64,000 nt of DNA from Marinovum algicola. GTDB lineage: Bacteria; Pseudomonadota; Alphaproteobacteria; Rhodobacterales; Rhodobacteraceae. Within the stretch, counting starts at the first letter, position 1. Every line of letters starts with the position of its first letter. The notes beneath the pieces were generated by a model. That model saw nothing but the letters and a program-made list of their open reading frames with translations. It was not told the DNA's origin and searched no databases. Positions 1 through 64,000 of the stretch are shown piece after piece. The position numbers and the translations under genes are program-made. The stretch covers positions 1 through 64,000 of the forward strand of contig NZ_FNYY01000023.1 of NCBI RefSeq assembly GCF_900109145.1. Direction: 5' to 3'.

Positions 1-249
1 TCGCCCTCGGCCACGACCGGCGTGATCGGCAACATCCAGGCGATCACCGCCGTGGTGATCGGCGGCATCTCGCTCTTTGGCGGGCGCGGCTCGATCCTCG
101 GCGCGTTCTTCGGGGCGCTGATCGTCGGGGTCTTCGAACTGGGGCTCCGGATGGCCGGCGCCAACCCGCAATGGACCTTCCTGCTCATCGGTGCGCTGAT
201 CATCGCCGCCGTGGCCGTGGACCAGTGGATCAGAAAGGTGACAGCATAA
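1..249 (+). CDS. frcC: Sugar ABC transporter permease, C-terminal part (FrcC/RbsC-like)
   Basis: Only the last 82 residues are in the window; the start lies upstream. The fragment reads as the end of a ribose/fructose-class (BPD_transp_2) inner-membrane permease. It contains the family signature AITAVVIGGISLFGGRGS, then one hydrophobic span (about FGALIVGVFELGL), a short loop, and a last span (LLIGALIIAAVAV) ending in a short basic tail. The frame ends TAA at 247-249, and the ATPase gene overlaps it. With the ATPase and FrcK-like kinase behind it, the order matches the rhizobial fructose transporter frcB-frcC-frcA-frcK. Fructose as substrate is inferred from that synteny; ribose, xylose or mannose are possible. 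Confidence 0.85.
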   Translation, partial: SPSATTGVIGNIQAITAVVIGGISLFGGRGSILGAFFGALIVGVFELGLRMAGANPQWTFLLIGALIIAAVAVDQWIRKVTA

Positions 250-1025
250 CCCAACCCATACTCAAAGGACGCAACCTCACCAAACGCTACGGCAAGGTGA
301 CGGCACTCGATCATTGTGACTTCGACCTCTATCCGGGCGAGATCCTCGCCGTGATCGGCGACAACGGCGCCGGCAAATCGACGCTGATCAAGGCGGTCTC
401 GGGCGCAGTGATCCCCGACGAGGGCACGGTGGAGCTGGACGGCAAGCCGGTCAACTTCCACTCGCCGATCGACGCCCGCAACGCCGGGATCGAGACCGTG
501 TACCAGACGCTGGCCATGTCGCCCGCCCTGTCGATCGCTGACAACATGTTCATGGGCCGCGAGATCGTGCGCAAGGACTTCATGGGCAAGTGGTTCCGCA
601 AGCTCGACAAGAAGGAAATGGAGCGGTTCGCCCGCGAGAAGCTGTCGGAGCTGGGCCTGATGACGATCCAGAACATCAACCAGGCGGTCGAGACGCTCTC
701 GGGCGGCCAGCGTCAGGGGGTGGCGGTGGCCCGCGCTGCGGCCTTCGGATCGAAGGTCATCATCCTCGACGAGCCGACGGCGGCGCTCGGCGTCAAGGAG
801 AGCCGCAAGGTGCTGGAGCTGATCCAGGACGTGAAGTCGCGCGGCATCCCGATCATCCTGATCAGCCACAACATGCCGCATGTCTTCGAGGTCGCCGACC
901 GGATCCACGTCCACCGGCTGGGCAAGCGGCTCTGCGTGATCAACCCCAAGGATCACAGCATGTCCGACGCGGTCGCCTACATGACCGGCGCCAAGGTGCC
1001 GGAGCGTGCAGATGAGTTCGCCTGA
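225..1025 (+). CDS. frcA: Sugar ABC transporter ATP-binding protein (FrcA-like, single NBD)
   Basis: This is the ATPase energising the upstream permease. The recognisable domain starts at PILKGRNLTKRYG (about 255) and is about 255 residues long, so it is a single-NBD FrcA-type protein rather than a double RbsA. Walker A is GDNGAGKST, the signature is LSGGQRQ, Walker B is VIILDEP, and the H-loop is LISHN. The start is uncertain. No ATG lies near the domain edge; the options are GTG at 225 (used here), ATG at 171 deep inside frcC, or a non-standard ATA at 246. The ATA overlaps the frcC stop as ATAA and sits 5 nt after a good AAAGGTG ribosome-binding site (234-240). The gene ends inside the next gene. 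Confidence 0.85.
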   Translation: MDQKGDSITQPILKGRNLTKRYGKVTALDHCDFDLYPGEILAVIGDNGAGKSTLIKAVSGAVIPDEGTVELDGKPVNFHSPIDARNAGIETVYQTLAMSPALSIADNMFMGREIVRKDFMGKWFRKLDKKEMERFAREKLSELGLMTIQNINQAVETLSGGQRQGVAVARAAAFGSKVIILDEPTAALGVKESRKVLELIQDVKSRGIPIILISHNMPHVFEVADRIHVHRLGKRLCVINPKDHSMSDAVAYMTGAKVPERADEFA

Positions 1026-1668
1026 CGCGTTCGCCCCCGGCAATGTGGTCGATCTTGCGCGGCGCATTGCCGGATTGCCGCGGACGGGGAACCGCTGGCT
1101 GGTGGCCGTCGCCGGGGCGCCGGCAGGCGGAAAGTCCCTGCTGGCCGGAATGATTACGGCCGCAGTAAAAGCGGCGGGCCGCCCCGCCCGCGCCATCCCG
1201 ATGGACGGGTTTCACCTCGACAATGGCCTGCTTGAGACACGCGGGCTTGTGGCGCGCAAGGGTGCGCCCGAGACCTTCGACGCGCAGGGCTTCATTCACA
1301 TGATGCACCGGTTGAAGCAAGGCGGCGAGGTCGTCTATCCGCTGTTCGACCGCAGCCGTGACCTCGCCGTCGCGGGAACGGCCTCGATCGAGGCGGAGTG
1401 CGACGTGGCGATTGTCGAGGGCAACTACCTGCTCTTCGGCGAAGACCCTTGGCAATCGCTAAAGCCGCTCTGGGACCTGTCGGTCTGGCTCGACACGCCC
1501 GAGGAGGTGTTGCGGGGCCGTCTCTTGCAGCGCTGGCTCGACCATGGGCACACACCCGACGAGGCCCTGGCGCGCGCCGAACGCAACGATCTGCCGAACG
1601 CGCGCCGCATTCTCGCCGGCCGCCTGGAGGCGGATGTGACGTTTGCCGCAGACGACATCCGGGTCTGA
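1012..1668 (+). CDS. frcK: FrcK-like P-loop kinase (fructose transport system kinase)
   Basis: About 218 residues of the PanK/uridine-kinase-like P-loop family. The P-loop is GAPAGGKS near residue 32; a MDGFHLDN motif follows at about 63, then VEGNYLLF, where Asp/His and Glu are expected to bind the phosphate acceptor. The third frc gene pair member frcK of rhizobia has the same size and place, and its substrate is not firmly known in general. ATG 1012 is preferred over GTG 1006 because GGAG at 1001-1004 sits 7 nt upstream. It overlaps frcA by 14 nt, so translation is probably coupled. The tal gene follows after 38 nt, suggesting one transcript. Confidence 0.75.
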   Translation: MSSPDAFAPGNVVDLARRIAGLPRTGNRWLVAVAGAPAGGKSLLAGMITAAVKAAGRPARAIPMDGFHLDNGLLETRGLVARKGAPETFDAQGFIHMMHRLKQGGEVVYPLFDRSRDLAVAGTASIEAECDVAIVEGNYLLFGEDPWQSLKPLWDLSVWLDTPEEVLRGRLLQRWLDHGHTPDEALARAERNDLPNARRILAGRLEADVTFAADDIRV

Positions 1669-1706
1669 CGTTCGAACACAGCACAACCGATCAAGGAGGA
1701 AGACCC

Positions 1707-2663
1707 ATGGCAAGCAGCCTGAGCCAATTGCGGGAGATGACCACCGTTGTCGCCGATACCGGAGACGTGAATGCGATCCGGGCGCTGAAACCCCACGACT
1801 GCACAACCAACCCCAGCCTGATCCTGAAAGCGTTGCAGATGCCAGCCTTCGAGGAGATGGTCGCCAAGGAGATCGAGGCCGGCAGGTCGGCCGGGAAGAC
1901 GCCGCTCGAGATCGCGGATACCCTGACTGTCGGGGTCGGCGTGGAACTGGCGCAACTGGTACCCGGCCGGGTTTCGACAGAGGTGGATGCGCGCCTGTCC
2001 TTCGACACCGAGGCCTCGCTTGCCAAGGCGCGGGCGCTGGTCGCGGCCTACGGCGAACGCGGGGTCGGTCGCGAGAAGATCTTCATCAAGCTGGCCTCCA
2101 CCTGGGAAGGCATCCGCGCCGCGGAAATCCTGCAAGACGAAGGCATAGACTGCAACCTTACGTTGCTCTTCTCGCTCGCGCAGGCTGCGGCCTGCGCCGA
2201 AGCCGGCGTGGCGCTGATCTCGCCCTTCGTCGGCCGGATCACCGACTGGTACACCGCCAAGGAGGGCCGCAGCTTCGACGCCGAGGAGGACCCCGGCGTG
2301 CGCTCGGTGCGCGAGATCTACGATTACTACAAGTCGAACGGGATCGAGACCATCGTGATGGGCGCCTCGTTCCGCAATACCGGCCAGGTCAAGGCGCTGG
2401 CGGGCTGCGACCGTCTGACGATCTCGCCCAATCTGCTCGAGGAACTCGACGCCGAGGAGGCCGGGGTGCGGCGGGTGATGACGCCCGAGAGTGCATCAGG
2501 CATGGCGCGGATCTCGCTGGACGAGTCGGATTTTCGCTGGCGGCTGAACGCCAATGCCATGGCCTCCGAGAAGCTGGCCGAAGGCATCCGTAATTTCGAC
2601 GCCGACCATCAGAAGCTTCTGCAAGGCATCGAGCAAAAGCTGACGCAGTCGTCCGCCGCCTGA
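1707..2663 (+). CDS. tal: Transaldolase (TalB type)
   Basis: Non-oxidative pentose phosphate enzyme moving a dihydroxyacetone unit between sedoheptulose-7-phosphate and glyceraldehyde-3-phosphate. The 318 residues match the E. coli TalB size. Visible motifs are THE-type CTTNPSLILKA near residue 33, the Schiff-base lysine in IKLASTWEGI near 131, and GASFRN near 228. The start is ATG 1707 after AAGGAGGAAG, a near-perfect ribosome-binding site; the open frame runs further upstream but that part is the frcK shadow. A hairpin separates it from tkt. Its placement behind a sugar importer and beside the pentose locus suggests it handles fructose- and pentose-derived phosphates. Confidence 0.95.
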   Translation: MASSLSQLREMTTVVADTGDVNAIRALKPHDCTTNPSLILKALQMPAFEEMVAKEIEAGRSAGKTPLEIADTLTVGVGVELAQLVPGRVSTEVDARLSFDTEASLAKARALVAAYGERGVGREKIFIKLASTWEGIRAAEILQDEGIDCNLTLLFSLAQAAACAEAGVALISPFVGRITDWYTAKEGRSFDAEEDPGVRSVREIYDYYKSNGIETIVMGASFRNTGQVKALAGCDRLTISPNLLEELDAEEAGVRRVMTPESASGMARISLDESDFRWRLNANAMASEKLAEGIRNFDADHQKLLQGIEQKLTQSSAA

Positions 2664-2670
2664 TCAATCG

Positions 2671-2698
2671 GAAGGCCGGGGATATTCATCCCGGCCTC
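2671..2698 (+). terminator. GC hairpin between tal and tkt
   Basis: A stem of GGCCGGGGAT against ATCCCGGCC with a short ATTC loop lies just after the tal stop. No U-run follows, so it may be an attenuator or processing site rather than a full terminator; tkt begins about 60 nt later on the same strand. Confidence 0.4.
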
Positions 2699-2756
2699 CA
2701 CTCCCCTCATCAAAGCGCGTTCGCGCCTCATTGCCGAACTTGGAAGGAACGCAGTC

Positions 2757-4823
2757 ATGAGCAATTCCGACGATCTCGATCAACTGTCGATCAACACGCT
2801 GAGAACTCTGACGATCGACGCGGTTCAGGCCGCCAATTCCGGCCATCCGGGCGCGCCCATGGGGCTTGCGCCGGTGGCCTACACCCTCTGGCAGCGCTTT
2901 CTGCGCTTTGATCCCGACAGACCGATCTGGCCGAACCGAGACCGCTTCGTGCTTTCGGTCGGCCATGCCTCGATGCTGCTCTATTCGTTGTTGCACGTTA
3001 CGGGCGTCAAGGCGGTCAATCCCGATTACGAAACCCAGGGCGAACCGGCGGTGCCGCTCGATGCGATCCGGAATTTCCGCCAGATGGGCAGCGCGTGCCC
3101 GGGCCATCCGGAATATCGCTGGACCACCGGCGTCGAGGCCACGACCGGCCCGCTCGGCCAGGGCGTCGCCACCACAGTGGGTATGGCGATCGCGCAGCGG
3201 TGGCTTGCGGCGACCTACAACCGGCCGGGTTTCGAGCTTTTCGATTACGATGTCTACGCGCTGGCCGGCGACGGCTGCATGATGGAGGGAATTTCCGGCG
3301 AGGCGGCCTCGCTTGCCGGGCACCTCAAGCTGTCCAACCTTTGCTGGATCTACGACGACAACAAGATCACCATCGAGGGGTCGACCGACCTGGCCTTCAG
3401 CGAGGATGTGGGCAAGCGGTTCGAAGCCTATGGCTGGAACGTGCTCCGGGTCGCGGATGCCAACGATCTCGATGCGCTGGATCAGGCCTTTCGGAGTTTC
3501 AGGGCGGCAGAGGACCGACCGACGCTGATCATCGTGCGCAGCCATATCGGTTATGGATCCCCCAACAAGCAGGGCACCTACGGCGCGCATGGCAGTCCGC
3601 TGGGCGACGATGAAATCCGCCTGACCAAGCGGAATTACGGCTGGCCCGAGGACGCGAAATTCGAGGTGCCGGACGAAGTGATCGCACATTTCCGCGACGG
3701 GCTTGGAAAGCGGGGCGATGAAGCGTCCAGCGCCTGGAACGCGCTGTTTTCCGAGTACCAAGACACATATCCGGACCTCGCGCATCAGCTGAACTGCACG
3801 CAACGGCGCGTGCTGCCGGACGGCTGGGACCAGAGCCTGCCCAGCTTTCCGGCGGATGACAAGGGGCTGGCAGGCCGGGTCGCCTCGGGCAAGGTGCTAA
3901 ACGCCATTGCCGAACAGGTGCCCTGGCTGATCGGCGGCGCGGCCGACCTTGCGCCGTCGACGAATACAAGGCTGACCTTCGACGGCGCCGGCGACTTCAG
4001 CGCCGAGGACCATGCCGGCCGCAACTTCCACTTTGGCGTCCGCGAACACGCGATGAGCGCCGTCCTGAACGGCATGTCGCTGTCCAAGGTCCGGCCCTAT
4101 GGCTCTGGCTTCCTGATCTTCAGCGACTACGCGCGCCCGGCCATCCGGCTGAGTGCATTGATGGAGATCCCGACGATCCACATCTTCACCCATGATTCCA
4201 TCGGCGTCGGCGAGGACGGCCCGACCCACCAGCCGGTGGAACACCTTGCCTCGCTCCGGGCGATCCCGGGGCTTGTGGTTCTGCGGCCCGCCGATGCCAA
4301 CGAAGTGGTCGAGGCCTGGCGCGTCATCATGCATCTGCGCCATGAGCCGGCGGTGCTGATCCTCAGCCGCCAGAACCTGCCCACTCTGGACCGCTCTCGC
4401 TATGCCCCGGCGGCCGGCGTCGCCCGCGGCGCCTATGTGCTGGCCGATGCCGTCGACGGCAAGCCGGACGTCCTGCTACTGGCCACGGGCAGCGAAGTGT
4501 CGCTGTGCATCGCGGCCTACGAGGAGCTGAAGGCTGCGGGTATCGCCGCGCGCGTCGTCAGCATGCCGTCCTGGGAGTTGTTCGAGCAGCAGGAGCGGGC
4601 CTACAAGGACGCCGTCCTGCCGCCGGACGTGACCGCCCGCGTGGCGGTTGAGAAGGCGTCGATCCTGGGCTGGACCAGGTATACCGGACTGCGCGGCCAG
4701 ATCATCGGCATGCGCACTTTCGGAGCCTCAGCGCCGCTCGCGGAACTCCAGCGTCAATATGGCTTCACGCCGGGCAACATCGTGGCCGCAGCCAAGGAGC
4801 AGGTGGCTAACGCAAGGACATGA
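2757..4823 (+). CDS. tkt: Transketolase
   Basis: Thiamine-diphosphate enzyme moving two-carbon units from ketose to aldose phosphates, including xylulose-5-phosphate. The 688 residues are slightly longer than the usual ~660. Seen in order: substrate His in NSGHPGAPMG (about 24-33); GPLGQG; the ThDP motif GDGCMMEG through to the Asn of YDDNK; the pyrimidine-domain motifs FHFGVREHAM and THDSIGVGEDGPTHQP; and the C-terminal domain with GSEVSL. GGAAGG lies close upstream of the ATG (2757). It is the sink for xylulose-5-phosphate made by the XylA/XylB genes of this window and pairs with tal. A second chromosomal copy cannot be ruled out. Confidence 0.97.
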   Translation: MSNSDDLDQLSINTLRTLTIDAVQAANSGHPGAPMGLAPVAYTLWQRFLRFDPDRPIWPNRDRFVLSVGHASMLLYSLLHVTGVKAVNPDYETQGEPAVPLDAIRNFRQMGSACPGHPEYRWTTGVEATTGPLGQGVATTVGMAIAQRWLAATYNRPGFELFDYDVYALAGDGCMMEGISGEAASLAGHLKLSNLCWIYDDNKITIEGSTDLAFSEDVGKRFEAYGWNVLRVADANDLDALDQAFRSFRAAEDRPTLIIVRSHIGYGSPNKQGTYGAHGSPLGDDEIRLTKRNYGWPEDAKFEVPDEVIAHFRDGLGKRGDEASSAWNALFSEYQDTYPDLAHQLNCTQRRVLPDGWDQSLPSFPADDKGLAGRVASGKVLNAIAEQVPWLIGGAADLAPSTNTRLTFDGAGDFSAEDHAGRNFHFGVREHAMSAVLNGMSLSKVRPYGSGFLIFSDYARPAIRLSALMEIPTIHIFTHDSIGVGEDGPTHQPVEHLASLRAIPGLVVLRPADANEVVEAWRVIMHLRHEPAVLILSRQNLPTLDRSRYAPAAGVARGAYVLADAVDGKPDVLLLATGSEVSLCIAAYEELKAAGIAARVVSMPSWELFEQQERAYKDAVLPPDVTARVAVEKASILGWTRYTGLRGQIIGMRTFGASAPLAELQRQYGFTPGNIVAAAKEQVANART

Positions 4824-4828
4824 TTTCC

Positions 4829-4862
4829 CCTGGGGGCGCCTTGGATTTCAGGCGCCCCCGGG
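4829..4862. terminator. Stem-loop between convergent tkt and the dehydratase gene
   Basis: A 12-bp stem, with GGGGGCGCC (4832-4840) paired to GGCGCCCCC (4851-4859) and extended outward, has a 10-nt loop. It lies six bases after the tkt stop and 80 bases from the end of the convergent dehydratase gene, so it probably ends transcription from tkt and perhaps from both sides. The U-run is weak. The rest of the 4824-4944 gap shows no gene. Confidence 0.6.
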
Positions 4863-4944
4863 TTCAGGTGGATGGCGGGAGCACACTTTTGCGGTGTAGT
4901 TCCTCGGGGGATGACTCGATCCAGAACCACCTTTGGAAAAGCGT

Positions 4945-6714
4945 TCAGTGATTGTGCCGCGGAAGGCGGTTCTTGGTCGCGCGAAACGATGGCGCCCCTT
5001 TGAGAATTCCGCCGTATTCGAGCTGCGTGACATTTTCGCGGTATAACCGCTCCCAAGGCGTATTCGCCTCGGGAACTTCAACGCCGCCTGCACTGCGCTG
5101 GCGCAGTTCCTCGTCGTCAACAACGGCATTGCAGGTGCCATTCTTGATATCAATTCGGATTGTATCACCGGTTCTCAGCAACGATAGGCCGCCGCCCGCG
5201 ACACTCTCTGGCGAGGCGTTCAGGATGGACGGGCTATCAGCCGTGCCGGATTGGCGGCCATCGCCAAGCGTGGGCAGGCTGGTAATTCCCGATTTCAACA
5301 AATGATCCGGCGGCTGCATGTTGACCACTTCTGCCGAACCCGGCCATCCAATGGGGCCCGCCCCCCTGATCACAAGAATACAGTGGGCATCGATATTGAG
5401 GGCCGGATCGTTGATCCGCGTGAGATAGTCGTCTGAGCTTTCAAAGACGATCGCGCGGGCTTCAAACACGCCGGGCCTCTCAGGGTCGGACAGGTAACGT
5501 TCGGAAAACTCGTCTGAAATGACGCTCGTCTTCATAATGGCGAAATCAAAAAGATTGCCGCTCAAAACAAGAAAGCCGGCGCGGTCTTTCAACGGTTGCG
5601 AGTAAGAACGAATGACATCGCCGTCAGGGGCGGCGGCCCGCGCCAGTTGGATCGAGATTTTCTCGCCGGAGACGGTCAGGCATTCCCCGTTTAGCCTTTT
5701 GTTGTCCAGCAGTTCGCGCATGATTGATGCCACCCCACCGGCACGATGAAAACTTTCCCCGAGATAGTCGCCGGAGGGCTGAACGTTGGCCAAGAGCGGT
5801 ATGTCATAGGCCGCCGACCAGTCTGCCGCCGTCAGGGACAGGCCTGCATGCAAGGCCATGGCGTTCAGATGGGGTTGTGCATTCGTGGATCCGCCAAGGG
5901 CAGCGCATGTGTTTACAGCGTTCAGAAATGCGGCTTTGGTCATGATATCGGACGGGCAGAGATCTGCGCGCACCATCTCGACGATCCGCATTCCCGTCCT
6001 GTACGCAATTTGGCCGCGCTCGCGGTAAGGCGCTGGGATCGTGGCGCATCCGGGCAAGGACATTCCCAGCGCTTCTGCCATTGCGTTCATCGTCAGGGCG
6101 GTGCCCATGGTGTTGCAATGTCCGGCCGACGGGGCCGAATCCAACGCTTCATCAAGGAATTCGTCACGGGTCATCTCGCCGGCAGCAAGTTTTCGCCGCG
6201 CCCGCCAGATGACGGTGCCGGACCCCACCCGTTCGCCGTTGTGCCACCCGTCCAACATCGGGCCGCCAGACAACACGATCGCAGGGATATCGACGGTCGA
6301 TGCCGCCATGAGCGCGGATGGCGTGGTCTTGTCACAGCCCGTCGTCAGAACAACCCCGTCCAGCGGATAGCCGTTCATAATTTCGACGAGACCCAGATAT
6401 GCCAGGTTCCGATCCAATGCCGCGGTCGGACGGCGGCAGTTTTCGAAGATTGGATGTGTCGGAAAGGCGATGGGGATACCTCCCGCATCGCGAATTCCGT
6501 CCCTGACGCGCGATTCATTGGCCAGATGCCCACGGTTGCAGGGGGCCAAATCGCTACCGCTCTGCGCAATCCCGATTATGGGACGACCTGATCGCAATTC
6601 GTCCGGCGTGATCCCGTAATTCATGAACCGTTCGAGGTAGAGAGCCGTCAGGTCGGCATGGTCGGGATTGTCGAACCAATCCTGTGAACGAAGGCGCGGT
6701 TTGGGCTGTGTCAT
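4945..6714 (-). CDS. Pentonate dehydratase, IlvD/Edd family (D-xylonate / L-arabinonate dehydratase)
   Basis: Predicted to remove water from a pentonate to give 2-keto-3-deoxy-pentonate, step three of the Weimberg or L-arabinose oxidation route. The 589 residues fit sugar-acid dehydratases better than IlvD. Three cysteines at 59 (DLAPCNRG), 127 (TTGCDKTTPS) and 200 (GHCNTMG) match the [2Fe-2S] ligands of the family. GDGRQSG near 484 holds the C-terminal active-site region. The start is ATG 6714, one base after the stop of the aldehyde dehydrogenase; the frame upstream of it is antisense shadow. The next two genes upstream catalyse the following two steps. Sequence alone cannot separate xylonate from arabinonate. 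Confidence 0.85.
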   Translation of the reverse strand: MTQPKPRLRSQDWFDNPDHADLTALYLERFMNYGITPDELRSGRPIIGIAQSGSDLAPCNRGHLANESRVRDGIRDAGGIPIAFPTHPIFENCRRPTAALDRNLAYLGLVEIMNGYPLDGVVLTTGCDKTTPSALMAASTVDIPAIVLSGGPMLDGWHNGERVGSGTVIWRARRKLAAGEMTRDEFLDEALDSAPSAGHCNTMGTALTMNAMAEALGMSLPGCATIPAPYRERGQIAYRTGMRIVEMVRADLCPSDIMTKAAFLNAVNTCAALGGSTNAQPHLNAMALHAGLSLTAADWSAAYDIPLLANVQPSGDYLGESFHRAGGVASIMRELLDNKRLNGECLTVSGEKISIQLARAAAPDGDVIRSYSQPLKDRAGFLVLSGNLFDFAIMKTSVISDEFSERYLSDPERPGVFEARAIVFESSDDYLTRINDPALNIDAHCILVIRGAGPIGWPGSAEVVNMQPPDHLLKSGITSLPTLGDGRQSGTADSPSILNASPESVAGGGLSLLRTGDTIRIDIKNGTCNAVVDDEELRQRSAGGVEVPEANTPWERLYRENVTQLEYGGILKGAPSFRATKNRLPRHNH

Positions 6715-6715
6715 G

Positions 6716-8236
6716 TCACGGATTGCCTGCGAAGTCGTCGACGAGCGAGTCAGGCAGGTTCTGATAGCAGACCGGACGGACAAAGCGGCGAATGGCCAGT
6801 GTTCCGACCGAAGTTGCCCCGAAATTCGTCGAAGCCGGGTAAGGGCCGCCATGCACCATCGTGTCAGATACTTCGACGCCGGTCGGAAATGCGTTGGCAA
6901 GGATGCGGCCTGCCTTGCGCTCGAGCGTCGGAATGAGCCTGCCGGCCTCTTCGCGGTCGTCGTTTTCCATTTGGAGCGTCAGCGTCAACTGACCATCGAG
7001 AGAAGCGGCAATCTTGTGCATCTGCCTGACGTCATCAGCCAGAACTACCAGGCCAAGGGGCCCAAAGACTTCGTGGTGCAGACTGGCATTTTCCAACCAG
7101 TCCTTTGCCGGGACCGACAGCAAGACCGGACGCGCCGTGCGCCCGTCACCCACCGAGCCGTCATGACCTGTGTGACGGGTGGTGGTGGCGTCGCTGTCAA
7201 ATTTTGCGGCGCCGGATTGATAGGCTTGCGCAATCCCATCGGTCAGCATCGTCTGCGGGGCAATTCCATCAAGGGCGGTGGCCGCTGCCGCAATAAACGT
7301 ATCTGCCTCTGGCCCGGCGACAACGATTGCGATCCCGGGTTTTGTGCAGAACTGGCCGACGCCCATTGTCAGGGAACCTGCCCACCCCTCCCCTATCGAT
7401 GCCGCACGTGCCGACAGGGCGGCGGGCAGAACGAACATCGGATTGACAGACCCGAGTTCGCCAAAAAACGGAATTGGGGTCGGGCGTTGGGCGCACAGGT
7501 CAAACAGCGCCCTGCCGCCTGCCAAAGACCCGGTAAATCCGACGGCGGCGATCAAAGGGTGCTGCACCAAAGCGGTGCCGACATCGCGGCTGCCACCCTG
7601 AACCAACGAGAAGACGCCGGCGTCTATCCCGTGCGTCTTGCGCGCAACGTCGATCGCCTGCGCGACGATTTCACTGGTTCCAGGATGACCTGAATGCCCC
7701 TTGACCACGACAGGACAACCGGCCGCCAAGGCGCTCGCGGTGTCACCGCCAGCCACACTGAAGGCCAGCGGGAAATTTGACGCACCAAAGACCGCGACAG
7801 GACCAATCGGGCGCTGGATCAGTTTGAGATCGGGGCGGGGCAAGGGGGCGCGATCCGGCAAGGCGGCATCGTGACGGCGATCAAGATAATCACCCGCTGT
7901 GATGTGATCGGCGAACAGACGCAATTGCCCGGTTGTGCGGCCACACTCGGCGATCAGACGTTGTTCGGGCAGCCCGGTTTCCTGAGATCCGATCTTTGCG
8001 ATCTCATCCACACGGCTATCAATTTCCTTCGCGATTTCGTTCAGAAAGGCGGCGCGATCTGCGCGGCTGGTCTTTCCATAGCTCGCAAAGGCAGCCTCGG
8101 CAGCTTCCACGGCTGCGTCAACAAGGTCGGGCGTGCCGACCGAGAATTCCCGAGGTTCGCCATGCGCCGGATCGGACCGGAACGTCCGCTCTCCGCCAAT
8201 CCAGCTTCCAGCTATCAGATGTTTTCCGACACTCAT
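6716..8236 (-). CDS. Alpha-ketoglutarate semialdehyde (2,5-dioxopentanoate) dehydrogenase
   Basis: Oxidises 2,5-dioxopentanoate to 2-oxoglutarate with NAD(P)+, the last step of the Weimberg route. It is a 506-residue aldehyde dehydrogenase with the KGSADH-III style GQFCTKPG motif: catalytic Cys297, general base Glu260 (ELGSVNP) and Asn154 (GASNFPLAF). Coenzyme preference is not certain. It lies in a tight operon: the FAH-fold gene ends 12 nt upstream and the dehydratase starts one base downstream. The same enzyme type also serves glucarate and hydroxyproline degradation, but the neighbours here point to pentonate. Confidence 0.88.
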   Translation of the reverse strand: MSVGKHLIAGSWIGGERTFRSDPAHGEPREFSVGTPDLVDAAVEAAEAAFASYGKTSRADRAAFLNEIAKEIDSRVDEIAKIGSQETGLPEQRLIAECGRTTGQLRLFADHITAGDYLDRRHDAALPDRAPLPRPDLKLIQRPIGPVAVFGASNFPLAFSVAGGDTASALAAGCPVVVKGHSGHPGTSEIVAQAIDVARKTHGIDAGVFSLVQGGSRDVGTALVQHPLIAAVGFTGSLAGGRALFDLCAQRPTPIPFFGELGSVNPMFVLPAALSARAASIGEGWAGSLTMGVGQFCTKPGIAIVVAGPEADTFIAAAATALDGIAPQTMLTDGIAQAYQSGAAKFDSDATTTRHTGHDGSVGDGRTARPVLLSVPAKDWLENASLHHEVFGPLGLVVLADDVRQMHKIAASLDGQLTLTLQMENDDREEAGRLIPTLERKAGRILANAFPTGVEVSDTMVHGGPYPASTNFGATSVGTLAIRRFVRPVCYQNLPDSLVDDFAGNP

Positions 8237-8248
8237 TATTTGTCCTTG

Positions 8249-9364
8249 TTAGATAAGATTGCGCGCCGCCAAATTGCGCATCATGTCTGCCAGACCAAAA
8301 GTCCATTCGGCGCAGGATGTTGAAAGATCGACCGAGTTGACGAGCTGGCCTAATTCGGGACAGGACACAGTGACAATATCGCCTATTTTATGTGTAAATC
8401 CTTGTCCGGGCGCATCTCGGTCCTGTGTGGGGGCGAACAAGGTTCCGAGAAAGAGCACCAACCCGTCGGGGTACTGGTGATGCCTTCCGATGGTTTGTTT
8501 TACCAAGTCTTCGGGGTCTCGGCTGATCTGTTTCATCGAACTCGACCCTTCAAGCCGATAGCCGTCAACGCCCTCGATTGTGAGCTGAATTTCCAGATTC
8601 CGCACGGCGTCAAGGTCAAAAGTATCGTCAAAAAGCCGGATCATCGGTCCGATGGCGCAGCTGGCATTGTTGTCTTTTGCCTTGGACAACAACAAGGCGG
8701 ATCGGCCCTCTACGTCGCGCAAATTGACGTCATTTCCCAATGTCGCGCCCAGGACGGCGCCCTTGGAATTCACAACGAGCACCACTTCGGGTTCCGGGTT
8801 GTTCCAGTTCGAAATGGGATGCAAGCCGACCGCGCTGCCAAAGCCGACAGATGACAGAACCTGGGCTTTGGAAAAGACTTCGGCGTAGGGGCCAATGCCC
8901 ACCTCGAGGTATTGGGACCACAACCCCTCGGCCTTTAGAGCTTCTTTCACCTTTTCGGCCTCGGCAGAGCCCGGGACGATGTTGTTGAGACTGTCACCGA
9001 TACGGGCGGCAACCCGATTTCGGATATCCTCGGCTTTTGCCGCATCGCCCGCGGCTTGCTCTTCAATAACGCGTTCAACCATCGACCCGGCAAAGGTCAC
9101 GCCGCAGGCTTTGACGGCCTGCAAGTCACAGGGCGCCAGCCAATCCCATTCACCTTCGACCGGGCGTCCGGGCGCCGCCGCCACATAGGAGGCCGGGTCG
9201 TCCATTTCCATGATGTCGCGTACCGCCGGCGCATCGCGCGATGTGATATCCAGCAAGGTTCCGTCACGGGCCGTCACGACACATGGACCGACATCCGGGA
9301 CAAGAATGCGCCCAAGCCAGAGGCCATCTGTTTCTGGTATTGGAAGTGGCATAAGAGTTTCCAT
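8249..9364 (-). CDS. FAH-fold 2-keto-3-deoxy-pentonate dehydratase (XylX-like)
   Basis: A 371-residue protein of the fumarylacetoacetate-hydrolase superfamily. Members beside pentonate dehydratase and KGSADH genes (Caulobacter XylX, Azospirillum AraD) dehydrate 2-keto-3-deoxy-pentonate to 2,5-dioxopentanoate. Visible: ACGVTFAGSMVERVIEE at about 91, EVGIGPYAEVF, and the metal-site strand NNPEPEVVLVV with Glu residues. The start is ATG 9364, with a second in-frame ATG four codons later. It is the first gene of the Weimberg block, with a promoter region containing two palindromes upstream. A true FAH or hydratase role is less likely given the context. Confidence 0.82.
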   Translation of the reverse strand: METLMPLPIPETDGLWLGRILVPDVGPCVVTARDGTLLDITSRDAPAVRDIMEMDDPASYVAAAPGRPVEGEWDWLAPCDLQAVKACGVTFAGSMVERVIEEQAAGDAAKAEDIRNRVAARIGDSLNNIVPGSAEAEKVKEALKAEGLWSQYLEVGIGPYAEVFSKAQVLSSVGFGSAVGLHPISNWNNPEPEVVLVVNSKGAVLGATLGNDVNLRDVEGRSALLLSKAKDNNASCAIGPMIRLFDDTFDLDAVRNLEIQLTIEGVDGYRLEGSSSMKQISRDPEDLVKQTIGRHHQYPDGLVLFLGTLFAPTQDRDAPGQGFTHKIGDIVTVSCPELGQLVNSVDLSTSCAEWTFGLADMMRNLAARNLI

Positions 9365-9473
9365 CTGTGTTTCGCGGGCGCGGTCGAAAAATCAACTCAT
9401 GCGCTGACGCCCTCCCCGAGGCGCTCCTTCAGCACCCACACGGCTTGAGCCCTGTCAGCGCGCCGATGACTCT

Positions 9474-9491
9474 ATGATCATTTTAGATCAT
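9474..9491. promoter_or_regulatory. Palindromic operator candidate, site A
   Basis: ATGATC-ATTTTA-GATCAT: perfect 6-bp arms around a 6-bp spacer, 110 nt upstream of the FAH-fold gene. The motif recurs at 9497 and, weaker, at 16248. The adjacent LacI-family regulator is one candidate binder, though LacI sites usually have a CG centre, which this lacks. Confidence 0.5.
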
Positions 9492-9496
9492 CGTCA

Positions 9497-9514
9497 ATGA
9501 TCATTTTGGGTCAT
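9497..9514. promoter_or_regulatory. Palindromic operator candidate, site B
   Basis: ATGATC-ATTTTG-GGTCAT: the same motif as site A with one changed arm base, starting 23 bp downstream, so both sites lie on about the same face of the helix. They sit in the 216-nt gap between the regulator gene and the Weimberg genes; no gene is seen in that gap. Confidence 0.5.
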
Positions 9515-9580
9515 TCCAGGATCGATATTTGACATTTTGCACTCTTCAAAATTGACAGCCAGAGCAACCAAATCTTCAGG

Positions 9581-10600
9581 TCAAGGCATGTTGTCGGCGA
9601 GGAAGATATCGATGGTTATCTTCTCCTGGCTTTCGACAATTGGCGCCCCCAGGCAATGAGCCCGCAGGACACGTACCGCGCTTCTGGCGATGTGATCGAC
9701 GTTCTGGCCAATAACCGCATCCAACTCACCGCGCGACAAGGCTTCCCGCAGGCGCGGCGTCAACTCATGCATGATGACAATCGGTCGCTGTTCTATTTCG
9801 CTCAATGCCCTCAGTATGCCACTGTTGCCTGCGCTGCTGGAATAGATGCCGGAAATGTCCGGATGCTCCGCCAGCAGCTTGCGAACCAACTGATAATTCT
9901 TTTCGATTATGCTGTTGCCTTCAAGCGGCTCCAGAACCTCGACTGTCTTAAGGGTCGCGTCCAAGGCTTGGTTAAAGCCATAGATGCGATCAATTTGATC
10001 CCGCAACCGCGCCGTGCCGCAAACGATCGCGATCTTGTGGCGTCCGGCCGGCAGGAAGCGCCCCATCAGGCTTCCCGCAACACGCCCGGCGTTCACATTA
10101 TTGATGCCGATGAAATTGACCGGCGCGTCGGTGATGTCCGAAACCAACGTCACCACCTGAAGCCCGCGGGTCTTGGCCCTTTCGATCGCATGCCGCACGC
10201 CGGGCGCATCCACGGCAAAGACAGCAATCCCCTGATAGTCCTCGCAGGACACGGCATCCAGCTGCGCGATGATCGCTTCATCATCGTCGAACGGGATATA
10301 TCCGAAATCGATTTTCACCTCATAGTCGGGCACTGCGGCGGGGGCGGAGGCCACCGCTTGCTTGAACATTTGCAGGAAGGCACTTTCCCCGTTTGGAATG
10401 AGAAACAAGAACTTGAGGACACCGCGAACCGAATGCGTGATGGAATCAGGCAATTGGCGGTAACCCAGCTCCCGGACGGCGTTCGCCACCTTCTCGCGGG
10501 CATTGGCGCTGACGCTTCCGCGATTGTTCAGAACGCGCCCCACGGTCGCCGTGCTGACATCTGCATGTCGAGCTATATCCTCGACCGTCGGCTTCTTCAT
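9581..10600 (-). CDS. LacI-family transcriptional regulator (block A)
   Basis: 339 residues. The N-terminal HTH reads [20 protein letters not shown] (residues 4-23), with the LacI hinge helix region to about 60, followed by a sugar-binding periplasmic-fold domain ([18 protein letters not shown] near 170). It is probably a repressor released by a pentose or a pathway intermediate. It lies between the CUT1 importer genes upstream and the Weimberg genes downstream, all on one strand, and likely controls both through sites near 9474-9514 and 16248. The block B regulator is a paralogue with a similar recognition helix (VSLSTVDRVLN). ATG 10600 follows a good GGGGAGGA ribosome-binding site. Confidence 0.9.
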
Positions 10601-10872
10601 CGAGATCCTCCCCAGTTAGCGCCCCTCTCCTTTACCCTGAGGGCTGGGCAAGAAAAAGACAACGGTTCTGACGTAAAAAGATCATCTAGAGCCGCATTTT
10701 GATCGCACATACCAAGAGGTGAGCCCGCGACACCGCCCGTCAACAACGGGGCTGGCCATCCCCTCCCGGGGGATCTGTGCCGTTTATCAAGGCGTCCAAT
10801 CATCGGCGAAACGACAACCGGCGGCAAATCTGTCTCTCCTGCCGCCGGCCTTCGCTTCAACGGCCGCTGGGC

Positions 10873-11901
10873 TCAAGTGCCTGCGATTTCCTTTGCCTTT
10901 TCAAAGAACCCGCGTTTGCGTGGGGATGAGATGCCCCAGTTCACCGGCACCGATTGATAGCCATCGTCGGGGCCATCCCCGTCCATCCTGTAGTCGAAAA
11001 AGCCCCAGCCGGCATAGCTTTCCACCGCGGCAACGAAATTGTTGTCATCCTTGTCAAAGTCGAAATGGTCATCCTCGTTGAACAGGATAGGCATCGGCCT
11101 GTAGCCCGGCACCTCGCGGGTCTTGCGCACCATGTCGCGGATCAGGTCGGGGTCATCCTGACCGTTTCCGTGAATCAGGATGAAATCGCTGCGCTCGACG
11201 ACGTTGGTCTTGGGAATGAAGCCGCCGCCATAACTTGTCCCGGTCAAAAGACGACGACCATCCTTTTCGACGGATTTCGCGATGTCGATCAATTCGTGCA
11301 CACCGTCCGGCATGAGAACCGGCAGCTGGTAAAGGATATCGCACTCATTGTTGATTTCCAGAAGGATGTTGCTGTGCCCCGTCTCCAACAACCAGGTCAC
11401 GGCATTGTGCACGGCCGTTCGCACCGCATCCTCGCTGGCGAATATCTTCTCTTGACCGAAGTAGAACAGCCCGACGATCACCACCATGCCCAGCTCATCC
11501 GCCGCCCTGAGAATGCGGCTCAGCCGATCGAGGTATTCGTCGCGCAACGCGCCCTCAGGCGTGAATGCCGAGTTGATCCATGGCTGTTGCTTGGAATAGC
11601 CGTAGGGACTGCCTCCCTGAAGGTTGATCGTGAAAGCCAGCACGCCATGCGCCTTCCAGCTCGGCATTGCCGCGATGAACTCCTCGGTGTTGCGATCCGC
11701 ATCCCAGCTCCCGGTATCCGCATAGGCCCAGTCGTCACGTGTCTCCGGATTCAGATCGTCAAAGATGCCTTGCACCATGCGGGTGTTCAGCAAGAGACCC
11801 TCGACCGGATGCCCTTTCCAGCTCCGCCCGCGATAGGTCGGCGCCCCGTTGATCTGGAACTTCGCGCCGTCAATGGTGACTTCGGTAGATTTGGTGGTCA
11901 T
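10873..11901 (-). CDS. Unassigned intracellular glycosidase-like protein (clan GH-A TIM barrel, tentative)
   Basis: 342 residues with no signal peptide, so probably cytoplasmic. I do not recognise a characterised family. The fold looks like a TIM-barrel GH-A enzyme. NNEC at 184-187 resembles the Asn-Glu acid/base motif of GH5-like enzymes (Glu186). LFNEDDH places a second Glu at 276, about 90 residues on, where a nucleophile would lie. His244 sits in LIHGNG, and aromatic stretches (YGYSKQQPW, GLFYFGQ) could form a sugar site. It is the last gene of the importer operon, 10 nt after the ATPase gene, so its substrate is probably the imported oligosaccharide. Alternative: a non-catalytic sugar-binding barrel. 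Confidence 0.6.
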   Translation of the reverse strand: MTTKSTEVTIDGAKFQINGAPTYRGRSWKGHPVEGLLLNTRMVQGIFDDLNPETRDDWAYADTGSWDADRNTEEFIAAMPSWKAHGVLAFTINLQGGSPYGYSKQQPWINSAFTPEGALRDEYLDRLSRILRAADELGMVVIVGLFYFGQEKIFASEDAVRTAVHNAVTWLLETGHSNILLEINNECDILYQLPVLMPDGVHELIDIAKSVEKDGRRLLTGTSYGGGFIPKTNVVERSDFILIHGNGQDDPDLIRDMVRKTREVPGYRPMPILFNEDDHFDFDKDDNNFVAAVESYAGWGFFDYRMDGDGPDDGYQSVPVNWGISSPRKRGFFEKAKEIAGT

Positions 11902-11911
11902 GTGATGTCCC

Positions 11912-12976
11912 TTACTGGTCCAGGCGAATGCCGGACGATGTGTCGAACAGATGGCAATGCTCCTTCGCCATCCAGATATCGATGAAGTCCCCGACCCTGT
12001 GAGCCACCCGACCGGTCACCTCGATGGTCACTTTTTCGTCGCCCATTTCGACGACAAGGATCGTCGCGGGGCCGGTTGGCTCGATCACCGAGACCATGCA
12101 GCGCACTTTCATGCCCCCGGTATCCGAAAGCGAAATATATTCAGGCCGAATGCCAAGCGTGACCTCGGCCCCGGCCCGCAAGGACGCTCCCAGCGGCAGT
12201 TCAAGTCCACTGCCCAGCACGACAGTACCGCTGTCCGAAATGGTCCCGTCGATCAGGTTCATGGACGGCGAGCCAAGGAATTCCGCGACAAAGCGGTTGG
12301 CGGGCTGGTCATAGAGATCCAGCGGCGCTCCGACCTGTTCGATTGTGCCGGCGTTCATGACGACAATGCGGTCGGCCATGGTCATGGCTTCGATCTGGTC
12401 GTGGGTGACATAGACAATCGTGGTGCCCAGACGGTTGTGCAGCGACTTGATCTCGGCGCGCATCTGAACCCGCAGCTTTGCATCCAGATTGGACAGCGGT
12501 TCATCGAACAGGAACACCGAAGGATCGCGCACGATCGAACGCCCCATCGCAACCCGTTGGCGTTGCCCGCCCGACAATTGCGCCGGCTTGCGATCCAACA
12601 GGGAATCCAGCGCGAGGATCTTTGCCACCTCGTTGACGCGCTCGGCAACCTCCGCCTTGTCCGCGCCGTCGAGCTTCAGCGAAAAACCCATGTTTCCGGC
12701 AACCGTCATATGCGGGTAGAGCGCGTAAGACTGGAACACCATCGCGATATTTCTTTGGCGCGGCATCATGTTGTTGACGACCTCGCCATCGATCGCGACC
12801 TCGCCCTCGGTGATGCTTTCCAGCCCCGCCAACATGCGCAAGAGCGTGGACTTTCCGCAGCCCGATGGCCCGACCAGCACGATGAATTCGCCTTTCGTCA
12901 CCTCCAGCGACAGATCGGGAATGGCCGTGACGGCACCGTATTTCTTGGTGACGTTCCGAACAGAAATTGTGGACAT
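11912..12976 (-). CDS. CUT1 ABC transporter ATP-binding protein (MalK/UgpC-like)
   Basis: 354 residues, the ATPase of the block A importer. Walker A is GPSGCGKST near 38, the Q-loop is in MVFQSYALYPH, the signature is LSGGQRQR, Walker B is VFLFDEPLSNLD, and the H-loop is VTHDQ. After residue ~235 comes a TOBE/MalK regulatory domain (LGIRPEY). The gene is followed after 10 nt by the glycosidase-like gene and preceded by the two permeases, so the operon order is SBP, MalF-like, MalG-like, ATPase, hydrolase. MalK-type ATPases are sometimes shared between importers; block B has its own. Confidence 0.93.
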   Translation of the reverse strand: MSTISVRNVTKKYGAVTAIPDLSLEVTKGEFIVLVGPSGCGKSTLLRMLAGLESITEGEVAIDGEVVNNMMPRQRNIAMVFQSYALYPHMTVAGNMGFSLKLDGADKAEVAERVNEVAKILALDSLLDRKPAQLSGGQRQRVAMGRSIVRDPSVFLFDEPLSNLDAKLRVQMRAEIKSLHNRLGTTIVYVTHDQIEAMTMADRIVVMNAGTIEQVGAPLDLYDQPANRFVAEFLGSPSMNLIDGTISDSGTVVLGSGLELPLGASLRAGAEVTLGIRPEYISLSDTGGMKVRCMVSVIEPTGPATILVVEMGDEKVTIEVTGRVAHRVGDFIDIWMAKEHCHLFDTSSGIRLDQ

Positions 12977-12993
12977 TCTTGGGGGTCCTCAGC

Positions 12994-13887
12994 TTATTTG
13001 ACAGAGCCAGAGGTCAGCCCGGAAACGAGCCATCTCTGCACGAAAATGAACATGATCAGCGCCGGCACAGTGGCCAACACGCAGGCGGCCATGAACATGC
13101 TGACATAGCGGGTGCCGCCACCTTCGGCCGTCAGATCTCCGATCCCGACCTGGATCGTCTTCATCTCGCTGGAATTGAGCAGCAAGGACGCCCAGAGAAA
13201 ATCGTTCCATGCATTGAGGAAGGTAAAGATCGTCACCGCGGCCAATCCCGGAAGGGAAATCGGCAGGATGATCCGCAGGAAGGTCGAGATGTAGCTGCAC
13301 CCATCCACCAGCGCCGCCTCTTCGATCTCGGGCGGACATGAGGATTCGAAATACCCTTTCAGCAACAGGATCGAAAACGGCAGAGAGAACCCGGCATAGG
13401 ACAGGATCAAACCGGTATAGGTGTTCAACAGGCCGGCATCCTGAATCAGCGCATACAGCGGAAAGACACGGGTGATCGGCGGGATCAGCTGGGTCACAAG
13501 GATCGTGACGAGGATCAGGGTCATGCCCGGAAAGCGGAACCGCGACAGGACATAGGCGGCGCTGGTCCCGATCAACGTTGCCAACAGCGCCGCCGCCGCC
13601 GAGACGTAGATCGAGTTGAAGATATAGCGCCAGATTGGGATCAGCAGGTTGATGTCCTGGTAGGAATCCAGCCGGATCTGATCGGGAATCCACTTTGGCG
13701 GCAATTGCTTGATTTCCGCCGCCGTCTGGAACGAGCTTTTGAGCATCCAGAAGATCGGCAGCAGAATGTAGATCAGCGCAATGACGGTTGCGGCAATGAC
13801 GGTCAGCTTGGTGATCGTGTCGACACGGCGATAGCGGGAAAAGATCCCCTGCCCCTGACGCACAGCCGGATTGACGGTGGCATCCAT
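12994..13887 (-). CDS. CUT1 ABC transporter permease (MalG-like)
   Basis: 297 residues from ATG 13887; the frame upstream of this point overlaps the partner permease and is discarded. There are six predicted membrane spans: the first at about 28-50 (VIAATVIALIYILLPIFWML), and the last near the C terminus (ACVLATVPALIMFIFVQ). The EAA loop is EEAALVDGCSYISTFLRIILP near residue 200, which docks on the ATPase. It ends RWLVSGLTSGSVK, typical of MalG. The gap to the MalF-like gene is 2 nt. Confidence 0.93.
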   Translation of the reverse strand: MDATVNPAVRQGQGIFSRYRRVDTITKLTVIAATVIALIYILLPIFWMLKSSFQTAAEIKQLPPKWIPDQIRLDSYQDINLLIPIWRYIFNSIYVSAAAALLATLIGTSAAYVLSRFRFPGMTLILVTILVTQLIPPITRVFPLYALIQDAGLLNTYTGLILSYAGFSLPFSILLLKGYFESSCPPEIEEAALVDGCSYISTFLRIILPISLPGLAAVTIFTFLNAWNDFLWASLLLNSSEMKTIQVGIGDLTAEGGGTRYVSMFMAACVLATVPALIMFIFVQRWLVSGLTSGSVK

Positions 13888-13889
13888 GG

Positions 13890-14795
13890 TTATTTGTCTT
13901 TCCTGATTTGCGCGCGGATATAGAAGATGCAGATCACGCTGGTCATCAGAAAGACCACACCGCTTGCCGCAGACGCATAATCGAAGCGGAAGAAGTTGAA
14001 GGCCTGCTGATAGGCGTATACCGCCGCGACATTGGTCATGTCCTGCGGGCCACCGCCGGTCATGATGAAGTTGATTTCGAAGTGTCCGAAACCGGTGATC
14101 AGCAACAGCATCACGATGACACCGAGAACCGGTTTCAGCAAAGGCAGGGTGATATACCTGAAACGCCCGATCAGGCTTGCCCCGTCGATCGAGGCCGCTT
14201 CGTACAAGCTGCGCGATATCGACTGCATGCCCGCCAGCAGAAAGATCACCACAAACGGCAGCCCGTTCCACACCCGCACCGCCACCACGGACGCCAACGG
14301 CAGCGAAAGCGGTCCGGCGTCAGTGGTATCGGTCAGAAACCGCAGGTTGCCGTCGATCAGCCCCCAATCCATGAGAAGTGCGTTGATCGGGCTGCGATCG
14401 GTGTCCAGCATCCACACCCAGATGGCCGCGGCCACGACGGGCGGCACGAACCACGGGGCGCAGATCAGGGTTCTGACAATGGCGCGCCCGCGATATTTCG
14501 CATTCATGACATGCGCCAGCAGCAGCCCGAGCGCCACGACCAGAGCCATGACCATGACGGTCATCACCACGGTATTGACCAGCGAGGTCACGAACCGTTG
14601 GTCAGACAAGACTACCTGATAATTGCGCCATCCCACGAACGTCTCGCCGGCGGTTTCCGCCTGAATCAGATCGTAGTCCAGAAAGCTCCACCATAGCGAC
14701 GTGACCATCGGCACGATGCCAAGGGCCAACGTAATCAGAAGCGCCGGTGCAACCATCAGATAGCAAAAGAGATTCTTGCGCAGTTCCATCGCCAT
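13890..14795 (-). CDS. CUT1 ABC transporter permease (MalF-like)
   Basis: About 301 residues with six predicted membrane spans, the first at YLMVAPALLITLALGIVPMV. The EAA loop is EAASIDGASLIGRFRYITLP near residue 205. ATG 14795 is preferred to GTG 14798 because an AGGA motif lies 5 nt before it. It forms the inner-membrane channel with the MalG-like protein next to it. It is preceded by a hairpin that separates it from the binding-protein gene. Confidence 0.92.
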   Translation of the reverse strand: MAMELRKNLFCYLMVAPALLITLALGIVPMVTSLWWSFLDYDLIQAETAGETFVGWRNYQVVLSDQRFVTSLVNTVVMTVMVMALVVALGLLLAHVMNAKYRGRAIVRTLICAPWFVPPVVAAAIWVWMLDTDRSPINALLMDWGLIDGNLRFLTDTTDAGPLSLPLASVVAVRVWNGLPFVVIFLLAGMQSISRSLYEAASIDGASLIGRFRYITLPLLKPVLGVIVMLLLITGFGHFEINFIMTGGGPQDMTNVAAVYAYQQAFNFFRFDYASAASGVVFLMTSVICIFYIRAQIRKDK

Positions 14796-14828
14796 CACGT
14801 CCTGTTTGTCTGGAAATGCGGCGCGAGA

Positions 14829-14842
14829 CCCGGCCAGCCGGG
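14829..14842 (-). terminator. GC hairpin between binding-protein and permease genes (block A)
   Basis: CCCGGC-CA-GCCGGG, with more pairing outside (GCGG/CCGC), lies in the 63-nt gap. No U-run. Likely an RNA-stability or partial-termination element that raises binding-protein over permease expression. Confidence 0.4.
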
Positions 14843-14858
14843 CCCCGCACCAGGGAGG

Positions 14859-16154
14859 TTACTTGTTGAACGCCCGATCCATTTCGGCCTGCATCCGCTC
14901 TTCGGCCCGCTTGATCGTTTCGTCCATGTCGGCCTGCCGGATCACCACGTCATAAACCATGTCGTAGATCACGGCGCCGGCCTCATCCGCGGCAAGCGCA
15001 TTCCACACCGGCGACGGGTGCTGCGACGTATGGGCGAATTCGAGACTTTCGGTCAGGACCGACTTCCATTCGGTATCGCTCCAGAATTCGGAATTCATCA
15101 CACCGCGGTGCGGGCTGACATTGCCGCTCGCCTCGCTGAGCACCTGCATGTTTTCTTCTCGGCTCAGGAACTCGATCCATTTGACGCAGGACTCGACGTT
15201 TTCGCTGCCGCGCAGGACGCCAAAATATCCTGACCCCGAATAGGCATCGCGCCCCTCCGGGCCGGCCGCAGGCACGGCCAGGGCCCATTTGTCGTTCAGC
15301 TCGGGATATTCCACCGTCCAGTTCGAGGGCCAGCCGCCGGGTACGCTGCCGACGATCGACACCTTGCCCGCCAGAAAGGCCTCGCCGGTGTCGTTCCCCT
15401 TTTCCATGAAGTCAGGATCAAGAACCTCATGCGTCCAGACAAGGTCTTTCAGGAATTGCAGGGCGGTGCGCATGGCTTCGTTGTCGATGGTCGCGGTGCG
15501 GCCGTCTTCGGTCATCATTTCACCGCCGGCCTGCCAGTATAGCGGCGGAAACGATTGTCCGATGTTGTTGTTGCCAAGCCCGAAGCCCCATTGCGTCACG
15601 TTGCCGTTTTCGTCGCGCAAGGTCAGCTTCTTGGCATGCTCAACCAATTCGTCCCAGGTATCGGGGGGCGCGGTCAGGCCGGCCACCTCGAAATGATCGG
15701 TGCGATACATCATCGGACGCACGTCGCCACGCCAGGGGATGCCGTAGAAATCACCGCTCCACGTCACGTCCTGAAGGCTGCCCGTGAAAAAGTCTGTGTC
15801 GAGCGCAGGCCAGGTGCTGTCACGGTATTCATTGAGCGGCAGCGGCCCATGCTCGGTTCCGCCGATGGCGGAAAATGAATGCAGGAAGAACATGTCGGCG
15901 CAGTCCGGGGCCGGCCCGCCCTGAGCCACTGTAAGCCACCGCCGAAAGGCGACGCTCCAGTTGATCGGCTCGTAATTGACGGTGATGCCCGACTCGGCCT
16001 CGAATTCGTCGGCCAAGGCTTCGATTGACTGTTTCCAAGCAATGAGGTCGCCGTACGGCTGCGTCCAGAACTCGACCTCCTGAGCTTGCGCGGCCACATG
16101 AAGCGATCCGATGATCGCACCCAGCGCAACGCTCCGCGCCAATTTTCCCTGCAT
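14859..16154 (-). CDS. CUT1 ABC transporter extracellular solute-binding protein (block A)
   Basis: 431 residues of the family 1 (maltose/oligosaccharide) binding proteins. The start is ATG 16154, chosen for GGGAGGA 6-7 nt upstream and because it begins a clean Sec signal peptide (MQGKLARSVALGAIIGSLHVAAQAQ, cut after AQA, given here as residues 1-25 in outline only). The mature part begins EVEFWTQPYGDL. Later aromatic stretches such as YGIPWRGDVRPM probably form the sugar cleft. It is the first gene of the block A importer operon. The ligand is unknown; xylo- or arabino-oligosaccharide is inferred from the pentose genes downstream. Confidence 0.9.
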   Translation of the reverse strand: MQGKLARSVALGAIIGSLHVAAQAQEVEFWTQPYGDLIAWKQSIEALADEFEAESGITVNYEPINWSVAFRRWLTVAQGGPAPDCADMFFLHSFSAIGGTEHGPLPLNEYRDSTWPALDTDFFTGSLQDVTWSGDFYGIPWRGDVRPMMYRTDHFEVAGLTAPPDTWDELVEHAKKLTLRDENGNVTQWGFGLGNNNIGQSFPPLYWQAGGEMMTEDGRTATIDNEAMRTALQFLKDLVWTHEVLDPDFMEKGNDTGEAFLAGKVSIVGSVPGGWPSNWTVEYPELNDKWALAVPAAGPEGRDAYSGSGYFGVLRGSENVESCVKWIEFLSREENMQVLSEASGNVSPHRGVMNSEFWSDTEWKSVLTESLEFAHTSQHPSPVWNALAADEAGAVIYDMVYDVVIRQADMDETIKRAEERMQAEMDRAFNK

Positions 16155-16247
16155 TTGATGTCCTCCCTGAGTCGCCATTCCACCACCCACACTATGTGAG
16201 CGATGCTTGTGCGTGAGTTAACGTATGCACTAATTTCAACATAGTCA

Positions 16248-16265
16248 ATGACTGATTTGGATCAT
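16248..16265. promoter_or_regulatory. Palindromic operator candidate, site C
   Basis: ATGACTGATTTGGATCAT, matching sites A and B at ATGA, TTT, G and TCAT positions (13 of 18 bases with site A). It is about 94 nt upstream of the block A binding-protein gene, so both ends of block A may answer to one regulator. Confidence 0.4.
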
Positions 16266-16704
16266 CCCAAGGCTGTAATGCGTCACGTCCCGTGCGCGAA
16301 GCCACGCCGAAGGGCGCGATGAAGATCGCGCGCCACACCAAAGTTAAAAGGATTTTTCCAATCGGCATTGCGCTCACGCGCCTGCTCGCCGCCCTGTCAC
16401 AGCGGCCTGACCGAAACCGGGGAACACCACGTCTTCGAACACTATCATGAGCAGAAGCGCCCCCATGATCGGCAAACGTCCCGCCGTTCGCGCAGTAATG
16501 CGCGGGTCGCGTGGGAGCGATGCACGCGCGTCATTCAGGGTCTGGTTTGCAGACCTGCCCCATCACCGTCAGGATCAACCACGGGTGCCACCCGCTTCGC
16601 CGGCAGTTCGGGCATCAAACACTCCGATCCCGTGCCGCGTCACCCTCGGATCGCTGCGGGTCGCGCCGAGAACTTCGGCCTTCCTGATAAATCTGGCCGG
16701 AGGT

Positions 16705-16736
16705 GCAGCGGCGGCCCCGGTCGGGACCGCCGCTGC
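16705..16736 (-). terminator. Strong hairpin after xylose isomerase gene
   Basis: GCAGCGGCGG pairs perfectly with CCGCCGCTGC, and the 12-nt loop itself can pair (CCCG/CGGG). It lies 7 nt after the xylA stop on the minus strand. There is no U-run on the downstream side, so termination may be factor-assisted. Confidence 0.6.
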
Positions 16737-16742
16737 AAAACC

Positions 16743-18044
16743 TCAAACGTAACGGTTTACCAGGTTTTCGAGCCTTTCCTGCCGCCCCGAACGCGGAGTC
16801 GGGTTGAGGCCTTCGCCCTCGACACGGGCCGCGATCTCGTCCAGCCCTTCGGCGAGCATGGCCTGCACCTCGGCGCTGTCCCAGCCGGCGTAGCGGGCCT
16901 GCCGGGCTTCTTCCAGCTTGCCGTCTTCCAGCATCTTCGCCGCCGCCTTGAAGCCTGCGGCACAGGCGTCCATGCCGCCGACATGCGCGAGGATCAGATC
17001 CTCGGCATCTAGCGACTGACGCCGCAACTTGCTGTCGAAGTTGGTGCCGCCGGTGGTAAAGCCTCCGGCGCGCAGCACCTCGTAATAGGCCAGCGCCATT
17101 TCGGGCACGTTGTTCGGGAACTGGTCGGTGTCCCAGCCCGACTGGTAATCGTTGCGGTTCATGTCGATCGAGCCAAAGATCCCCAGCTCACGCGCCAGCG
17201 CCAACTCGTGCTCGAAGCTGTGACCGGCAAGGATCGCGTGGCCCTGCTCGATGTTGACCTTTACCTCCTTTTCGAGACCGAAGTCCTTGAGGAAGCCGTA
17301 GACCGTCGCGACATCGTAATCGTACTGGTGCTTGGTCGGCTCCTGCGGCTTGGGTTCGATCAGGATGGCGCCGTCAAAGCCAATCTTGCGGGCGTATTCG
17401 ACGGCCTGTGTCAGGAACCGCCCGGCCTGCTGACGCTCGCGCCCCATGTCGGTGTTGAGCAGCGTCTCATAGCCTTCGCGCCCACCCCAAAGCACGTAGT
17501 TCTCGCCGCCAAGCTGATGGGTAGCGTCGATGCAGGTTTTCACCGTCGCCGCGGCAAAGGCATAGACGTCCGGATCCGGGTTGGTCGCCGCGCCGGACAT
17601 GTAGCGCCGGTGCGAGAACAGGTTCGCGGTGCCCCAGAGAAGCTTTGTGCCGGTCGCCTCCATCTTGCCCTGGAAGTAATCGGTGATCTCGCGCAGGTTT
17701 CGGGTGTTCTCGGCAAAATCCGCGCCCTCGGGGCGAACGTCGACGTCGTGAAAGCAGAAATACGGTGCGCCGAGGATCTCGAACATCTCGAAGGCCACGT
17801 CGGCTTTGAGCTTGGCCTTTTCCATACCCTCGCCGAACCAAGGCCGCTCGAAGGTCTGCCCGCCGAAGGGATCGCCGCCCTCCCAGGCGAAGCTGTGCCA
17901 ATAGGCGACCGAGAAGCGCAGGTGCTCCTTCAGGGTCTTGCCCATCACCACCTCGTCGGGGGCGTAATGGCGAAAGGCGAAATCATTGTTGCTGTCGGGC
18001 CCTTCGTGGCGGACCTTTGGGATGCCCTTGAAGAAATCTGTCAT
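16743..18044 (-). CDS. xylA: Xylose isomerase
   Basis: Converts D-xylose to D-xylulose (and glucose to fructose) with two divalent metals. The protein has 433 residues, the usual class II size. Motifs: [12 protein letters not shown] near 50, FCFHDVD with the catalytic His-Asp pair near 100, [13 protein letters not shown] with metal-binding Glu near 232, and [13 protein letters not shown] near 335. ATG 18044 gives the conventional N terminus [17 protein letters not shown] 18062, which overlaps the ThuA-like stop as ATGA, would add six residues. It is the last gene of block B and is followed by a strong hairpin. Confidence 0.96.
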
Positions 18045-18058
18045 GCTTGTCTCGTCTT

Positions 18059-18730
18059 TCATGTGCCTGTCTCTCGGCTGTCTGTCGTTCGGCTGGCCCA
18101 GACCAGCCCGCGGCGAAGGATTTCGCGCATTTGGGGATTGGTGAATTCGGAGGCCTGATGGCCCAGGGCCGAGTAGAAGACCCGGCCGCGCCCATGGCGG
18201 CGGGTCCAGACTACCGGCATCACGGTGCCGGCGATCCAGGGCGCATGGCTGCCGTCGAACGTGGTCGTCGCCAGCACCTCGTTGCCGGGATCGACATGCA
18301 AGAAATACTGTTCCGAGCGATACTCGAAATCGTCGATCCCCTCCATCAGCGGGTGCTGCGGCTGGGCGATCTCGACGCGGTAGTCGAGGATGTCGCCGGG
18401 ATGGGCCACCCATTGGCCGCCCGCCATGAACTGATAGGCCGGCGCATCGCGAAAGGTGTCGCCCATGCCGCCGTGAAAGCCCGCAAGCCCGGTGCCGGCC
18501 TCGATCGCCGTGCAAAGCCGCTCGAGCGGCACCTGGTCGATGCTCACCTGCGTGCACATCGGCACGATCAGGTCGAAGCGGGCCAGATCGGCCTCGCCCA
18601 AGACCGCGACGCCTGCCTCGGACCGGACGTCGAAGCCCTCGGCCTGCAACATCTCCTCGACGATGGCGGCGCAAGCTTCGGGCTCGTGCCCCTCCCAGCC
18701 GCCGTAAAATATCAGTGCCTTGGCGCTCAT
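18059..18730 (-). CDS. ThuA-like protein
   Basis: 223 residues of the ThuA family, which has a class-I glutamine-amidotransferase-like fold. Seen: [13 protein letters not shown] at the N terminus, [13 protein letters not shown] near 85, and [17 protein letters not shown] near 185. Its ATG (18730) overlaps the stop of the Gfo/Idh gene as ATGA. ThuA and ThuB act together on disaccharides in rhizobia, where a 3-keto derivative is made; a similar role here on an imported xyloside is an inference. Its biochemical reaction is not settled. Confidence 0.82.
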
Positions 18731-19842
18731 GCCGCCTCCTCCTGCAATGCGATTTCGCCGGTGCCGAGACCGGCTGCCAGCGGCGCGGGCCGCGCACAGC
18801 GCGTCGTGATCTCGATCGCCCTGCCCTCTTGGGCCGCAAGGTGCATGGCCTCCATCACCTCGAGAGCGTGCAGCGCCAGATCGCCGCTGGCGCAATGCGG
18901 GCGCCCCGAGCCGATGGCCTCTGCCATCTGTGCCAGACCGAGCCCGCGGAAATTGCCGTCGCCATGGCCATGGTGCATCGGTTGATCCCGCCATTCGCCG
19001 GTCTCGAACAGTTCGACCGTACCGTCGAAGCGATTGGGATCGGGGATCGTCATCGATCCCTCGGTCCCGTAAAGCTCGAGCGGCCCGTGCCGGTGCGCGC
19101 GGACATCAAAGCTCGTGGCGATCTGCACCAGCGCGCCCTGGGCGAACTCCAATACCCCCGCGAGGTGTGTATCGACCTCGACCGGCACTTGCGCACCCGC
19201 CCGCGGGCCGGTGGCAATCTCGCGGCTGTCGCGCGCGCGGCCGCCTAAGGCGGTCACACGCGCAATCGGGCCAAGCAGGTTCAGCATGGCGGTGATGTAA
19301 TAGGGGCCCATGTCCATCATCGGCCCGCCGCCGGGCTGGCTGTAGTAGAAATCCGGGTTCGGATGCCAGGCCTCGTGGCCGGGCAGCATCAGGGTCGCGG
19401 TGCCCGCGACGGCGCGCCCAATGCGCCCCGCATCGATCAGCGCCCGCGCGGTCTGATGCGCGCCACCAAGGAAGGTGTCGGGGGCGCAACCCAACCGCAG
19501 ACCCGCCGCACCCGCCGCCGCGTTGAGCGCGCGCGCCTCCTCGAAGCTCCCCGCGAGAGGCTTTTCCGAATAGACGTGCTTGCCCGCCTCCAGCGCCCGG
19601 TGACCGATCTCGGCATGGGCGGCGGGGATGGTGAGATTGAGCACGATATCGATGTCGTCGCGCGCCAAGAGCGCCTCGACCGTCATCGCCTCGCTGCCGT
19701 ATTCATCCGCCTTGGCCTGCGCCGCCTCGGCACGCAGATCCGCGACGGCGCGGATCTCGAACTGCGGAAACACCGCCGCGTTCTTCAGGTAAATGTCGCT
19801 GATGACGCCGCAGCCGACGACGCCCACTCCCAAAGCGCTCAT
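18727..19842 (-). CDS. Gfo/Idh/MocA-family oxidoreductase (ThuB-like)
   Basis: 371 residues. The N-terminal Rossmann domain starts [16 protein letters not shown], and the family motif is [11 protein letters not shown] near 95 with the active-site lysine. The C-terminal half has the alpha/beta sheet domain with [15 protein letters not shown] near 177, where the Asp and Tyr replace the usual Asp-x3-His active-site layout. NAD(P)-dependent oxidation or reduction of a sugar or glycoside is expected. It overlaps the ATPase gene by 4 nt upstream and the ThuA-like gene by 4 nt downstream. It could be the missing pentose dehydrogenase of the oxidative route, since some xylose dehydrogenases belong to this family, but the ThuA pairing favours a keto-sugar role. 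Confidence 0.85.
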
Positions 19843-20846
19843 GCCGAGTGCTCCATGCGGCGGCCATCATGCCCGAAGAGATGCAGGTTCGCCGCCTCCG
19901 GGCTCAGCGCCAGCCGCTCGCCCGCCTTGAGGCGTATATGCCCCGGCAACCGCACCGTGATTTCGCCCAGACCTTCGGCATCCATATAGGCGATGGTGTC
20001 GGCCCCGAGGGTCTCCACGACCTTGGCCACGGCGCGCCATTGTCCCTCGCTCTCGATATGCAAGTGCTCGGGCCGGATGCCGGCGATCTTCACGTCGTCG
20101 CGCGCGATGGCACGCCCCGGCAGCAGGTTCATCTTGGGCGAGCCGATGAAGCTCGCCACGAACTCGGACGCCGGGCGGTCGTATAGCTCCATCGGCGCGC
20201 CGACCTGCTCGATGTGACCGTCCTTCATCACCACGATCTGATCGGCAAGTGTCATCGCCTCGACCTGATCGTGGGTGACATAGATCATCGTCGCCCCGAT
20301 CGACTGGTGCAGCTGCGCCAGCTCGACACGCATCTGCGTCCGCAGTGCCGCATCGAGGTTGGACAACGGTTCGTCGAACAGGAACACCTCCGGGTGGCGC
20401 ACGATCGACCGGCCGATCGCCACGCGCTGACGCTGCCCGCCCGAGAGCTGGCCCGGCTTGCGGTCGAGATAGGCTTCGAGCGACAGAATGCGCGCGGCCT
20501 CGCTGACGCGGGCGGCCCGTTCGGCCGCGGGCACCTTGGCAAGGCGCAGGCCGAAGTCGATGTTCTGCGCCACCGTCATGTGCGGATAGAGCGCGTAGGA
20601 CTGGAACACCATCGAGATGCCGCGATCCGAAGGCTCGGCATCGGTCACATCGGTGCCCCCGATGCGGATCCCGCCCGCGGTGGGGCTCTCCAGCCCGGCA
20701 ATCATCCGCAGAAGCGTGGACTTGCCGCAGCCCGAAGGGCCGACCAAGACCGTGAAAGAGCCGTCGGGCACGCTGAGATTGAGATCGGGGATCACCGTCA
20801 CCGCGCCGAACGTCTTGGTGATGCCCGTCAGTTGAACGTCAGCCAT
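19839..20846 (-). CDS. CUT1 ABC transporter ATP-binding protein (MalK/UgpC-like, block B)
   Basis: 335 residues. Walker A is GPSGCGKST, the Q-loop is MVFQSYALYPHMTVAQN, the signature is LSGGQRQRVAIGRS, Walker B is VFLFDEPLSNLD, and the H-loop is VTHDQVEAMT. A short C-terminal regulatory domain (IAGIRPEHLHIES) follows. It energises the block B importer and is closely similar to the block A ATPase, so the two systems are paralogous. It lies between the GH43 gene and the Gfo/Idh gene, overlapping the latter by 4 nt. Confidence 0.93.
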   Translation of the reverse strand: MADVQLTGITKTFGAVTVIPDLNLSVPDGSFTVLVGPSGCGKSTLLRMIAGLESPTAGGIRIGGTDVTDAEPSDRGISMVFQSYALYPHMTVAQNIDFGLRLAKVPAAERAARVSEAARILSLEAYLDRKPGQLSGGQRQRVAIGRSIVRHPEVFLFDEPLSNLDAALRTQMRVELAQLHQSIGATMIYVTHDQVEAMTLADQIVVMKDGHIEQVGAPMELYDRPASEFVASFIGSPKMNLLPGRAIARDDVKIAGIRPEHLHIESEGQWRAVAKVVETLGADTIAYMDAEGLGEITVRLPGHIRLKAGERLALSPEAANLHLFGHDGRRMEHSA

Positions 20847-20873
20847 CAGAGGCCCTCCTTGTCAGGCCCGCCA

Positions 20874-22520
20874 TCAGCGGGGCTCGTATTGAAAATGCAG
20901 GAAGTCGGCGTGAAGGCCGCGCCCCGAGGTGTCATGCGCCGCCATACCGATAAAGGCGCCGGTGAAATTGTTGCCCGGCCCGTTGCCCGCCTCGTCCGAG
21001 ATCGCGGATTGATCCAACGCGAGGCCGAGATCGGTCCAATCGCCGCCTTCGATGGCGAAGCGAAAGCGCAGGGTCATACCGTCGACATCGCAGCCGAGCC
21101 GGACCCGGCCCGTCGCAGGCAGATCGATCGGGGCGGCAAGCGGCTGTTCCATGCGCATCATCGGCCAGTCGGCAGGACAGCTCATCACCGTGAGCTGGCG
21201 CTGCCCGGCATCGCCCGCCGTCACCGCCAGATAGTGGAACTTGAAACCGTTGTACCATGCGACCAGCCCGGCGAACTGCTGGCAGGTCTCGGGGGCATAG
21301 TCGATTTCGGTCTCGGCGGCATAGGCGACGTCGGTCTGGCGCCGCGCCACCAGCGCATGTTCGAACAACGATCCCGGTGCTTCGCGGCCAAAGAGCCGCA
21401 GCGCGCCGGGGCGAGCGTCGAGCGAGAACAGCCGCGCGCTGTCGGGCGTGCGCAGCCATTGGAACGCGGGCGGCAGCGCGCCCGGCGCGAAGTCAGTGCG
21501 GCCTGTCTGTGGCGCAAACCGGTGCTCGGGCAGATCCGGCGCGGGGGCAGTCGGCGCCGGCACACAGCCACCATGGGCCAGGCGCGGAAACTCCCCGGCC
21601 TTCCAGATCAGTTTCTGGATCGCGGTTTCGCGGCCCAGGGGCGAGCGGCGCGCATCCTCCTCGTGGATGCCCACGACCCGGCCCGGCGCATCCCCGCGCG
21701 TCGCGTCGAGCGGGCGCGAACACAGGTGGACGAGGTAATGTTCCCCGGCCTGCGTTTCGACGATATCGGCATGGCCGGCGCGCTGAAGATAGGCTTCCGG
21801 CGCGTCCTTGGACGTCAGAAGGTGCTTTTGCGGATCGGTCTCATACGGGCCGAAGAGATCGCGGGAGCGGGCCATGGTCACCGCATGCTCGTAGCCGGTG
21901 CCGCCCTCGGCGGTCAGCAACCAGTAATAGCCGTCGCGGCGGTAGAGATGCGGACCTTCGGTGAGCTTGTGGTCGGAGCCGCGGTAGATGTTGCGCACCT
22001 CGCCCACGAGCCGCTTCTCGGCGACCGAATACTCCTGGCACAGGATGCCGCCGAACCTGTCGCCGCCCTGCTGGCGGTGGTCCCAGACCATGTTGACCAG
22101 CCACTTGCGGCCGTCCTCGTCGTGAAACAGCGACGGGTCGAAGCCCGAAGAGTTGAGGTACACCGGGTCTGACCAAGGCCCCTCGATTGCAGGTGCGGTC
22201 ACAACGTAGTTGTGGCTGTCCTTCCACGCGCCGTCGCGGCGTTTCACGTCGGTGTAGACGAGCCAGAACAGCCCGTCGGCATAGGTCAGGCAGGGCGCCC
22301 AGATGCCGCCCGAATCCGGGTCGCCGCGCATGTCGAGCTGTGCCGCACGGGTTAGCGGCCGGGTGACGAGCCGCCAGTTCGCGAGATCGCGGGAATGGTG
22401 GATCTGCACGCCAGGGTACCATTCAAAGGTCGAGGTGGCGATGTAGTAGTCCTCGCCCACCCGCAGGACAGAAGGGTCTGGGTTGAAGCCGGGCAGAATC
22501 GGGTTGCGGATTTCAGTCAT
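20874..22520 (-). CDS. GH43 beta-xylosidase
   Basis: 548 residues, no signal peptide, so it hydrolyses imported xylo-oligosaccharides in the cytoplasm. The N-terminal five-bladed propeller shows the three GH43 carboxylates: Asp15 (base, NPDPS), Asp128 (GFDPSLF) and Glu188 (acid, LTEGPHL). The C-terminal beta-sandwich (from about 345; QTDVAYAAETEIDY) is the DUF1349-like domain of GH43 subfamily 11 xylosidases (XynB). ATG 22520 lies 4 nt after the permease stop. Activity on arabinofuranosides is also possible in this family. The released xylose goes to XylA/XylB in the same operon. Confidence 0.93.
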   Translation of the reverse strand: MTEIRNPILPGFNPDPSVLRVGEDYYIATSTFEWYPGVQIHHSRDLANWRLVTRPLTRAAQLDMRGDPDSGGIWAPCLTYADGLFWLVYTDVKRRDGAWKDSHNYVVTAPAIEGPWSDPVYLNSSGFDPSLFHDEDGRKWLVNMVWDHRQQGGDRFGGILCQEYSVAEKRLVGEVRNIYRGSDHKLTEGPHLYRRDGYYWLLTAEGGTGYEHAVTMARSRDLFGPYETDPQKHLLTSKDAPEAYLQRAGHADIVETQAGEHYLVHLCSRPLDATRGDAPGRVVGIHEEDARRSPLGRETAIQKLIWKAGEFPRLAHGGCVPAPTAPAPDLPEHRFAPQTGRTDFAPGALPPAFQWLRTPDSARLFSLDARPGALRLFGREAPGSLFEHALVARRQTDVAYAAETEIDYAPETCQQFAGLVAWYNGFKFHYLAVTAGDAGQRQLTVMSCPADWPMMRMEQPLAAPIDLPATGRVRLGCDVDGMTLRFRFAIEGGDWTDLGLALDQSAISDEAGNGPGNNFTGAFIGMAAHDTSGRGLHADFLHFQYEPR

Positions 22521-22524
22521 AGTC

Positions 22525-23355
22525 TCATCCCTTGACGGCACCGCCGGTAAGGCCGGCGACGATGTATTTCTGGGCGGCGAGGAAAAAGACGATCGCGGGC
22601 AGGATCGTCAGCGTCACGAAGGCCAATGTGCGGTTCCATTCGGTGACGTATTCGCCACGGAACTGCATCATGCCCAAGGGCCAGGTGAAGGCCTCGCGCG
22701 AGTTCAGCACCACCAGCGGCAGCAGGAAGTTGTTCCAGCTCTGCACGAAAACGAAGACGCCCACGGTCGCGAGGATCGGAGTCGAGAGCGGCAGGGTGAT
22801 CCGAAAGAAAAAGCGCACGTAACCGCAACCGTCGATCCGCGCCGCCTCGAACAGCTCCTTGGGCAATTGTTCGAAGAACGTCCGGAACAACAGGATCGCC
22901 AGAGAGAGACCAAAGGCCGTCTGCGGCAGGATCACCGCCCAGTAGGTGTCGAGCAGGCCGATATCGCGCACCTTGATGAACAAGGGCAGGATCGCTGTCG
23001 CAAAGGGAAACATCAGCCCCAGTAGCATGTAGGAAAACAGCATGCGCGAGCCGAAAAAGCGGATCTGCGCGAAGACATAGGCCGCCGCCGCTCCGACCAG
23101 CAGCGTCAGTGCCACGGTGCCGGTCGAGATCAGCAGCGAATTGCCGAGGTAGCGCCAGAACGCGGGGTCAGCGAGGATCGCACCGTAAAAGCTGACGTCC
23201 CAGTCCTGTGGCAGTGCGAAGGCATTCATGCGGATCTCGGCGTTGCTCTTGAAGCCGCCCAGTGCGGTGGCCAGCATCGGTGCCAGCACGAAGCTCGCCA
23301 CCACGCACAGAACCGCGACGCGCGCGAAGTTGCGCCAGAAATGCGACCGGCTCAT
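22525..23355 (-). CDS. CUT1 ABC transporter permease (MalG-like, block B)
   Basis: 276 residues, six predicted spans. The first is at about 12-32 (VAVLCVVASFVLAPMLATAL); the EAA loop FEAARIDGCGYVRFFFRITLP lies near residue 185; the end KYIVAGLTGGAVKG is typical of MalG. Its start overlaps the MalF-like stop by 4 nt, so the two channel subunits are translationally coupled. Confidence 0.93.
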   Translation of the reverse strand: MSRSHFWRNFARVAVLCVVASFVLAPMLATALGGFKSNAEIRMNAFALPQDWDVSFYGAILADPAFWRYLGNSLLISTGTVALTLLVGAAAAYVFAQIRFFGSRMLFSYMLLGLMFPFATAILPLFIKVRDIGLLDTYWAVILPQTAFGLSLAILLFRTFFEQLPKELFEAARIDGCGYVRFFFRITLPLSTPILATVGVFVFVQSWNNFLLPLVVLNSREAFTWPLGMMQFRGEYVTEWNRTLAFVTLTILPAIVFFLAAQKYIVAGLTGGAVKG

Positions 23356-24284
23356 GCCCGTGATCCTTTCATGAAGATGCGCTGGTAGAAGACCGCCACG
23401 AGGATCGCGGCAAAGAAGAGCAGCACGCCCACGGCGCTGCCAAAGCCGATCTTCAGTCGCGTCAGGCCGAAGCTGTAGAGATAGGTGACGATGGTGTGGG
23501 TCTGGTTCGACGGACCGCCGTTGGTCAGCGGAATGATCACGTCAAAGACCTGCAACGCCCCGATGATCGCAAAAAAGGCGCTGACGATGATGGCCGGACG
23601 GATCTGCGGGATCTGCACGTAGCGCACGATCTGCGACCGCTTCGCGCCTTCGATCTTGGCCGCTTCGATCAGGTCCTCGGGCACACCTTGCAGGGCCGCG
23701 ATATAGATCATCATGTGAAAGCCGAAGTATTTCCAGACGATCACCGTCATCACCGCGACAAAGGCCCAGTCGCGGTCGGCAAGAATGAAGAAGCTTTCTT
23801 GGCCAAAGGAACGCGCGATTGCAGCTGTGACGCCATAATTGCCGTCGAAGACGAAGCTCCAGATCAGGCCCGCGGCCACCTCGGCCAGGATGTAGGGCAC
23901 AAAGAAGATGAGCCGGAACACCGCGTTGGTCGGCGTCTTGCGATAGATCAGCAGGGCGAGAAACAGCGCCAGCGGCATCTGGATGAAGAGCGAGATCGCG
24001 ACGATCTTTGTGGTATTGCCGATCGCGGTGTGGAACACGCTGTGGCCCGCGATCTGCTCGAAGTTGCGCAGCCCCACATAGTCCTGCGGCGTGCCATAGC
24101 CGTTCCAGTCGAAGAAGGCATAGTAGCCCGACTCGGTGAGCGGCAGGATCACGAACAGGCTGAACAGGATCAGCGCCGGCGGCAGAAGGATCGCGATGGC
24201 GGCGAAGCGGCTGGAACCGGCGCCGCGCCAGATGCGGCGCGCGGGGCGCGGCGACGCTGGCGAGCGAGCATCGAGCATTTGCAT
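23352..24284 (-). CDS. CUT1 ABC transporter permease (MalF-like, block B)
   Basis: 310 residues. A basic, proline-rich N-terminal tail of ~25 residues is followed by six predicted spans, starting AIAILLPPALILFSLFVILP. The EAA loop is IEAAKIEGAKRSQIVRYVQIP near 220. It forms the channel with the downstream MalG-like subunit. An 8-bp hairpin lies between it and the binding-protein gene. Confidence 0.92.
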   Translation of the reverse strand: MQMLDARSPASPRPARRIWRGAGSSRFAAIAILLPPALILFSLFVILPLTESGYYAFFDWNGYGTPQDYVGLRNFEQIAGHSVFHTAIGNTTKIVAISLFIQMPLALFLALLIYRKTPTNAVFRLIFFVPYILAEVAAGLIWSFVFDGNYGVTAAIARSFGQESFFILADRDWAFVAVMTVIVWKYFGFHMMIYIAALQGVPEDLIEAAKIEGAKRSQIVRYVQIPQIRPAIIVSAFFAIIGALQVFDVIIPLTNGGPSNQTHTIVTYLYSFGLTRLKIGFGSAVGVLLFFAAILVAVFYQRIFMKGSRA

Positions 24285-24313
24285 GGAATGCGTCTCCGTA
24301 TCGGTAAGAAGGT

Positions 24314-24350
24314 GGCGCGCGCTCCGGGGAGCACCATGGGAACGCGCGCC
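24314..24350 (-). terminator. GC hairpin between binding-protein and permease genes (block B)
   Basis: GGCGCGCG (24314-24321) pairs with CGCGCGCC (24343-24350) across a 21-nt loop that can pair further (CTCC/GGAG). No U-run; a partial terminator or 3' stabiliser of the binding-protein message. Confidence 0.45.
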
Positions 24351-24363
24351 GGAGGGGGAACCC

Positions 24364-25620
24364 TCAGCGGAACTCCCAGGCCTCCTGGACCTGCGCCGCC
24401 GCGTCCTCGGGCGTGATGGCGCCCTGCGCCAGATCGGCCGAGATGTCGTTCACCGTGGCACCCACCGAAGCGCCAAGGAACTGGTCGAGGAAGATCTGGT
24501 GATAGCTCGAGGCGGCGATGTCCTGCGCAACCTGCTGGAAGAACGGATTTTCCAGTGCCTGCTCGGCACCCTTCACGATCGGGATGAAGATACCTTCACG
24601 CGCGACCTCTTCCTGGTGGTCGCGGTTGAGCAGGAACGTCAGGAAGTCGACCGTCCCGGGCGCTGCGTCCGAGGTCACGGCCCAGCCGTTCATGCCGCCC
24701 AGGGTGACGTTGTCGCCGTCCTCGGACACCGGGTCGGCGACCGCAGGAAAGGAGATGATCGCCAGTTGCTCGTCGGGAAGGCCCTCGCCGCTCTGCGACC
24801 GGCCGCGCATTGGCAGGTAATCCCAGTCCCCCATCAGGTGCAGCGCGCCCTTGCCGTCGGCAAACATGCCGCTGGCGGTTTCATAGGTGGTGCCCATGAA
24901 CCCCGGCTGAAAGGGCTCGAGGTCGGTCAGCTTCTGGAAATCGGCCCCGGCGGCGATGAAGGGTTCGGCTTCGAAACCGCCATCCGCGCCCTCCATGGCC
25001 GCAGTCACGACATCGGCGCCCCCCTCGCGCAAGGCCAGGTAGCTCCAGTAAAAGTGCAAAGGCCACTTGTCCTGACCGCCGACTACAATCGGGGTGACCC
25101 CGGCGTCCTTCATGGTCTGCACCGCGGCCAGCAGGTCATCCCAGGTCTTGATCGCAGTGTGGTCGACGCCCGCCTGCTCGGTCAGCGCGGTGTTGACCCA
25201 GAACACCACCTCGGTGGCATAGAGCGGCAGGCCGTGCAACGCGCCATCCACCGAATAGGCGGTCAGCGCGGCCTCGGGGAAGGTGGCCCGCACCTCTTCG
25301 GTGATCTCGCCGGAGATATCTTTTAGAAAGCCGGCCTCGGCCTGCTCGACAAGCGTCTGGCCGCCCCAGCTATAAAAGATGTCGGGCCGGGCATTGGATT
25401 GCAGCAACGTCGGCAGCTTGGATTTGTAGGCCTCATTGGCGATGTATTCGAACACCACGTCAACACCGGGGTTTTGCGCCTCATAGGCCGCCTCTGCGCG
25501 CTCATAAAAGGCCTGCTCGGGATCGCTCGGCTGAACCCGCAGCACGCGGATCTCCTCCTGCGCCAGAGCCGTACCGCTCCAAGCTGCGATTGCCACCAGG
25601 GCAGTTGACATCACTTTCAT
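24364..25620 (-). CDS. CUT1 ABC transporter extracellular solute-binding protein (block B)
   Basis: 418 residues with a Sec signal peptide (MKVMSTALVAIAAWSGTALA, cut before QEEIRVLRV). The start is ATG 25620 after GGGAGGA. The family 1 binding-protein core includes DIFYSWGGQTLVEQA, PLYATEVVFWVNTAL and HLMGDWDYLPM. The ligand is unknown; the GH43 xylosidase and XylA/XylB of the same operon suggest xylo-oligosaccharides. The palindrome at 25680 lies 60 nt upstream of the start. Confidence 0.92.
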   Translation of the reverse strand: MKVMSTALVAIAAWSGTALAQEEIRVLRVQPSDPEQAFYERAEAAYEAQNPGVDVVFEYIANEAYKSKLPTLLQSNARPDIFYSWGGQTLVEQAEAGFLKDISGEITEEVRATFPEAALTAYSVDGALHGLPLYATEVVFWVNTALTEQAGVDHTAIKTWDDLLAAVQTMKDAGVTPIVVGGQDKWPLHFYWSYLALREGGADVVTAAMEGADGGFEAEPFIAAGADFQKLTDLEPFQPGFMGTTYETASGMFADGKGALHLMGDWDYLPMRGRSQSGEGLPDEQLAIISFPAVADPVSEDGDNVTLGGMNGWAVTSDAAPGTVDFLTFLLNRDHQEEVAREGIFIPIVKGAEQALENPFFQQVAQDIAASSYHQIFLDQFLGASVGATVNDISADLAQGAITPEDAAAQVQEAWEFR

Positions 25621-25679
25621 CGATAATCCTCCCGGAATTTTGCCGATCTCGGGATCCTCCTGACCCCGATTCTGCTGTG

Positions 25680-25699
25680 TTTGACTAACGTACGTCAAA
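25680..25699. promoter_or_regulatory. LacI-type operator upstream of block B importer
   Basis: TTTGACTAACGTACGTCAAA has perfect arms TTTGAC/GTCAAA and an ACGT centre with the CG typical of LacI-family sites. It lies between the regulator gene and the binding-protein gene. A second, imperfect copy stands before xylB at 28403. Confidence 0.7.
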
Positions 25700-25737
25700 A
25701 AAATGACGTGTGCAACGCTTTCGCTGCCAAACACGCG

Positions 25738-26766
25738 TCAGGGCAGGTTGTCGCGGAGGAAGATCTCGGTGTGGATGAGGCCGGTGCGCGGATCTGTCGG
25801 CACCGCCTCGATCAGGTTGCGCATGATGACGAGCGCGCTCGTCACCTCTTTGTGTATATCTTGCTGCAAAACGGCGTCGAACACCCCGTCTTGCAACGCC
25901 GTCCGCGATTGCTCGGTCAGCTCATGCACGACCACGCGGGGCCGGTCAGCAGCGTCGATCCTGTCCAGCGCCTTTCGCAAGCCGCGATTGCCGCCGCCGA
26001 GGCTATAGACACCGACAACATCGGGGTATGCTTGAAGCACGTCAGTCAAAAGCCTGTCAACGCGCGCCGCCTCATCGCCGCCCTCGACGGGCGCCAGCAC
26101 CTCAAGGGTCGGGAAATCCGCATGCATGACCTGCTCGAAGCCGAGCCTGCGCTCGACATGGTCACGTACCAACATCGAACCGGCGACGATGGCAATACGC
26201 CCGGGGCGCGCCTGGCAGAACCGGCCCAGAAGCCCGGCGGCGGTGCGCCCCGCTGCGACGTTGTCGATCCCCACAAAATGCCCGCGCGCCGAGGCCGAAA
26301 GGTCGGACACCAGCGTGACGACCTGTATCCCGGCAGCGCGCAACTCCAGGACCGCCTGCCGGACCTCTGCCGATTCAGTGGCAACCATCACCACCCCGTC
26401 GACCTTGGCTTCTCGGGCGCGCCGCAAGGCCGCAGCCAGACCGCGGCCATCAAAGGGCGGCACCAGCGAGACGCTGATCTCGGTGCGGTCACGCAGGGCG
26501 ACCTGCGCATGCGTCTCCAGTTCGGCCGCCAAATTGCGCATGAAACTGTTGGGGCCGTCCGGGATCACGAAATGAATAGCGTAGTTCCGCTTGCGCGACA
26601 GGTTGGCGGCCATGATATCGCGCTCATAACCGAGCTGCTTCATCGCCGTGCGCACCCGCTCCTCGGTCGCCGCGCGCACGCCCGTCCGCCCGTTTAGAAC
26701 CCGGTCGACGGTGGAAAGACTCACATTGGCGACACGCGCCACGTCATGCACGGTCGGTCGCGACAT
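25738..26766 (-). CDS. LacI-family transcriptional regulator (block B)
   Basis: 342 residues. HTH TVHDVARVANVSLSTVDRVL at residues 4-23, followed by the hinge and a periplasmic-fold effector domain (HFVGIDNVAAGRTAAGLLG near 172). It is predicted to repress xylB and the xylosidase importer operon, and perhaps its own gene, through the ACGT-centred palindromes at 25680 and 28403. The inducer is probably xylose or a xylo-oligosaccharide. ATG 26766 follows GGGAG. The gene lies between xylB and the binding-protein gene on the same strand. It is closely similar in layout to the block A regulator. Confidence 0.92.
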   Translation of the reverse strand: MSRPTVHDVARVANVSLSTVDRVLNGRTGVRAATEERVRTAMKQLGYERDIMAANLSRKRNYAIHFVIPDGPNSFMRNLAAELETHAQVALRDRTEISVSLVPPFDGRGLAAALRRAREAKVDGVVMVATESAEVRQAVLELRAAGIQVVTLVSDLSASARGHFVGIDNVAAGRTAAGLLGRFCQARPGRIAIVAGSMLVRDHVERRLGFEQVMHADFPTLEVLAPVEGGDEAARVDRLLTDVLQAYPDVVGVYSLGGGNRGLRKALDRIDAADRPRVVVHELTEQSRTALQDGVFDAVLQQDIHKEVTSALVIMRNLIEAVPTDPRTGLIHTEIFLRDNLP

Positions 26767-26885
26767 ATGACAGCTCCCTTGGTTTGCTTCGACATCCGGA
26801 TAGACCAGCGCCGACAGATCGACAAATTTCGAGGGGCCCGGGGAACGCGACGCGGCATTGCGTCCCCGCGCGCGCCCCGCACACC

Positions 26886-28334
26886 TTAGCCGCGGCTCAG
26901 CGCCTTGAGCGCAGCGTAGCTCTCCTTGTAGCGGCCGTGCGCCTCCGAGAAGGCTGTGGCCAAGTCGCGCTCGGGCTCCACCACCCGCGAAATCGCAGGC
27001 GGCGTCGCGATCTCGGCCCCCTGCCCGCTTGCCGCCATCAGCCCAAGCCGCGCCGCGCCGAACGCGCCGCCGAAATCGCCCGCCACCGGCAGTTCGACCG
27101 GCAGGTCGAGCGCCGTCGCGATGGCCTTCAGCCAGTACTCCGAGCGCGTGCCGCCGCCGACGCCGATCAACCGGTCAAACCGTGTACCGGTCGAGGCCAG
27201 CGCGTCGCGGCTGTCGCGGATCGCGAAGCTCACGCCCTCCAGCACCGCGCGCACCAGCGCCGGACGGTCGGTGTCATGCCCCATATGCAGGAAGGACGCG
27301 CGGACATGCGCGTCGTTGTGCGGCGTCCGCTCGCCCCCGAGATAGGGCAGGAACAGCGTGCGTGACGGCGCGCGAAGCTCCCCCAGATCCGCGGTCAGCG
27401 CGGCGGCCGGGCTGCCGAGCACGCCGGAGAACCAGTTCATTGCGTCAGCTGCGGCGAGGATAACCCCCATCTGGTGCCAACGGTCCGGCAGCGCGTGGCA
27501 AAAGCTGTGGACGGCGCTCTCCGCGTTCGGGTTAAATCCTTGTGTCGCGGCAAAGAGCACGCCGGACGTTCCCAGCGACACGAAAGCCGTGCCCGTCTCC
27601 ACAACGCCCATGCCAACCGCCGAGGCCGCGTTGTCACCGCCCCCGCCCGCGACGACGACATCTTCAGCGAGCCCCCAGCGCGCGGCGATCTCCGGCCGCA
27701 GCCTGCCGGAGATCTCAGAACCTTCGACCAGCCTCGGCATCTGCGCGCGATCAAGCCCCGTCGCGCCGAGCAGCGGGTCGGACCAATCGCGCGCGGCGAC
27801 GTCCAGCCAGCCGGTCCCGGCCGCATCCGACATCTCCGAGACATGCTCCCCGGTCAACCAGAGCCGCAGGTAGTCCTTGGGGAGCAGCACCTTGGCGATC
27901 TTCTCGAAGACATGCGGCTCGTGGCGGCGCACCCAGTCGAGCTTGGGCGCGGTGAAGCCCGGAAAGACGATGTTGCCGGTGATCTCGCGAAACTGCGGAT
28001 CGGCATCGAACGCCGCGGCCTCGGCATGGCTGCGCGTATCATTCCACAGCATGCAGGGGCGCAGCACCTTGTCGGAGGCATCAAGCAGCGTCGCGCCATG
28101 CATCTGCCCCGAAAGGCCAATGCCCCGTACGGCGCCGGGGTCGATCCTGTCCAGAAGCGCGGCGATTGCCGTTTCGGTGGCGGCGATCCAATCCGCCGGA
28201 TTCTGTTCAGACCAGCCGTCATGCGGCCGGTCGACCGACAACTCCGCGCTGGCTTCCGCCAGGATCGACTGGTCGTCATCGATCGCCAAGGCCTTGATGC
28301 CCGATGTTCCGAGGTCCAACCCGATCACTATCAT
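26886..28334 (-). CDS. xylB: Xylulokinase
   Basis: Phosphorylates D-xylulose to xylulose-5-phosphate with ATP. The 482 residues are the usual size for FGGY kinases. Visible: the N-terminal phosphate loop GLDLGTSGIKA, LSGQMHGATLL near 80, MLWNDTR near 100, GGGGDNAASAVGMG near 230 with the catalytic Asp, SLGTSGVLFA, and GVGGGTRSEYWLKAIA near 390. ATG 28334 is the right start; the frame upstream is not protein-like. It leads block B, with an operator-like palindrome 69 nt before the start. Confidence 0.95.
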   Translation of the reverse strand: MIVIGLDLGTSGIKALAIDDDQSILAEASAELSVDRPHDGWSEQNPADWIAATETAIAALLDRIDPGAVRGIGLSGQMHGATLLDASDKVLRPCMLWNDTRSHAEAAAFDADPQFREITGNIVFPGFTAPKLDWVRRHEPHVFEKIAKVLLPKDYLRLWLTGEHVSEMSDAAGTGWLDVAARDWSDPLLGATGLDRAQMPRLVEGSEISGRLRPEIAARWGLAEDVVVAGGGGDNAASAVGMGVVETGTAFVSLGTSGVLFAATQGFNPNAESAVHSFCHALPDRWHQMGVILAAADAMNWFSGVLGSPAAALTADLGELRAPSRTLFLPYLGGERTPHNDAHVRASFLHMGHDTDRPALVRAVLEGVSFAIRDSRDALASTGTRFDRLIGVGGGTRSEYWLKAIATALDLPVELPVAGDFGGAFGAARLGLMAASGQGAEIATPPAISRVVEPERDLATAFSEAHGRYKESYAALKALSRG

Positions 28335-28402
28335 TCTGTCCTGCCCCTGTCTTTTGCCCTGACTTTGCCGCGCGATGCCCATAGCCAGGAGTGAACCCAG
28401 AT

Positions 28403-28422
28403 TTTGACATACGTACCTCAGA
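28403..28422. promoter_or_regulatory. LacI-type operator upstream of xylB
   Basis: TTTGACATACGTACCTCAGA matches the palindrome at 25680 at 15 of 20 positions, including TTTGAC and the ACGTAC core, but its right arm is degraded. Likely a weaker site for the block B regulator. Confidence 0.55.
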
Positions 28423-28915
28423 AAATTCTGCGAGAAAAGCAAATTGAGAACGACGGCGCAAAGGACGGCGGGGGAAGGCATCGCCAGCCTGTTGGCCCAC
28501 GGCCTTTCGCCAAAGTGGCCGGGATGGAGATCACACCCACGATGCCGCGCCTGCAAAGGCTACCGCTGCCCTCCCTGGATCGTCGCCAATGCCGTCTTTT
28601 CCTTCGGCCGCTTCGCTGAGGGCACAGCGGAGGTCGAGGCGCTGCCTAAGCGCCTGAAACGACCACCTGATTATCGCCGAGCTGGTAACTTCCAGCCAAA
28701 GGCAAACGAGCTGGCAATGCCTTCCGGGCCGTTTCGAAGCGGCAGAATGAAACCGGCACGGTGACTGAGAGCGGCGGCGTGACGATTATGACCACGCCGC
28801 GAACAAGGTGGAAATTGCCGGGGCAGAGCCCGCCCGGGCAACGATTACGGGGGCTCCGGTTAGCCGGATGCCCCATCACCGGCTGATCCGGCATTCCCAA
28901 TCATTGGCCTCAAAG
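28423..28915. other. Intergenic region with hairpins, no clear gene
   Basis: About 490 bases between xylB and the hydroxy-acid oxidase. Open frames exist on both strands (for example plus 28444-28764, with a short CRACKGYRC stretch) but lack a ribosome-binding site or a recognisable domain. Two hairpins are visible: GCGGCGTG/CACGCCGC at 28774-28800, and a longer one at 28856-28892 (AGCCGG/CCGGCT core) just after the oxidase stop. The region may hold decayed DNA or a small RNA; nothing firmer can be said. Confidence 0.4.
28856..28892 (-). terminator. Hairpin after the hydroxy-acid oxidase gene
   Basis: AGCCGG pairs with CCGGCT across an 11-nt loop, and outer CCGG pairs extend the stem. It is 24 nt past the minus-strand stop at 28916. 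No U-run is present. Confidence 0.4.
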
Positions 28916-30058
28916 CTAAGCCACGGCGAGGATATTGTGCCGTCCGATTTCCTCGATACGGTTGACGCCACATAGACCCATTGTCGTTTCCAGCTCATGC
29001 TTGATGAGGTCCAGCGCCTTGACCACGCCGGCCTGTTTTGCGGCGCCCAGCCCGTAGAGCATCGATCGGCCCATCATCACGCCGGACGCACCATAAGCCA
29101 GCCCCTTGAACACGTCCTGCCCGCTCGTGAAGCCTCCATCGATCAGGATTTCCGTCCGCGCCTTGGCGGCCTCGACCACCGAGGGTAGCGCGTGGATCGT
29201 CGACGCGGCACCATCCAGTTGGCGCCCCCCGTGATTGGAAACGACGATCGCGTCACACCCGGTTTGACAGGCCAGTTCCGTATCCTCCGGGTCGATGATG
29301 CCTTTGAGGATCAGCTTTCCCTTCCAGCGATCGCGGAAATATTTGACGTCATCCCAGTTCAACGTCGGATCGAATTGGCTGTCCGTCCATTTCGCCAGGG
29401 TTTTGCTGCTGCCGACATCCGCGACATGGCCATGAATATTGCCGAACTGCACCTGTCGGTGGCGCATCATGTCCCAGCACCATTGCGGCTTGGTCGCGAG
29501 GTTCAGAAGGTTGCGAAGCGTCGGCGCGGGCGGGGATGACAGCCCGTTGTGGATGTCCTTGTTGCGCTGCCCCACCATCTGCAAATCCAGCGTCAAGACT
29601 ATGGTGTCGATCCCCACCGCTTCGCAGCGCTGCAACAGGCGTTCGATAAAATCCCGGTCGCGGATGACGTAAAGCTGGAACCAGAACGGCGACGTCGCAT
29701 GTTGCGCCACCTCTTCGAGCGAGGCGATGGAAACCGTCGACAGGCAATAGGGTACGCCGAATTCCTCACAGGCGCGCATGGCATGTACTTCGCCGTTCGG
29801 CCAGAACATTCCAGTCAGCCCCGTCGGCGCCATCGCAACCGGCATCCGCACATCCTGACCGACCATCCGGCCCTTTGCAGTCCGGGTCGAGACGTCCCTG
29901 GCAACGCGCTGCCGTAATTTGATGTCGGCCAGATCCCCGGCATTCGCGCGATAGGTGCTTTCCGTCCACGACCCGCCGTCGACGTAGTCATAGAACATTT
30001 TCGGCACCCTGCGGCGCGCGGCGCGCCGGAGGTCTTCATTGCAAGCAAAACGGGGCAT
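28916..30058 (-). CDS. FMN-dependent alpha-hydroxy-acid dehydrogenase/oxidase (LldD-like)
   Basis: 380 residues of the TIM-barrel family that oxidises L-2-hydroxy acids. Seen: FYDYVDGGSWTE near 22-33 with an active-site Tyr, MPVAMAPTGLTGMFWP near 72-87, FQLYVIRDRDF, TLDLQMVGQRNKDIHNG, then the catalytic SNHGGRQLDGA near 275 and DGGFTSGQDVFKGLAYGA near 305. No signal peptide. ATG 30058 follows AGGAA. It is divergent from a ribose-class importer with a palindrome between them, so its substrate is probably linked to the imported compound; L-lactate, glycolate or a sugar-acid are all possible. Confidence 0.88.
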   Translation of the reverse strand: MPRFACNEDLRRAARRRVPKMFYDYVDGGSWTESTYRANAGDLADIKLRQRVARDVSTRTAKGRMVGQDVRMPVAMAPTGLTGMFWPNGEVHAMRACEEFGVPYCLSTVSIASLEEVAQHATSPFWFQLYVIRDRDFIERLLQRCEAVGIDTIVLTLDLQMVGQRNKDIHNGLSSPPAPTLRNLLNLATKPQWCWDMMRHRQVQFGNIHGHVADVGSSKTLAKWTDSQFDPTLNWDDVKYFRDRWKGKLILKGIIDPEDTELACQTGCDAIVVSNHGGRQLDGAASTIHALPSVVEAAKARTEILIDGGFTSGQDVFKGLAYGASGVMMGRSMLYGLGAAKQAGVVKALDLIKHELETTMGLCGVNRIEEIGRHNILAVA

Positions 30059-30186
30059 GGCTTTCCTGTTCGGTTGTCAGCCTGAGGTGCGCTGGCGGCG
30101 CGGAACAGAACACACATGAGGCGGGCCGTTCTGATCGTCGGCAAGCGACAAAGGTGGAAAGCGCCAGATCTTCAGGACTTGTTGAC

Positions 30187-30210
30187 GGGTTATCAGTTGT
30201 CTGATAACCC
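30187..30210. promoter_or_regulatory. Long palindrome in divergent promoter region
   Basis: GGGTTATCAG pairs with CTGATAACCC around TTGT: perfect 10-bp arms. It is the only strong element in the 217-nt gap between the oxidase gene and the binding-protein gene. The GntR/FadR regulator at the end of this operon (34798) is the likely binder, controlling both directions. Confidence 0.65.
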
Positions 30211-30275
30211 TACCACAGGGGCGACGACATTCAAGCTCGAATCTCGACGCTTCGAACCTGAAACGGGAGGACAGA

Positions 30276-31406
30276 ATGACTTGGAATGTATTGACGCGCG
30301 CCCTGCGGGGCAGCGCGGTGCTGCTTTGCACCTTGGGGGCACAAGCCGCGGCCGAAACCGCGGTTGAAACGGCGGCAAGCACCTTTTCGACGGACCTTTG
30401 CGAGCCGATTGACAAGGCCGCGGTGGCCGACATCCCCGGCGCTGTATCGGGGTTCACCGGCTACGCTTCGGCTCCCGGCATGTGGCTGACAGAGCCCGAG
30501 GCCAGCGCCCTGACCGGCAAGCGCATTGCCATGAGCGTCATGAGCCTCGGCCATCCCTATTTCCAGGCCATCGCGAACCACTGGGAAACGCTGGCGGAAA
30601 AATACGACTTTGAGCTGCGGGTGTTTGACGGCCGGTTTGATGCCGGAACGGTTCAGCGCATGGTGGACGACATCATCTCATATGCGCCAGACGGCGTGGC
30701 TTTTGCGCCGCTCGACAGCGCGGCGTCGGTGCCACAGGTCAAGCGCATGCTGGATGCCGGGTTGAAGGTCGTGACCTATAATGTGCAGCCGGCGGAAATG
30801 GTTGCGCCCCGCGTTTTCGCCAATGATTTCGACGGCCCGCGTATCGTCGGCTGCAACCTCGCCCGGTACTTCCAGGCCAAGTTTCCCGAACGCGACCCGG
30901 TAATCGGCATCGTCGACCAACCCGAGCTGCTTCAGGTTCAGGATCGTAAGAACGGGTTTCTCTATGGCTTTCTTTCCCTGATGCCCGAGGCGCGTGTGGC
31001 CCAGGCCGTCAACGGCGGCGGGGTGATCGACAAGGCCAATGCCGCCGCATCGGACCTGTTGCAGGCCCATCCCGACATCAACGTGATCTTCGGCATCAAC
31101 AACGACAGCTCGTTGGGCACCGTGGCCGCCTTGAAAGCGGTCGGCAAATATTCCGACGAATGGGGCGCGCTTGCCTCGGTCGACGGGTCCGAGCCGATCA
31201 TGGGCGAGCTTGGCAATCCGGTGTCCCCGCTCAAGGCCGAAAGCGGATATGGCCCCTACGACTTTTCCCTGGCCGCCTTCAACCTGCTGGCCGCGACGAT
31301 CGAGGGCGAGGCGGATGAGACCACGCAGGTCGTGGTCGGCTATCCGCCCATCATTCCGACCGAGGACGGGATCGAAAGCTGGTTGGCTCAGCAATACCCC
31401 CGCTAA
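30276..31406 (+). CDS. Ribose-class ABC transporter substrate-binding protein
   Basis: 376 residues, Peripla_BP_4 type. The signal peptide is about residues 1-26 (LRGSAVLLCTLGAQAAA, then ETAVE). The core starts GKRIAMSVMSLGHPYFQAIAN near 84, with DGVAFAPLDSA, GCNLARYFQAKF and GINNDSSLGTVAALKAVG following. The mature part has an unusually long (about 55 residues) segment before the first beta strand. Ligand unknown. GGGAGGA stands before ATG 30276. It leads an operon of binding protein, double ATPase, permease, SDR and GntR regulator. Confidence 0.9.
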   Translation: MTWNVLTRALRGSAVLLCTLGAQAAAETAVETAASTFSTDLCEPIDKAAVADIPGAVSGFTGYASAPGMWLTEPEASALTGKRIAMSVMSLGHPYFQAIANHWETLAEKYDFELRVFDGRFDAGTVQRMVDDIISYAPDGVAFAPLDSAASVPQVKRMLDAGLKVVTYNVQPAEMVAPRVFANDFDGPRIVGCNLARYFQAKFPERDPVIGIVDQPELLQVQDRKNGFLYGFLSLMPEARVAQAVNGGGVIDKANAAASDLLQAHPDINVIFGINNDSSLGTVAALKAVGKYSDEWGALASVDGSEPIMGELGNPVSPLKAESGYGPYDFSLAAFNLLAATIEGEADETTQVVVGYPPIIPTEDGIESWLAQQYPR

Positions 31407-31416
31407 GTTATCCAAA

Positions 31417-31440
31417 GGGGCGGTGTCATTGCGCCGCCCC
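31417..31440 (+). terminator. GC hairpin after the binding-protein gene
   Basis: GGGGCGG (31417-31423) pairs with CCGCCCC (31434-31440) around a 10-nt loop, in the 68-nt gap before the ATPase gene. Only a short CTTT follows. Likely partial termination. Confidence 0.5.
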
Positions 31441-31474
31441 GCCTTTCAGACATTTGAATGCAGGAGCATTGCCC

Positions 31475-33010
31475 GTGCAACATTCGGAGCCGGTTGATCC
31501 CGGCCTTTCACCATTGCTGAGAGCCACTGGTCTGGGCAAATCCTTTCCCGGGGTACAGGCATTGAGTGGCGTGAATTTCGACCTTTTCGCAGGTGAAGTA
31601 CACTGCCTTATCGGCGAAAACGGCGCCGGGAAATCCACGCTGGTCAAAATCCTCGCTGGCGTCCAAGAGGCCGATGCCGGGACATTCGAGGTCAATGGCA
31701 AGGCGATGTCCTTTGCCAATCCGCAGGACTCCCAGGCCGCCGGAGTGGCCTGCATCTTTCAGGAACTGGCGGTTGTCGATGGCCTTTCGGTTTCGGAAAA
31801 CATCCTCTTGGGGGATGAACCGGGGCGATTTGGGTTTTTCGACAGCAAGGCGGCGGATGTCCTGGCGCAGGACCTGCTGGACAGCATCGGGTTTTCAGAG
31901 CTGCGCGCAGATCAGCCGGCCCGTGATCTTTCGGCGGCCCAGCGGCAAGCGGTGATGATTGCCAAGGCGCTGCGGCAGAACGCGCGCGTGATCATCATGG
32001 ATGAACCGACCTCCCCCCTGGAAGAAGCCGAAGTCAGGAAGCTCTTCAAGGTCATCGACCGCCTGCGCGCGGCGGGCAAGGGGATCATCTATGTGTCCCA
32101 CAAGATGCGGGAAATCGACGAGCTTGGCGACCGCATCACCGTGTTCAAGGACGGCCACAGGGTCGGGACCGTCACGCGTGGCGCGGCGACGCCCGAGGAC
32201 CTGGTCAGGATGATGGTGGGCCGCAAGCTCGACACGCTTTTCCCCGCGCGTGACAGCCAGCCCGGCGCTCCGACCCTGGAAGTGCGCGGCCTGTCCAATC
32301 CGCATATCCGCAATATCGATCTGACGGTTCGCCGGAACGAGATACTCGGCATTGCCGGGCTGGTCGGCTCGGGCCGCACGGAAATGCTGCGGGCGATCTT
32401 TGGCGCGGACCGGGTCAGCAGCGGCACGGTCACGGTCGAAAACGCGCCAGTGCCGCTCAATTCCATCCCCGCCGCAATCGAGGCCGGGATTGCCATGGTG
32501 CCGGAGGAACGCCGCAGTGCCGGGATCGTGCCGGTTCTCTCGGTGGCGGACAATACCGCGATCATCTGGGATCAATATGTCAATCGCAGGGCCCACGACG
32601 GCCCGAGGTCGGACGCGATCCAGAAGATCATCGAGATGCTGGGCGTCCGCACGGCTTCGGTCACACAATCCATTTCCGCGTTGAGCGGCGGCAACCAGCA
32701 AAAGGTCGTCGTCGGCAAATGGCTTCTCAGCCAGACGCGGGTTCTTTTGCTGGATGAACCCACACGCGGCGTCGATGTCGGCGCGAAAAAGGAAATCTAC
32801 CAGATCATTCACGACCTCGCCGAGCAAGGGCTCGCGGTTGTCTTTGTCTCGTCAGAGCTGCCCGAACTGCTTGGGCTGGCAGATCGCATTGTCGTCATGA
32901 ACGGCGGCGAAATCGTCGGCGGGCTTTCCGGTGATGCAACCGAAGAACAGGTCATCGAACTGTCAATGCTTCATGCTGCGACCCCCATTCTGACAGGAGA
33001 ACATCCATGA
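31475..33010 (+). CDS. Ribose-class ABC transporter ATPase with two NBDs (RbsA-like)
   Basis: 511 residues with two ATP-binding halves. NBD1 has GENGAGKST near 49 but a degenerate signature LSAAQRQ in place of LSGGQ, with Walker B VIIMDEPTSPL. NBD2 has the usual degenerate Walker A region GLVGSGRTEM near 297, an intact LSGGNQQK signature near 409, and LLLDEPTRGVDVGAK. The start is GTG 31475, 8 nt after AGGAG; TTG 31454 and TTG 31469 are weaker. Its stop overlaps the permease ATG (ATGA at 33007). Confidence 0.93.
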   Translation: MQHSEPVDPGLSPLLRATGLGKSFPGVQALSGVNFDLFAGEVHCLIGENGAGKSTLVKILAGVQEADAGTFEVNGKAMSFANPQDSQAAGVACIFQELAVVDGLSVSENILLGDEPGRFGFFDSKAADVLAQDLLDSIGFSELRADQPARDLSAAQRQAVMIAKALRQNARVIIMDEPTSPLEEAEVRKLFKVIDRLRAAGKGIIYVSHKMREIDELGDRITVFKDGHRVGTVTRGAATPEDLVRMMVGRKLDTLFPARDSQPGAPTLEVRGLSNPHIRNIDLTVRRNEILGIAGLVGSGRTEMLRAIFGADRVSSGTVTVENAPVPLNSIPAAIEAGIAMVPEERRSAGIVPVLSVADNTAIIWDQYVNRRAHDGPRSDAIQKIIEMLGVRTASVTQSISALSGGNQQKVVVGKWLLSQTRVLLLDEPTRGVDVGAKKEIYQIIHDLAEQGLAVVFVSSELPELLGLADRIVVMNGGEIVGGLSGDATEEQVIELSMLHAATPILTGEHP

Positions 33011-34011
33011 GCGATGTCGCAACGCCCCATTCCACCGCTGGAATGGGCCAGAAATTCCTATCGAACCGCAATATGGTGCTGACCGCCGCGACGCTGGCCG
33101 TGCTCGTCTTGATGTGCGGTGTCTTTGCCACCCTGACCGACCGGTTTCTGACGGTGTCGAATTTTCAGAACGTGATGCGCAATGCGGCGCCTGTCATCAT
33201 CGCAAGCTGCGGCATGACAACGGTGATGATCGCCCGTGGGCTCGATCTGTCAGTCGGAAGCGTGTTGGCGGCCTCTTCGGTCATCGCCGGTTCCCTCGCC
33301 GTGGCGGGCGTGCCCCTGTATCTCGCATTCCTGCTGGCGGTTCTGTTCGGTGCGGCGGTCGGTGCCGTAAACGGCGTGATCATCGCCGGGCTTGCCGTCA
33401 GCCCGATCATCGTGACGCTCGGCATGCTCAATATTGCCCGCGGCGCGGCGTATCTGATCAGCCCCAGTGCCATCCTCGTCGGCCTGCCATCCGGTTGGAG
33501 CTTTCTGGGAACTGCCAAGGTCCTGGGATTGCCCATGCCGATCGTCATCGCGGGCATCGTCGTGGCGGTGTTCTATGTGATGACAAGTTACACGACCTTC
33601 GGCAAGCGGATCTATGCCATCGGCGGCAACGAAGAGGCCGCGCGCCTGTCCGGGATCAACATCAAACGGACCCTGCTTTGGCTCTATGTCATGTGCGGCA
33701 TGACCGCCGCGCTCGCCGGTGTCGTGTTGTCCTCGCGCGTGGGGTCCGGGGATCCCAATATCGGTGTGGGATTTGAACTTCAGGTGATTGCCGCGATCAT
33801 CATTGGCGGCACCAGCCTGTCGGGTGGCGAGGGTCGTATCCTTGGCACGGTCATCGGCGCTCTGATCATCGGTGTGCTGGCAAACGGGCTGAACCTTGCG
33901 GGTGTCGAACCCTTCTGGCAGTTTGTGGCTCAGGGCCTCGTCCTTATCGTTGCCATCATCGTCGACCGTTTGGTGCAGGATGGCGTCCTCAAGATGAGAA
34001 AGGGCGCGTGA
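33007..34011 (+). CDS. Ribose-class ABC transporter permease (RbsC-like)
   Basis: 334 residues, BPD_transp_2 family, with about ten hydrophobic segments. The signature GGTSLSGGEGRILGTVIGAL lies near 268 and the ARGLDLSVGSVLA motif near 75. It overlaps the ATPase gene by 4 nt and the SDR gene (GTGA at 34008) by 4 nt, so the operon is tightly coupled. Confidence 0.94.
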   Translation: MSDVATPHSTAGMGQKFLSNRNMVLTAATLAVLVLMCGVFATLTDRFLTVSNFQNVMRNAAPVIIASCGMTTVMIARGLDLSVGSVLAASSVIAGSLAVAGVPLYLAFLLAVLFGAAVGAVNGVIIAGLAVSPIIVTLGMLNIARGAAYLISPSAILVGLPSGWSFLGTAKVLGLPMPIVIAGIVVAVFYVMTSYTTFGKRIYAIGGNEEAARLSGINIKRTLLWLYVMCGMTAALAGVVLSSRVGSGDPNIGVGFELQVIAAIIIGGTSLSGGEGRILGTVIGALIIGVLANGLNLAGVEPFWQFVAQGLVLIVAIIVDRLVQDGVLKMRKGA

Positions 34012-34013
34012 TC

Positions 34014-34784
34014 ATGGCCCGATCAGTCGAAAAATACGCCGTTGTCACCGGAACCGCCGGGATAGGTCTGGGCGTGGCCCGGAGGCTTGTCCGGGATGGC
34101 TTTGCGGTCACGCTTTGCGGCGTCGACGCTCAGGACAATTCAGCCGCCACGGAGGCCCTGCCCGAGGCAGCTGTTGTCGAACTCGACGTTTCGGATGATC
34201 GGGCCGTTGCGCAGTTTGCCGCATCATTGATCGCGCGTATCCCCAAGCTGGACGCCCTGATCAATTGTGCCGGAATTCAACCCTACGGCACGATCGAAAC
34301 AACCACCCCCGCAGATTGGCAAAGGGTGATCGGTGTGAATCTTGGCGGGTATTTCAACATGGCGCACTTCCTGTACCCGCTGCTGAAAAAGGCCGGCGCC
34401 GCGTCGGTAGTCAATTTTGCCTCGGTACAGGGGCACAGGTGTCAGAACAACGTGCTGGGCTACGCGACCAGCAAAGGCGCGATACATGCCTTCACGCGCG
34501 CCCTTGCGGTGGATGCTGCGCGTGATGGCATCCGGGTCAACTCCGTTTCCCCCGGCTCAGTTCGGACCCCCCTGCTGGAATTCGCCGCGCGCGAACTGAC
34601 ACCCGCCGATGGCGACCCGGAGGCAACCATGCAGGGCTTTGGTGACGCCCATCCCGTGGGGCGCGTCGGCACCACGCAAGAAATCGCCGCCTTGGTCTCT
34701 TACCTGACCGGCCCGGAAAGCGCGTTTCACACCGGGGCCGATTTCGTTATTGATGGGGGGCTTAACATCAAGTTGGGCGTTTAG
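34014..34784 (+). CDS. Short-chain dehydrogenase/reductase
   Basis: 256 residues from ATG 34014 (GTG 34008, overlapping the permease stop, would add two). Classical SDR: coenzyme loop near residue 11, NCAGI near 85, catalytic Ser in NFASVQG, Tyr-Lys in YATSK near 152, and the C-terminal GADFVIDGG. The coenzyme loop reads VTGTAGIGLG, one residue shorter than the usual TGxxxGIG. It probably oxidises the imported polyol or sugar acid, working with the divergent hydroxy-acid oxidase. The substrate is not evident. Confidence 0.88.
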   Translation: MARSVEKYAVVTGTAGIGLGVARRLVRDGFAVTLCGVDAQDNSAATEALPEAAVVELDVSDDRAVAQFAASLIARIPKLDALINCAGIQPYGTIETTTPADWQRVIGVNLGGYFNMAHFLYPLLKKAGAASVVNFASVQGHRCQNNVLGYATSKGAIHAFTRALAVDAARDGIRVNSVSPGSVRTPLLEFAARELTPADGDPEATMQGFGDAHPVGRVGTTQEIAALVSYLTGPESAFHTGADFVIDGGLNIKLGV

Positions 34785-34797
34785 TCAGGACAGGCGA

Positions 34798-35520
34798 ATG
34801 ACAGAGGACCCGGGAACCACAAAGATGCCGTTGCGCGCCTCCCGCGCCGATTTGCCGACCATGCTGGCGGATGCCCTGCGTGAACAAATCCTGTCGGGCG
34901 AACTCGCTGCCGGGGACAAGCTTCCGACCGAACGCGCCTTTTGCGAACGCTACGATGTCAGCCGCGCCGTGGTGCGTGAAGCGGTGTCGCGCCTGCGCCA
35001 CGAGGGGTTGCTGTCCTCGCGGCAGGGTGTCGGCGTTTTTGTCAGCGCGCCCGACAAGAACCGGTTCCTGTCCATCACAGAGGAACAAATGTCCCAGCCC
35101 GAGGATTTCCGGCATCTGTACCAGGTGCGAAATATCCTCGAGAGCCAGACCGCGCGACTGGCGGCGCAGTTTCGCAGCGAGCAGGATCTGGCCAAGCTGC
35201 GCGCCCTGATCGACGACATGGAAAGCGAAACGGCCAGCCCGGAAAGCTATATCGAAGCGGATTTCGGCTTTCACCGGGCGCTTGCCGCAGCCAGCCAAAA
35301 CCCGTTTCTGGTGTTGTTCATCTCGTACATCGATCAAACCCTCAAGAACAGCATCGCCCTGGCCATAGACAAACAGATCTTTGAAGAGACGACGAAAATC
35401 GCAGCGCAAGAGCATCAGGTCATTCTGGACTGCGTCGAGGCGCAAGATGAACAGGGCGCATGTGACGCGATGACCCGCCACCTTGTCGGGTCATCGGAAC
35501 GCCTGGGGCTGGCAAGCTGA
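34798..35520 (+). CDS. GntR-family regulator (FadR subfamily, FCD domain)
   Basis: 240 residues. The winged HTH covers about 20-85 (LREQILSGELAAGDKLPTER, then RAVVREAVSRLRHEGLL and RQGVGVFV). A helical FCD domain follows, with Asp/His metal-site residues in EADFGFHRALA near 160 and QEHQVILDCVE near 205. ATG 34798 has AGGA 8 nt upstream and lies 13 nt after the SDR stop. It is the last gene of the importer operon and probably senses an organic acid or sugar acid; the palindrome at 30187 is the likely operator. Confidence 0.92.
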   Translation: MTEDPGTTKMPLRASRADLPTMLADALREQILSGELAAGDKLPTERAFCERYDVSRAVVREAVSRLRHEGLLSSRQGVGVFVSAPDKNRFLSITEEQMSQPEDFRHLYQVRNILESQTARLAAQFRSEQDLAKLRALIDDMESETASPESYIEADFGFHRALAAASQNPFLVLFISYIDQTLKNSIALAIDKQIFEETTKIAAQEHQVILDCVEAQDEQGACDAMTRHLVGSSERLGLAS

Positions 35521-35572
35521 AGCCCCATCACACTTGACCTCACCATGCGTCGATGCGATGCCGCTATAACTG

Positions 35573-35646
35573 CGACAGGGGCGCCCGGAAACGGGCTGAG
35601 ATGTACCCTTGGAACCTGACCCGGATAATGCCGGCGGAGGAAGGCG
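35573..35646 (+). ncRNA. TPP riboswitch (THI element)
   Basis: Classic thi-box features in order: GACAGGGGCGCCCG, GGCTGAGAT, ACCCTTGGAACCTGACCCGG, ATAATGCCGGCGGAGGAAGG (given in pieces). The conserved CTGAGA and the ACCTGA(T/C)CCGG-TAATGCCGGCG pairings are intact. It lies 73 nt upstream of the thiD start, so ThiD made under thiamine shortage is expected. No clear U-rich terminator follows; a region of GC pairing near 35650-35675 suggests translational control. Confidence 0.93.
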
Positions 35647-35718
35647 CGCAAACCCCCGGGGTGCAGGTTCCGGCTTTTGCAATCCTCTCTTCTGCCGGTG
35701 CAGATGAGGAGCGCTTTG

Positions 35719-36534
35719 ATGATCCCCAACATTCTCTCGATTGCCGGATCCGACAGTTCCGGCGGCGCTGGCATTCAGGCCGATATCAAGGCGATCTCGG
35801 CCAATGGCGGCTATGCGATGACCGCCATCACCGCGCTGACCGCGCAGAACACGCGGGGGGTCTCGTCGGTGCATCTCTGTCCGCCCGACATGCTGTTGGC
35901 GCAGATCGCGGCGCTGCGCGCGGATGTGCGCATCGACGCGGTCAAGATCGGCATGCTGGGCGACGTGGCGCTGACCCGGGCCGTGGCCGGCGCGCTCGAG
36001 GGGCTGGTCTGCCCGATCGTGCTCGACCCGGTGATGGTGGCCAAGGGCGGCGACAGGCTTCTGGCCGAGCCAGCGGTCATGGCCCTGCGCGAGACGCTGC
36101 TGCCACGGGCGGCGCTGGTCACGCCAAATCTGCCGGAGGCGGCCGACCTGCTGGGCCAGGCCGAAGCCCAAAGCCGCGAGGACATGCACGCCCAGGCCCG
36201 GGCCCTGCTGGCGCTCGGGTCGGGGGCGGTGCTGCTCAAGGGCGGGCACCTGGCCGGCGAGATCTGTCCTGACCTGCTGGTCACCTCGGCGGCTGACATC
36301 TGGCTCGAGGCGCCGCGCATCGCCACCGGCAACACCCATGGCACCGGCTGCACCCTGTCCTCCGCCATTGCCACGCGGCTGGGCCGGGGCCACCCGCTCG
36401 AACATGCGGTGCCCGGTGCCAAGGCCTATATCACCGGTGCCATCGGCGGCGCCGACAGGCTCGATGTGGGCGAAGGGCACGGCCCGGTGCATCATTTCCA
36501 CGCCGTCGAGGCGCAGATCGCCGCAGGCCCGTAA
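35719..36534 (+). CDS. thiD: Hydroxymethylpyrimidine / phosphomethylpyrimidine kinase
   Basis: Phosphorylates HMP and HMP-phosphate to HMP-diphosphate in thiamine synthesis or salvage. 271 residues of the ribokinase-like fold. Motifs: SIAGSDSSGGAGIQADIKA at the N terminus, MTAITALTAQNT near 35, DPVMVAKGG near 107, LLKGGHLAGE near 175, NTHGTGCTLSSAIA near 207 with the anion hole and catalytic Asp-equivalent Cys region. ATG 35719 follows GAGGAG; the frame further upstream belongs to the riboswitch leader. It is alone downstream of the TPP riboswitch, without thiE or thiG next to it. Confidence 0.95.
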   Translation: MIPNILSIAGSDSSGGAGIQADIKAISANGGYAMTAITALTAQNTRGVSSVHLCPPDMLLAQIAALRADVRIDAVKIGMLGDVALTRAVAGALEGLVCPIVLDPVMVAKGGDRLLAEPAVMALRETLLPRAALVTPNLPEAADLLGQAEAQSREDMHAQARALLALGSGAVLLKGGHLAGEICPDLLVTSAADIWLEAPRIATGNTHGTGCTLSSAIATRLGRGHPLEHAVPGAKAYITGAIGGADRLDVGEGHGPVHHFHAVEAQIAAGP

Positions 36535-36569
36535 AGACGCCGGGCAAGCCAGTGCGCCGCCGCAAGGCC

Positions 36570-37325
36570 TTACAACAGCGCGTCGGTCGAGAGCTTGATC
36601 GTCAATGCCGCCAACATCAGCAGGATCAGCCGATCAAAGCTCCGGGCCGAGATCGACTTGGCCAGCCAGCCACCGATCCGCATGCCGAGAAACAGCGGCA
36701 CCAGCGCGGTGACACCGATCAACAGGATCGTCGGGGTCATCACGCCGGCAGCCAGCAACAGCGGCACCTGCACCGCGGTGGTGGCGGCAAAGAACAGCGA
36801 GATCGTCGGAATGAAGACCCGTCGCGACAGTTGCATCGCATTGAGAAAGCTCACCGAGACCGGCGCCGAGATCCCGGCAGCACCTTGCAGCACCCCACCG
36901 AGCGCGCCCATGGGCGCCGCCAGCCGGTTGGCCCGTGCGGAAGAAAGGGCGAAGGCCGGGCTCAGCAACCGGAGGCCGATATAGGCCAGCACCGCCCCTG
37001 ACAGGATGAGTTTGAGCGTGTCGGAGCTCAGCCAGACCAGCATGAGCGTGCCAAGGCCCACGCCGACCGCCCCGGCGCCGGCAAAGATCCAGGGAAATCG
37101 CCCCGGAAGTCGCGCCTGGCCGAACGCCCGGAGCTGCCAGACATTGGTGGTGAAATTCGGCAGGACCATCAGCGCCACCGCCAGCTTCACGTCAAAGAAC
37201 GAGGCCATCACCGGCACCGCGATCACCGGCGCGCCCAAGCCGAGCGCGCCCTTGAGCATGCCACCGGCCAGAAGGGCCAAGGCAATCGCGGCCAGCGAGG
37301 CCGGATCGGTAAGCGCTGAAACCAT
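36570..37325 (-). CDS. Sulfite exporter TauE/SafE family protein
   Basis: 251 residues, an inner-membrane protein with about eight hydrophobic spans. GALGLGAPVIAVPVM near 28-42 and GAAGISAPVSVSFL near 148 are the two repeated half motifs of the family. Substrates in the family range from sulfite to sulfoacetate and other organosulfonates; none can be fixed here. It converges with thiD. The AT-rich gap upstream (37326-37421) holds the palindrome ACGTATACGT at 37400-37409, a possible regulator site. Confidence 0.88.
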   Translation of the reverse strand: MVSALTDPASLAAIALALLAGGMLKGALGLGAPVIAVPVMASFFDVKLAVALMVLPNFTTNVWQLRAFGQARLPGRFPWIFAGAGAVGVGLGTLMLVWLSSDTLKLILSGAVLAYIGLRLLSPAFALSSARANRLAAPMGALGGVLQGAAGISAPVSVSFLNAMQLSRRVFIPTISLFFAATTAVQVPLLLAAGVMTPTILLIGVTALVPLFLGMRIGGWLAKSISARSFDRLILLMLAALTIKLSTDALL

Positions 37326-37399
37326 GGCAAGTTCCGTTCAGGTCGTGACGGCACTTTATGGATACACTTTTAGAGTATTTGCAAGATGTTTTGCCAAAA

Positions 37400-37409
37400 A
37401 CGTATACGT
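37400..37409. promoter_or_regulatory. Short palindrome upstream of TauE/SafE gene
   Basis: ACGTATACGT, perfect, in an AT-rich stretch 75 nt before the start. Could be an operator for an unlinked regulator; there is no regulator gene beside it. Confidence 0.3.
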
Positions 37410-37421
37410 ATTAGCTGAGTT

Positions 37422-39434
37422 TTACTCGAAACGCCCCGTTTCAGCCCCTTGCTCCAGGGCCGAGCGGGGGCAGCGCAGCTCCCATTCCAATCCCTGTGGC
37501 GCATAGTCGATCCGCACTTCGCCCGACATCGCCGAGGCGGTCATCGTGTCGAGAACGGTCGAGCCGAAACCCTTGGACCGGGGCGGGCAGACCTCCGGCC
37601 CGCCGGTTTCCCGCCAATTCATGCGAAACGTGCTTCCGTCGATCTCCCAGCCGATGTCGACCCGGCCGGCCTCATTGCTGAGACTGCCGTATTTGGCGGC
37701 GTTGGTGGCCAGTTCGTGCAGCGCCATGCTCAGGGTCTGGGCCGCCGCCGGCGGCAGAACCACCGGCGGGCCCGAAATCATCACGCGGCTGCCGATGGTG
37801 CCGAAATGCCTGAGCTGGCTGGTCACCAGATCGGAGAGGTTGATGCGCTGCCATTCGTTGTTGACCAGCAGATCCTGATTGGCCGCCAGCGCCTGCAACC
37901 GTTCGCCAAAGATCTTGACGAACCCCTCGGGCGAATGCGCCGCGGTCTGGCGGGCGATCACCTGGACGATGGACAACAGGTTCTTGCTCCGGTGGTTGAC
38001 CTCGCGCATCAGCATCTGCCGCGCCTCGTCAGAGCGGCGCCGGGCGGTAATGTCCTGAATGATCTTGATCAGATAGGCGATGCGGCCGTCGGAATGGCGC
38101 ACACAGCTGACCGTTGTGTGGCCCCAGACCACCGCGCCATCGCGATGCAGGTAACGCTTTTCAAGATCGTATTCATCCGCCGCGCCCGAGGCCAGCCGGC
38201 TCCAGGCCTCGTGGTTCAGGGTGAGATCGTCGGGATGGGTGAAATCGTCAAGCGCCTCGCCCTCCATCTCGGACACCTCGCGGCCCAGCATCCGCGCCAG
38301 GCTTTCGTTGACGCGCAGCAGCACGCCATTGCCGCCGACGATGCTGATGCCGACGCCGGCATTCTGAAAGGTGGCGCGAAACCGCTCTTCGGCGGCCTCG
38401 ATGGCGCGGGTGCGCTCGGCCATCCGCACCTCGAGCGCGGCATTGACCTCGGCCAGTTCGGCAACGGCCCGGCGTTGCTGCCTGGTGATTGCGGCGACAA
38501 TTACCCCGGTCGCGGCGGCGACCAGCAACAGCACCTGCATCCGGGTGTGCGGCAGCACCGGCCCCGAAGGCGAGACCGCGGCGATCTCAAAGGTCTGCGC
38601 ATGGGCGGCGATGGCCACCGCCAGCGCCAGAACGGCCAGCGTTGCGCCACGGAATTCGAACCGCAAGGCGGCCCAGAGAACCGGCAGCGGCAAGAGAAAG
38701 GCATGCGCCGCGCCGGTGCTCATTTCCCACGAGGTGAGCCCGAAAAGCAGCAGGCCGATCACCGCCCCCTCGAGCAGCTGCGCGCTGTCGGGCCGCGGAC
38801 GCTCGCGCCAGATGTTGTGGGCGGAAATCACCAACGGCGTGGCGATCAGAATGCCGGTGGCATCGCCCAGCCACCAGACGGGCCAGGTGGTGGCAAAAGG
38901 ATTCTTGCCGACAAGTGCATCAATGGCGCTGCCGAGAGTGGCGCTGATCACCGGCGCGCCCAACACGCCGATTGCCAGCAGCGCCAGGACCTGGCGTAGC
39001 GTGTCGATCCGGCGAATCGGTGCGCCGAGATACGGCGCCAGCAACAGGGCCGCCACCAGAACTGCCGCGGCATTCGCCCCGACATAGCCCAGTGCCCAGA
39101 GCAGCGGGTTGCCGAACCACAGCGCGTTGCCGGTCAGCTCGCCCAGTGCCGCCACCGCGATCCACCACGGCCAGCTTTGCCGCGGGCTGGTCAGCAACAT
39201 GGCAAGGATGACGCCATTGGGTGGCCAGACCGTGATCGGGATGTCGGGGATCACCATCATCCAGCGCCCGAAGCCGGCGGCCAGCAGATAAAGCAGATAG
39301 ACCGCCGCAAGTCCCAAGGCGGTGGGCCGACCCGGGCGCGCCACGGCCGTTGCCGCGGGTGCGGCATTCACCGGCGCGAGGTCGGGGCTCGTATCGACCG
39401 AAGCGGCCGCGCGCGCAGATTGGTCCACTCCCAT
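37422..39434 (-). CDS. Membrane sensor histidine kinase: MASE1, PAS, HWE kinase
   Basis: 670 residues from ATG 39434; the frame upstream is rich in Arg and not protein-like. About 38-320 is a MASE1 sensor of roughly eight spans (WPPNGVILAMLL is typical). A short coiled coil (RAVAELAEVNAALEVRMAER) leads to a PAS domain at about 358-480 (FQNAGVGISIVGGNGVLLRV). The kinase core is HWE type: H-box REVNHRSKNLLS, N-box HELATNAAKYG and the Trp-x-Glu of NWRETGG. No response regulator gene is adjacent, so it is an orphan. PAS with HWE often means light, oxygen or redox sensing, but no cofactor-binding Cys motif is seen. Confidence 0.9.
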   Translation of the reverse strand: MGVDQSARAAASVDTSPDLAPVNAAPAATAVARPGRPTALGLAAVYLLYLLAAGFGRWMMVIPDIPITVWPPNGVILAMLLTSPRQSWPWWIAVAALGELTGNALWFGNPLLWALGYVGANAAAVLVAALLLAPYLGAPIRRIDTLRQVLALLAIGVLGAPVISATLGSAIDALVGKNPFATTWPVWWLGDATGILIATPLVISAHNIWRERPRPDSAQLLEGAVIGLLLFGLTSWEMSTGAAHAFLLPLPVLWAALRFEFRGATLAVLALAVAIAAHAQTFEIAAVSPSGPVLPHTRMQVLLLVAAATGVIVAAITRQQRRAVAELAEVNAALEVRMAERTRAIEAAEERFRATFQNAGVGISIVGGNGVLLRVNESLARMLGREVSEMEGEALDDFTHPDDLTLNHEAWSRLASGAADEYDLEKRYLHRDGAVVWGHTTVSCVRHSDGRIAYLIKIIQDITARRRSDEARQMLMREVNHRSKNLLSIVQVIARQTAAHSPEGFVKIFGERLQALAANQDLLVNNEWQRINLSDLVTSQLRHFGTIGSRVMISGPPVVLPPAAAQTLSMALHELATNAAKYGSLSNEAGRVDIGWEIDGSTFRMNWRETGGPEVCPPRSKGFGSTVLDTMTASAMSGEVRIDYAPQGLEWELRCPRSALEQGAETGRFE

Positions 39435-39684
39435 CCCTCTCTCGTTGTGGCTCGGAAAACGACACCACGACCGGCCCGCCCGGTGGCCCGGTTGCCGATC
39501 CCGGCGTCCGATACGTAGGATATCACCGCTGGTCATCCTCCTGCGAGCGGATAAGAGTATCAAGGGAAAATCGTCGACTCCGGGCCGAACCGCTCCGGCA
39601 GGGAGCCGGGGGCAGCGTCCGGAAAGCGATGCTCCCCAAGGTCTTAGCCAGAAGTTTCCGTGGCGGAACGGATCGCCAGAGCGG

Positions 39685-40209
39685 TCACTGCGAGAGTTTT
39701 TCGAAGACGTCGCGGTGGGCGTCGATGCTGGGCGCCGGGGTCCGGGCCTGTTCGGTCGGCACAGCGATCCTGTTGGCCTGCCAATCCCGCAGAGTGATAT
39801 TGGCCGGACTGTCCTTGCTGACCGCGAACTGCATGGCGCTGACCCGCCAGCGGTCCTCCTTGCGACGCAAGATGATGAAGCTGAGGTAAGGCTCTTCGGT
39901 CAGCAGCTGGCGCTCGCGCACATAGCGGGTTTCATAGGTGGCCCAGATCGTGTCCTCGCCCTTGCGCACCGCATCAAGGCAGCGGCGCACCATATGGGTC
40001 AGCCGCTTGCCCTGGATCTCGGCGATGAAATGCGCGCAGAGCGCCCGCATCTCGGCGCGCGTGTTGGCCACGGCGCGGCCCTGAAGACTTTCGAGCGTGC
40101 AGGGAATGTCGCAATACTCCAGCGTCGCCTCGACATCGCCAGCCATGGTGGCGTCGCCCTGACGGTCGAGAAAGTCCTGCGTGATAATCCGCGCCTGATC
40201 TTCTGTCAT
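39685..40209 (-). CDS. Hypothetical protein, NTF2/SnoaL-like
   Basis: 174 residues from ATG 40209. The layout resembles the NTF2-like fold: N-terminal helices (ARIITQDFLDRQGDATMAGD), then strands including CTLESLQGRAVAN and EPYLSFIILRRKEDRWRVSAMQF, with a free C-terminal tail. No catalytic motif is recognised and the function is unknown. It stands alone between the kinase and the flavoprotein genes. The 120-nt gap downstream and 137-nt gap upstream show nothing else. Confidence 0.6.
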   Translation of the reverse strand: MTEDQARIITQDFLDRQGDATMAGDVEATLEYCDIPCTLESLQGRAVANTRAEMRALCAHFIAEIQGKRLTHMVRRCLDAVRKGEDTIWATYETRYVRERQLLTEEPYLSFIILRRKEDRWRVSAMQFAVSKDSPANITLRDWQANRIAVPTEQARTPAPSIDAHRDVFEKLSQ

Positions 40210-40346
40210 CTGAATGCCGGTCCCAAAAACACGCGACGTCAATATGTGATGGCAACAATGCTCGGCTTCCCTTGCCAAGACGTCAATAGCTGCGCGCCAA
40301 AATCGGTAAAAAGCGGGGCGAACCCCGCCTTTCCGGCAGGGGCGGC

Positions 40347-42737
40347 TCAGGGCTTCATCCGTGCGCCTTCCCTGTCAAAGAGCGGCCCGAGGGTGACTGT
40401 CGCGTCGAACAGGCGCCGCGCGATATCCACCTGCACCCGCTGCCCGTCGCCGAGGCCCTTGGCATGGCCCAGTGCCACCGGCGCGCCAATACGAAAGCCG
40501 AAGGCGGCCGAAGTGGTCTGGCCGACGATCTGGTCTTCGGCGTGGATTGGCTCGTGCCCAAGGGGCACTGCCTCGGCATCGTCAAAGGTGAGCGAGATCA
40601 CGTGGTTTTCCGCGCCGGCGGCACCACGCGCCGCCAATGCCTCGGCACCAATGAACCCGCCCGTTTTGCGGATGGCAAAGTCGAGCCCGGTCTCGATCGG
40701 GGTCACATCGCCGTCAAGCTCGTGCCCCATGGCGCAGAAGCCCTTTTCGATCCGCATCGCGGTCTGGGCGTAGAGCCCGGCAGGCGTGGCCCCCGCCCCG
40801 GTCAGTGCGGCGTAGATCGCCGGGGCGTTCTCGGCGCGGCAGGTGATCTCCCAACCGGCCTCGCCGACATAGGACATCCGCGCCGCGCGCACGTGATGGC
40901 CGGCGATATGCGCCGGGCCGACCTTGAAGTACCCCAGATCGTTCAGCTCGGGCGCCCCGCAGTCCGCCGCGATCCGCGCCGCCTCGGGCCCCATCAGGCC
41001 GAGTACCGCGTAATCTTCGGTGCTGTCGGTCAGGGTAACGTCAAAGCCCTCGGCGTGCCGGCGGAACCAGGCCAGATCGCGCTTGATCGCCGCGGTGCCG
41101 ACAAACAGGCGGTAGTGATCTTCGGCAATGCGATGGGCGGTGATGTCGGATTCAAACGTGCCCCGGTCGTTCAGCACGGCGGTGTAGATCACCGAACCGG
41201 GCTTGCGCGCCATGTAGCCGGCGCAACTGCGCAGCAGAAACGCCTCGGCGTCGGGGCCCTGCACCTCGATCTTGCCAAAGGGCGAGGCGTCAAAGATCGC
41301 CGCCCGCTCATGCGCCGCCGCGACCTCGGCTCTGACCTGATCGAACCAGGGCGGCCGGCCAAAGGTGAGGGCCGGTGTGGCCTCGCCGCCAAAGTAAAGC
41401 GGCCGCTCCCAGCCGTAGACCTGGCCGAACCGCGCTTCGGCGGCCACGTAGTCCTTGTGCAGCGGCAGAAGGCGCAGCCCGCGCGCGGTCTTGAGCTGCT
41501 TGCCGGGAAAGGCGATTTCGTAATGCGTGCCAAGGATTTCCGGCGCCCGGGCCATCAGATGTTCGACCGAGTTGAACACCGGTGCAAACCGCTTGGCATC
41601 GGCCTCCGAGAGATCATAGGCGGTGTGGCCATGCACGATGCAATGCGCCAGGTTCATCCCTGCCCCGCCGCCCGAGGCCATGCCGACCGAATTCATCCCG
41701 CAGCCAAGGAAAAGCCCGCGCGTCTCGGCCGTCTCGCCCAGCATGAAGGTGCCGTCGGCGGTAAAGCTCTCGGGCCCGTTGAGCAACGATTTCACCTCCG
41801 CCGTTTCCAGCGCCGGCAGCCGGTGCAGGGCGTTCATCATCATTGGTTCGAAGTGATCCCAATCCTCGGGCAGCAGGCGGAACTCGAAATTCTCGTCGAG
41901 CACGCCCGGCGCGATCGGCTTGCCCATCGGTTCGAAACACCCCACCAGCAGACCGCCGCTGTCGTCGCGAATGTAGAGATGATTGTCGTGGTCCGAGAGC
42001 GTCGGCATGTTGCCGGTGATGCCCTCGACCGGCTTGGTCAGCAGGTAGAAATGCTCGCAGGCCAGAAGCGGCACCTCGGCCCCCGCCATCGCCCCGACCT
42101 CACGCGACCAGAGCCCGGCACAGAGCGCCACGGCGTCACAGCGGATCGTGCCGCGCGTCGTCTCGACGCCGCGCACCCTTCCGTTCTCGGTCAGGATGCC
42201 GGTCACGCCGGTCTGTTCGAAGATCCTGGCATTGCGCTTGCGGGCGGCCTTGGCCAGCGCCGCGCAGACATCAGAAGGCGACACCCGCCCGTCGTCGGGC
42301 GACCAGACCGCGCCCAGCACGTCCTCGGCATTCATCAGCGGCCAGCGTTCCTTGGCCTCGCCGGCGCTGATCGAACGGGCATCGATGCCATAGGCATGGG
42401 CCAGCGCCTCCTGCCGCCGGATATGGGTCAGCCGGTCGGGGTTGGTCGCGATCGAGAGCGAGCCTTTCTGAATCCAGCCGACATTCTGGCCGGTCTCTTC
42501 CTCGAGCTGGGCGTAAAGATCGACGGAATACTGGATCATCCGGGTCAGGTTGCGCGAATGGCGCAGCGCCCGCACCTGCGCCGCCGAATGCCAGGTGGTG
42601 CCCGAGGTGAGCTGGTTGCGCTCGACCAGGACGGCGTCGCCGACCCCCATCCGGGCAAGGTGATAAAGGGTCGAGCACCCCATGATGCCGCCGCCAATGA
42701 CGACAACTGAGGCGTGTTCGGGCAATGTCTCGGACAT
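40347..42737 (-). CDS. Dimethylglycine/sarcosine dehydrogenase-like flavoprotein with GcvT domain
   Basis: 796 residues. The N-terminal DAO domain has the FAD fold VVVIGGGIMGCSTLYHLA and TSGTTWHSAAQ near 48, the position where DMGDH-type enzymes attach FAD to His. From about 430 a GcvT-like folate domain follows (PPWFDQVRAEVAAAHERAAI, then ALTGAGATPAGLYAQTAMRIE). Expected to demethylate a secondary or tertiary amine such as dimethylglycine or sarcosine, passing the one-carbon unit to tetrahydrofolate. The start is ATG 42737 after AGGAGA; ATG 42758 is an option. A much longer open frame reaching 43535 lies over the RpiR gene and is rejected. Confidence 0.88.
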   Translation of the reverse strand: MSETLPEHASVVVIGGGIMGCSTLYHLARMGVGDAVLVERNQLTSGTTWHSAAQVRALRHSRNLTRMIQYSVDLYAQLEEETGQNVGWIQKGSLSIATNPDRLTHIRRQEALAHAYGIDARSISAGEAKERWPLMNAEDVLGAVWSPDDGRVSPSDVCAALAKAARKRNARIFEQTGVTGILTENGRVRGVETTRGTIRCDAVALCAGLWSREVGAMAGAEVPLLACEHFYLLTKPVEGITGNMPTLSDHDNHLYIRDDSGGLLVGCFEPMGKPIAPGVLDENFEFRLLPEDWDHFEPMMMNALHRLPALETAEVKSLLNGPESFTADGTFMLGETAETRGLFLGCGMNSVGMASGGGAGMNLAHCIVHGHTAYDLSEADAKRFAPVFNSVEHLMARAPEILGTHYEIAFPGKQLKTARGLRLLPLHKDYVAAEARFGQVYGWERPLYFGGEATPALTFGRPPWFDQVRAEVAAAHERAAIFDASPFGKIEVQGPDAEAFLLRSCAGYMARKPGSVIYTAVLNDRGTFESDITAHRIAEDHYRLFVGTAAIKRDLAWFRRHAEGFDVTLTDSTEDYAVLGLMGPEAARIAADCGAPELNDLGYFKVGPAHIAGHHVRAARMSYVGEAGWEITCRAENAPAIYAALTGAGATPAGLYAQTAMRIEKGFCAMGHELDGDVTPIETGLDFAIRKTGGFIGAEALAARGAAGAENHVISLTFDDAEAVPLGHEPIHAEDQIVGQTTSAAFGFRIGAPVALGHAKGLGDGQRVQVDIARRLFDATVTLGPLFDREGARMKP

Positions 42738-42774
42738 GGGGGTCTCCTGCTTGGCCATCGTGAGGCTGACTGCA

Positions 42775-42790
42775 TGAAACACTTGTTTCA
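42775..42790. promoter_or_regulatory. RpiR-type palindrome 1
   Basis: TGAAAC-ACTT-GTTTCA, perfect 6-bp arms, in the gap between the divergent flavoprotein and regulator genes. Pairs with a like site 40 nt away. Confidence 0.55.
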
Positions 42791-42814
42791 GGAGTTGACA
42801 ACACACAAAACGTT

Positions 42815-42831
42815 TGAAACGCTCAGTTTCA
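42815..42831. promoter_or_regulatory. RpiR-type palindrome 2
   Basis: TGAAAC-GCTCA-GTTTCA, the same arms with a 5-nt spacer. Two sites 40 nt apart are suited to DNA looping or to control of each divergent promoter by the adjacent RpiR-family protein. Confidence 0.55.
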
Positions 42832-42848
42832 GACGGAAAGGGGATTCT

Positions 42849-43700
42849 GTGCCGGACACCATCGAGGATCGTATCAGCGCCGAATATGTCAATCTCAGCG
42901 CGCAATTGCGGCGGGCGGCGGATTACGTGGCCTCGAACCCGGTGGATGTGGCCACCCGATCGCTGCGGGCGATGGCGCAGTCGAGCGGCGTCTCTCCGGC
43001 CACCTTTTCGCGGCTGGCCCGCATTCTGGGCTTCAAGGATTACGAATCCCTGCGCGAAACCCAGCGTGCCGCCATGGGCGAGCGGTTGGTGCCCTATGCC
43101 GATCGGGCCGAGGCGCTGCGCCGAGGCGATCAGGCGCCCGAGACCTTCCTGCACCGCCAGGCCGGGATCTGCACCCAGAACATCGCGCAGCTCGAACGCA
43201 CGATCTCCGGTGCCCGGCTCGCGGCAGCGGTCGAGGCGCTGCACGGCGCCGACAAGGTTCTGCTGGTCGGGCTGCTGGGCTCGGCCGGAATTGCCGACTA
43301 CATCGGCTATCAGGCGCAATTCTTCGCCCGCAACTGGTCGGTCGCCGGGCGCAGTGGCGCCTCGACGGCGGCGGCCTTTGCCAGCATGTCGCCCGGCGAC
43401 GCGGTGATCGTTCTGACGAAATCGCCTTATGCCGAGGCCAGCGTTCGCGCGGTGCGTGTGGCGCGGACCAATGGTTTCACCACCATCGTCCTGACCGACA
43501 GCCACGCCTGCCCGGCGCTTGAAGTTGCCGACCATCCGTTTATCGTACCTTCACAGACAGCAAATTTCTTTTCTTCCTACACGGCAACCCTTGTGCTGAT
43601 TGAAACAATGATGTCGATGCTGGTGTCCCGCGTCGGCCCCGAAGCCGAAGCGCGAATACGTGCAACGGAGGAACAGACCCGGAAACTGACCGAGGTCTGA
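42849..43700 (+). CDS. RpiR/MurR-family transcriptional regulator
   Basis: 283 residues: HTH_6 domain at about 1-75 (AAMAQSSGVSPATFSRLARIL region near 42-62) and a SIS sugar-phosphate-like domain at about 115-250 (VLLVGLLGSAGIADYIG; GDAVIVLTKSPYA). GTG 42849 is taken because AAAGGGGA is 6 nt upstream; ATG 42774 would put the palindromes inside the gene. It is divergent from the flavoprotein gene and lies 33 nt before the TAXI gene, so it probably controls both. SIS domains usually bind phosphosugars, yet members near amine catabolism exist. Confidence 0.88.
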   Translation: MPDTIEDRISAEYVNLSAQLRRAADYVASNPVDVATRSLRAMAQSSGVSPATFSRLARILGFKDYESLRETQRAAMGERLVPYADRAEALRRGDQAPETFLHRQAGICTQNIAQLERTISGARLAAAVEALHGADKVLLVGLLGSAGIADYIGYQAQFFARNWSVAGRSGASTAAAFASMSPGDAVIVLTKSPYAEASVRAVRVARTNGFTTIVLTDSHACPALEVADHPFIVPSQTANFFSSYTATLVLIETMMSMLVSRVGPEAEARIRATEEQTRKLTEV

Positions 43701-43733
43701 CAACTCAAAGAAGACTGAACAGAGGAGACCATA

Positions 43734-44702
43734 ATGTTTGCACATCTCAAATTCACTGCGGCCGCGGCCGCGGTGGCGGCCATGGGCACTGCGGCCCAGG
43801 CTCAGGATCAGACATTCATCACCATCGGCACCGGCGGTGTCACCGGGGTCTATTATCCCACCGGCGGCGCGATCTGCCGTCTGGTGAACAAGGACCGCAA
43901 AGAGCACAACGTGCGCTGTTCGGTCGAATCGACCGGCGGTTCGGTCTACAACACCCGCACCATCCGAAATGGCGAGCTCGACTTCGGCGTGGTGCAATCC
44001 GACGTGCAGACCGCCGCGATGGAAGGCGCCCGCGCCTTTGACGGCGACGAGCCTTATGGCGACCTGCGTTCGGTGTTCTCGATCCACCCCGAGCCGCTGC
44101 ACGTCATGGTACGCGCCGGCACCGGCATCTCGTCGGTCGCCGACATGAAGGGCAAGGCGGTCAATATCGGCAACCCCGGCTCGGGCACCCGGGCGCTGGC
44201 CGACGTGCTGATGGCCGCCAACGAGATCACCCCCGGCGACCTCGGTCTCGCCGCCGAGCTGAAAAGCTCGGAACAGGCGGCCGCGCTCTGCGACGGCAAC
44301 ATCGATGCCGCGATCTGGGCCGCCGGCCTGCCCAATGGCTCGACCATGGAAGCGACCTCGACCTGCGACATCGAGCTGCTTGACCTGAGTACCTCGAACC
44401 TCGAGCGGGTGCTGGAGCAGAACAAGGCCTATGCCAAAGCGAACATTCCCGGTGGCATGTATCCGGGCAATGATTCCGACGTGGTCTCCTGGGGCCCGAA
44501 AGCCACCATCGTGGCCGATGCCAATACCCCCGACGAGGTGGTCTATGTGCTGGTGAAAGCGGTCTTCGACAATTTCGATGACTTCAAGAAGCTGCACCCC
44601 GCCTTTGGTGCCCTGACCAAGGAAGAGATGGTCAAGGACGGTCTCTCGGCCCCGCTGCACCCGGGCGCGGAGAAGTACTACAAGGAAGCCGGCCTGATGT
44701 AA
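43734..44702 (+). CDS. TAXI-family TRAP transporter solute-binding protein
   Basis: 322 residues with a Sec signal peptide (about 1-23, AAMGTAAQA). TAXI family: FITIGTGGVTGVYYPTGGAICRLVN near 27-51, GELDFGVVQSDVQ, and NIGNPGSGTRALADVLM near 145. It should bind its ligand in the periplasm and deliver it to the large permease encoded downstream. A C-terminal ALTKEEMVKDGL...LHPGAEKYY segment is family typical. The ligand is unknown; the flavoprotein neighbour suggests an N-methylated amine or related acid. Confidence 0.92.
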   Translation: MFAHLKFTAAAAAVAAMGTAAQAQDQTFITIGTGGVTGVYYPTGGAICRLVNKDRKEHNVRCSVESTGGSVYNTRTIRNGELDFGVVQSDVQTAAMEGARAFDGDEPYGDLRSVFSIHPEPLHVMVRAGTGISSVADMKGKAVNIGNPGSGTRALADVLMAANEITPGDLGLAAELKSSEQAAALCDGNIDAAIWAAGLPNGSTMEATSTCDIELLDLSTSNLERVLEQNKAYAKANIPGGMYPGNDSDVVSWGPKATIVADANTPDEVVYVLVKAVFDNFDDFKKLHPAFGALTKEEMVKDGLSAPLHPGAEKYYKEAGLM

Positions 44703-44710
44703 GCCGGCGC

Positions 44711-44766
44711 GCGGGGCACGGCCCCGCGGCCTGACATTGACCGGCGGCGCCTCGACGCGCCGCCGG
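44711..44766 (+). terminator. Two tandem hairpins between TAXI and TRAP permease genes
   Basis: GCGGGGC/GCCCCGC (44711-44727, 3-nt loop) and CCGGCGGCGC/GCGCCGCCGG (44741-44766, 6-nt loop), both perfect. They fill the 126-nt gap. No U-run; likely attenuation or mRNA stabilisation for the binding protein. Confidence 0.55.
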
Positions 44767-44828
44767 CAACCAACAAGCGGCGCGCGGCCCTGCGGGGCCA
44801 GCGCATCCGCAGCCAACAGGGGATACCG

Positions 44829-47429
44829 ATGGAACAAAAGCGCGGACAGCCGGGGCCCGATCCGGCGCTCGACGATATCGTGGCAGATGCCGACACGGGG
44901 GGCCGGGCACCGCATGACGCCCTTGGGCGGCGCGCGCTCTGGGTCATTCCGCTCTGTTGGTCGATCTATCAGCTCTGGATCGCCTCTCCCCTGCCCTTCA
45001 TGGTCGGCTTCGTCTGGAACGACACCCAGACCCGCGCCATCCACCTCGGCTTTGCCGTGCTGCTCGCCTATCTCGCCTTTCCCGGCTACAAGGGCGCGCC
45101 CCGGCACCATATTCCGGCGCTGACCTGGGTCATCGCCATTGTCGCCGCAATCGCCGCCTCTTACCTGTGGTGGGATTATCGCGGCGTCGCCAACCGCACC
45201 GGCAACCCCAACACGGTCGATCTGATCATGGCCGGCATCGGGTTGATCCTGCTGCTCGAGGCCGCCCGCCGCTCGCTCGGCATTCCGCTGATGGCGGTGG
45301 CGCTGTTCTTCCTGTCTTATGTCTTCTTCGGCTCCTGGTCGGGCCTGCCGGAAGTGGTGCAGTGGAAAGGCGCCTCTTTCGAAAAGGCCATGTCGCATAT
45401 GTGGCTGACCACCGAAGGCGTCTTTGGCGTGGCGCTCGGGGTCTCCTCGGGCTTTGTCTTTCTCTTCGTGCTCTTCGGCTCACTGCTCAACCAGGCGGGC
45501 GCCGGCAACTATTTCCTCAAGCTCGCCTTCGCGGCCCTGGGCCACCTGCGCGGCGGTCCTGCCAAGGCGGCGGTGATCGCCTCGGCGGCGACCGGGCTGA
45601 TCTCGGGCTCGTCGATTGCCAATGTGGTCACCACCGGCACCTTCACCATTCCGCTGATGAAGAAGGTGGGCTTTCCCGCCACCAAGGCCGGCGCGGTCGA
45701 GGTCTCCAGCTCGATCAACGGCGTGCTGACGCCGCCGGTGATGGGCGCCGTGGCCTTCCTGATGACGGAATACGTCGGCATTTCCTATGTCGAAGTGGTC
45801 AAGACCGCCATCGTACCGGCCGCGATCTCCTATTTTGCGTTGGTCTATATCGTGCATCTCGAGGCGCTCAAGATGGGCATGACCGGCACCAGCCGCATGC
45901 ACCCGGTCAAGTTCATCCTCGGCGCGATCTTCATCATCGCCATTTCCATCGTCATCGCCGGCGGCACGCTGTTCCTGACCGGGGTGATCGTCGGTGCGAT
46001 CGGCAGCGCCTTTGGCGGCGCCTCGCTCTGGGTGATCGTCGCGATCATGCTGGCGGCCTATGTGGCCGCCGTGCGTTATGCGGCCCAGGGCGAAGACCTG
46101 GCGATGAGCCTTGAATCGATGGAGCATCTGCCGCCCACCAAGGAGATCTTCAAGACCGGCATCCACTACCTGATGCCGATCCTGCTGTTGATGTACCTGC
46201 TGATGATCGAACGCAAATCGCCGGGCCTCTCGGCCTTCTGGTCGACCATCGCCATGCTGTTCATCCTGCTGACGCAAAACCCGCTCAAGGCGTATTTCCG
46301 CGGCGAGGGCAACGTCATGGGCCATATCAGCGAAGGCATTTCCGACATCGCCGAAGGCATGATCGCCGGCGCGCGCAACATGATCGGCCTGGCCGCCGCC
46401 ATGGGCGTCGCGGGCATCATCGTCGGCGCCGTGACCCTGACCGGCATCGGCCAGGTGATGGCGGAATTCGTCGAGTTCCTGTCGGGCGGCAATCTGCTGG
46501 CGATGTTGTTCTTTGTCGCGGTGATCTCGATCATCCTCGGCATGGGGCTTCCGACCACGGCGAATTACATCGTGGTCAGCTCGCTGATGGCCGGCGTCGT
46601 GGTCGAACTGGGGTCGCAGGCCGGGCTGATCGTGCCGCTGGTGGCGGTGCATATGTTCGTCTTCTACTTCGGGATCATGGCGGATGTGACGCCACCTGTC
46701 GGGCTGGCCAGTTTCGCCGCCGCCGCGATCTCCAAGGGCGATCCGCTGAAGACCGGCTTCCAGGCCTTCTTCTATTCGATCCGCACGGCGCTCTTGCCCT
46801 TCCTCTTCATCTTCAACACCGACTTGCTGCTGATCGATGTCGGGCCGGTCCAGGCGATATTCGTCTTTATATTCGCGCTGATTGCCATGCTGCTCTTTGC
46901 GGCGGGGACGATGAATTATTTCATGGTCAAGTCGCGGCTCTATGAAAGCGCCATCCTGCTCATCGCCGCCTTCGTGCTGTTCCGGCCGGGGTTCTTCCTC
47001 GACCAGATATCACCCGAGTTCGAAACCCGCCCGGCAACGGAAATCTTCCAGATGGCCGAGGTCGCGCCAGACGATGCCTCGCTCCGGGTCAGGCTGGTGG
47101 GCGAGAACCTCAACGGCGATCCGATCGATGCCCGCTTCCTGCTGCCGCTCGGCCCCGCCGGAGAGGAGGGCATCGCCCGGCTGTCTTCCGGCGCCGGCAT
47201 CGAGTTCCGTCAGGAGGACGACGGCGGTATCTTTGTCGACAACCTCGAGTTTGGCGGGCCGTCGGAACAGCTTGGCATTGACTGGGATTGGGAGTTGGTC
47301 GAGCTGGAAGTCGCGGCCGACCGCATGCCGAAGGAAATCTTCTACATCCCGGCGCTGCTTCTGGTGCTGATCGTCTTCCTGTTGCAACGCAGACGCCAGA
47401 CCGACCAACCCGAGGAGGCCTTCGCATGA
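44829..47429 (+). CDS. TRAP transporter fused 4TM/12TM permease (TAXI type)
   Basis: 866 residues: fused small and large membrane subunits with many hydrophobic spans from about 40 to 690. Motifs include SGSSIANVVTTGTFTIPLMKK near 260 and ILGMGLPTTANYIVVSSLMAG near 570, both typical of DctM-like half-domains. A soluble C-terminal part of about 150 residues (DUF3394-like, ATEIFQMAEVAPDDASLRVRL) ends with a last hydrophobic span. Na+-driven symport of the bound ligand is expected for the family. It ends overlapping the UspA start (ATGA at 47426). Confidence 0.93.
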   Translation: MEQKRGQPGPDPALDDIVADADTGGRAPHDALGRRALWVIPLCWSIYQLWIASPLPFMVGFVWNDTQTRAIHLGFAVLLAYLAFPGYKGAPRHHIPALTWVIAIVAAIAASYLWWDYRGVANRTGNPNTVDLIMAGIGLILLLEAARRSLGIPLMAVALFFLSYVFFGSWSGLPEVVQWKGASFEKAMSHMWLTTEGVFGVALGVSSGFVFLFVLFGSLLNQAGAGNYFLKLAFAALGHLRGGPAKAAVIASAATGLISGSSIANVVTTGTFTIPLMKKVGFPATKAGAVEVSSSINGVLTPPVMGAVAFLMTEYVGISYVEVVKTAIVPAAISYFALVYIVHLEALKMGMTGTSRMHPVKFILGAIFIIAISIVIAGGTLFLTGVIVGAIGSAFGGASLWVIVAIMLAAYVAAVRYAAQGEDLAMSLESMEHLPPTKEIFKTGIHYLMPILLLMYLLMIERKSPGLSAFWSTIAMLFILLTQNPLKAYFRGEGNVMGHISEGISDIAEGMIAGARNMIGLAAAMGVAGIIVGAVTLTGIGQVMAEFVEFLSGGNLLAMLFFVAVISIILGMGLPTTANYIVVSSLMAGVVVELGSQAGLIVPLVAVHMFVFYFGIMADVTPPVGLASFAAAAISKGDPLKTGFQAFFYSIRTALLPFLFIFNTDLLLIDVGPVQAIFVFIFALIAMLLFAAGTMNYFMVKSRLYESAILLIAAFVLFRPGFFLDQISPEFETRPATEIFQMAEVAPDDASLRVRLVGENLNGDPIDARFLLPLGPAGEEGIARLSSGAGIEFRQEDDGGIFVDNLEFGGPSEQLGIDWDWELVELEVAADRMPKEIFYIPALLLVLIVFLLQRRRQTDQPEEAFA

Positions 47430-47854
47430 GCAAGCGGTTTCTCTGCGCCATCGACCTGACCCACGAGGACGACGCAAAGGCGCTGTTGACAGAGGCGGGC
47501 CGACTGGCCCGGCTCGAGGGGGCGGCGCTCAGCGTCGTCACCGTGCTGCCGGATTACGGCTCCACCTTCGTCGGCTCCTTCTTCAAGCAGGGCACGCTCA
47601 AGAATGCCTCGGAATCGGCGCAGGAGGCGCTGCACCAGATGGAGCGGGAGCTCCTGTCGGATCTGGCGCCGGTGCAGAGCATCGTGGTGGTGGGCTCGGC
47701 ATACGAAAAGGTGCTCGAGGCGGCCGAGACGGTTTCGGCCGACCTGGTCATCGTTGGCGCGCACAAGCCCGATTTCGCCACCCGTGTCATCGGCCCCAAC
47801 GCCGCCCGCATCACCCGCTACGCCCAGACCTCGGTGCTCGTGGTCCGGCTGTAG
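47426..47854 (+). CDS. Universal stress protein (UspA family)
   Basis: 142 residues with the UspA fold: N-terminal FLCAIDL, central SIVVVGSAYEKVLEAAE, ADLVIVGAH and IGPNAARITRYAQTSVLVV at the end. The canonical GxxGx9G(S/T) nucleotide motif is only partly kept (ends GPNA, lacking Gly-Ser). It overlaps the TRAP permease gene by 4 nt. The TRAP-linked Usp TeaD of Halomonas is known to be a regulator of its transporter; a like role is inferred. Confidence 0.85.
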   Translation: MSKRFLCAIDLTHEDDAKALLTEAGRLARLEGAALSVVTVLPDYGSTFVGSFFKQGTLKNASESAQEALHQMERELLSDLAPVQSIVVVGSAYEKVLEAAETVSADLVIVGAHKPDFATRVIGPNAARITRYAQTSVLVVRL

Positions 47855-47966
47855 GCCGCAACATCCTTGCCCGTTGCAATCGCCCGCTATCGGCGTTTGC
47901 GAGGGCGCGGCCGTGTGAAATTCACGCGGGCCTGTGGTATCCTGTCCCCGTCATGGAGGGATCACC

Positions 47967-48950
47967 ATGGAACTGAAACCTGTAGATGCCTGCGACGTCC
48001 TCGTTCTTGTCGACAATGTCAGCGATATCCTGTCGACGGTCCCGGACAATGTTACGGCGGAAATTCCCAATGTCCTGCGGGCCGGCGCGCAGGAATTGTC
48101 GGGGCGGTGCCTGTGCTGCGCACAATGGGGGCTGTCGCTGATCGTTTCGGCCCGGTCGGGGGACACGCAACGAACGATGCTCTTTGATTCCGGGCCCGAA
48201 GATTATGGCGTCGACCGGAACAGCAACCGGTTGGGCGTGGATCTGGCGGTGATCGATGCGGCGGTCTTCTCGCATGGCCACTGGGATCACGTCGGCGGCA
48301 TGATCGCGGCCTTGCGGCTCATTTCCGATGCCAAGTCCGGCGGCACGACCCCGATCTACGCCAATAGGGGCATGTTTGTCGATCGCGCCATGCAGCGCGC
48401 CGACGGCAGCCTTCTGCCGTTTGCCAAGGTGCCCTCGACCGAAGAACTCGAGGCGGCCGGCGGACAGGTGTCGTTGAACGATAATCCACAGCTGCTGTTG
48501 GACGACCTGTTCTACCTCAGCGGCGAGATCCCGCGGGTGACGTCATACGAAAAGGGGTTGCTGGGCCAGGTCCGGCTCGCCGCCGATGGCAGCTGGCAGC
48601 CGGATGAGCTGATCCTCGACGAACGCTTCGTTGCAGTGCATGTCCGAGATCGCGGCATCGTGGTTTTCACCGCCTGTTCACATGCCGGCGTGGTCAATGT
48701 GCTGCACCACGCCCGGGAGGTCTTTGACCCGGTGCCGCTTTACGGCGTCATGGGCGGATTTCACCTCTCCGGCCCCTATTGCGAATCCATCATTCCGCAA
48801 ACCGTCGAGGACCTGCGCCAGTTCGACTTGCAGATTTTCGTGCCCGGGCATTGCACCGGCTGGCGGGCAACCCACAAGCTTGTCGAAGCATTTGGCGAAA
48901 GCCGGGTCGTGCCGTCGGCGGTGGGCCGGCGTCACATGTTCACCGCCTAG
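47967..48950 (+). CDS. Metallo-beta-lactamase-fold hydrolase
   Basis: 327 residues. The HxHxDH zinc site is SHGHWDHVGG near residue 98; a second His follows in CSHAGVVNVL near 235 and a third in GFHLSG near 265. A rare GRCLCCAQWGLSL segment is near 60. It resembles the RFAP-synthase-like (7,8-dihydropterin-related) branch of the superfamily, but no substrate can be named. ATG 47967 follows TGGAGGG. It stands alone between the TRAP cluster and the secretion genes. The 112-nt gap upstream shows no gene. Confidence 0.8.
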   Translation: MELKPVDACDVLVLVDNVSDILSTVPDNVTAEIPNVLRAGAQELSGRCLCCAQWGLSLIVSARSGDTQRTMLFDSGPEDYGVDRNSNRLGVDLAVIDAAVFSHGHWDHVGGMIAALRLISDAKSGGTTPIYANRGMFVDRAMQRADGSLLPFAKVPSTEELEAAGGQVSLNDNPQLLLDDLFYLSGEIPRVTSYEKGLLGQVRLAADGSWQPDELILDERFVAVHVRDRGIVVFTACSHAGVVNVLHHAREVFDPVPLYGVMGGFHLSGPYCESIIPQTVEDLRQFDLQIFVPGHCTGWRATHKLVEAFGESRVVPSAVGRRHMFTA

Positions 48951-48958
48951 ACCGGCGC

Positions 48959-50890
48959 TCAGTACAGCCCGTCGATCTCCAACGGGATCCGCTTGACCTT
49001 GCGCGATTTCAAGAGATTGCGCGGCAGCTCGTCGGCATCGGCCTTGCGCAGCCGTTGATAACGCTTCTGCGCCACGTCTTTCATCTTGTATTCGCTGTCG
49101 ATCACCGTCGGCCGCATGAAGACAAACAGCGTGCGGCGGGTCTGCTGACGGTTCTTCGACCGGAACAGACGCCCCACCAGCGGCGCATCCCCCAGCCCCG
49201 GCACCTTGCTGTCGAGCGCCTGGCTGTCATCGGTGATCAACCCGCCCAACACCACCGTGCCGCCATCGCGGGCCTGCACCGTGGTTTCGATCACCCGGCG
49301 GTTGGTGATCAGATCGGCGGCGCCCTGCACGTTGGTATTGACCAGCGACGACACCTCCTGGGTGATGTCCAGCCGGACAACCCCGCCGGCGGTGACCCGC
49401 GGCAGCACCTCCATGGTGATGCCGACATCGCGGCGTTCGATGGTGGTGAAGGGTTCGGCGGTATTGCCGTCGGTGGCGAAAGAGCCGGTGCGGAACGGCA
49501 CGTTCTGCCCCACCACGATCGAGGCGGCGCGGTTGTCCATCGTGGTGATCGACGGCGTCGACAGCAGGTTGGCGCGCGAGGATTGCGACAGCGCCTGCAC
49601 CAGGATGCCGAAATCATCGACCGTGCCGGCCAGCGTCAGGCCAGAGGCCAGCGCCCCGGCCGGCGCCACGCCAAGCGCGGTCAACACCGCCGAAAGCGGC
49701 GCACCGCCGCTGTCGAAGGAGGTGCTGGCAAAGACCCCCTGCGGCAGATCCGGCCCGATGCCAAGCTGGGTGCCGATCCGGTCGGCGACCTCGCCCGAGA
49801 CCTCGACGATTGCCGCCTCGATCACCACCTGCGCCCGCCGCTTGTCGAGCGCGTCGACGAGTTGCGTCACCTCGGCAACCTGGCGTTCCGTGCCGCGGAT
49901 CACCACCGCGTTGGTTTCCGGCGAGGGCTGCACCGAAACCTCGGTCACCGCCCCGGGCTGCACCGGCGCGCCCGAGGCCTCGGCATCGGCCACCGGATTG
50001 GCCAGATCGGCGCCGCCGCGTATCGTGTTGGCGACGATCTCGGCCACAGCTTCGGCATCGGCGAATTTCAACTGATAGATATGGGTGCGCAGCACCTCTT
50101 GCGGGCTCGAACGCGGCGCCCGGTCAAGGCTCTCGGCCAGCAGCCGGATTTCGGTGAGTTCGGCATCGCTGCCGCGCACCAGAAGCGCATTGGCCTGCGG
50201 ATCGACCGAGATCCGCGCACCGGTGCCGGCCGAACCAAGCACTTCGGTGATCGCCGTCGCCACCGTCGCGGCCTCGGCAAAGGTAAAGCGAACCACCTCG
50301 GTCTTGAGGCTCTCGGGGCTGTCGAAGGTGGCGGCGATGGCGGCGATCCGGTCGACATTGGCACGGGCGTCGGACACGATGATCGCATTCGGATCGCTCA
50401 GCGCCTCGATATAGCCGCTCTCGGCCACAAGCGGCCGCAGCACCCGCACCGCCTCTTCCGAGGGCAGACGGTCGAGCGGCAGCAGCCGGGTCACCACATC
50501 CTGCGAACCGGCTTCGTTGGCGCCGCTCAGCGTGCCGCCTTTGGCGCGGGCCTCGGCCTCGGGGATCACTTCCCAGATGACGCCGCTTTCGACGGCAGTA
50601 AAGCCGCGCACCCGCAGGATCGACTGAAACAGCGCCCAGACCCCGGCCCGGGTCAGCGGTTCGGCCGAGACCACGGTGACCGGCCCCTGAAGCCCCGGAT
50701 CGATGACCAGGGTGCGGCCGGTGATCTCGGAGACCTGTTCGGCAAGCACGGTGATCTCGGTATTGCGAAGGTTGACGACGAAGGTCTCGCCATCGTCCTC
50801 CTGGGCCATCAGCGGCCCGCCGGCGAGCAGCGCCACGACCAAGGTCGAGACAAGCGCCACCGCGTAAAAAACCTGCCAGACTGCCCGCAT
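48959..50890 (-). CDS. gspD: Type II secretion outer-membrane secretin
   Basis: 643 residues with a signal peptide (about 1-29, cut after LMA). N0 domain at about 33-115 (FVVNLRNTEITVLAEQVSEI), N1-N3 domains to about 370, then the secretin barrel (VVIEAAIVEVSGEVADRIGTQ near 365) and the signature VPGLGDAPLVGRLF near 580. It ends with a basic tail (KSRKVKRIPLEIDGLY), typical of the S-domain position but short. It forms the outer-membrane channel. Last gene of the gspG-H-I-C-D operon. No pilotin of the GspS type is seen nearby. Confidence 0.95.
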   Translation of the reverse strand: MRAVWQVFYAVALVSTLVVALLAGGPLMAQEDDGETFVVNLRNTEITVLAEQVSEITGRTLVIDPGLQGPVTVVSAEPLTRAGVWALFQSILRVRGFTAVESGVIWEVIPEAEARAKGGTLSGANEAGSQDVVTRLLPLDRLPSEEAVRVLRPLVAESGYIEALSDPNAIIVSDARANVDRIAAIAATFDSPESLKTEVVRFTFAEAATVATAITEVLGSAGTGARISVDPQANALLVRGSDAELTEIRLLAESLDRAPRSSPQEVLRTHIYQLKFADAEAVAEIVANTIRGGADLANPVADAEASGAPVQPGAVTEVSVQPSPETNAVVIRGTERQVAEVTQLVDALDKRRAQVVIEAAIVEVSGEVADRIGTQLGIGPDLPQGVFASTSFDSGGAPLSAVLTALGVAPAGALASGLTLAGTVDDFGILVQALSQSSRANLLSTPSITTMDNRAASIVVGQNVPFRTGSFATDGNTAEPFTTIERRDVGITMEVLPRVTAGGVVRLDITQEVSSLVNTNVQGAADLITNRRVIETTVQARDGGTVVLGGLITDDSQALDSKVPGLGDAPLVGRLFRSKNRQQTRRTLFVFMRPTVIDSEYKMKDVAQKRYQRLRKADADELPRNLLKSRKVKRIPLEIDGLY

Positions 50891-50899
50891 TGCCTTCCC

Positions 50900-51808
50900 T
50901 TATCTCAGCGAGAAGGTCATCAGCAGCGTTTCTCCTGAACGCTCGACTTCCAACCGTGCCACTCCCGCCGCTGCTACTTGGTCATAAAGTTGGCGGTCTT
51001 TGTCAATGTTACCGACCGCTTGACCGTTAAGCCGCGTGACAATGTCACCCGGTTGCAACCCTGCCAGCGTCACCCCGATGTCGGGATCGGGCTTGATGCG
51101 ATAGCCGCGGTCGGTGCGTTCGACGCCGATGGTCTCCATCACCTCGGCCGGGTCGCGCTGAATGCGGCCGCGCCACTTGTCGATGTAATCGTCGATGGTT
51201 TCCGGCGGCGGCGCCTCGCGCAGATCGAGCGAGCCGCGCCCGGCGGTCAGCGAGGCGGCCAGCCGCGCCAGCGGATCGTTCGGCGCCTCGGCAACCTCGG
51301 TGACATCGGCCGTCGGCGGGGCGGTCTGGCCGGCGATCAGGTCGTCGCGGATAAAACCGTCGAATCCCAGCTCGTGCTCGGTGCCGTCTATCTTGAGAAT
51401 CACCGAAGCCGCCAGCACGTCGGTCAGCACAACGTCGTCTTCGACGCTCTCGCCGATGCGATAGGCATTGGTGTCGGTGCCATCGTAGATAAAGGCCCGC
51501 GACACCGCCTTGTCGGCATAGGCGAGGATGCCGCGCAGGGCGAAGTTCACCTTGGTCGGCGCCGGTTTCGCCGGGGCGTCGCTCTCGGCCACCACCCGGT
51601 CGGGCCGGCCAAAGGGGGCAAAGGCGAGGATCGCGCCGATATCGGGCGCCACCGCAGAGCCGGTGTCGAGCGGGCGCAGGATATCCGCCGGCAGGGTCGA
51701 GACCCGCGCAAGGCGCAGCCAGCCGCGCTCGTTGGCTTGCCAGCCCAGGCTGGCCAGGGCGGCGGCAAAGACAAGGGCGGTCATGGCCCAGAGCTGTCTT
51801 GCGGTCAT
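50900..51808 (-). CDS. gspC: Type II secretion protein C
   Basis: 302 residues, inner-membrane anchored: span at about 7-24 (WAMTALVFAAALASLGW), a homology region near 95-155 (FALRGILAYADKAVSRAFIYD), and a C-terminal PDZ domain (IGVTLAGLQPGDIVTRLNGQAVG near 250). GspC links the inner platform to GspD and binds cargo. It lies 9 nt before gspD and 13 nt after gspI in the transcription direction. Confidence 0.88.
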   Translation of the reverse strand: MTARQLWAMTALVFAAALASLGWQANERGWLRLARVSTLPADILRPLDTGSAVAPDIGAILAFAPFGRPDRVVAESDAPAKPAPTKVNFALRGILAYADKAVSRAFIYDGTDTNAYRIGESVEDDVVLTDVLAASVILKIDGTEHELGFDGFIRDDLIAGQTAPPTADVTEVAEAPNDPLARLAASLTAGRGSLDLREAPPPETIDDYIDKWRGRIQRDPAEVMETIGVERTDRGYRIKPDPDIGVTLAGLQPGDIVTRLNGQAVGNIDKDRQLYDQVAAAGVARLEVERSGETLLMTFSLR

Positions 51809-51821
51809 GTCGTTCCCTTTC

Positions 51822-52154
51822 CTACCAGGTATAGCCGCGCAGCACGACGCCGCCGCGCGCGCCCTCGACCGTCACGATCCGTTCGGTAAGGCCGGCGTCG
51901 GTCAATGTCCGCTCGGCCTCGGTCACCGCGGCCCGGCGGCCAAAGACCGCATCCCAGGCCGGCTGCACCTCGAGCCCGAGATGGCGCGCCGCCAGCCGGT
52001 TTTCGGCCACCCAGCGCAGGGTGACCCGGTCTTCCAGCCCGGCGATCCGGCCGGTGTGATCCTCGACCACCCCGAGAAGCGCCACCGCGCCGGTGGCCAG
52101 AACTGCCAGCGCAACCAGCGTCTCGATCAGGGTAAAGCCGTCGTCACGCCTCAT
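51822..52154 (-). CDS. gspI: Type II secretion minor pseudopilin I
   Basis: 110 residues. Prepilin leader MRRDDG then FTLIETLVALAVLATGA: cleavage after Gly6, Glu at mature position 5. The C-terminal half has a WVAENRLAA motif near 48, common in GspI. It overlaps gspH by 4 nt. Confidence 0.88.
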   Translation of the reverse strand: MRRDDGFTLIETLVALAVLATGAVALLGVVEDHTGRIAGLEDRVTLRWVAENRLAARHLGLEVQPAWDAVFGRRAAVTEAERTLTDAGLTERIVTVEGARGGVVLRGYTW

Positions 52155-52621
52155 GTGCCGGCCTCCAGCATTGCCGCGAAGCCATCAAACCGCAACACCG
52201 CCGGGGCGCCGCCACGCAGGGTCAGGCGCAGCGGCCCGTCCTCGGGGGGCAGCAGCTCCGGGGTGATGCTGAGCGTGCCCTCCCCCTCGAGCGAGACGCC
52301 GCCGGGAAAACCGTGCCGCGCCGCCAGCACCGGCGCCGGATGCGCCTGCCAGCCGTCATCCTCCCAGACCTCGAAAACGTAACCCGTCGGATCCCAGAGC
52401 ATCCGCACCGGCGCCAGCGTCTCGAGGCTGGCATCCACCGCCCGGGTCAGCCGCGCCTGCAACAGCCGCGCCTCGCGGGTGGCACCGGGCGCCTCGGTGC
52501 CCCGTGGGATCGCCAGCATCGCCGCCCCGACTGCCGTGCCGATGATCGCCAGCACCACCAGCGTCTCGATCAGGGTGACGCCCGCGTCGGGGCGGCGTGT
52601 CTGGGGGGCCGTCCGGGTCAT
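52151..52621 (-). CDS. gspH: Type II secretion minor pseudopilin H
   Basis: 156 residues. Leader ends RRPDAG, followed by VTLIETLVVLAIIGTAVG, with Glu5 kept; a Val replaces the usual Phe or Met at position +1. The beta-rich C-terminal part is GspH-like (REARLLQARLTRAVDASLE). It overlaps both gspG and gspI by 4 nt. Confidence 0.85.
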   Translation of the reverse strand: MTRTAPQTRRPDAGVTLIETLVVLAIIGTAVGAAMLAIPRGTEAPGATREARLLQARLTRAVDASLETLAPVRMLWDPTGYVFEVWEDDGWQAHPAPVLAARHGFPGGVSLEGEGTLSITPELLPPEDGPLRLTLRGGAPAVLRFDGFAAMLEAGT

Positions 52622-53103
52622 TTCGCGCTCACTTGCACTCCATGTGCGATATCCGCGTTCACGCCGTCGCCACCGGTCTGGCCATCGGCGCCGAGGCTGA
52701 TGAGATCGAAGGCCCCGGTTTCGCCCGGCGAACGATACAGGTAGTCGTTGCCCCAGGGATCGGCCGGCATCGCCGCCAGATATCCGCCCTGCGCCCAGTT
52801 CTGCGGCACCGGCGCCGCCGTCGGCCGCTCGACCAGCGCCGCCAGCCCCTGCGCGGTCGAAGGATAGACCCGGTTGTCGAGCCGATAGAGTTCCAGCGCG
52901 CTGGCGATCGAACGGATGTCGGTTTCGGCCACGGTGACCCGCGCCTCATCCGGGCGGCCAATGACATTGGGCACCACCATCGCGGCCACCACCGCGATAA
53001 TTACCAGCACGACCATCATCTCGATCAAGGTGACGCCGGCGTCGGACGCCCGGCCCGGGCGGCGCTTTGGTCTGCGGCGACGCATATTGAGCACTACAAA
53101 CAT
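52618..53103 (-). CDS. gspG: Type II secretion major pseudopilin G
   Basis: 161 residues. Leader up to Gly23 (RASDAG), then VTLIEMMVVLVIIAVVAAMV with Glu5. Family marks follow: LELYRLDNRVYPSTAQGLAALV near 78, DPWGNDYLYR near 117, and the calcium-loop region SLGADGQTGGDGVNADI at the end. It forms the main body of the secretion pseudopilus. ATG 53103 with GGGGAG upstream is used; the later ATG 53085 would give a shorter leader. First gene of the minus-strand operon, divergent from gspL. Confidence 0.93.
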   Translation of the reverse strand: MFVVLNMRRRRPKRRPGRASDAGVTLIEMMVVLVIIAVVAAMVVPNVIGRPDEARVTVAETDIRSIASALELYRLDNRVYPSTAQGLAALVERPTAAPVPQNWAQGGYLAAMPADPWGNDYLYRSPGETGAFDLISLGADGQTGGDGVNADIAHGVQVSAK

Positions 53104-53209
53104 GCAACTTTTCTCCCCGATAAGCGTATCTATAATTGGGTGTTAGAAAAACCGTGCGGAGGAGATACAGTAGAGCATAGCACGCTCAAAGGGTGGAGAG
53201 AACCGAAAA
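53104..53209. promoter_or_regulatory. Divergent promoter region for both type II secretion operons
   Basis: 106 nt, AT-richer than the surroundings, with a TATAAT box at 53131-53136 on the plus strand and GGTGGAGAG before the gspL start. No clear -35 match or operator can be seen. Confidence 0.4.
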
Positions 53210-54355
53210 ATGCTGGCTTCACAGGACGTTAATCCTGAAATCTCCGTCAATCCGGCGGCCGATGAAGTTATGCCTGCCGCCGCTGGCGGCTCCGGGATCG
53301 GCATTTCCCTGCCGCGCACCATCCTGCCGGACGCAATAATTTCAAAGCGATTGCACGGCAAAACTGCATTCGTAATTCCAGCACTCAGCGTCACGTTGCA
53401 TACGGTGCATTTGCCGGTGCGCGGACAGGCACAAAAGCTCGCGGCGTTGCCCTATGCGCTCGAGGAAGACATCGGCCGCCCCGAGGCCGAAATCCATCAC
53501 GCGCTCTGCGGGGCGTCTGCCGATGGCGCCATGCTGGCCGCGGCGGTGTCGCGCGAGGCAATGACGCTGGCCGTCGATGCCGCGGACGGCGCGCTGGTGA
53601 CACCGGAACATTTCCTGTTGCCGGTGCCGGCGCCCGCCGACGGCGAGGGCGGCAGCTGGATCGCCTGGCGCGAGGGCGATCTGGTGCTGGTGCGGGCCTC
53701 GGACGGCACCGGCTTTGGCGCCCGGGCCGACATGCTGGCGGCACTCTGGGCCGCTGCCGGCCGGCCGGTGATCGACAGCTATGGCGCCGCGCTGCCCGCC
53801 GGTCTTCCGGCGCGGCGCCGCAGCGCCGAGGATCTGCCGCCGCCGGGCCCCTTGCCCAATCTGCGCCAAGGCGATTTCGCCCCGCCGCAACGGCTGCGCG
53901 CGCCCGCCATCGCGCTGGCGCTTACCCTCCTGCTGGCGCTCGCCGGGCACCTCGGCCTCGCCTTTGCCGATCTTCAGCGCCAGCGCGCCACCGTCGAGAC
54001 CCTGCGCGCCGAGGCGTCCGAGCTTCTGGCCCGCAATGTCCCCGGCGCCCGCGTCACCGATGACCCCCGGCTGCTCTATCGCCGCCTGGCGGCAGGCGGG
54101 CAGGAGGCGCCCGGCTTTCTCGCCGTTCTGGCGCGGGCGTCAGAGGCACTGGCGGCGACGCCGGTGCAGCTCTCCAATCTCAACTGGTCGGGTCGCGACG
54201 CAGCGCTCACCCTCGAGGCCGAGGCCCAGGGAATCGACGTGTTGCAGGCCGCCGAAGCCGCCCTGCGCGCCGCCGCTCTCGATGTGGCTGCCGGGGCCGT
54301 CACCGCCGGCGGCGGCAGCGCCCGCATGACCCTGACCGTGAGGAGCGCACAATGA
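53210..54355 (+). CDS. gspL: Type II secretion protein L
   Basis: 381 residues. The N-terminal cytoplasmic ASKHA-like domain (about 55-220; LPYALEEDIGRPEAEIHHAL, then FGARADMLAALWAAAGRPVID) contacts GspE. A proline-rich linker follows, then one span (about 236-256, PAIALALTLLLALAGHLGLAF), then a periplasmic ferredoxin-like domain. The first 45 residues before LHGKTAFVIP are unlike GspL, so a later start is possible. Overlaps gspM by 4 nt. Confidence 0.85.
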   Translation: MLASQDVNPEISVNPAADEVMPAAAGGSGIGISLPRTILPDAIISKRLHGKTAFVIPALSVTLHTVHLPVRGQAQKLAALPYALEEDIGRPEAEIHHALCGASADGAMLAAAVSREAMTLAVDAADGALVTPEHFLLPVPAPADGEGGSWIAWREGDLVLVRASDGTGFGARADMLAALWAAAGRPVIDSYGAALPAGLPARRRSAEDLPPPGPLPNLRQGDFAPPQRLRAPAIALALTLLLALAGHLGLAFADLQRQRATVETLRAEASELLARNVPGARVTDDPRLLYRRLAAGGQEAPGFLAVLARASEALAATPVQLSNLNWSGRDAALTLEAEAQGIDVLQAAEAALRAAALDVAAGAVTAGGGSARMTLTVRSAQ

Positions 54356-54810
54356 TCTCCGCTTTCGCTTCGCTCTCGCGCCGCGAACGGCTGCTGATCG
54401 GACTGGCCGCGGTCGTGCTGCCGGCGGCCTTGATCTGGCAAATGCTGTGGAAACCGCTCGAGGCCGAACGCGCCGCCACCGCGGCCGAGATTGCCCGCCT
54501 CGACGCGCTGATCCATGTCGCCGCTCAGGCAAATACCACCGCCAGCCAGGACAGCGCCCCGGTCGATACGCGCCCGCCCAGCCAGCGCATCACCCAGAGT
54601 GCCGCCGCCGCCGGCATCGCCCTCACCCGGCTGGAACCGGAGGGCCGGCAATTCCGCGTCGCGGTATCGGAGCTGCAATTCGACGATGCGCTGCAATGGA
54701 TTGCCGCCCTGCGCGACGAGCACGGGTTGAAGGTGGCCGAGCTTGACATGGCTCGCCGCCTGACCCCCGGCGCCGTAACCCTGACCCTTGCGCTGGAGCC
54801 GCTGCAATGA
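54352..54810 (+). CDS. gspM: Type II secretion protein M
   Basis: 152 residues: span at about 15-30 (LLIGLAAVVLPAALIW) after SLSRRERL, a short coiled segment, then a periplasmic ferredoxin-like domain (RPPSQRITQSAAAAGIALTRLE). Partners GspL. Overlaps gspL and gspE by 4 nt each. Confidence 0.83.
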   Translation: MISAFASLSRRERLLIGLAAVVLPAALIWQMLWKPLEAERAATAAEIARLDALIHVAAQANTTASQDSAPVDTRPPSQRITQSAAAAGIALTRLEPEGRQFRVAVSELQFDDALQWIAALRDEHGLKVAELDMARRLTPGAVTLTLALEPLQ

Positions 54811-56273
54811 CCGCCCGCCTCGATTATGGCTTTGCCCGCCGCCACGGCGTGATCCTGCTGGACACCGACGACGGCGCGCCGGAATGCGCCCATCTCGCCA
54901 AGGCGCCGCTCTCGGCACTGCTCGAGGCGCAGCGCTGTGCCAACCGCGCCATCGCCTTTCGCCAGATCGACGCCACCGCCTTCGATACTGCGCTCTCGGG
55001 GCTCTACAGCAATTCCGCCACCCAGGCGGCGCAGATCGCCGCCGAGGATGACACCGATCTGACCGCGCTGGCCGAGACTGCCGCCTCGGTCGACGATCTG
55101 CTCGATCAGAAGGACGATGCCCCGGTGGTGCGGCTGATCAATGCGCTGCTGCTCGAAGCGGTCAAGGAAAACGCCTCTGACGTGCATATCGAGCTGGAAG
55201 AAACCCGCCTCGTGGTCCGGCTGCGGATCGACGGCACCCTGCGCGAGGTTCTGGAGCCGCGCCGCGCGCTGGCGCCGCTCTTGACCAGCCGGCTCAAGAT
55301 CATGGGCAAGCTCGACATCGCCGAAAAGCGCCTGCCGCAGGATGGCCGGGTGTCGCTCAAGGTTGGCGGCTATGCGCTTGACGTGCGGATCTCGACCCTG
55401 CCGTCGCAATATGGCGAACGCGTGGTGCTGCGACTGCTGGACCGGGGCCAGACCCGGCTGGGCATTCCGGCGCTGGGGCTGTCCGAGGATGACCGGGCGC
55501 GCTTCGAACGGATGCTTTCTTCGCCCGAGGGGCTGGTGCTGGTGACCGGGCCGACCGGTTCGGGCAAGACCACGACGCTTTATGCCGCGCTCTCGCATCT
55601 CAACGACCGGGCGCGCAATATTCTGACGGTCGAGGATCCGATCGAATATGCCATGGACGGGGTCGGCCAGATGCAGGTCGAGGCCAAGACCGGGCTGACC
55701 TTTGCCCGCGGGCTGCGGGCCCTGCTGCGGCAGGATCCCGATGTCATCATGGTGGGCGAGATCCGCGATGCCGAAACCGCCAAGATCGCGGTGGAATCGG
55801 CAATGACCGGCCACCTCGTCCTGTCGACCCTGCACACCAACACCGCCGTCGGCGCGGTCTCGCGGCTGCTCGACATGGGGGTCGAACGCTATCTGCTGGC
55901 GCCGATGCTGCGCGGGCTGGTGGCGCAGCGGCTGGTGCGCCGGCTCTGCCCCGACTGCCGCGAACCGCACCCGCTCAGCGCCCGTGATGCGGCACTGCTG
56001 GGCCATGCGATGCGGGAAGGCGCGCCGGCCTATCACGCGCCGGGATGTGACGCCTGTTCGCAAGAGGGCTATCGCGGCCGGCTGCCGATCTACGAGGTGG
56101 TCGAAGGCACCACGACCCTGGAGCAGATGATCCACGATGGCGCCTCGGAGGCCGATCTGATCGCCGAGGCCCGCCGCGCCAGCACCAGCATCCTCGACGA
56201 CGGCATCGCCAAGATCAAAGCCGGGCTGACCAGCGCCGAAGACGTCGCCCGCGCCGTGCGGGACAGGGTCTGA
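54807..56273 (+). CDS. gspE: Type II secretion ATPase E
   Basis: 488 residues, cytoplasmic hexameric ATPase driving pseudopilus growth. Short N-terminal domain (about 1-95), N2E (about 105-220: DAPVVRLINALLLEAVKENA), Walker A GPTGSGKT at 248-255, Asp box, Walker B PDVIMVGEIRDAE near 312, His box STLHTN near 340, and a four-cysteine zinc module (CPDC near 390, CDAC near 420). It overlaps gspM; gspF follows after 3 nt. Confidence 0.96.
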   Translation: MTARLDYGFARRHGVILLDTDDGAPECAHLAKAPLSALLEAQRCANRAIAFRQIDATAFDTALSGLYSNSATQAAQIAAEDDTDLTALAETAASVDDLLDQKDDAPVVRLINALLLEAVKENASDVHIELEETRLVVRLRIDGTLREVLEPRRALAPLLTSRLKIMGKLDIAEKRLPQDGRVSLKVGGYALDVRISTLPSQYGERVVLRLLDRGQTRLGIPALGLSEDDRARFERMLSSPEGLVLVTGPTGSGKTTTLYAALSHLNDRARNILTVEDPIEYAMDGVGQMQVEAKTGLTFARGLRALLRQDPDVIMVGEIRDAETAKIAVESAMTGHLVLSTLHTNTAVGAVSRLLDMGVERYLLAPMLRGLVAQRLVRRLCPDCREPHPLSARDAALLGHAMREGAPAYHAPGCDACSQEGYRGRLPIYEVVEGTTTLEQMIHDGASEADLIAEARRASTSILDDGIAKIKAGLTSAEDVARAVRDRV

Positions 56274-56276
56274 CCG

Positions 56277-57485
56277 ATGTCGGCCTTTCTCTATACCGCC
56301 GTCGACCAGGCCGGCAAACGTTCCAAGGGCCTGCTGGACGCCGCCAGCGCCGCCGAGGCCCGCGCCCAGTTGCGCGCCCGCGCCCTGCTGCCGCTCAGCG
56401 TCGAGGCGACGCGGGCGCGCGCCGGTGTCAGGACCTCGCTGTTTCGCCACAAGCTGTCGCTGCGCCGGCTGACGCTGATCACCCGGCAACTCGCCACGCT
56501 GATCGGCGCCTCAGTGCGGATCGACGATGCGCTGCGCATCACCGCAGACCAGCAGGTCAAGCCGCGCGACGCCTCGTTCCTTCTGAACCTGCGCAGCGCG
56601 GTGCAGGACGGTCAGAGCCTGGCCGATGCGCTGGATGCCGAACCGGCCAGTTTCAGCCCGGCGTACCGCGCCTCGGTGCGCGCGGGCGAACGTGCCGGGC
56701 GGCTGTCGGACGTGATGAACCAGCTCGCCGATCATATCGAGGCGCAATCGCGCAATCGCCAGAGCATCCAGCTGGCGCTGATCTATCCGGCGCTGCTGGC
56801 GGTGGTCTCGATCGGGGTGATCCTGGCGCTTCTGGGCTTCGTGGTGCCCGATATCGTGCGGGTCTTTACCGCCCGCGGCGCCGATCTTCCGGCGCTCACC
56901 CGCTCTCTGATCGCCCTGTCCGAAGGATTGCAACGGTTCGGCCCGATGATCGCCGCCATCGCCCTGCCGCTTGTTCTGGGCACGCTGGCGCTGCTGCGCC
57001 GGCCAGGGCCGCGCGCTGCCTGGCACCGGCTTTTGGCCACCGGGCGCCTGACCCGACGGCTGGTGCAGCGGGTCAATGCGGCGCAGTTCACCGGCACCCT
57101 GGCGATGCTGTTGCAAAGCGGCGTGCCGCTGGCCGATGCGCTGCGCGCCGCCGCCGGCACGGTGTCGAACCTGCATTTGCGCGCCCGCATCGCCACCATG
57201 ACCCGCGAGATCGAGGATGGCGCCGCGCTCTCTTCGGCGGCAAAACGCGCCGGCATCTTCTCGCCCATGTTGATTGCGATGATTGCCAGCGGCGAGGCCG
57301 GCGGTACGTTGGGAGCGAGCCTCGACCGCGCCGCCAGCGATCAGGCGCGCGAGCTCAAGGCCTCGGTGGCGACGCTGGTGGCGCTGGTCGAACCCGGCGT
57401 GCTGCTGGTGATGGGCGGCATCGTGATGCTGCTGGTGTTGGCCATCCTGATGCCGATCATGCAGCTCAATTCGCTGGTCGGATGA
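56277..57485 (+). CDS. gspF: Type II secretion inner-membrane platform protein F
   Basis: 402 residues. Two repeated cytoplasmic GspF domains (SLRRLTLITRQLATLIGASV near 60; NAAQFTGTLAMLLQSGVPLA near 265) with three spans (about 165-190, 215-235, 370-395). The motif FSPAYRASVRAGERAGRLSD is typical of the first domain, and FSPMLIAMIASGEAGG of the second. It is the membrane base on which GspE acts. Confidence 0.95.
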   Translation: MSAFLYTAVDQAGKRSKGLLDAASAAEARAQLRARALLPLSVEATRARAGVRTSLFRHKLSLRRLTLITRQLATLIGASVRIDDALRITADQQVKPRDASFLLNLRSAVQDGQSLADALDAEPASFSPAYRASVRAGERAGRLSDVMNQLADHIEAQSRNRQSIQLALIYPALLAVVSIGVILALLGFVVPDIVRVFTARGADLPALTRSLIALSEGLQRFGPMIAAIALPLVLGTLALLRRPGPRAAWHRLLATGRLTRRLVQRVNAAQFTGTLAMLLQSGVPLADALRAAAGTVSNLHLRARIATMTREIEDGAALSSAAKRAGIFSPMLIAMIASGEAGGTLGASLDRAASDQARELKASVATLVALVEPGVLLVMGGIVMLLVLAILMPIMQLNSLVG

Positions 57486-57550
57486 GGCCGCGCATGGCCC
57501 CGCCACCTTCGATCTGATAGCAAGGCCGCAACCCCTCAGGAAAATCCCGA

Positions 57551-58618
57551 ATGCCCGATCTCCTTCGCCCCTCCCGCCGCCGCTTCCTCGCCCTGACCAC
57601 AGGCTTTGCCGGGCTGGCGGGCTGTGCCTCGATCGACGGGCTGGGCGAAATCGGCGGCACCACCGAGGGCCCCGGCAAGGCCGCCATCCTGCTGCCGCTG
57701 ACCGGCGAACAGGCGCAGCTCGGCAAGCAGCTCGAGGCGGCGGTGCGGCTGGGGGGCGGCCCCGGCATCGGCATCGAAATCCGCGACAGTGGCTCGTCGC
57801 CCGATACCGCCGTCATCGCCGCCAAGGCCGCCGAGGCGGCCGGCGCCAACATCCTGATCGGCCCGGTATTCTCGGCCCAGACCAAGACGGTGGCCGCGGC
57901 TGTCAACATCCCGATCGTCACCCTGTCGAACGACACCACGCTGGCCGATCGCAACACCTTTGTCTTTGGCGTCACCCCGGCACAATCCGCCCGCGCGGTC
58001 TTTGCCCTCGCGGCACAGCGCAATATCCGCGAAATCGCCCTCGTCGCCCCGCCCGGCCCGCTCGGCGCCCGCAGCGCCGCCGAGGCGGTGCCGATCGCCC
58101 AGGCGCTCGGCATCACCCTACGTCCGCCGGTCATCACCGACACACCGGGCACGGTGCTGGCCGAACTGCAAGCCGGCGGCGGCCTGCCCGACGGCGTCTA
58201 CCTGCCTTCGGCCGGGGCCAGCCTGATCCCCTTCGCCGAAGCCCTGGCAGGTCAGGACACGCGGATCCTCGGCTCCACCCAATGGGCGGCCCGCGATCTC
58301 GAAGCGGTGCGCGCCCTGCGCGGCGCCTGGTTCGCCGCCCCCGATCCGCTGCGCTTCGCCGCCTTTACCCGCGCCTATGAAGAACAGACCGGCGAGCCCG
58401 CCGGCATCATCTCCGGGCTGGCCTATGACGGGGCCGAACTAATGCGGATATTGGGCCAGACCGGCAAGCAGACCCGACGGGGCCTGACCCGAAAGGAGAG
58501 TTTTACCGGTGTCCTCGGCCCCTATCGCTTCCTTAGCTCGGGTCTGGTCGAACGCGGCCTCGCGGTGCTCGAGGTGGGCGCAGGTGACATCAACCTGATC
58601 GGTTCCACCTCGATATGA
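57551..58618 (+). CDS. Periplasmic-binding-fold lipoprotein inside the secretion operon
   Basis: 355 residues. N terminus RRRF (9-12) then LAGC lipobox with Cys25: lipoprotein, and a possible Tat-like twin Arg. The body is Peripla_BP_6 / LpoA-like (AILLPLTGEQAQLGKQL near 46-62; GPVFSAQTKTVAAAVNIPIV near 102). This resembles penicillin-binding-protein activators (LpoA-like), which lack transport partners. It sits 65 nt after gspF, and its stop overlaps the gspJ start by 4 nt, so it is translated with the secretion genes. Function is unknown: GspS/AspS-like pilotin role, peptidoglycan-synthesis activation for GspD passage, or cargo capture are all possible. Confidence 0.8.
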   Translation: MPDLLRPSRRRFLALTTGFAGLAGCASIDGLGEIGGTTEGPGKAAILLPLTGEQAQLGKQLEAAVRLGGGPGIGIEIRDSGSSPDTAVIAAKAAEAAGANILIGPVFSAQTKTVAAAVNIPIVTLSNDTTLADRNTFVFGVTPAQSARAVFALAAQRNIREIALVAPPGPLGARSAAEAVPIAQALGITLRPPVITDTPGTVLAELQAGGGLPDGVYLPSAGASLIPFAEALAGQDTRILGSTQWAARDLEAVRALRGAWFAAPDPLRFAAFTRAYEEQTGEPAGIISGLAYDGAELMRILGQTGKQTRRGLTRKESFTGVLGPYRFLSSGLVERGLAVLEVGAGDINLIGSTSI

Positions 58619-59145
58619 GGCCGCGCCCCGACGCCGGCATGACGCTGATCGAAATGCTCGTAGCGCTGGCGATTCTGTCGGTGATCGGCGTCGCCGGGTT
58701 GACCATGCTCGACACCACCCTGAACGTGCAGCGCCGCACCGAAGGCCGGCTTGACCGGATCGAGGAGATCGACCGCGCGCTGACCGTGCTGCGCCGCGAT
58801 CTGGCCACCGCTGCACCGGGCTTTGCCGTGCTGGACGAGGGCGGGCTGACTTTCCTGCGCGCCACGACCGACGCTCCGCTTTCACTGCGCATCGCGCTGG
58901 AAGAGGGCACGCTCACCCGACAGGTGCAGCGCGGCCCCGAAACCCCGCCGCAGCACCTTCTGACCGGCGTGCGCGAAGCCCGCTGGCGGCTGCTCGACGG
59001 CGCCCGCCGCTGGCAGACCGCCTGGCCGGAGCCCTCGGCCAGCCCGCGGGCGGCGGAACTCACGCTGCGGCTCGAACTCCCGCAGCGCGGCGAGGTGGCC
59101 GAAGTCACCCGGCTGTTTCCGATGCCGGCGGGGGCCACCCGATGA
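58615..59145 (+). CDS. gspJ: Type II secretion minor pseudopilin J
   Basis: 176 residues. Leader MRPRPDAG, then MTLIEMLVALAILSVIGVAG with Glu5. Family marks: DRIEEIDRALTVLRRDLA near 46 and a beta-rich C-terminal part. It overlaps the lipoprotein gene and gspK by 4 nt. Confidence 0.88.
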   Translation: MRPRPDAGMTLIEMLVALAILSVIGVAGLTMLDTTLNVQRRTEGRLDRIEEIDRALTVLRRDLATAAPGFAVLDEGGLTFLRATTDAPLSLRIALEEGTLTRQVQRGPETPPQHLLTGVREARWRLLDGARRWQTAWPEPSASPRAAELTLRLELPQRGEVAEVTRLFPMPAGATR

Positions 59146-59999
59146 GACGCGGCGAGGCAGGGGTCACCCTGGTCAATGTGCTGGTGGTGCTGGCAATCAC
59201 GTCGGGGCTGGTGGTGTTGCTGCTGCGCCAGCAGGAAGACGGCCAGGACATCGTCGCCCGCCACGCCGCGCTGGCGCAGGCCGAACAGATCGCGCTTGGC
59301 GCCGAGGCTTCGGTGCTGGCGGCGCTGCGTCGGGATCTCGACACCGGCCCGGAGGAGGATCACTTTGCCGAACCCTGGGCCGGCGTCATCCAGGAGGAGG
59401 TCGCGTTGCCGGAAGGACGGTTCTCGGTGAAGGTGCGCGACCGTCAGGCGAAATTCGATATCAATCTCCTCACCGCGCCGGCCGTCGGCCCGCAGACGCT
59501 GTTCCAGCGCCTCGCCACGCGGCTCGACATCGACGCCGCCGAAGCCCGGCGCATTGCCGAACTCGTGGCGCTGCTCGGCGCGGTCCGCGACCTCTCCGAT
59601 CTCGAAGCCCAGGGCATCGCGCCGGATACGCTGGCCCGGCTCGCGCCGCATGTCACCGCCCTGCCGGTGCCGTCGACGATCAACCTCAACACCGCCGATC
59701 CGCTGCTGATGGAGGTTCTGTTCCAGAACCCCGGGATCGCGTCGCAGTTGCTGTTCCGCCGCCGGTCGCAAGGCTTCGTGTCCCGCAAGATGCTGACCGA
59801 TCTTGGCGCGCTGCGGCCCGGGCTGACCGGTTTCGGCTCGCATGCCTGGGAGGTCGAGATCCTGGCCGAGAGCGGCGCCGCGCGGGTGCGGCTTCTGAGC
59901 CTGATCCAGCGGCGCAACGATCTCGAGGGCAAGGCGGTCGCGCTGATCTCGCGCCGGTTCGACGCGCCGTTGCCGACTGAGGCGCCGGCCGAACCATGA
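59142..59999 (+). CDS. gspK: Type II secretion pseudopilin tip protein K
   Basis: 285 residues. Leader MRRGEAG, then VTLVNVLVVLAITSGLVVLL: Asn stands in place of Glu at position 5, which is normal for GspK. SAM-like helical part (QTLFQRLATRLDIDAAEARRIAEL near 110) and the GspK mark INLNTADPLLMEVLF near 182. It should cap the pseudopilus with GspI and GspJ. Followed by a strong terminator. Confidence 0.9.
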   Translation: MRRGEAGVTLVNVLVVLAITSGLVVLLLRQQEDGQDIVARHAALAQAEQIALGAEASVLAALRRDLDTGPEEDHFAEPWAGVIQEEVALPEGRFSVKVRDRQAKFDINLLTAPAVGPQTLFQRLATRLDIDAAEARRIAELVALLGAVRDLSDLEAQGIAPDTLARLAPHVTALPVPSTINLNTADPLLMEVLFQNPGIASQLLFRRRSQGFVSRKMLTDLGALRPGLTGFGSHAWEVEILAESGAARVRLLSLIQRRNDLEGKAVALISRRFDAPLPTEAPAEP

Positions 60000-60003
60000 A
60001 AAA

Positions 60004-60027
60004 CCCCCCGCGCCGGGGCGCGGGGGG
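60004..60027. terminator. Bidirectional terminator between gspK and the small lipoprotein gene
   Basis: A perfect 11-bp stem CCCCCCGCGCC/GGCGCGGGGGG (2-nt loop) lies just after the gspK stop. On the minus strand it is followed by TTTTT, a standard intrinsic terminator for the DUF4331-lipoprotein transcript; it also ends the gsp operon. Confidence 0.85.
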
Positions 60028-60059
60028 TCTGGCCTGACGGATCAAGGGGGGCTGTTCCG

Positions 60060-60278
60060 TCAGGGATTGAAAGGCGTCTTCTTTGGCGTCAGCTTCAGAT
60101 TGACGCTTTGCGCATCAACAGGCGTGGAATTGCGGATCTGATTGAAGGCATCCACAAAGGCCTGTCCGAGGGTGGCAATGCCCCTGGGGCTGTCGCCGCC
60201 TCCGCCATCGCCTTCACAGGCGGCGAGAAGCAGCACGGCACCAAGCGCCACGCAGGTGAGTTTACGTCTCATCATCAC
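60060..60278 (-). CDS. Small lipoprotein
   Basis: 72 residues. Signal peptide MMMRRKLTCVALGAVLLLAAC with lipobox LAAC and Cys21, followed by a Gly-rich spacer (EGDGGGGDSPRG) and a ~45-residue body (LGQAFVDAFNQIRNSTPVDAQ). No Asp at +2, so outer-membrane sorting is likely. It is 9 nt after the DUF4331 gene, in the same direction, and ends at the bidirectional terminator. Unknown function; a partner of the DUF4331 protein or a pilotin for the adjacent secretin are candidates. Confidence 0.75.
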   Translation of the reverse strand: MMMRRKLTCVALGAVLLLAACEGDGGGGDSPRGIATLGQAFVDAFNQIRNSTPVDAQSVNLKLTPKKTPFNP

Positions 60279-60287
60279 TCACCCCGC

Positions 60288-61847
60288 TCAATTCTCGGCG
60301 CCGGGAAGCGGCGTGTTCAGATAGGGGAACACGGCCTGCATCTCGGTCGCGTCGATCGGCGCCCCGTCGATGAACGGCTCGTCACCCACCGGCGCATCCG
60401 ACGGCTGGCAATAGCCGAGGTTGACGAAATCGCTCGGCTGGTCTTCGACCGCACCGGCAACGCCCAGTTCGGCGCCCAGCGGCACATCGTGACACAGCGC
60501 ACCCATCGCCACGCGCAGCGCGACATCGACCACGTCATCACCCGGACGGCGACCATTGGGGAAGCCAGCAAGGTCTTCGGCCACAACGCCATAGGGGTGT
60601 TGCGCGCTCTGTGGTGTCGGCGGCACGGCGGTGTTCAGCCGCAGCATTTCCGACGCGGTTACCGTGGCTTGTTGGTTGAAGCCCGGCAGACCGGTGAGGA
60701 AGGTGGCGACAAGGTCATCGCGCGGAATGTTCGACGGTGCGATGTTGCTGGAAGCCCCCAGCGCCTGACGGAACAGGATATCGATCAGTGCCGGCAGCGT
60801 CGGGTTGGTCACGTAGACCGCCAGCGCGCCGTCCTGGGTGGGCTCTGCCGCGTTGAACAGATCCTTGTCAGGCAGACCGATGACAACTTCGTTGACCAGC
60901 GGGTTGGACAGCCGCGATTGCTGCACCCAGGCACCGCCATAGATCGAGGGATCTTCATAGGTCGGCGAGGGATCTTCGATCTCGGCCTGCGGCAGGCTCG
61001 AGGTGGTCCAGGCGCCGATCACGCCATTACCCGATCCGACCAGACAGTCGATCGGCACTTCCAATGCCAGCGAGGTGATGTTGAACCGGTCGACCAGATC
61101 GTCATTGGCGCGATCATTGGGGATCGAGCCTTCCAGCGGCACCATGTTCACCAGGTCGAAGATTTCGCCCAGGTTCACCGCAAAGGCCTCTTCGCGCTGG
61201 CCGGCAAAGGCACGACCGGGCGTGGCACAGCCGGGAATGTCGATGTCATAGACAAAGCTATTGGCATAGGCCTCGTAATCGGGAAAGGTCTTTTCGCCGA
61301 TGTAATCCAGCGGTTTGACAAAGGTGTCATTGCCGCCCGAGGTGATTGATCGGATGGTCCCGGAGCGGCGGTCGCCGGTGACGACGTTGAGCGAATACCG
61401 CTCCTGTTCGTTCACCGTGGCATCGCCGGCGCCGGACACCTGCCCCGCCGTCTTCAGCGGAATGGCGACATCGACATTGCCGATGGTCAGCGCGATACCG
61501 TTGCCGCCGGCGCCCAGCATGTTGTCGAAATCGAACTGGAACGTCAGATCTTCGACCGCATCACCATCATTGTCGACGTGGATCTCATAGATCGCATCCT
61601 CGTCCATGGTGAAATAGTTCGGGCCACCGTAAGGGGCCTGAAGCGGCTGATAGTTTGCGATAAAGGTCACATAGCCCTGCCGGCCGGGCTCGTAACTGCG
61701 AAACATGTAAAAATCAGTACCATCAACCTTGGGTGAATGCGTGATGGCGGGCGCTTCGCGGTGCGAGGCACCCATCGCGCCCGTGGCGGCGACCGCAAGA
61801 AGGCTGATTGCCACCCCCGTGCGGATCGTCATATTATTGCTCTTCAT
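60288..61847 (-). CDS. DUF4331 exported protein
   Basis: 519 residues with a Sec signal peptide (about 1-27, cut before SHREAPAITHSPKVDGTDF, the DUF4331 hallmark start). The domain spans the mature protein: YMFRSYEPGRQGYVTFIANYQP, TFQFDFDN, then FVGQR-like FAGQREEAFAVNLGE. It contains two Cys pairs that could form disulfides (CATPGR, CLVGSG; CHDVP, CQPSD). Asp-rich loops (DVDNDGD-like HVDNDGDAVED) suggest calcium binding. Function of the domain is not known. It lies between gspK and the prepilin peptidase, with a signal peptide, so it may be cargo of this type II system. ATG 61847 follows GGGAG. Confidence 0.88.
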   Translation of the reverse strand: MKSNNMTIRTGVAISLLAVAATGAMGASHREAPAITHSPKVDGTDFYMFRSYEPGRQGYVTFIANYQPLQAPYGGPNYFTMDEDAIYEIHVDNDGDAVEDLTFQFDFDNMLGAGGNGIALTIGNVDVAIPLKTAGQVSGAGDATVNEQERYSLNVVTGDRRSGTIRSITSGGNDTFVKPLDYIGEKTFPDYEAYANSFVYDIDIPGCATPGRAFAGQREEAFAVNLGEIFDLVNMVPLEGSIPNDRANDDLVDRFNITSLALEVPIDCLVGSGNGVIGAWTTSSLPQAEIEDPSPTYEDPSIYGGAWVQQSRLSNPLVNEVVIGLPDKDLFNAAEPTQDGALAVYVTNPTLPALIDILFRQALGASSNIAPSNIPRDDLVATFLTGLPGFNQQATVTASEMLRLNTAVPPTPQSAQHPYGVVAEDLAGFPNGRRPGDDVVDVALRVAMGALCHDVPLGAELGVAGAVEDQPSDFVNLGYCQPSDAPVGDEPFIDGAPIDATEMQAVFPYLNTPLPGAEN

Positions 61848-61978
61848 AATTCACTCCCTAATAGTTATGGTCCGCTGCGAAACGCGCGGAGGGATGCGCG
61901 GGCAAATTGTCGCGCACAAAAAGGCTACGTAGGGCTGCGCAAAAAAGTTTCAAAAACTGCGGGAATTATTTCCGGACT

Positions 61979-62425
61979 ATGCCGCCTGTTCTCGTCAGCC
62001 TGATTTCCGATGTCGTTTTGCTGATCTGCCTCGCCGCGCTCGCCTGGATCGATCTGCGCCAATTCCGTCTGCCCGATGCGCTGACCCTGCCGCTTGTGCT
62101 GCTCGGCCTCGGTCTGTCGCTCACCGGTCACGGGCCGGCGCCGCTGGATGCCGCAATCGGTGCGGCGGCAGGCTTTGCGGTGTTCTGGGCGCTTGGCGCG
62201 ACCTATTTCCGCCTGCGGAAGATCGACGGGCTGGGCCTCGGCGATGCCAAGCTGATGGCCGCCGCCGGCGCCTGGCTCGGTTGGCAGATGCTGCCGTGGC
62301 TGGTGCTGGGCGCCAGCCTTCCGGCGCTGGTCTTTGCCCTGGTCACAGGTCAGGGCCGCCATGACAGGATCGCTTTCGGGCTCTGGCTCTGCCTCAGTTT
62401 CGCGGTGCTGCGTCTCGCGACCTGA
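61979..62425 (+). CDS. gspO: Minimal prepilin peptidase (GspO-like, A24 family)
   Basis: 148 residues with four to five spans. It keeps both catalytic aspartates: WIDLRQFRLPD near 24 and GLGLGDAKLM near 83. It lacks the N-terminal methyltransferase and zinc Cys domain of full GspO/PilD (usually ~250-290 residues), so it is like the short CpaA/TadV peptidases. ATG 61979 is used. It likely cleaves the GspG-K pseudopilin leaders. It is divergent from the DUF4331 gene across 131 nt, which holds no gene. Confidence 0.85.
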   Translation: MPPVLVSLISDVVLLICLAALAWIDLRQFRLPDALTLPLVLLGLGLSLTGHGPAPLDAAIGAAAGFAVFWALGATYFRLRKIDGLGLGDAKLMAAAGAWLGWQMLPWLVLGASLPALVFALVTGQGRHDRIAFGLWLCLSFAVLRLAT

Positions 62426-62441
62426 GAAGACGCCCGTCGGG

Positions 62442-62828
62442 TCAGAACAGGCCGTTGTCGTTCTTCGATCCGGCTCCGATGACCTGCAAGACATCCCAAT
62501 GCTCGACCACCTTGCCGTCGTCATCAAACCGGAAGATGTCGATACCGGCATAATCCTCGCTGCCCGGCCAGAGCTGATGGCAATGCAGGACAACAAGGTC
62601 ATCCTCGGCGATGGCCCGTTTGAAGCTGACCGATTTGCCGGGATACTCGGCCGCCATCCGCTCGAAATAGGCGATGAAGGCATCCTTGCCGTCGCCGACA
62701 TGCGGATTGTGCTGGATATAGACGTCGCCGACATAGCGCTCGATCGCCGCGCGCGGCTGGCACCGGTTGAACATCAGGTCGTAAAACGCCATCGCGTTGG
62801 CCTTGTTCTCTGCGGGCGTGGTGGGCAT
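62442..62828 (-). CDS. NTF2/SnoaL-like protein
   Basis: 128 residues from ATG 62828 (GGAG 8 nt upstream). SnoaL-like layout: ANAMAFYDLMFNRCQPRAAIERYV, then YIQHNPHVGDGKDAFIAYFE near 46-65, and HLWPGSEDYAGIDIFRFDDDGKVVEHWDVLQ. The QHNP motif is frequent in a predicted-SnoaL-like aldol-cyclase/ester-cyclase group. Enzyme or binding role unknown. Confidence 0.82.
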   Translation of the reverse strand: MPTTPAENKANAMAFYDLMFNRCQPRAAIERYVGDVYIQHNPHVGDGKDAFIAYFERMAAEYPGKSVSFKRAIAEDDLVVLHCHQLWPGSEDYAGIDIFRFDDDGKVVEHWDVLQVIGAGSKNDNGLF

Positions 62829-62906
62829 CTCGGGGCTCCTTCTGAGGTATTCTCCGCGCCGAGCATCGGATCGCGGCGGGCGCTGCAAGCGGGGGTCTGG
62901 GCGGCG

Positions 62907-63740
62907 TCAGGCTGCGGTCTGCCGAGGGTGAAAGAGGAACGACCGCATCGAGACCGACCCCAGATCGATCGCATCGGTCATATAGGTCAGATCGTCGTTG
63001 CTGTCCGACGCGCCGGCAATGGTCAGCGCCGGCAGGTAGTGATCCACCGTCGGATGCGCCTCTGACAACAGCGGGCCAAGACCCGGGGCATCGGCAAGCG
63101 CGGCGAAATCGCGCTGGGTGAGACGGTCGGCGAAGAGCCCGTCGAAGGCCTCGGCAAAATCGAGCGGCGCGCCGCCGGGCCGCATGGCCCGCAAATTGTG
63201 CACCACATTGCCCGATCCCAGGATCAGCACGCCGCGATCGCGCAGCACCGACAGGGTGCGGCCAATCTCGAGCTGATGCGCCAGACCCGCCTCCATGTCG
63301 ATCGAGACCTGAAACACCGGCACATCGGCATCAGGGTAGAGGAATTTCAGCACCGCCCAGGCACCGTGATCGAGGCCCCAGCGGTCATCTTCCTGCGCGC
63401 GATGGCTCTTGAGAAGGGTCACCACTTCGGCCGCCAGTTGCGGCTGGCCCGGCGCCGGGTAGCGCTCGGCGTAAAGCGCCTCGGGGAAGCCATAGAAATC
63501 ATGGATCGTCCGGGGCATGGCCGAAACATCCACCAGCGTCGTGCCGCGGGTCATCCAATGCGCCGAGACCACGAGGATTGCCTCAGGCCGTGGCAGGCTC
63601 TGGCCGAGGGTCTTCCAGGCGCGACTGAACGCGGTGTCTTCGATGGCATTCATCGGGCTGCCATGGCCGAGAAACACCACCGGCATCCGGGCGCTCGGGG
63701 CGAAACGGTCGGCAAGCGACGCAAGGCTGTGGGTTTGCAT
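62907..63740 (-). CDS. Extradiol dioxygenase of the 4,5-DOPA type (YgiD-like)
   Basis: 277 residues of the LigB superfamily. Metal-binding and active-site His residues are seen in FLGHGSPMN (near 26), VSAHWMTRG (near 62), LDHGAWAVL (near 124) and GSGNVVHNLR (near 181). It follows the NTF2-like gene's start after 78 nt on the same strand. Physiological substrate unknown; bacterial members act on catecholics. ATG 63740 used, with AGGAGA upstream. Confidence 0.9.
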   Translation of the reverse strand: MQTHSLASLADRFAPSARMPVVFLGHGSPMNAIEDTAFSRAWKTLGQSLPRPEAILVVSAHWMTRGTTLVDVSAMPRTIHDFYGFPEALYAERYPAPGQPQLAAEVVTLLKSHRAQEDDRWGLDHGAWAVLKFLYPDADVPVFQVSIDMEAGLAHQLEIGRTLSVLRDRGVLILGSGNVVHNLRAMRPGGAPLDFAEAFDGLFADRLTQRDFAALADAPGLGPLLSEAHPTVDHYLPALTIAGASDSNDDLTYMTDAIDLGSVSMRSFLFHPRQTAA

Positions 63741-63799
63741 GGGTTGTCTCCTGTGTGACGCCGGGCCGCCACGGCGGCCGCCCGGCCTTGGCTGCGGGA

Positions 63800-64000
63800 T
63801 CAGGCGAATTTGCCGAGGCCGCGTTCCAGCACCGGCAGTTTCAGGGCCAGCGCACCGGCACCGAGCAGCGCGATGGCGCCCTGCGCGACGGCCCAGAACA
63901 GCGGGAATTCCCAGCCGCCGCCTTCGTTAGAAAACGTCCAGCCATTGCCCGCATGCGCCCAGATCGCCCCGATCAGGATAGCGATCAGCGGCAGCGAGAC
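63800..64000 (-). CDS. DoxX-family membrane protein, C-terminal part
   Basis: The last 66 residues of a gene that starts beyond the window. Two hydrophobic spans (LIAILIGAIWA and FWAVAQGAIALLGAGALAL) flank a GGGWEFPLFW motif typical of the DoxX family, and it ends ERGLGKFA. It stands 60 nt before the dioxygenase gene, a pairing often seen, so the two probably share an operon. Confidence 0.75.
   Translation of the reverse strand, partial: VSLPLIAILIGAIWAHAGNGWTFSNEGGGWEFPLFWAVAQGAIALLGAGALALKLPVLERGLGKFA

What the first reader, a model, noticed from the sequence alone, without database searches (positions are those of the whole stretch)
60060..61847. DUF4331 protein and small lipoprotein as candidate cargo and partner of the secretion system
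An exported 519-residue DUF4331 protein (SHREAP start, Cys pairs, Asp-rich loops) and a 72-residue lipoprotein form a two-gene operon placed between gspK and the prepilin peptidase. Genes inside a type II locus are often its own cargo or assembly factors. The function of DUF4331 is unknown, so a dedicated one-cargo secretion system is possible.
Basis: inference. Interest (0 to 1): 0.65.

Follow-up and report, generated by a model that had tools for sequence, protein, structure and literature searches.

The report
Secretion-locus DUF4331 and small lipoprotein pair
In marine Rhodobacterales, one lineage of type II secretion machines always carries, inside its gene cluster, an exported protein of unknown function and a tiny lipoprotein; the exported protein is a good but unproven candidate for the machine's main cargo, and may be a metal-binding surface protein.

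Summary
In detail: a PF14224 (DUF4331) gene and a small lipoprotein gene form a two-gene unit between gspK and gspO of a complete type II secretion (T2SS) locus. The linkage is real and old, but limited to one lineage. In the window's family, all 8 genomes with a full or long DUF4331 gene carry it in the same T2SS cluster type (A). All 16 clusters of the other type (B) lack it, including the window genome's own second T2SS. Among 80 named loci, 25 are T2SS-linked, nearly all Rhodobacterales. Elsewhere DUF4331 sits in ECF-sigma/anti-sigma/lipoprotein/TPR/HupE operons away from gsp genes. Most of those genomes still encode a T2SS, some do not, and sphingomonads have type-A systems without DUF4331. 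'Cargo of this T2SS' is the best-supported reading (about 0.5); 'dedicated one-cargo system' and 'assembly factor' are not supported. The lipoprotein partners DUF4331 rather than the T2SS. In all 93 sequences the predicted signal-peptidase cut leaves [S/A]-S-His at the N-terminus, a potential Cu/Ni-binding (ATCUN) motif. The predicted fold has no convincing PDB match, and no paper in the searched library names the family. Secretion itself was not tested.

The parts
60288..61847 (-). DUF4331 (PF14224) protein, 519 aa, Sec signal peptide; predicted mature N-terminus A-S-H-R-E-A-P; four invariant Cys
   Evidence: Pfam E 5.4e-137; alignment of 59 relatives; AxA-type cut before X-S-H in 93/93 sequences; AlphaFold2 pLDDT 83, pTM 0.85
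60060..60278 (-). Small lipoprotein (70-72 aa), lipobox LLAAC, conserved ~40-residue C-terminal segment G..F...F.......P
   Evidence: translation; same-position small lipoproteins in relatives share G11, F14, F18, P26 in A4
60003..60019 (-). Intrinsic terminator-like hairpin ending the DUF4331-lipoprotein transcript
   Evidence: folded stretch 59996-60045: -28 kcal/mol, z -2.5
59142..59999 (+). gspK
   Evidence: NF037980 E 3e-35, slightly under its cut-off; Pfam T2SSK E 2.5e-4
58615..59145 (+). gspJ
   Evidence: Pfam T2SSJ over cut-off; TIGR01711 E 1e-16
57551..58618 (+). Periplasmic-binding-protein-fold lipoprotein, conserved in the type-A T2SS clusters
   Evidence: PF13458 E 2.4e-21; present in linked relatives at 37-56% identity
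56277..57485 (+). gspF
   Evidence: TIGR02120 E 1.8e-124
54807..56273 (+). gspE
   Evidence: TIGR02533 E 1.6e-184; tree of type A versus B
54352..54810 (+). gspM
   Evidence: PF04612 E 3e-29
53210..54355 (+). gspL
   Evidence: PF12693 E 2.4e-12, PF05134 E 2.9e-9
52618..53103 (-). gspG
   Evidence: TIGR01710 E 3.5e-51
52151..52621 (-). gspH
   Evidence: TIGR01708 E 3.7e-9, under cut-off; position
51822..52154 (-). gspI
   Evidence: TIGR01707 E 4.6e-12, over cut-off
50900..51808 (-). gspC
   Evidence: PF11356 E 2e-10
48959..50890 (-). gspD secretin
   Evidence: TIGR02517 E 1.2e-139, over cut-off
61979..62425 (+). gspO prepilin peptidase (A24); likely ATG start at 61979
   Evidence: PF01478 E 4.9e-24

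Best explanation
The DUF4331 protein is exported by Sec, probably folds in the periplasm with up to two disulfides, and is most likely a main cargo of the type-A T2SS whose cluster it sits in. [quoted passage not shown] Shown here: the two-gene unit; its inclusion in one T2SS lineage; pairing of DUF4331 with a small lipoprotein well beyond T2SS loci; and more T2SS in DUF4331 genomes than background. Inferred: passage through the secretin, disulfide formation, physical binding between the two proteins, and final location.
For: Family survey: 8/8 genomes with a full or long DUF4331 have it in the conserved order L-M-E-F-(PBP)-J-K-<lipoprotein-<DUF4331-O, or on the matching contig fragment. The 16 type-B T2SS clusters, including the own genome's second T2SS, lack it; Fisher p 1.4e-6, not corrected for shared ancestry. 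gspE tree: all 29 linked or fragment-split type-A tips form one group against 15 type-B tips. Bridging loci carry parts of the wider DUF4331 operon inside T2SS clusters: TPR and HupE in L122/L125, HupE in L099, anti-sigma and ECF in L110, ECF and ChrR-type cupin in L112. Co-occurrence: 16/16 genomes with full DUF4331 in a phylum sample have GspM against 226/398 background. In 25 linked loci DUF4331 is as conserved (66.8% mean identity) as GspE (66.1%) and GspG (66.7%).
Against: Linkage is nearly confined to Rhodobacterales; in most hyphomonads and in gammaproteobacteria DUF4331 is not within about 10 kb of gsp genes. Amylibacter cionae and a related MAG, a Hyphomonadaceae MAG, a Caulobacter MAG, an Asticcacaulis and a Saprospiraceae MAG have canonical DUF4331 but no T2SS-type GspM or GspD match. 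Sphingomonad type-A T2SS lack DUF4331. DUF4331 and GspE distances correlate less (r 0.61) than GspE with GspF (0.93) or GspG (0.81). A cautionary precedent exists: the Caulobacter lipoprotein ElpS is encoded next to a T2SS and released in a T2SS-dependent manner, yet reaches the surface without it (PMC2996285).
Confidence: 0.5

Rival explanations
1. DUF4331 and its lipoprotein form an independent envelope module, periplasmic or outer-membrane-bound without T2SS, that became fixed next to a T2SS in an ancestor of Rhodobacterales and stayed by inheritance or shared regulation.
For: The pair exists away from T2SS genes in hyphomonads and gammaproteobacteria, often beside ECF and RskA-type anti-sigma genes; it is a separate transcription unit here; a few genomes have DUF4331 without T2SS; co-inheritance with GspE is only moderate; ElpS shows that linkage can mislead (PMC2996285).
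Against: Linkage in 8/8 family genomes and across many genera at 54-70% DUF4331 identity is long to last by chance; further genes of the DUF4331 operon (TPR, HupE, ECF, anti-sigma) also lie in or beside T2SS clusters in several lineages; T2SS enrichment in genomes where the genes are unlinked.
Confidence: 0.3
2. The pair is an accessory or assembly factor of the machine, the lipoprotein being a pilotin-like partner of the secretin.
For: Position inside the cluster and a short lipoprotein with a conserved C-terminal segment.
Against: The lipoprotein follows DUF4331 into loci without gsp genes; sphingomonad type-A and all type-B systems lack the pair; some DUF4331 genomes have no T2SS.
Confidence: 0.1
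3. The lipoprotein is the substrate displayed by the T2SS (pullulanase-like) and DUF4331 is its periplasmic or co-secreted partner.
For: Lipoproteins can depend on a T2SS (ElpS release in Caulobacter, PMC2996285; pullulanase, own knowledge).
Against: The mature lipoprotein is only about 50 residues and Gly/Pro-rich before its conserved segment, unlike known folded T2SS substrates; DUF4331 is the larger and better conserved partner, and the Amylibacter-type loci keep DUF4331 without a recognised lipoprotein.
Confidence: 0.07

Closest known systems
DUF4331 family, PF14224
   Same: Full-length match, SHREAP start, four invariant Cys, NGRRPxDD segment
   Different: Here embedded in a T2SS cluster; most proteobacterial relatives outside Rhodobacterales lie in or near ECF/anti-sigma/lipoprotein/TPR/HupE operons
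T2SS with a substrate encoded at the locus (Hxc with LapA in Pseudomonas aeruginosa; Pul with pullulanase)
   Same: Exported protein encoded with its putative machine; a second, separate T2SS in the same genome
   Different: Secretion not shown here; the substrate family is uncharacterised and comes with a small lipoprotein. LapA as an Hxc effector is stated in PMC5646246; the rest is own knowledge
ElpS and the Caulobacter crescentus T2SS (PMC2996285)
   Same: Alphaproteobacterial T2SS with an adjacent conserved exported gene and a separately oriented gspO
   Different: ElpS is itself the lipoprotein, its neighbour is a TonB-dependent receptor, and its surface display is T2SS-independent

Membership tests
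DUF4331 (PF14224) | Whole-length profile match above the curated cut-off | tested here: met
   457.9 bits against cut-off 27, profile 2-421 of 421
DUF4331 (PF14224) | Known biochemical activity | not testable with these tools
   None described in the searched library: 0 papers with the family name or accession; no PDB relative by sequence
Type II secretion system | Core set C-M plus prepilin peptidase | tested here: met
   C, D, E, F, G, H, I, J, K, L, M and O found, some (E, F, H, J, K) under the NCBIfam cut-offs though clear by E-value and position; no gspN between gspF and gspJ, where relative L038 has one
T2SS substrate | Cleavable Sec (or Tat) signal peptide | tested here: met
   N-terminal hydrophobic signal and AxA-type site in 93/93 relatives by a rule-based check; no SignalP available
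T2SS substrate | Folded, often disulfide-bonded, in the periplasm before export | tested here: inconclusive
   Four invariant Cys and a confident fold, but Cys-Cys distances were not available
T2SS substrate | Extracellular or surface location lost in a gsp mutant | not testable with these tools
   Needs an experiment
T2SS substrate | Found only in genomes with a T2SS | tested here: inconclusive
   16/16 in the phylum sample have GspM; about 44 of 50 unlinked named genomes have T2SS GspM or GspD; six lack a T2SS-type match
Bacterial lipoprotein (60060-60278) | Signal peptide with lipobox ending in Cys | tested here: met
   LLAAC, by direct reading of the translation; equivalent lipoboxes in relatives
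Secretin pilotin | Match to a known pilotin family and linkage to the secretin | tested here: inconclusive
   No Pfam match and no meaningful NCBIfam match; it follows DUF4331 rather than gspD
ATCUN-type Cu/Ni site | Free N-terminus with His as third residue | tested here: inconclusive
   Predicted [S/A]-S-H in 93/93 by the AxA rule, and SSHMDAP in two distant relatives; cleavage and metal binding not tested

The most novel reading that the evidence does not exclude
DUF4331 is a T2SS-exported, surface or extracellular Cu/Ni(/Co)-binding protein. Its mature N-terminus [S/A]-S-His would form an amino-terminal Cu/Ni (ATCUN) site, the small lipoprotein would tether it to the outer membrane, and the HupE/UreJ-like membrane protein found in many DUF4331 operons would act in the same metal pathway. 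In Rhodobacterales one T2SS lineage would have specialised for it.
Probability: 0.15. Interest if true: 0.75.

Novelty: new variant of a known kind. Interest (0 to 1): 0.52.

Why it matters
It would give a testable role to a conserved family that no paper in the searched library mentions. It names a cargo candidate for a common T2SS lineage of marine Rhodobacterales, for which no cargo study turned up in the searches run. It also separates a DUF4331-lipoprotein partnership, much wider than T2SS loci, from the machine, so each can be tested separately.

Tried and rejected
Literature: no paper names DUF4331 or PF14224. Sequence search of solved structures: nothing. Fold search with the confident DUF4331 model: no Foldseek match under E 1e-3, and best VIA-align Z 6.7 (Sas6, 199 residues at 5.1 A), inside the range expected from unrelated folds, so no fold-based function is claimed and a new fold is not claimed either. 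Docking test: DUF4331 and the lipoprotein are in frame, so they were read through as one chain together with 22 natural tandems; the model was poor (mean pLDDT 51.5, lipoprotein tail mostly under 50) and says nothing for or against binding. Homology of the alphaproteobacterial lipoprotein tail with the larger gammaproteobacterial lipoprotein at the same place is not shown (hhalign probability 12%), so that is only positional equivalence. The first handle searches exceeded limits and were repeated smaller.

Full report
What is there. The window holds a complete T2SS locus. gspG, H, I, C and D run on the minus strand (53103-48959); gspL, M, E, F, a periplasmic-binding-protein-fold lipoprotein, gspJ and gspK run on the plus strand (53210-59999); gspO lies at 61979-62425. 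Between gspK and gspO, on the minus strand, lie DUF4331 (60288-61847; PF14224, E 5.4e-137) and a small lipoprotein (60060-60278). They are 9 bases apart and end at a hairpin with a T-tract. The pair is therefore convergent with gspK and divergent from gspO, a transcription unit of its own.

Linkage in the family. PF14224 was sought in 248 genomes of the window's family: 10 had matches, 8 of them full or long genes. GspM occurred in 24. In all 8 the DUF4331 gene sits in the same cluster order, or, where contigs are split, next to gspK and gspO. DUF4331 identity to the window is 54-70% for the full-length genes, higher than for most gsp products. The other T2SS clusters of the family, including the second T2SS of the window's own genome (contig C22), have a different order (O-G-H-I-J-K-L-M-C-D-E-F) and no DUF4331. 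Taking 8 type-A against 16 type-B clusters, Fisher p is 1.4e-6; shared ancestry inflates this. In a gspE tree the linked systems form one group, with the two apparent exceptions explained by contig ends (L043 has a truncated DUF4331; the L196 genome has it on another contig).

Beyond the family. Of 80 named loci, 25 have gsp genes beside DUF4331; they are Rhodobacterales-type or unnamed alphaproteobacterial records, plus a Hyphomonas MAG (L110). In most hyphomonads, in caulobacters and in gammaproteobacteria the pair is instead in or near operons with an ECF sigma factor, an RskA-type anti-sigma factor, a TPR protein and a HupE/UreJ_2 protein. Several T2SS-linked loci carry pieces of that operon: TPR and HupE directly between gspC and gspO in L122 (and the same order in L125), HupE beside gspO in L099, anti-sigma and ECF in L110, ECF and a ChrR-type cupin in L112. 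This suggests that T2SS and DUF4331 genes were brought together as parts of one function, though repeated local recombination cannot be excluded.

Genome-level test. In 398 genomes of the phylum, all 16 with a full-length DUF4331 also have GspM, against 226 overall (hypergeometric p 9e-5, not corrected for phylogeny). Among 50 named genomes where the genes are not linked, about 44 have a T2SS-type GspM or GspD; six do not, including Amylibacter cionae and an Asticcacaulis strain. The Amylibacter-type loci also lack a recognisable lipoprotein. Conversely, sphingomonad-type genomes G259 and G766 have type-A T2SS without DUF4331 beside it, and a Brevundimonas MAG has a type-A T2SS with DUF4331 on another contig. 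So neither partner strictly requires the other.

The lipoprotein. Small lipoproteins follow DUF4331 in most alphaproteobacterial and many gammaproteobacterial loci. In alphaproteobacteria, linked and unlinked forms share a C-terminal segment with invariant G, F, F and P. The gammaproteobacterial lipoprotein is usually longer and its tail is not demonstrably homologous. The partnership is therefore with DUF4331, not with the T2SS. Read-through modelling of the tandem was uninformative.

The DUF4331 protein. All four Cys are invariant in 59 relatives, as are many Asp, Arg and Gly positions. The AlphaFold2 model is confident (pLDDT 83, pTM 0.85), with a beta-rich first part (to about residue 313) and a mixed helical remainder, but no solved structure matches well. 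The segment around residues 20-38, which includes invariant SHREAP, has low confidence and may be flexible. In 93 of 93 relatives the AxA-type rule places the signal-peptidase cut before [S/A]-S-H. His would then be the third residue of the mature protein, which is the defining pattern of ATCUN copper/nickel sites (own knowledge). Two distant relatives keep SSH although the following residues change to MDAP. This is a lead, not a demonstration.

Judgement. The best-supported mechanism is that DUF4331 is exported by Sec and then by the type-A T2SS, with the lipoprotein as its own partner, at about 0.5. ElpS in Caulobacter (PMC2996285), linked to a T2SS and dependent on it only indirectly, is the reason not to go higher. 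A dedicated single-cargo machine is not supported, and an assembly role is unlikely.

Noticed in passing
window 57551-58618 (+): A periplasmic-binding-protein-fold lipoprotein (PF13458, weakly LppC-like) between gspF and gspJ, conserved in nearly all linked type-A clusters and in two type-A clusters without DUF4331; possibly an envelope or peptidoglycan factor of this T2SS type.
   Followed up: partly
window 57485-57551; L038:6153-7016 (-): The window has no gene between gspF and the PBP-type lipoprotein, whereas Palleronia (L038) has a gspN (PF01203, E 3e-7) there on the opposite strand; several other linked relatives have a gap of similar size.
   Followed up: partly
L097 (G000:C22:278000-297500): The window genome's second T2SS (type B) has a HupE/UreJ_2 gene next to gspO and a rhomboid protein that looks like a rhombosortase (own reading) between gspO and gspG.
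   Followed up: partly
L110, L117: Two alphaproteobacterial MAG loci with deep-branching type-A T2SS next to DUF4331 and pieces of its ECF/anti-sigma or TPR neighbourhood; useful for dating the association.
   Followed up: no
L150: A contig binned as Saprospiraceae carries two DUF4331 genes with a proteobacterial-type ECF/anti-sigma/HupE set; probably a binning error.
   Followed up: no
L121, L123, L124: Amylibacter/Neptunicoccus-type loci have canonical DUF4331 with neither gsp genes nor a recognisable lipoprotein nearby.
   Followed up: partly
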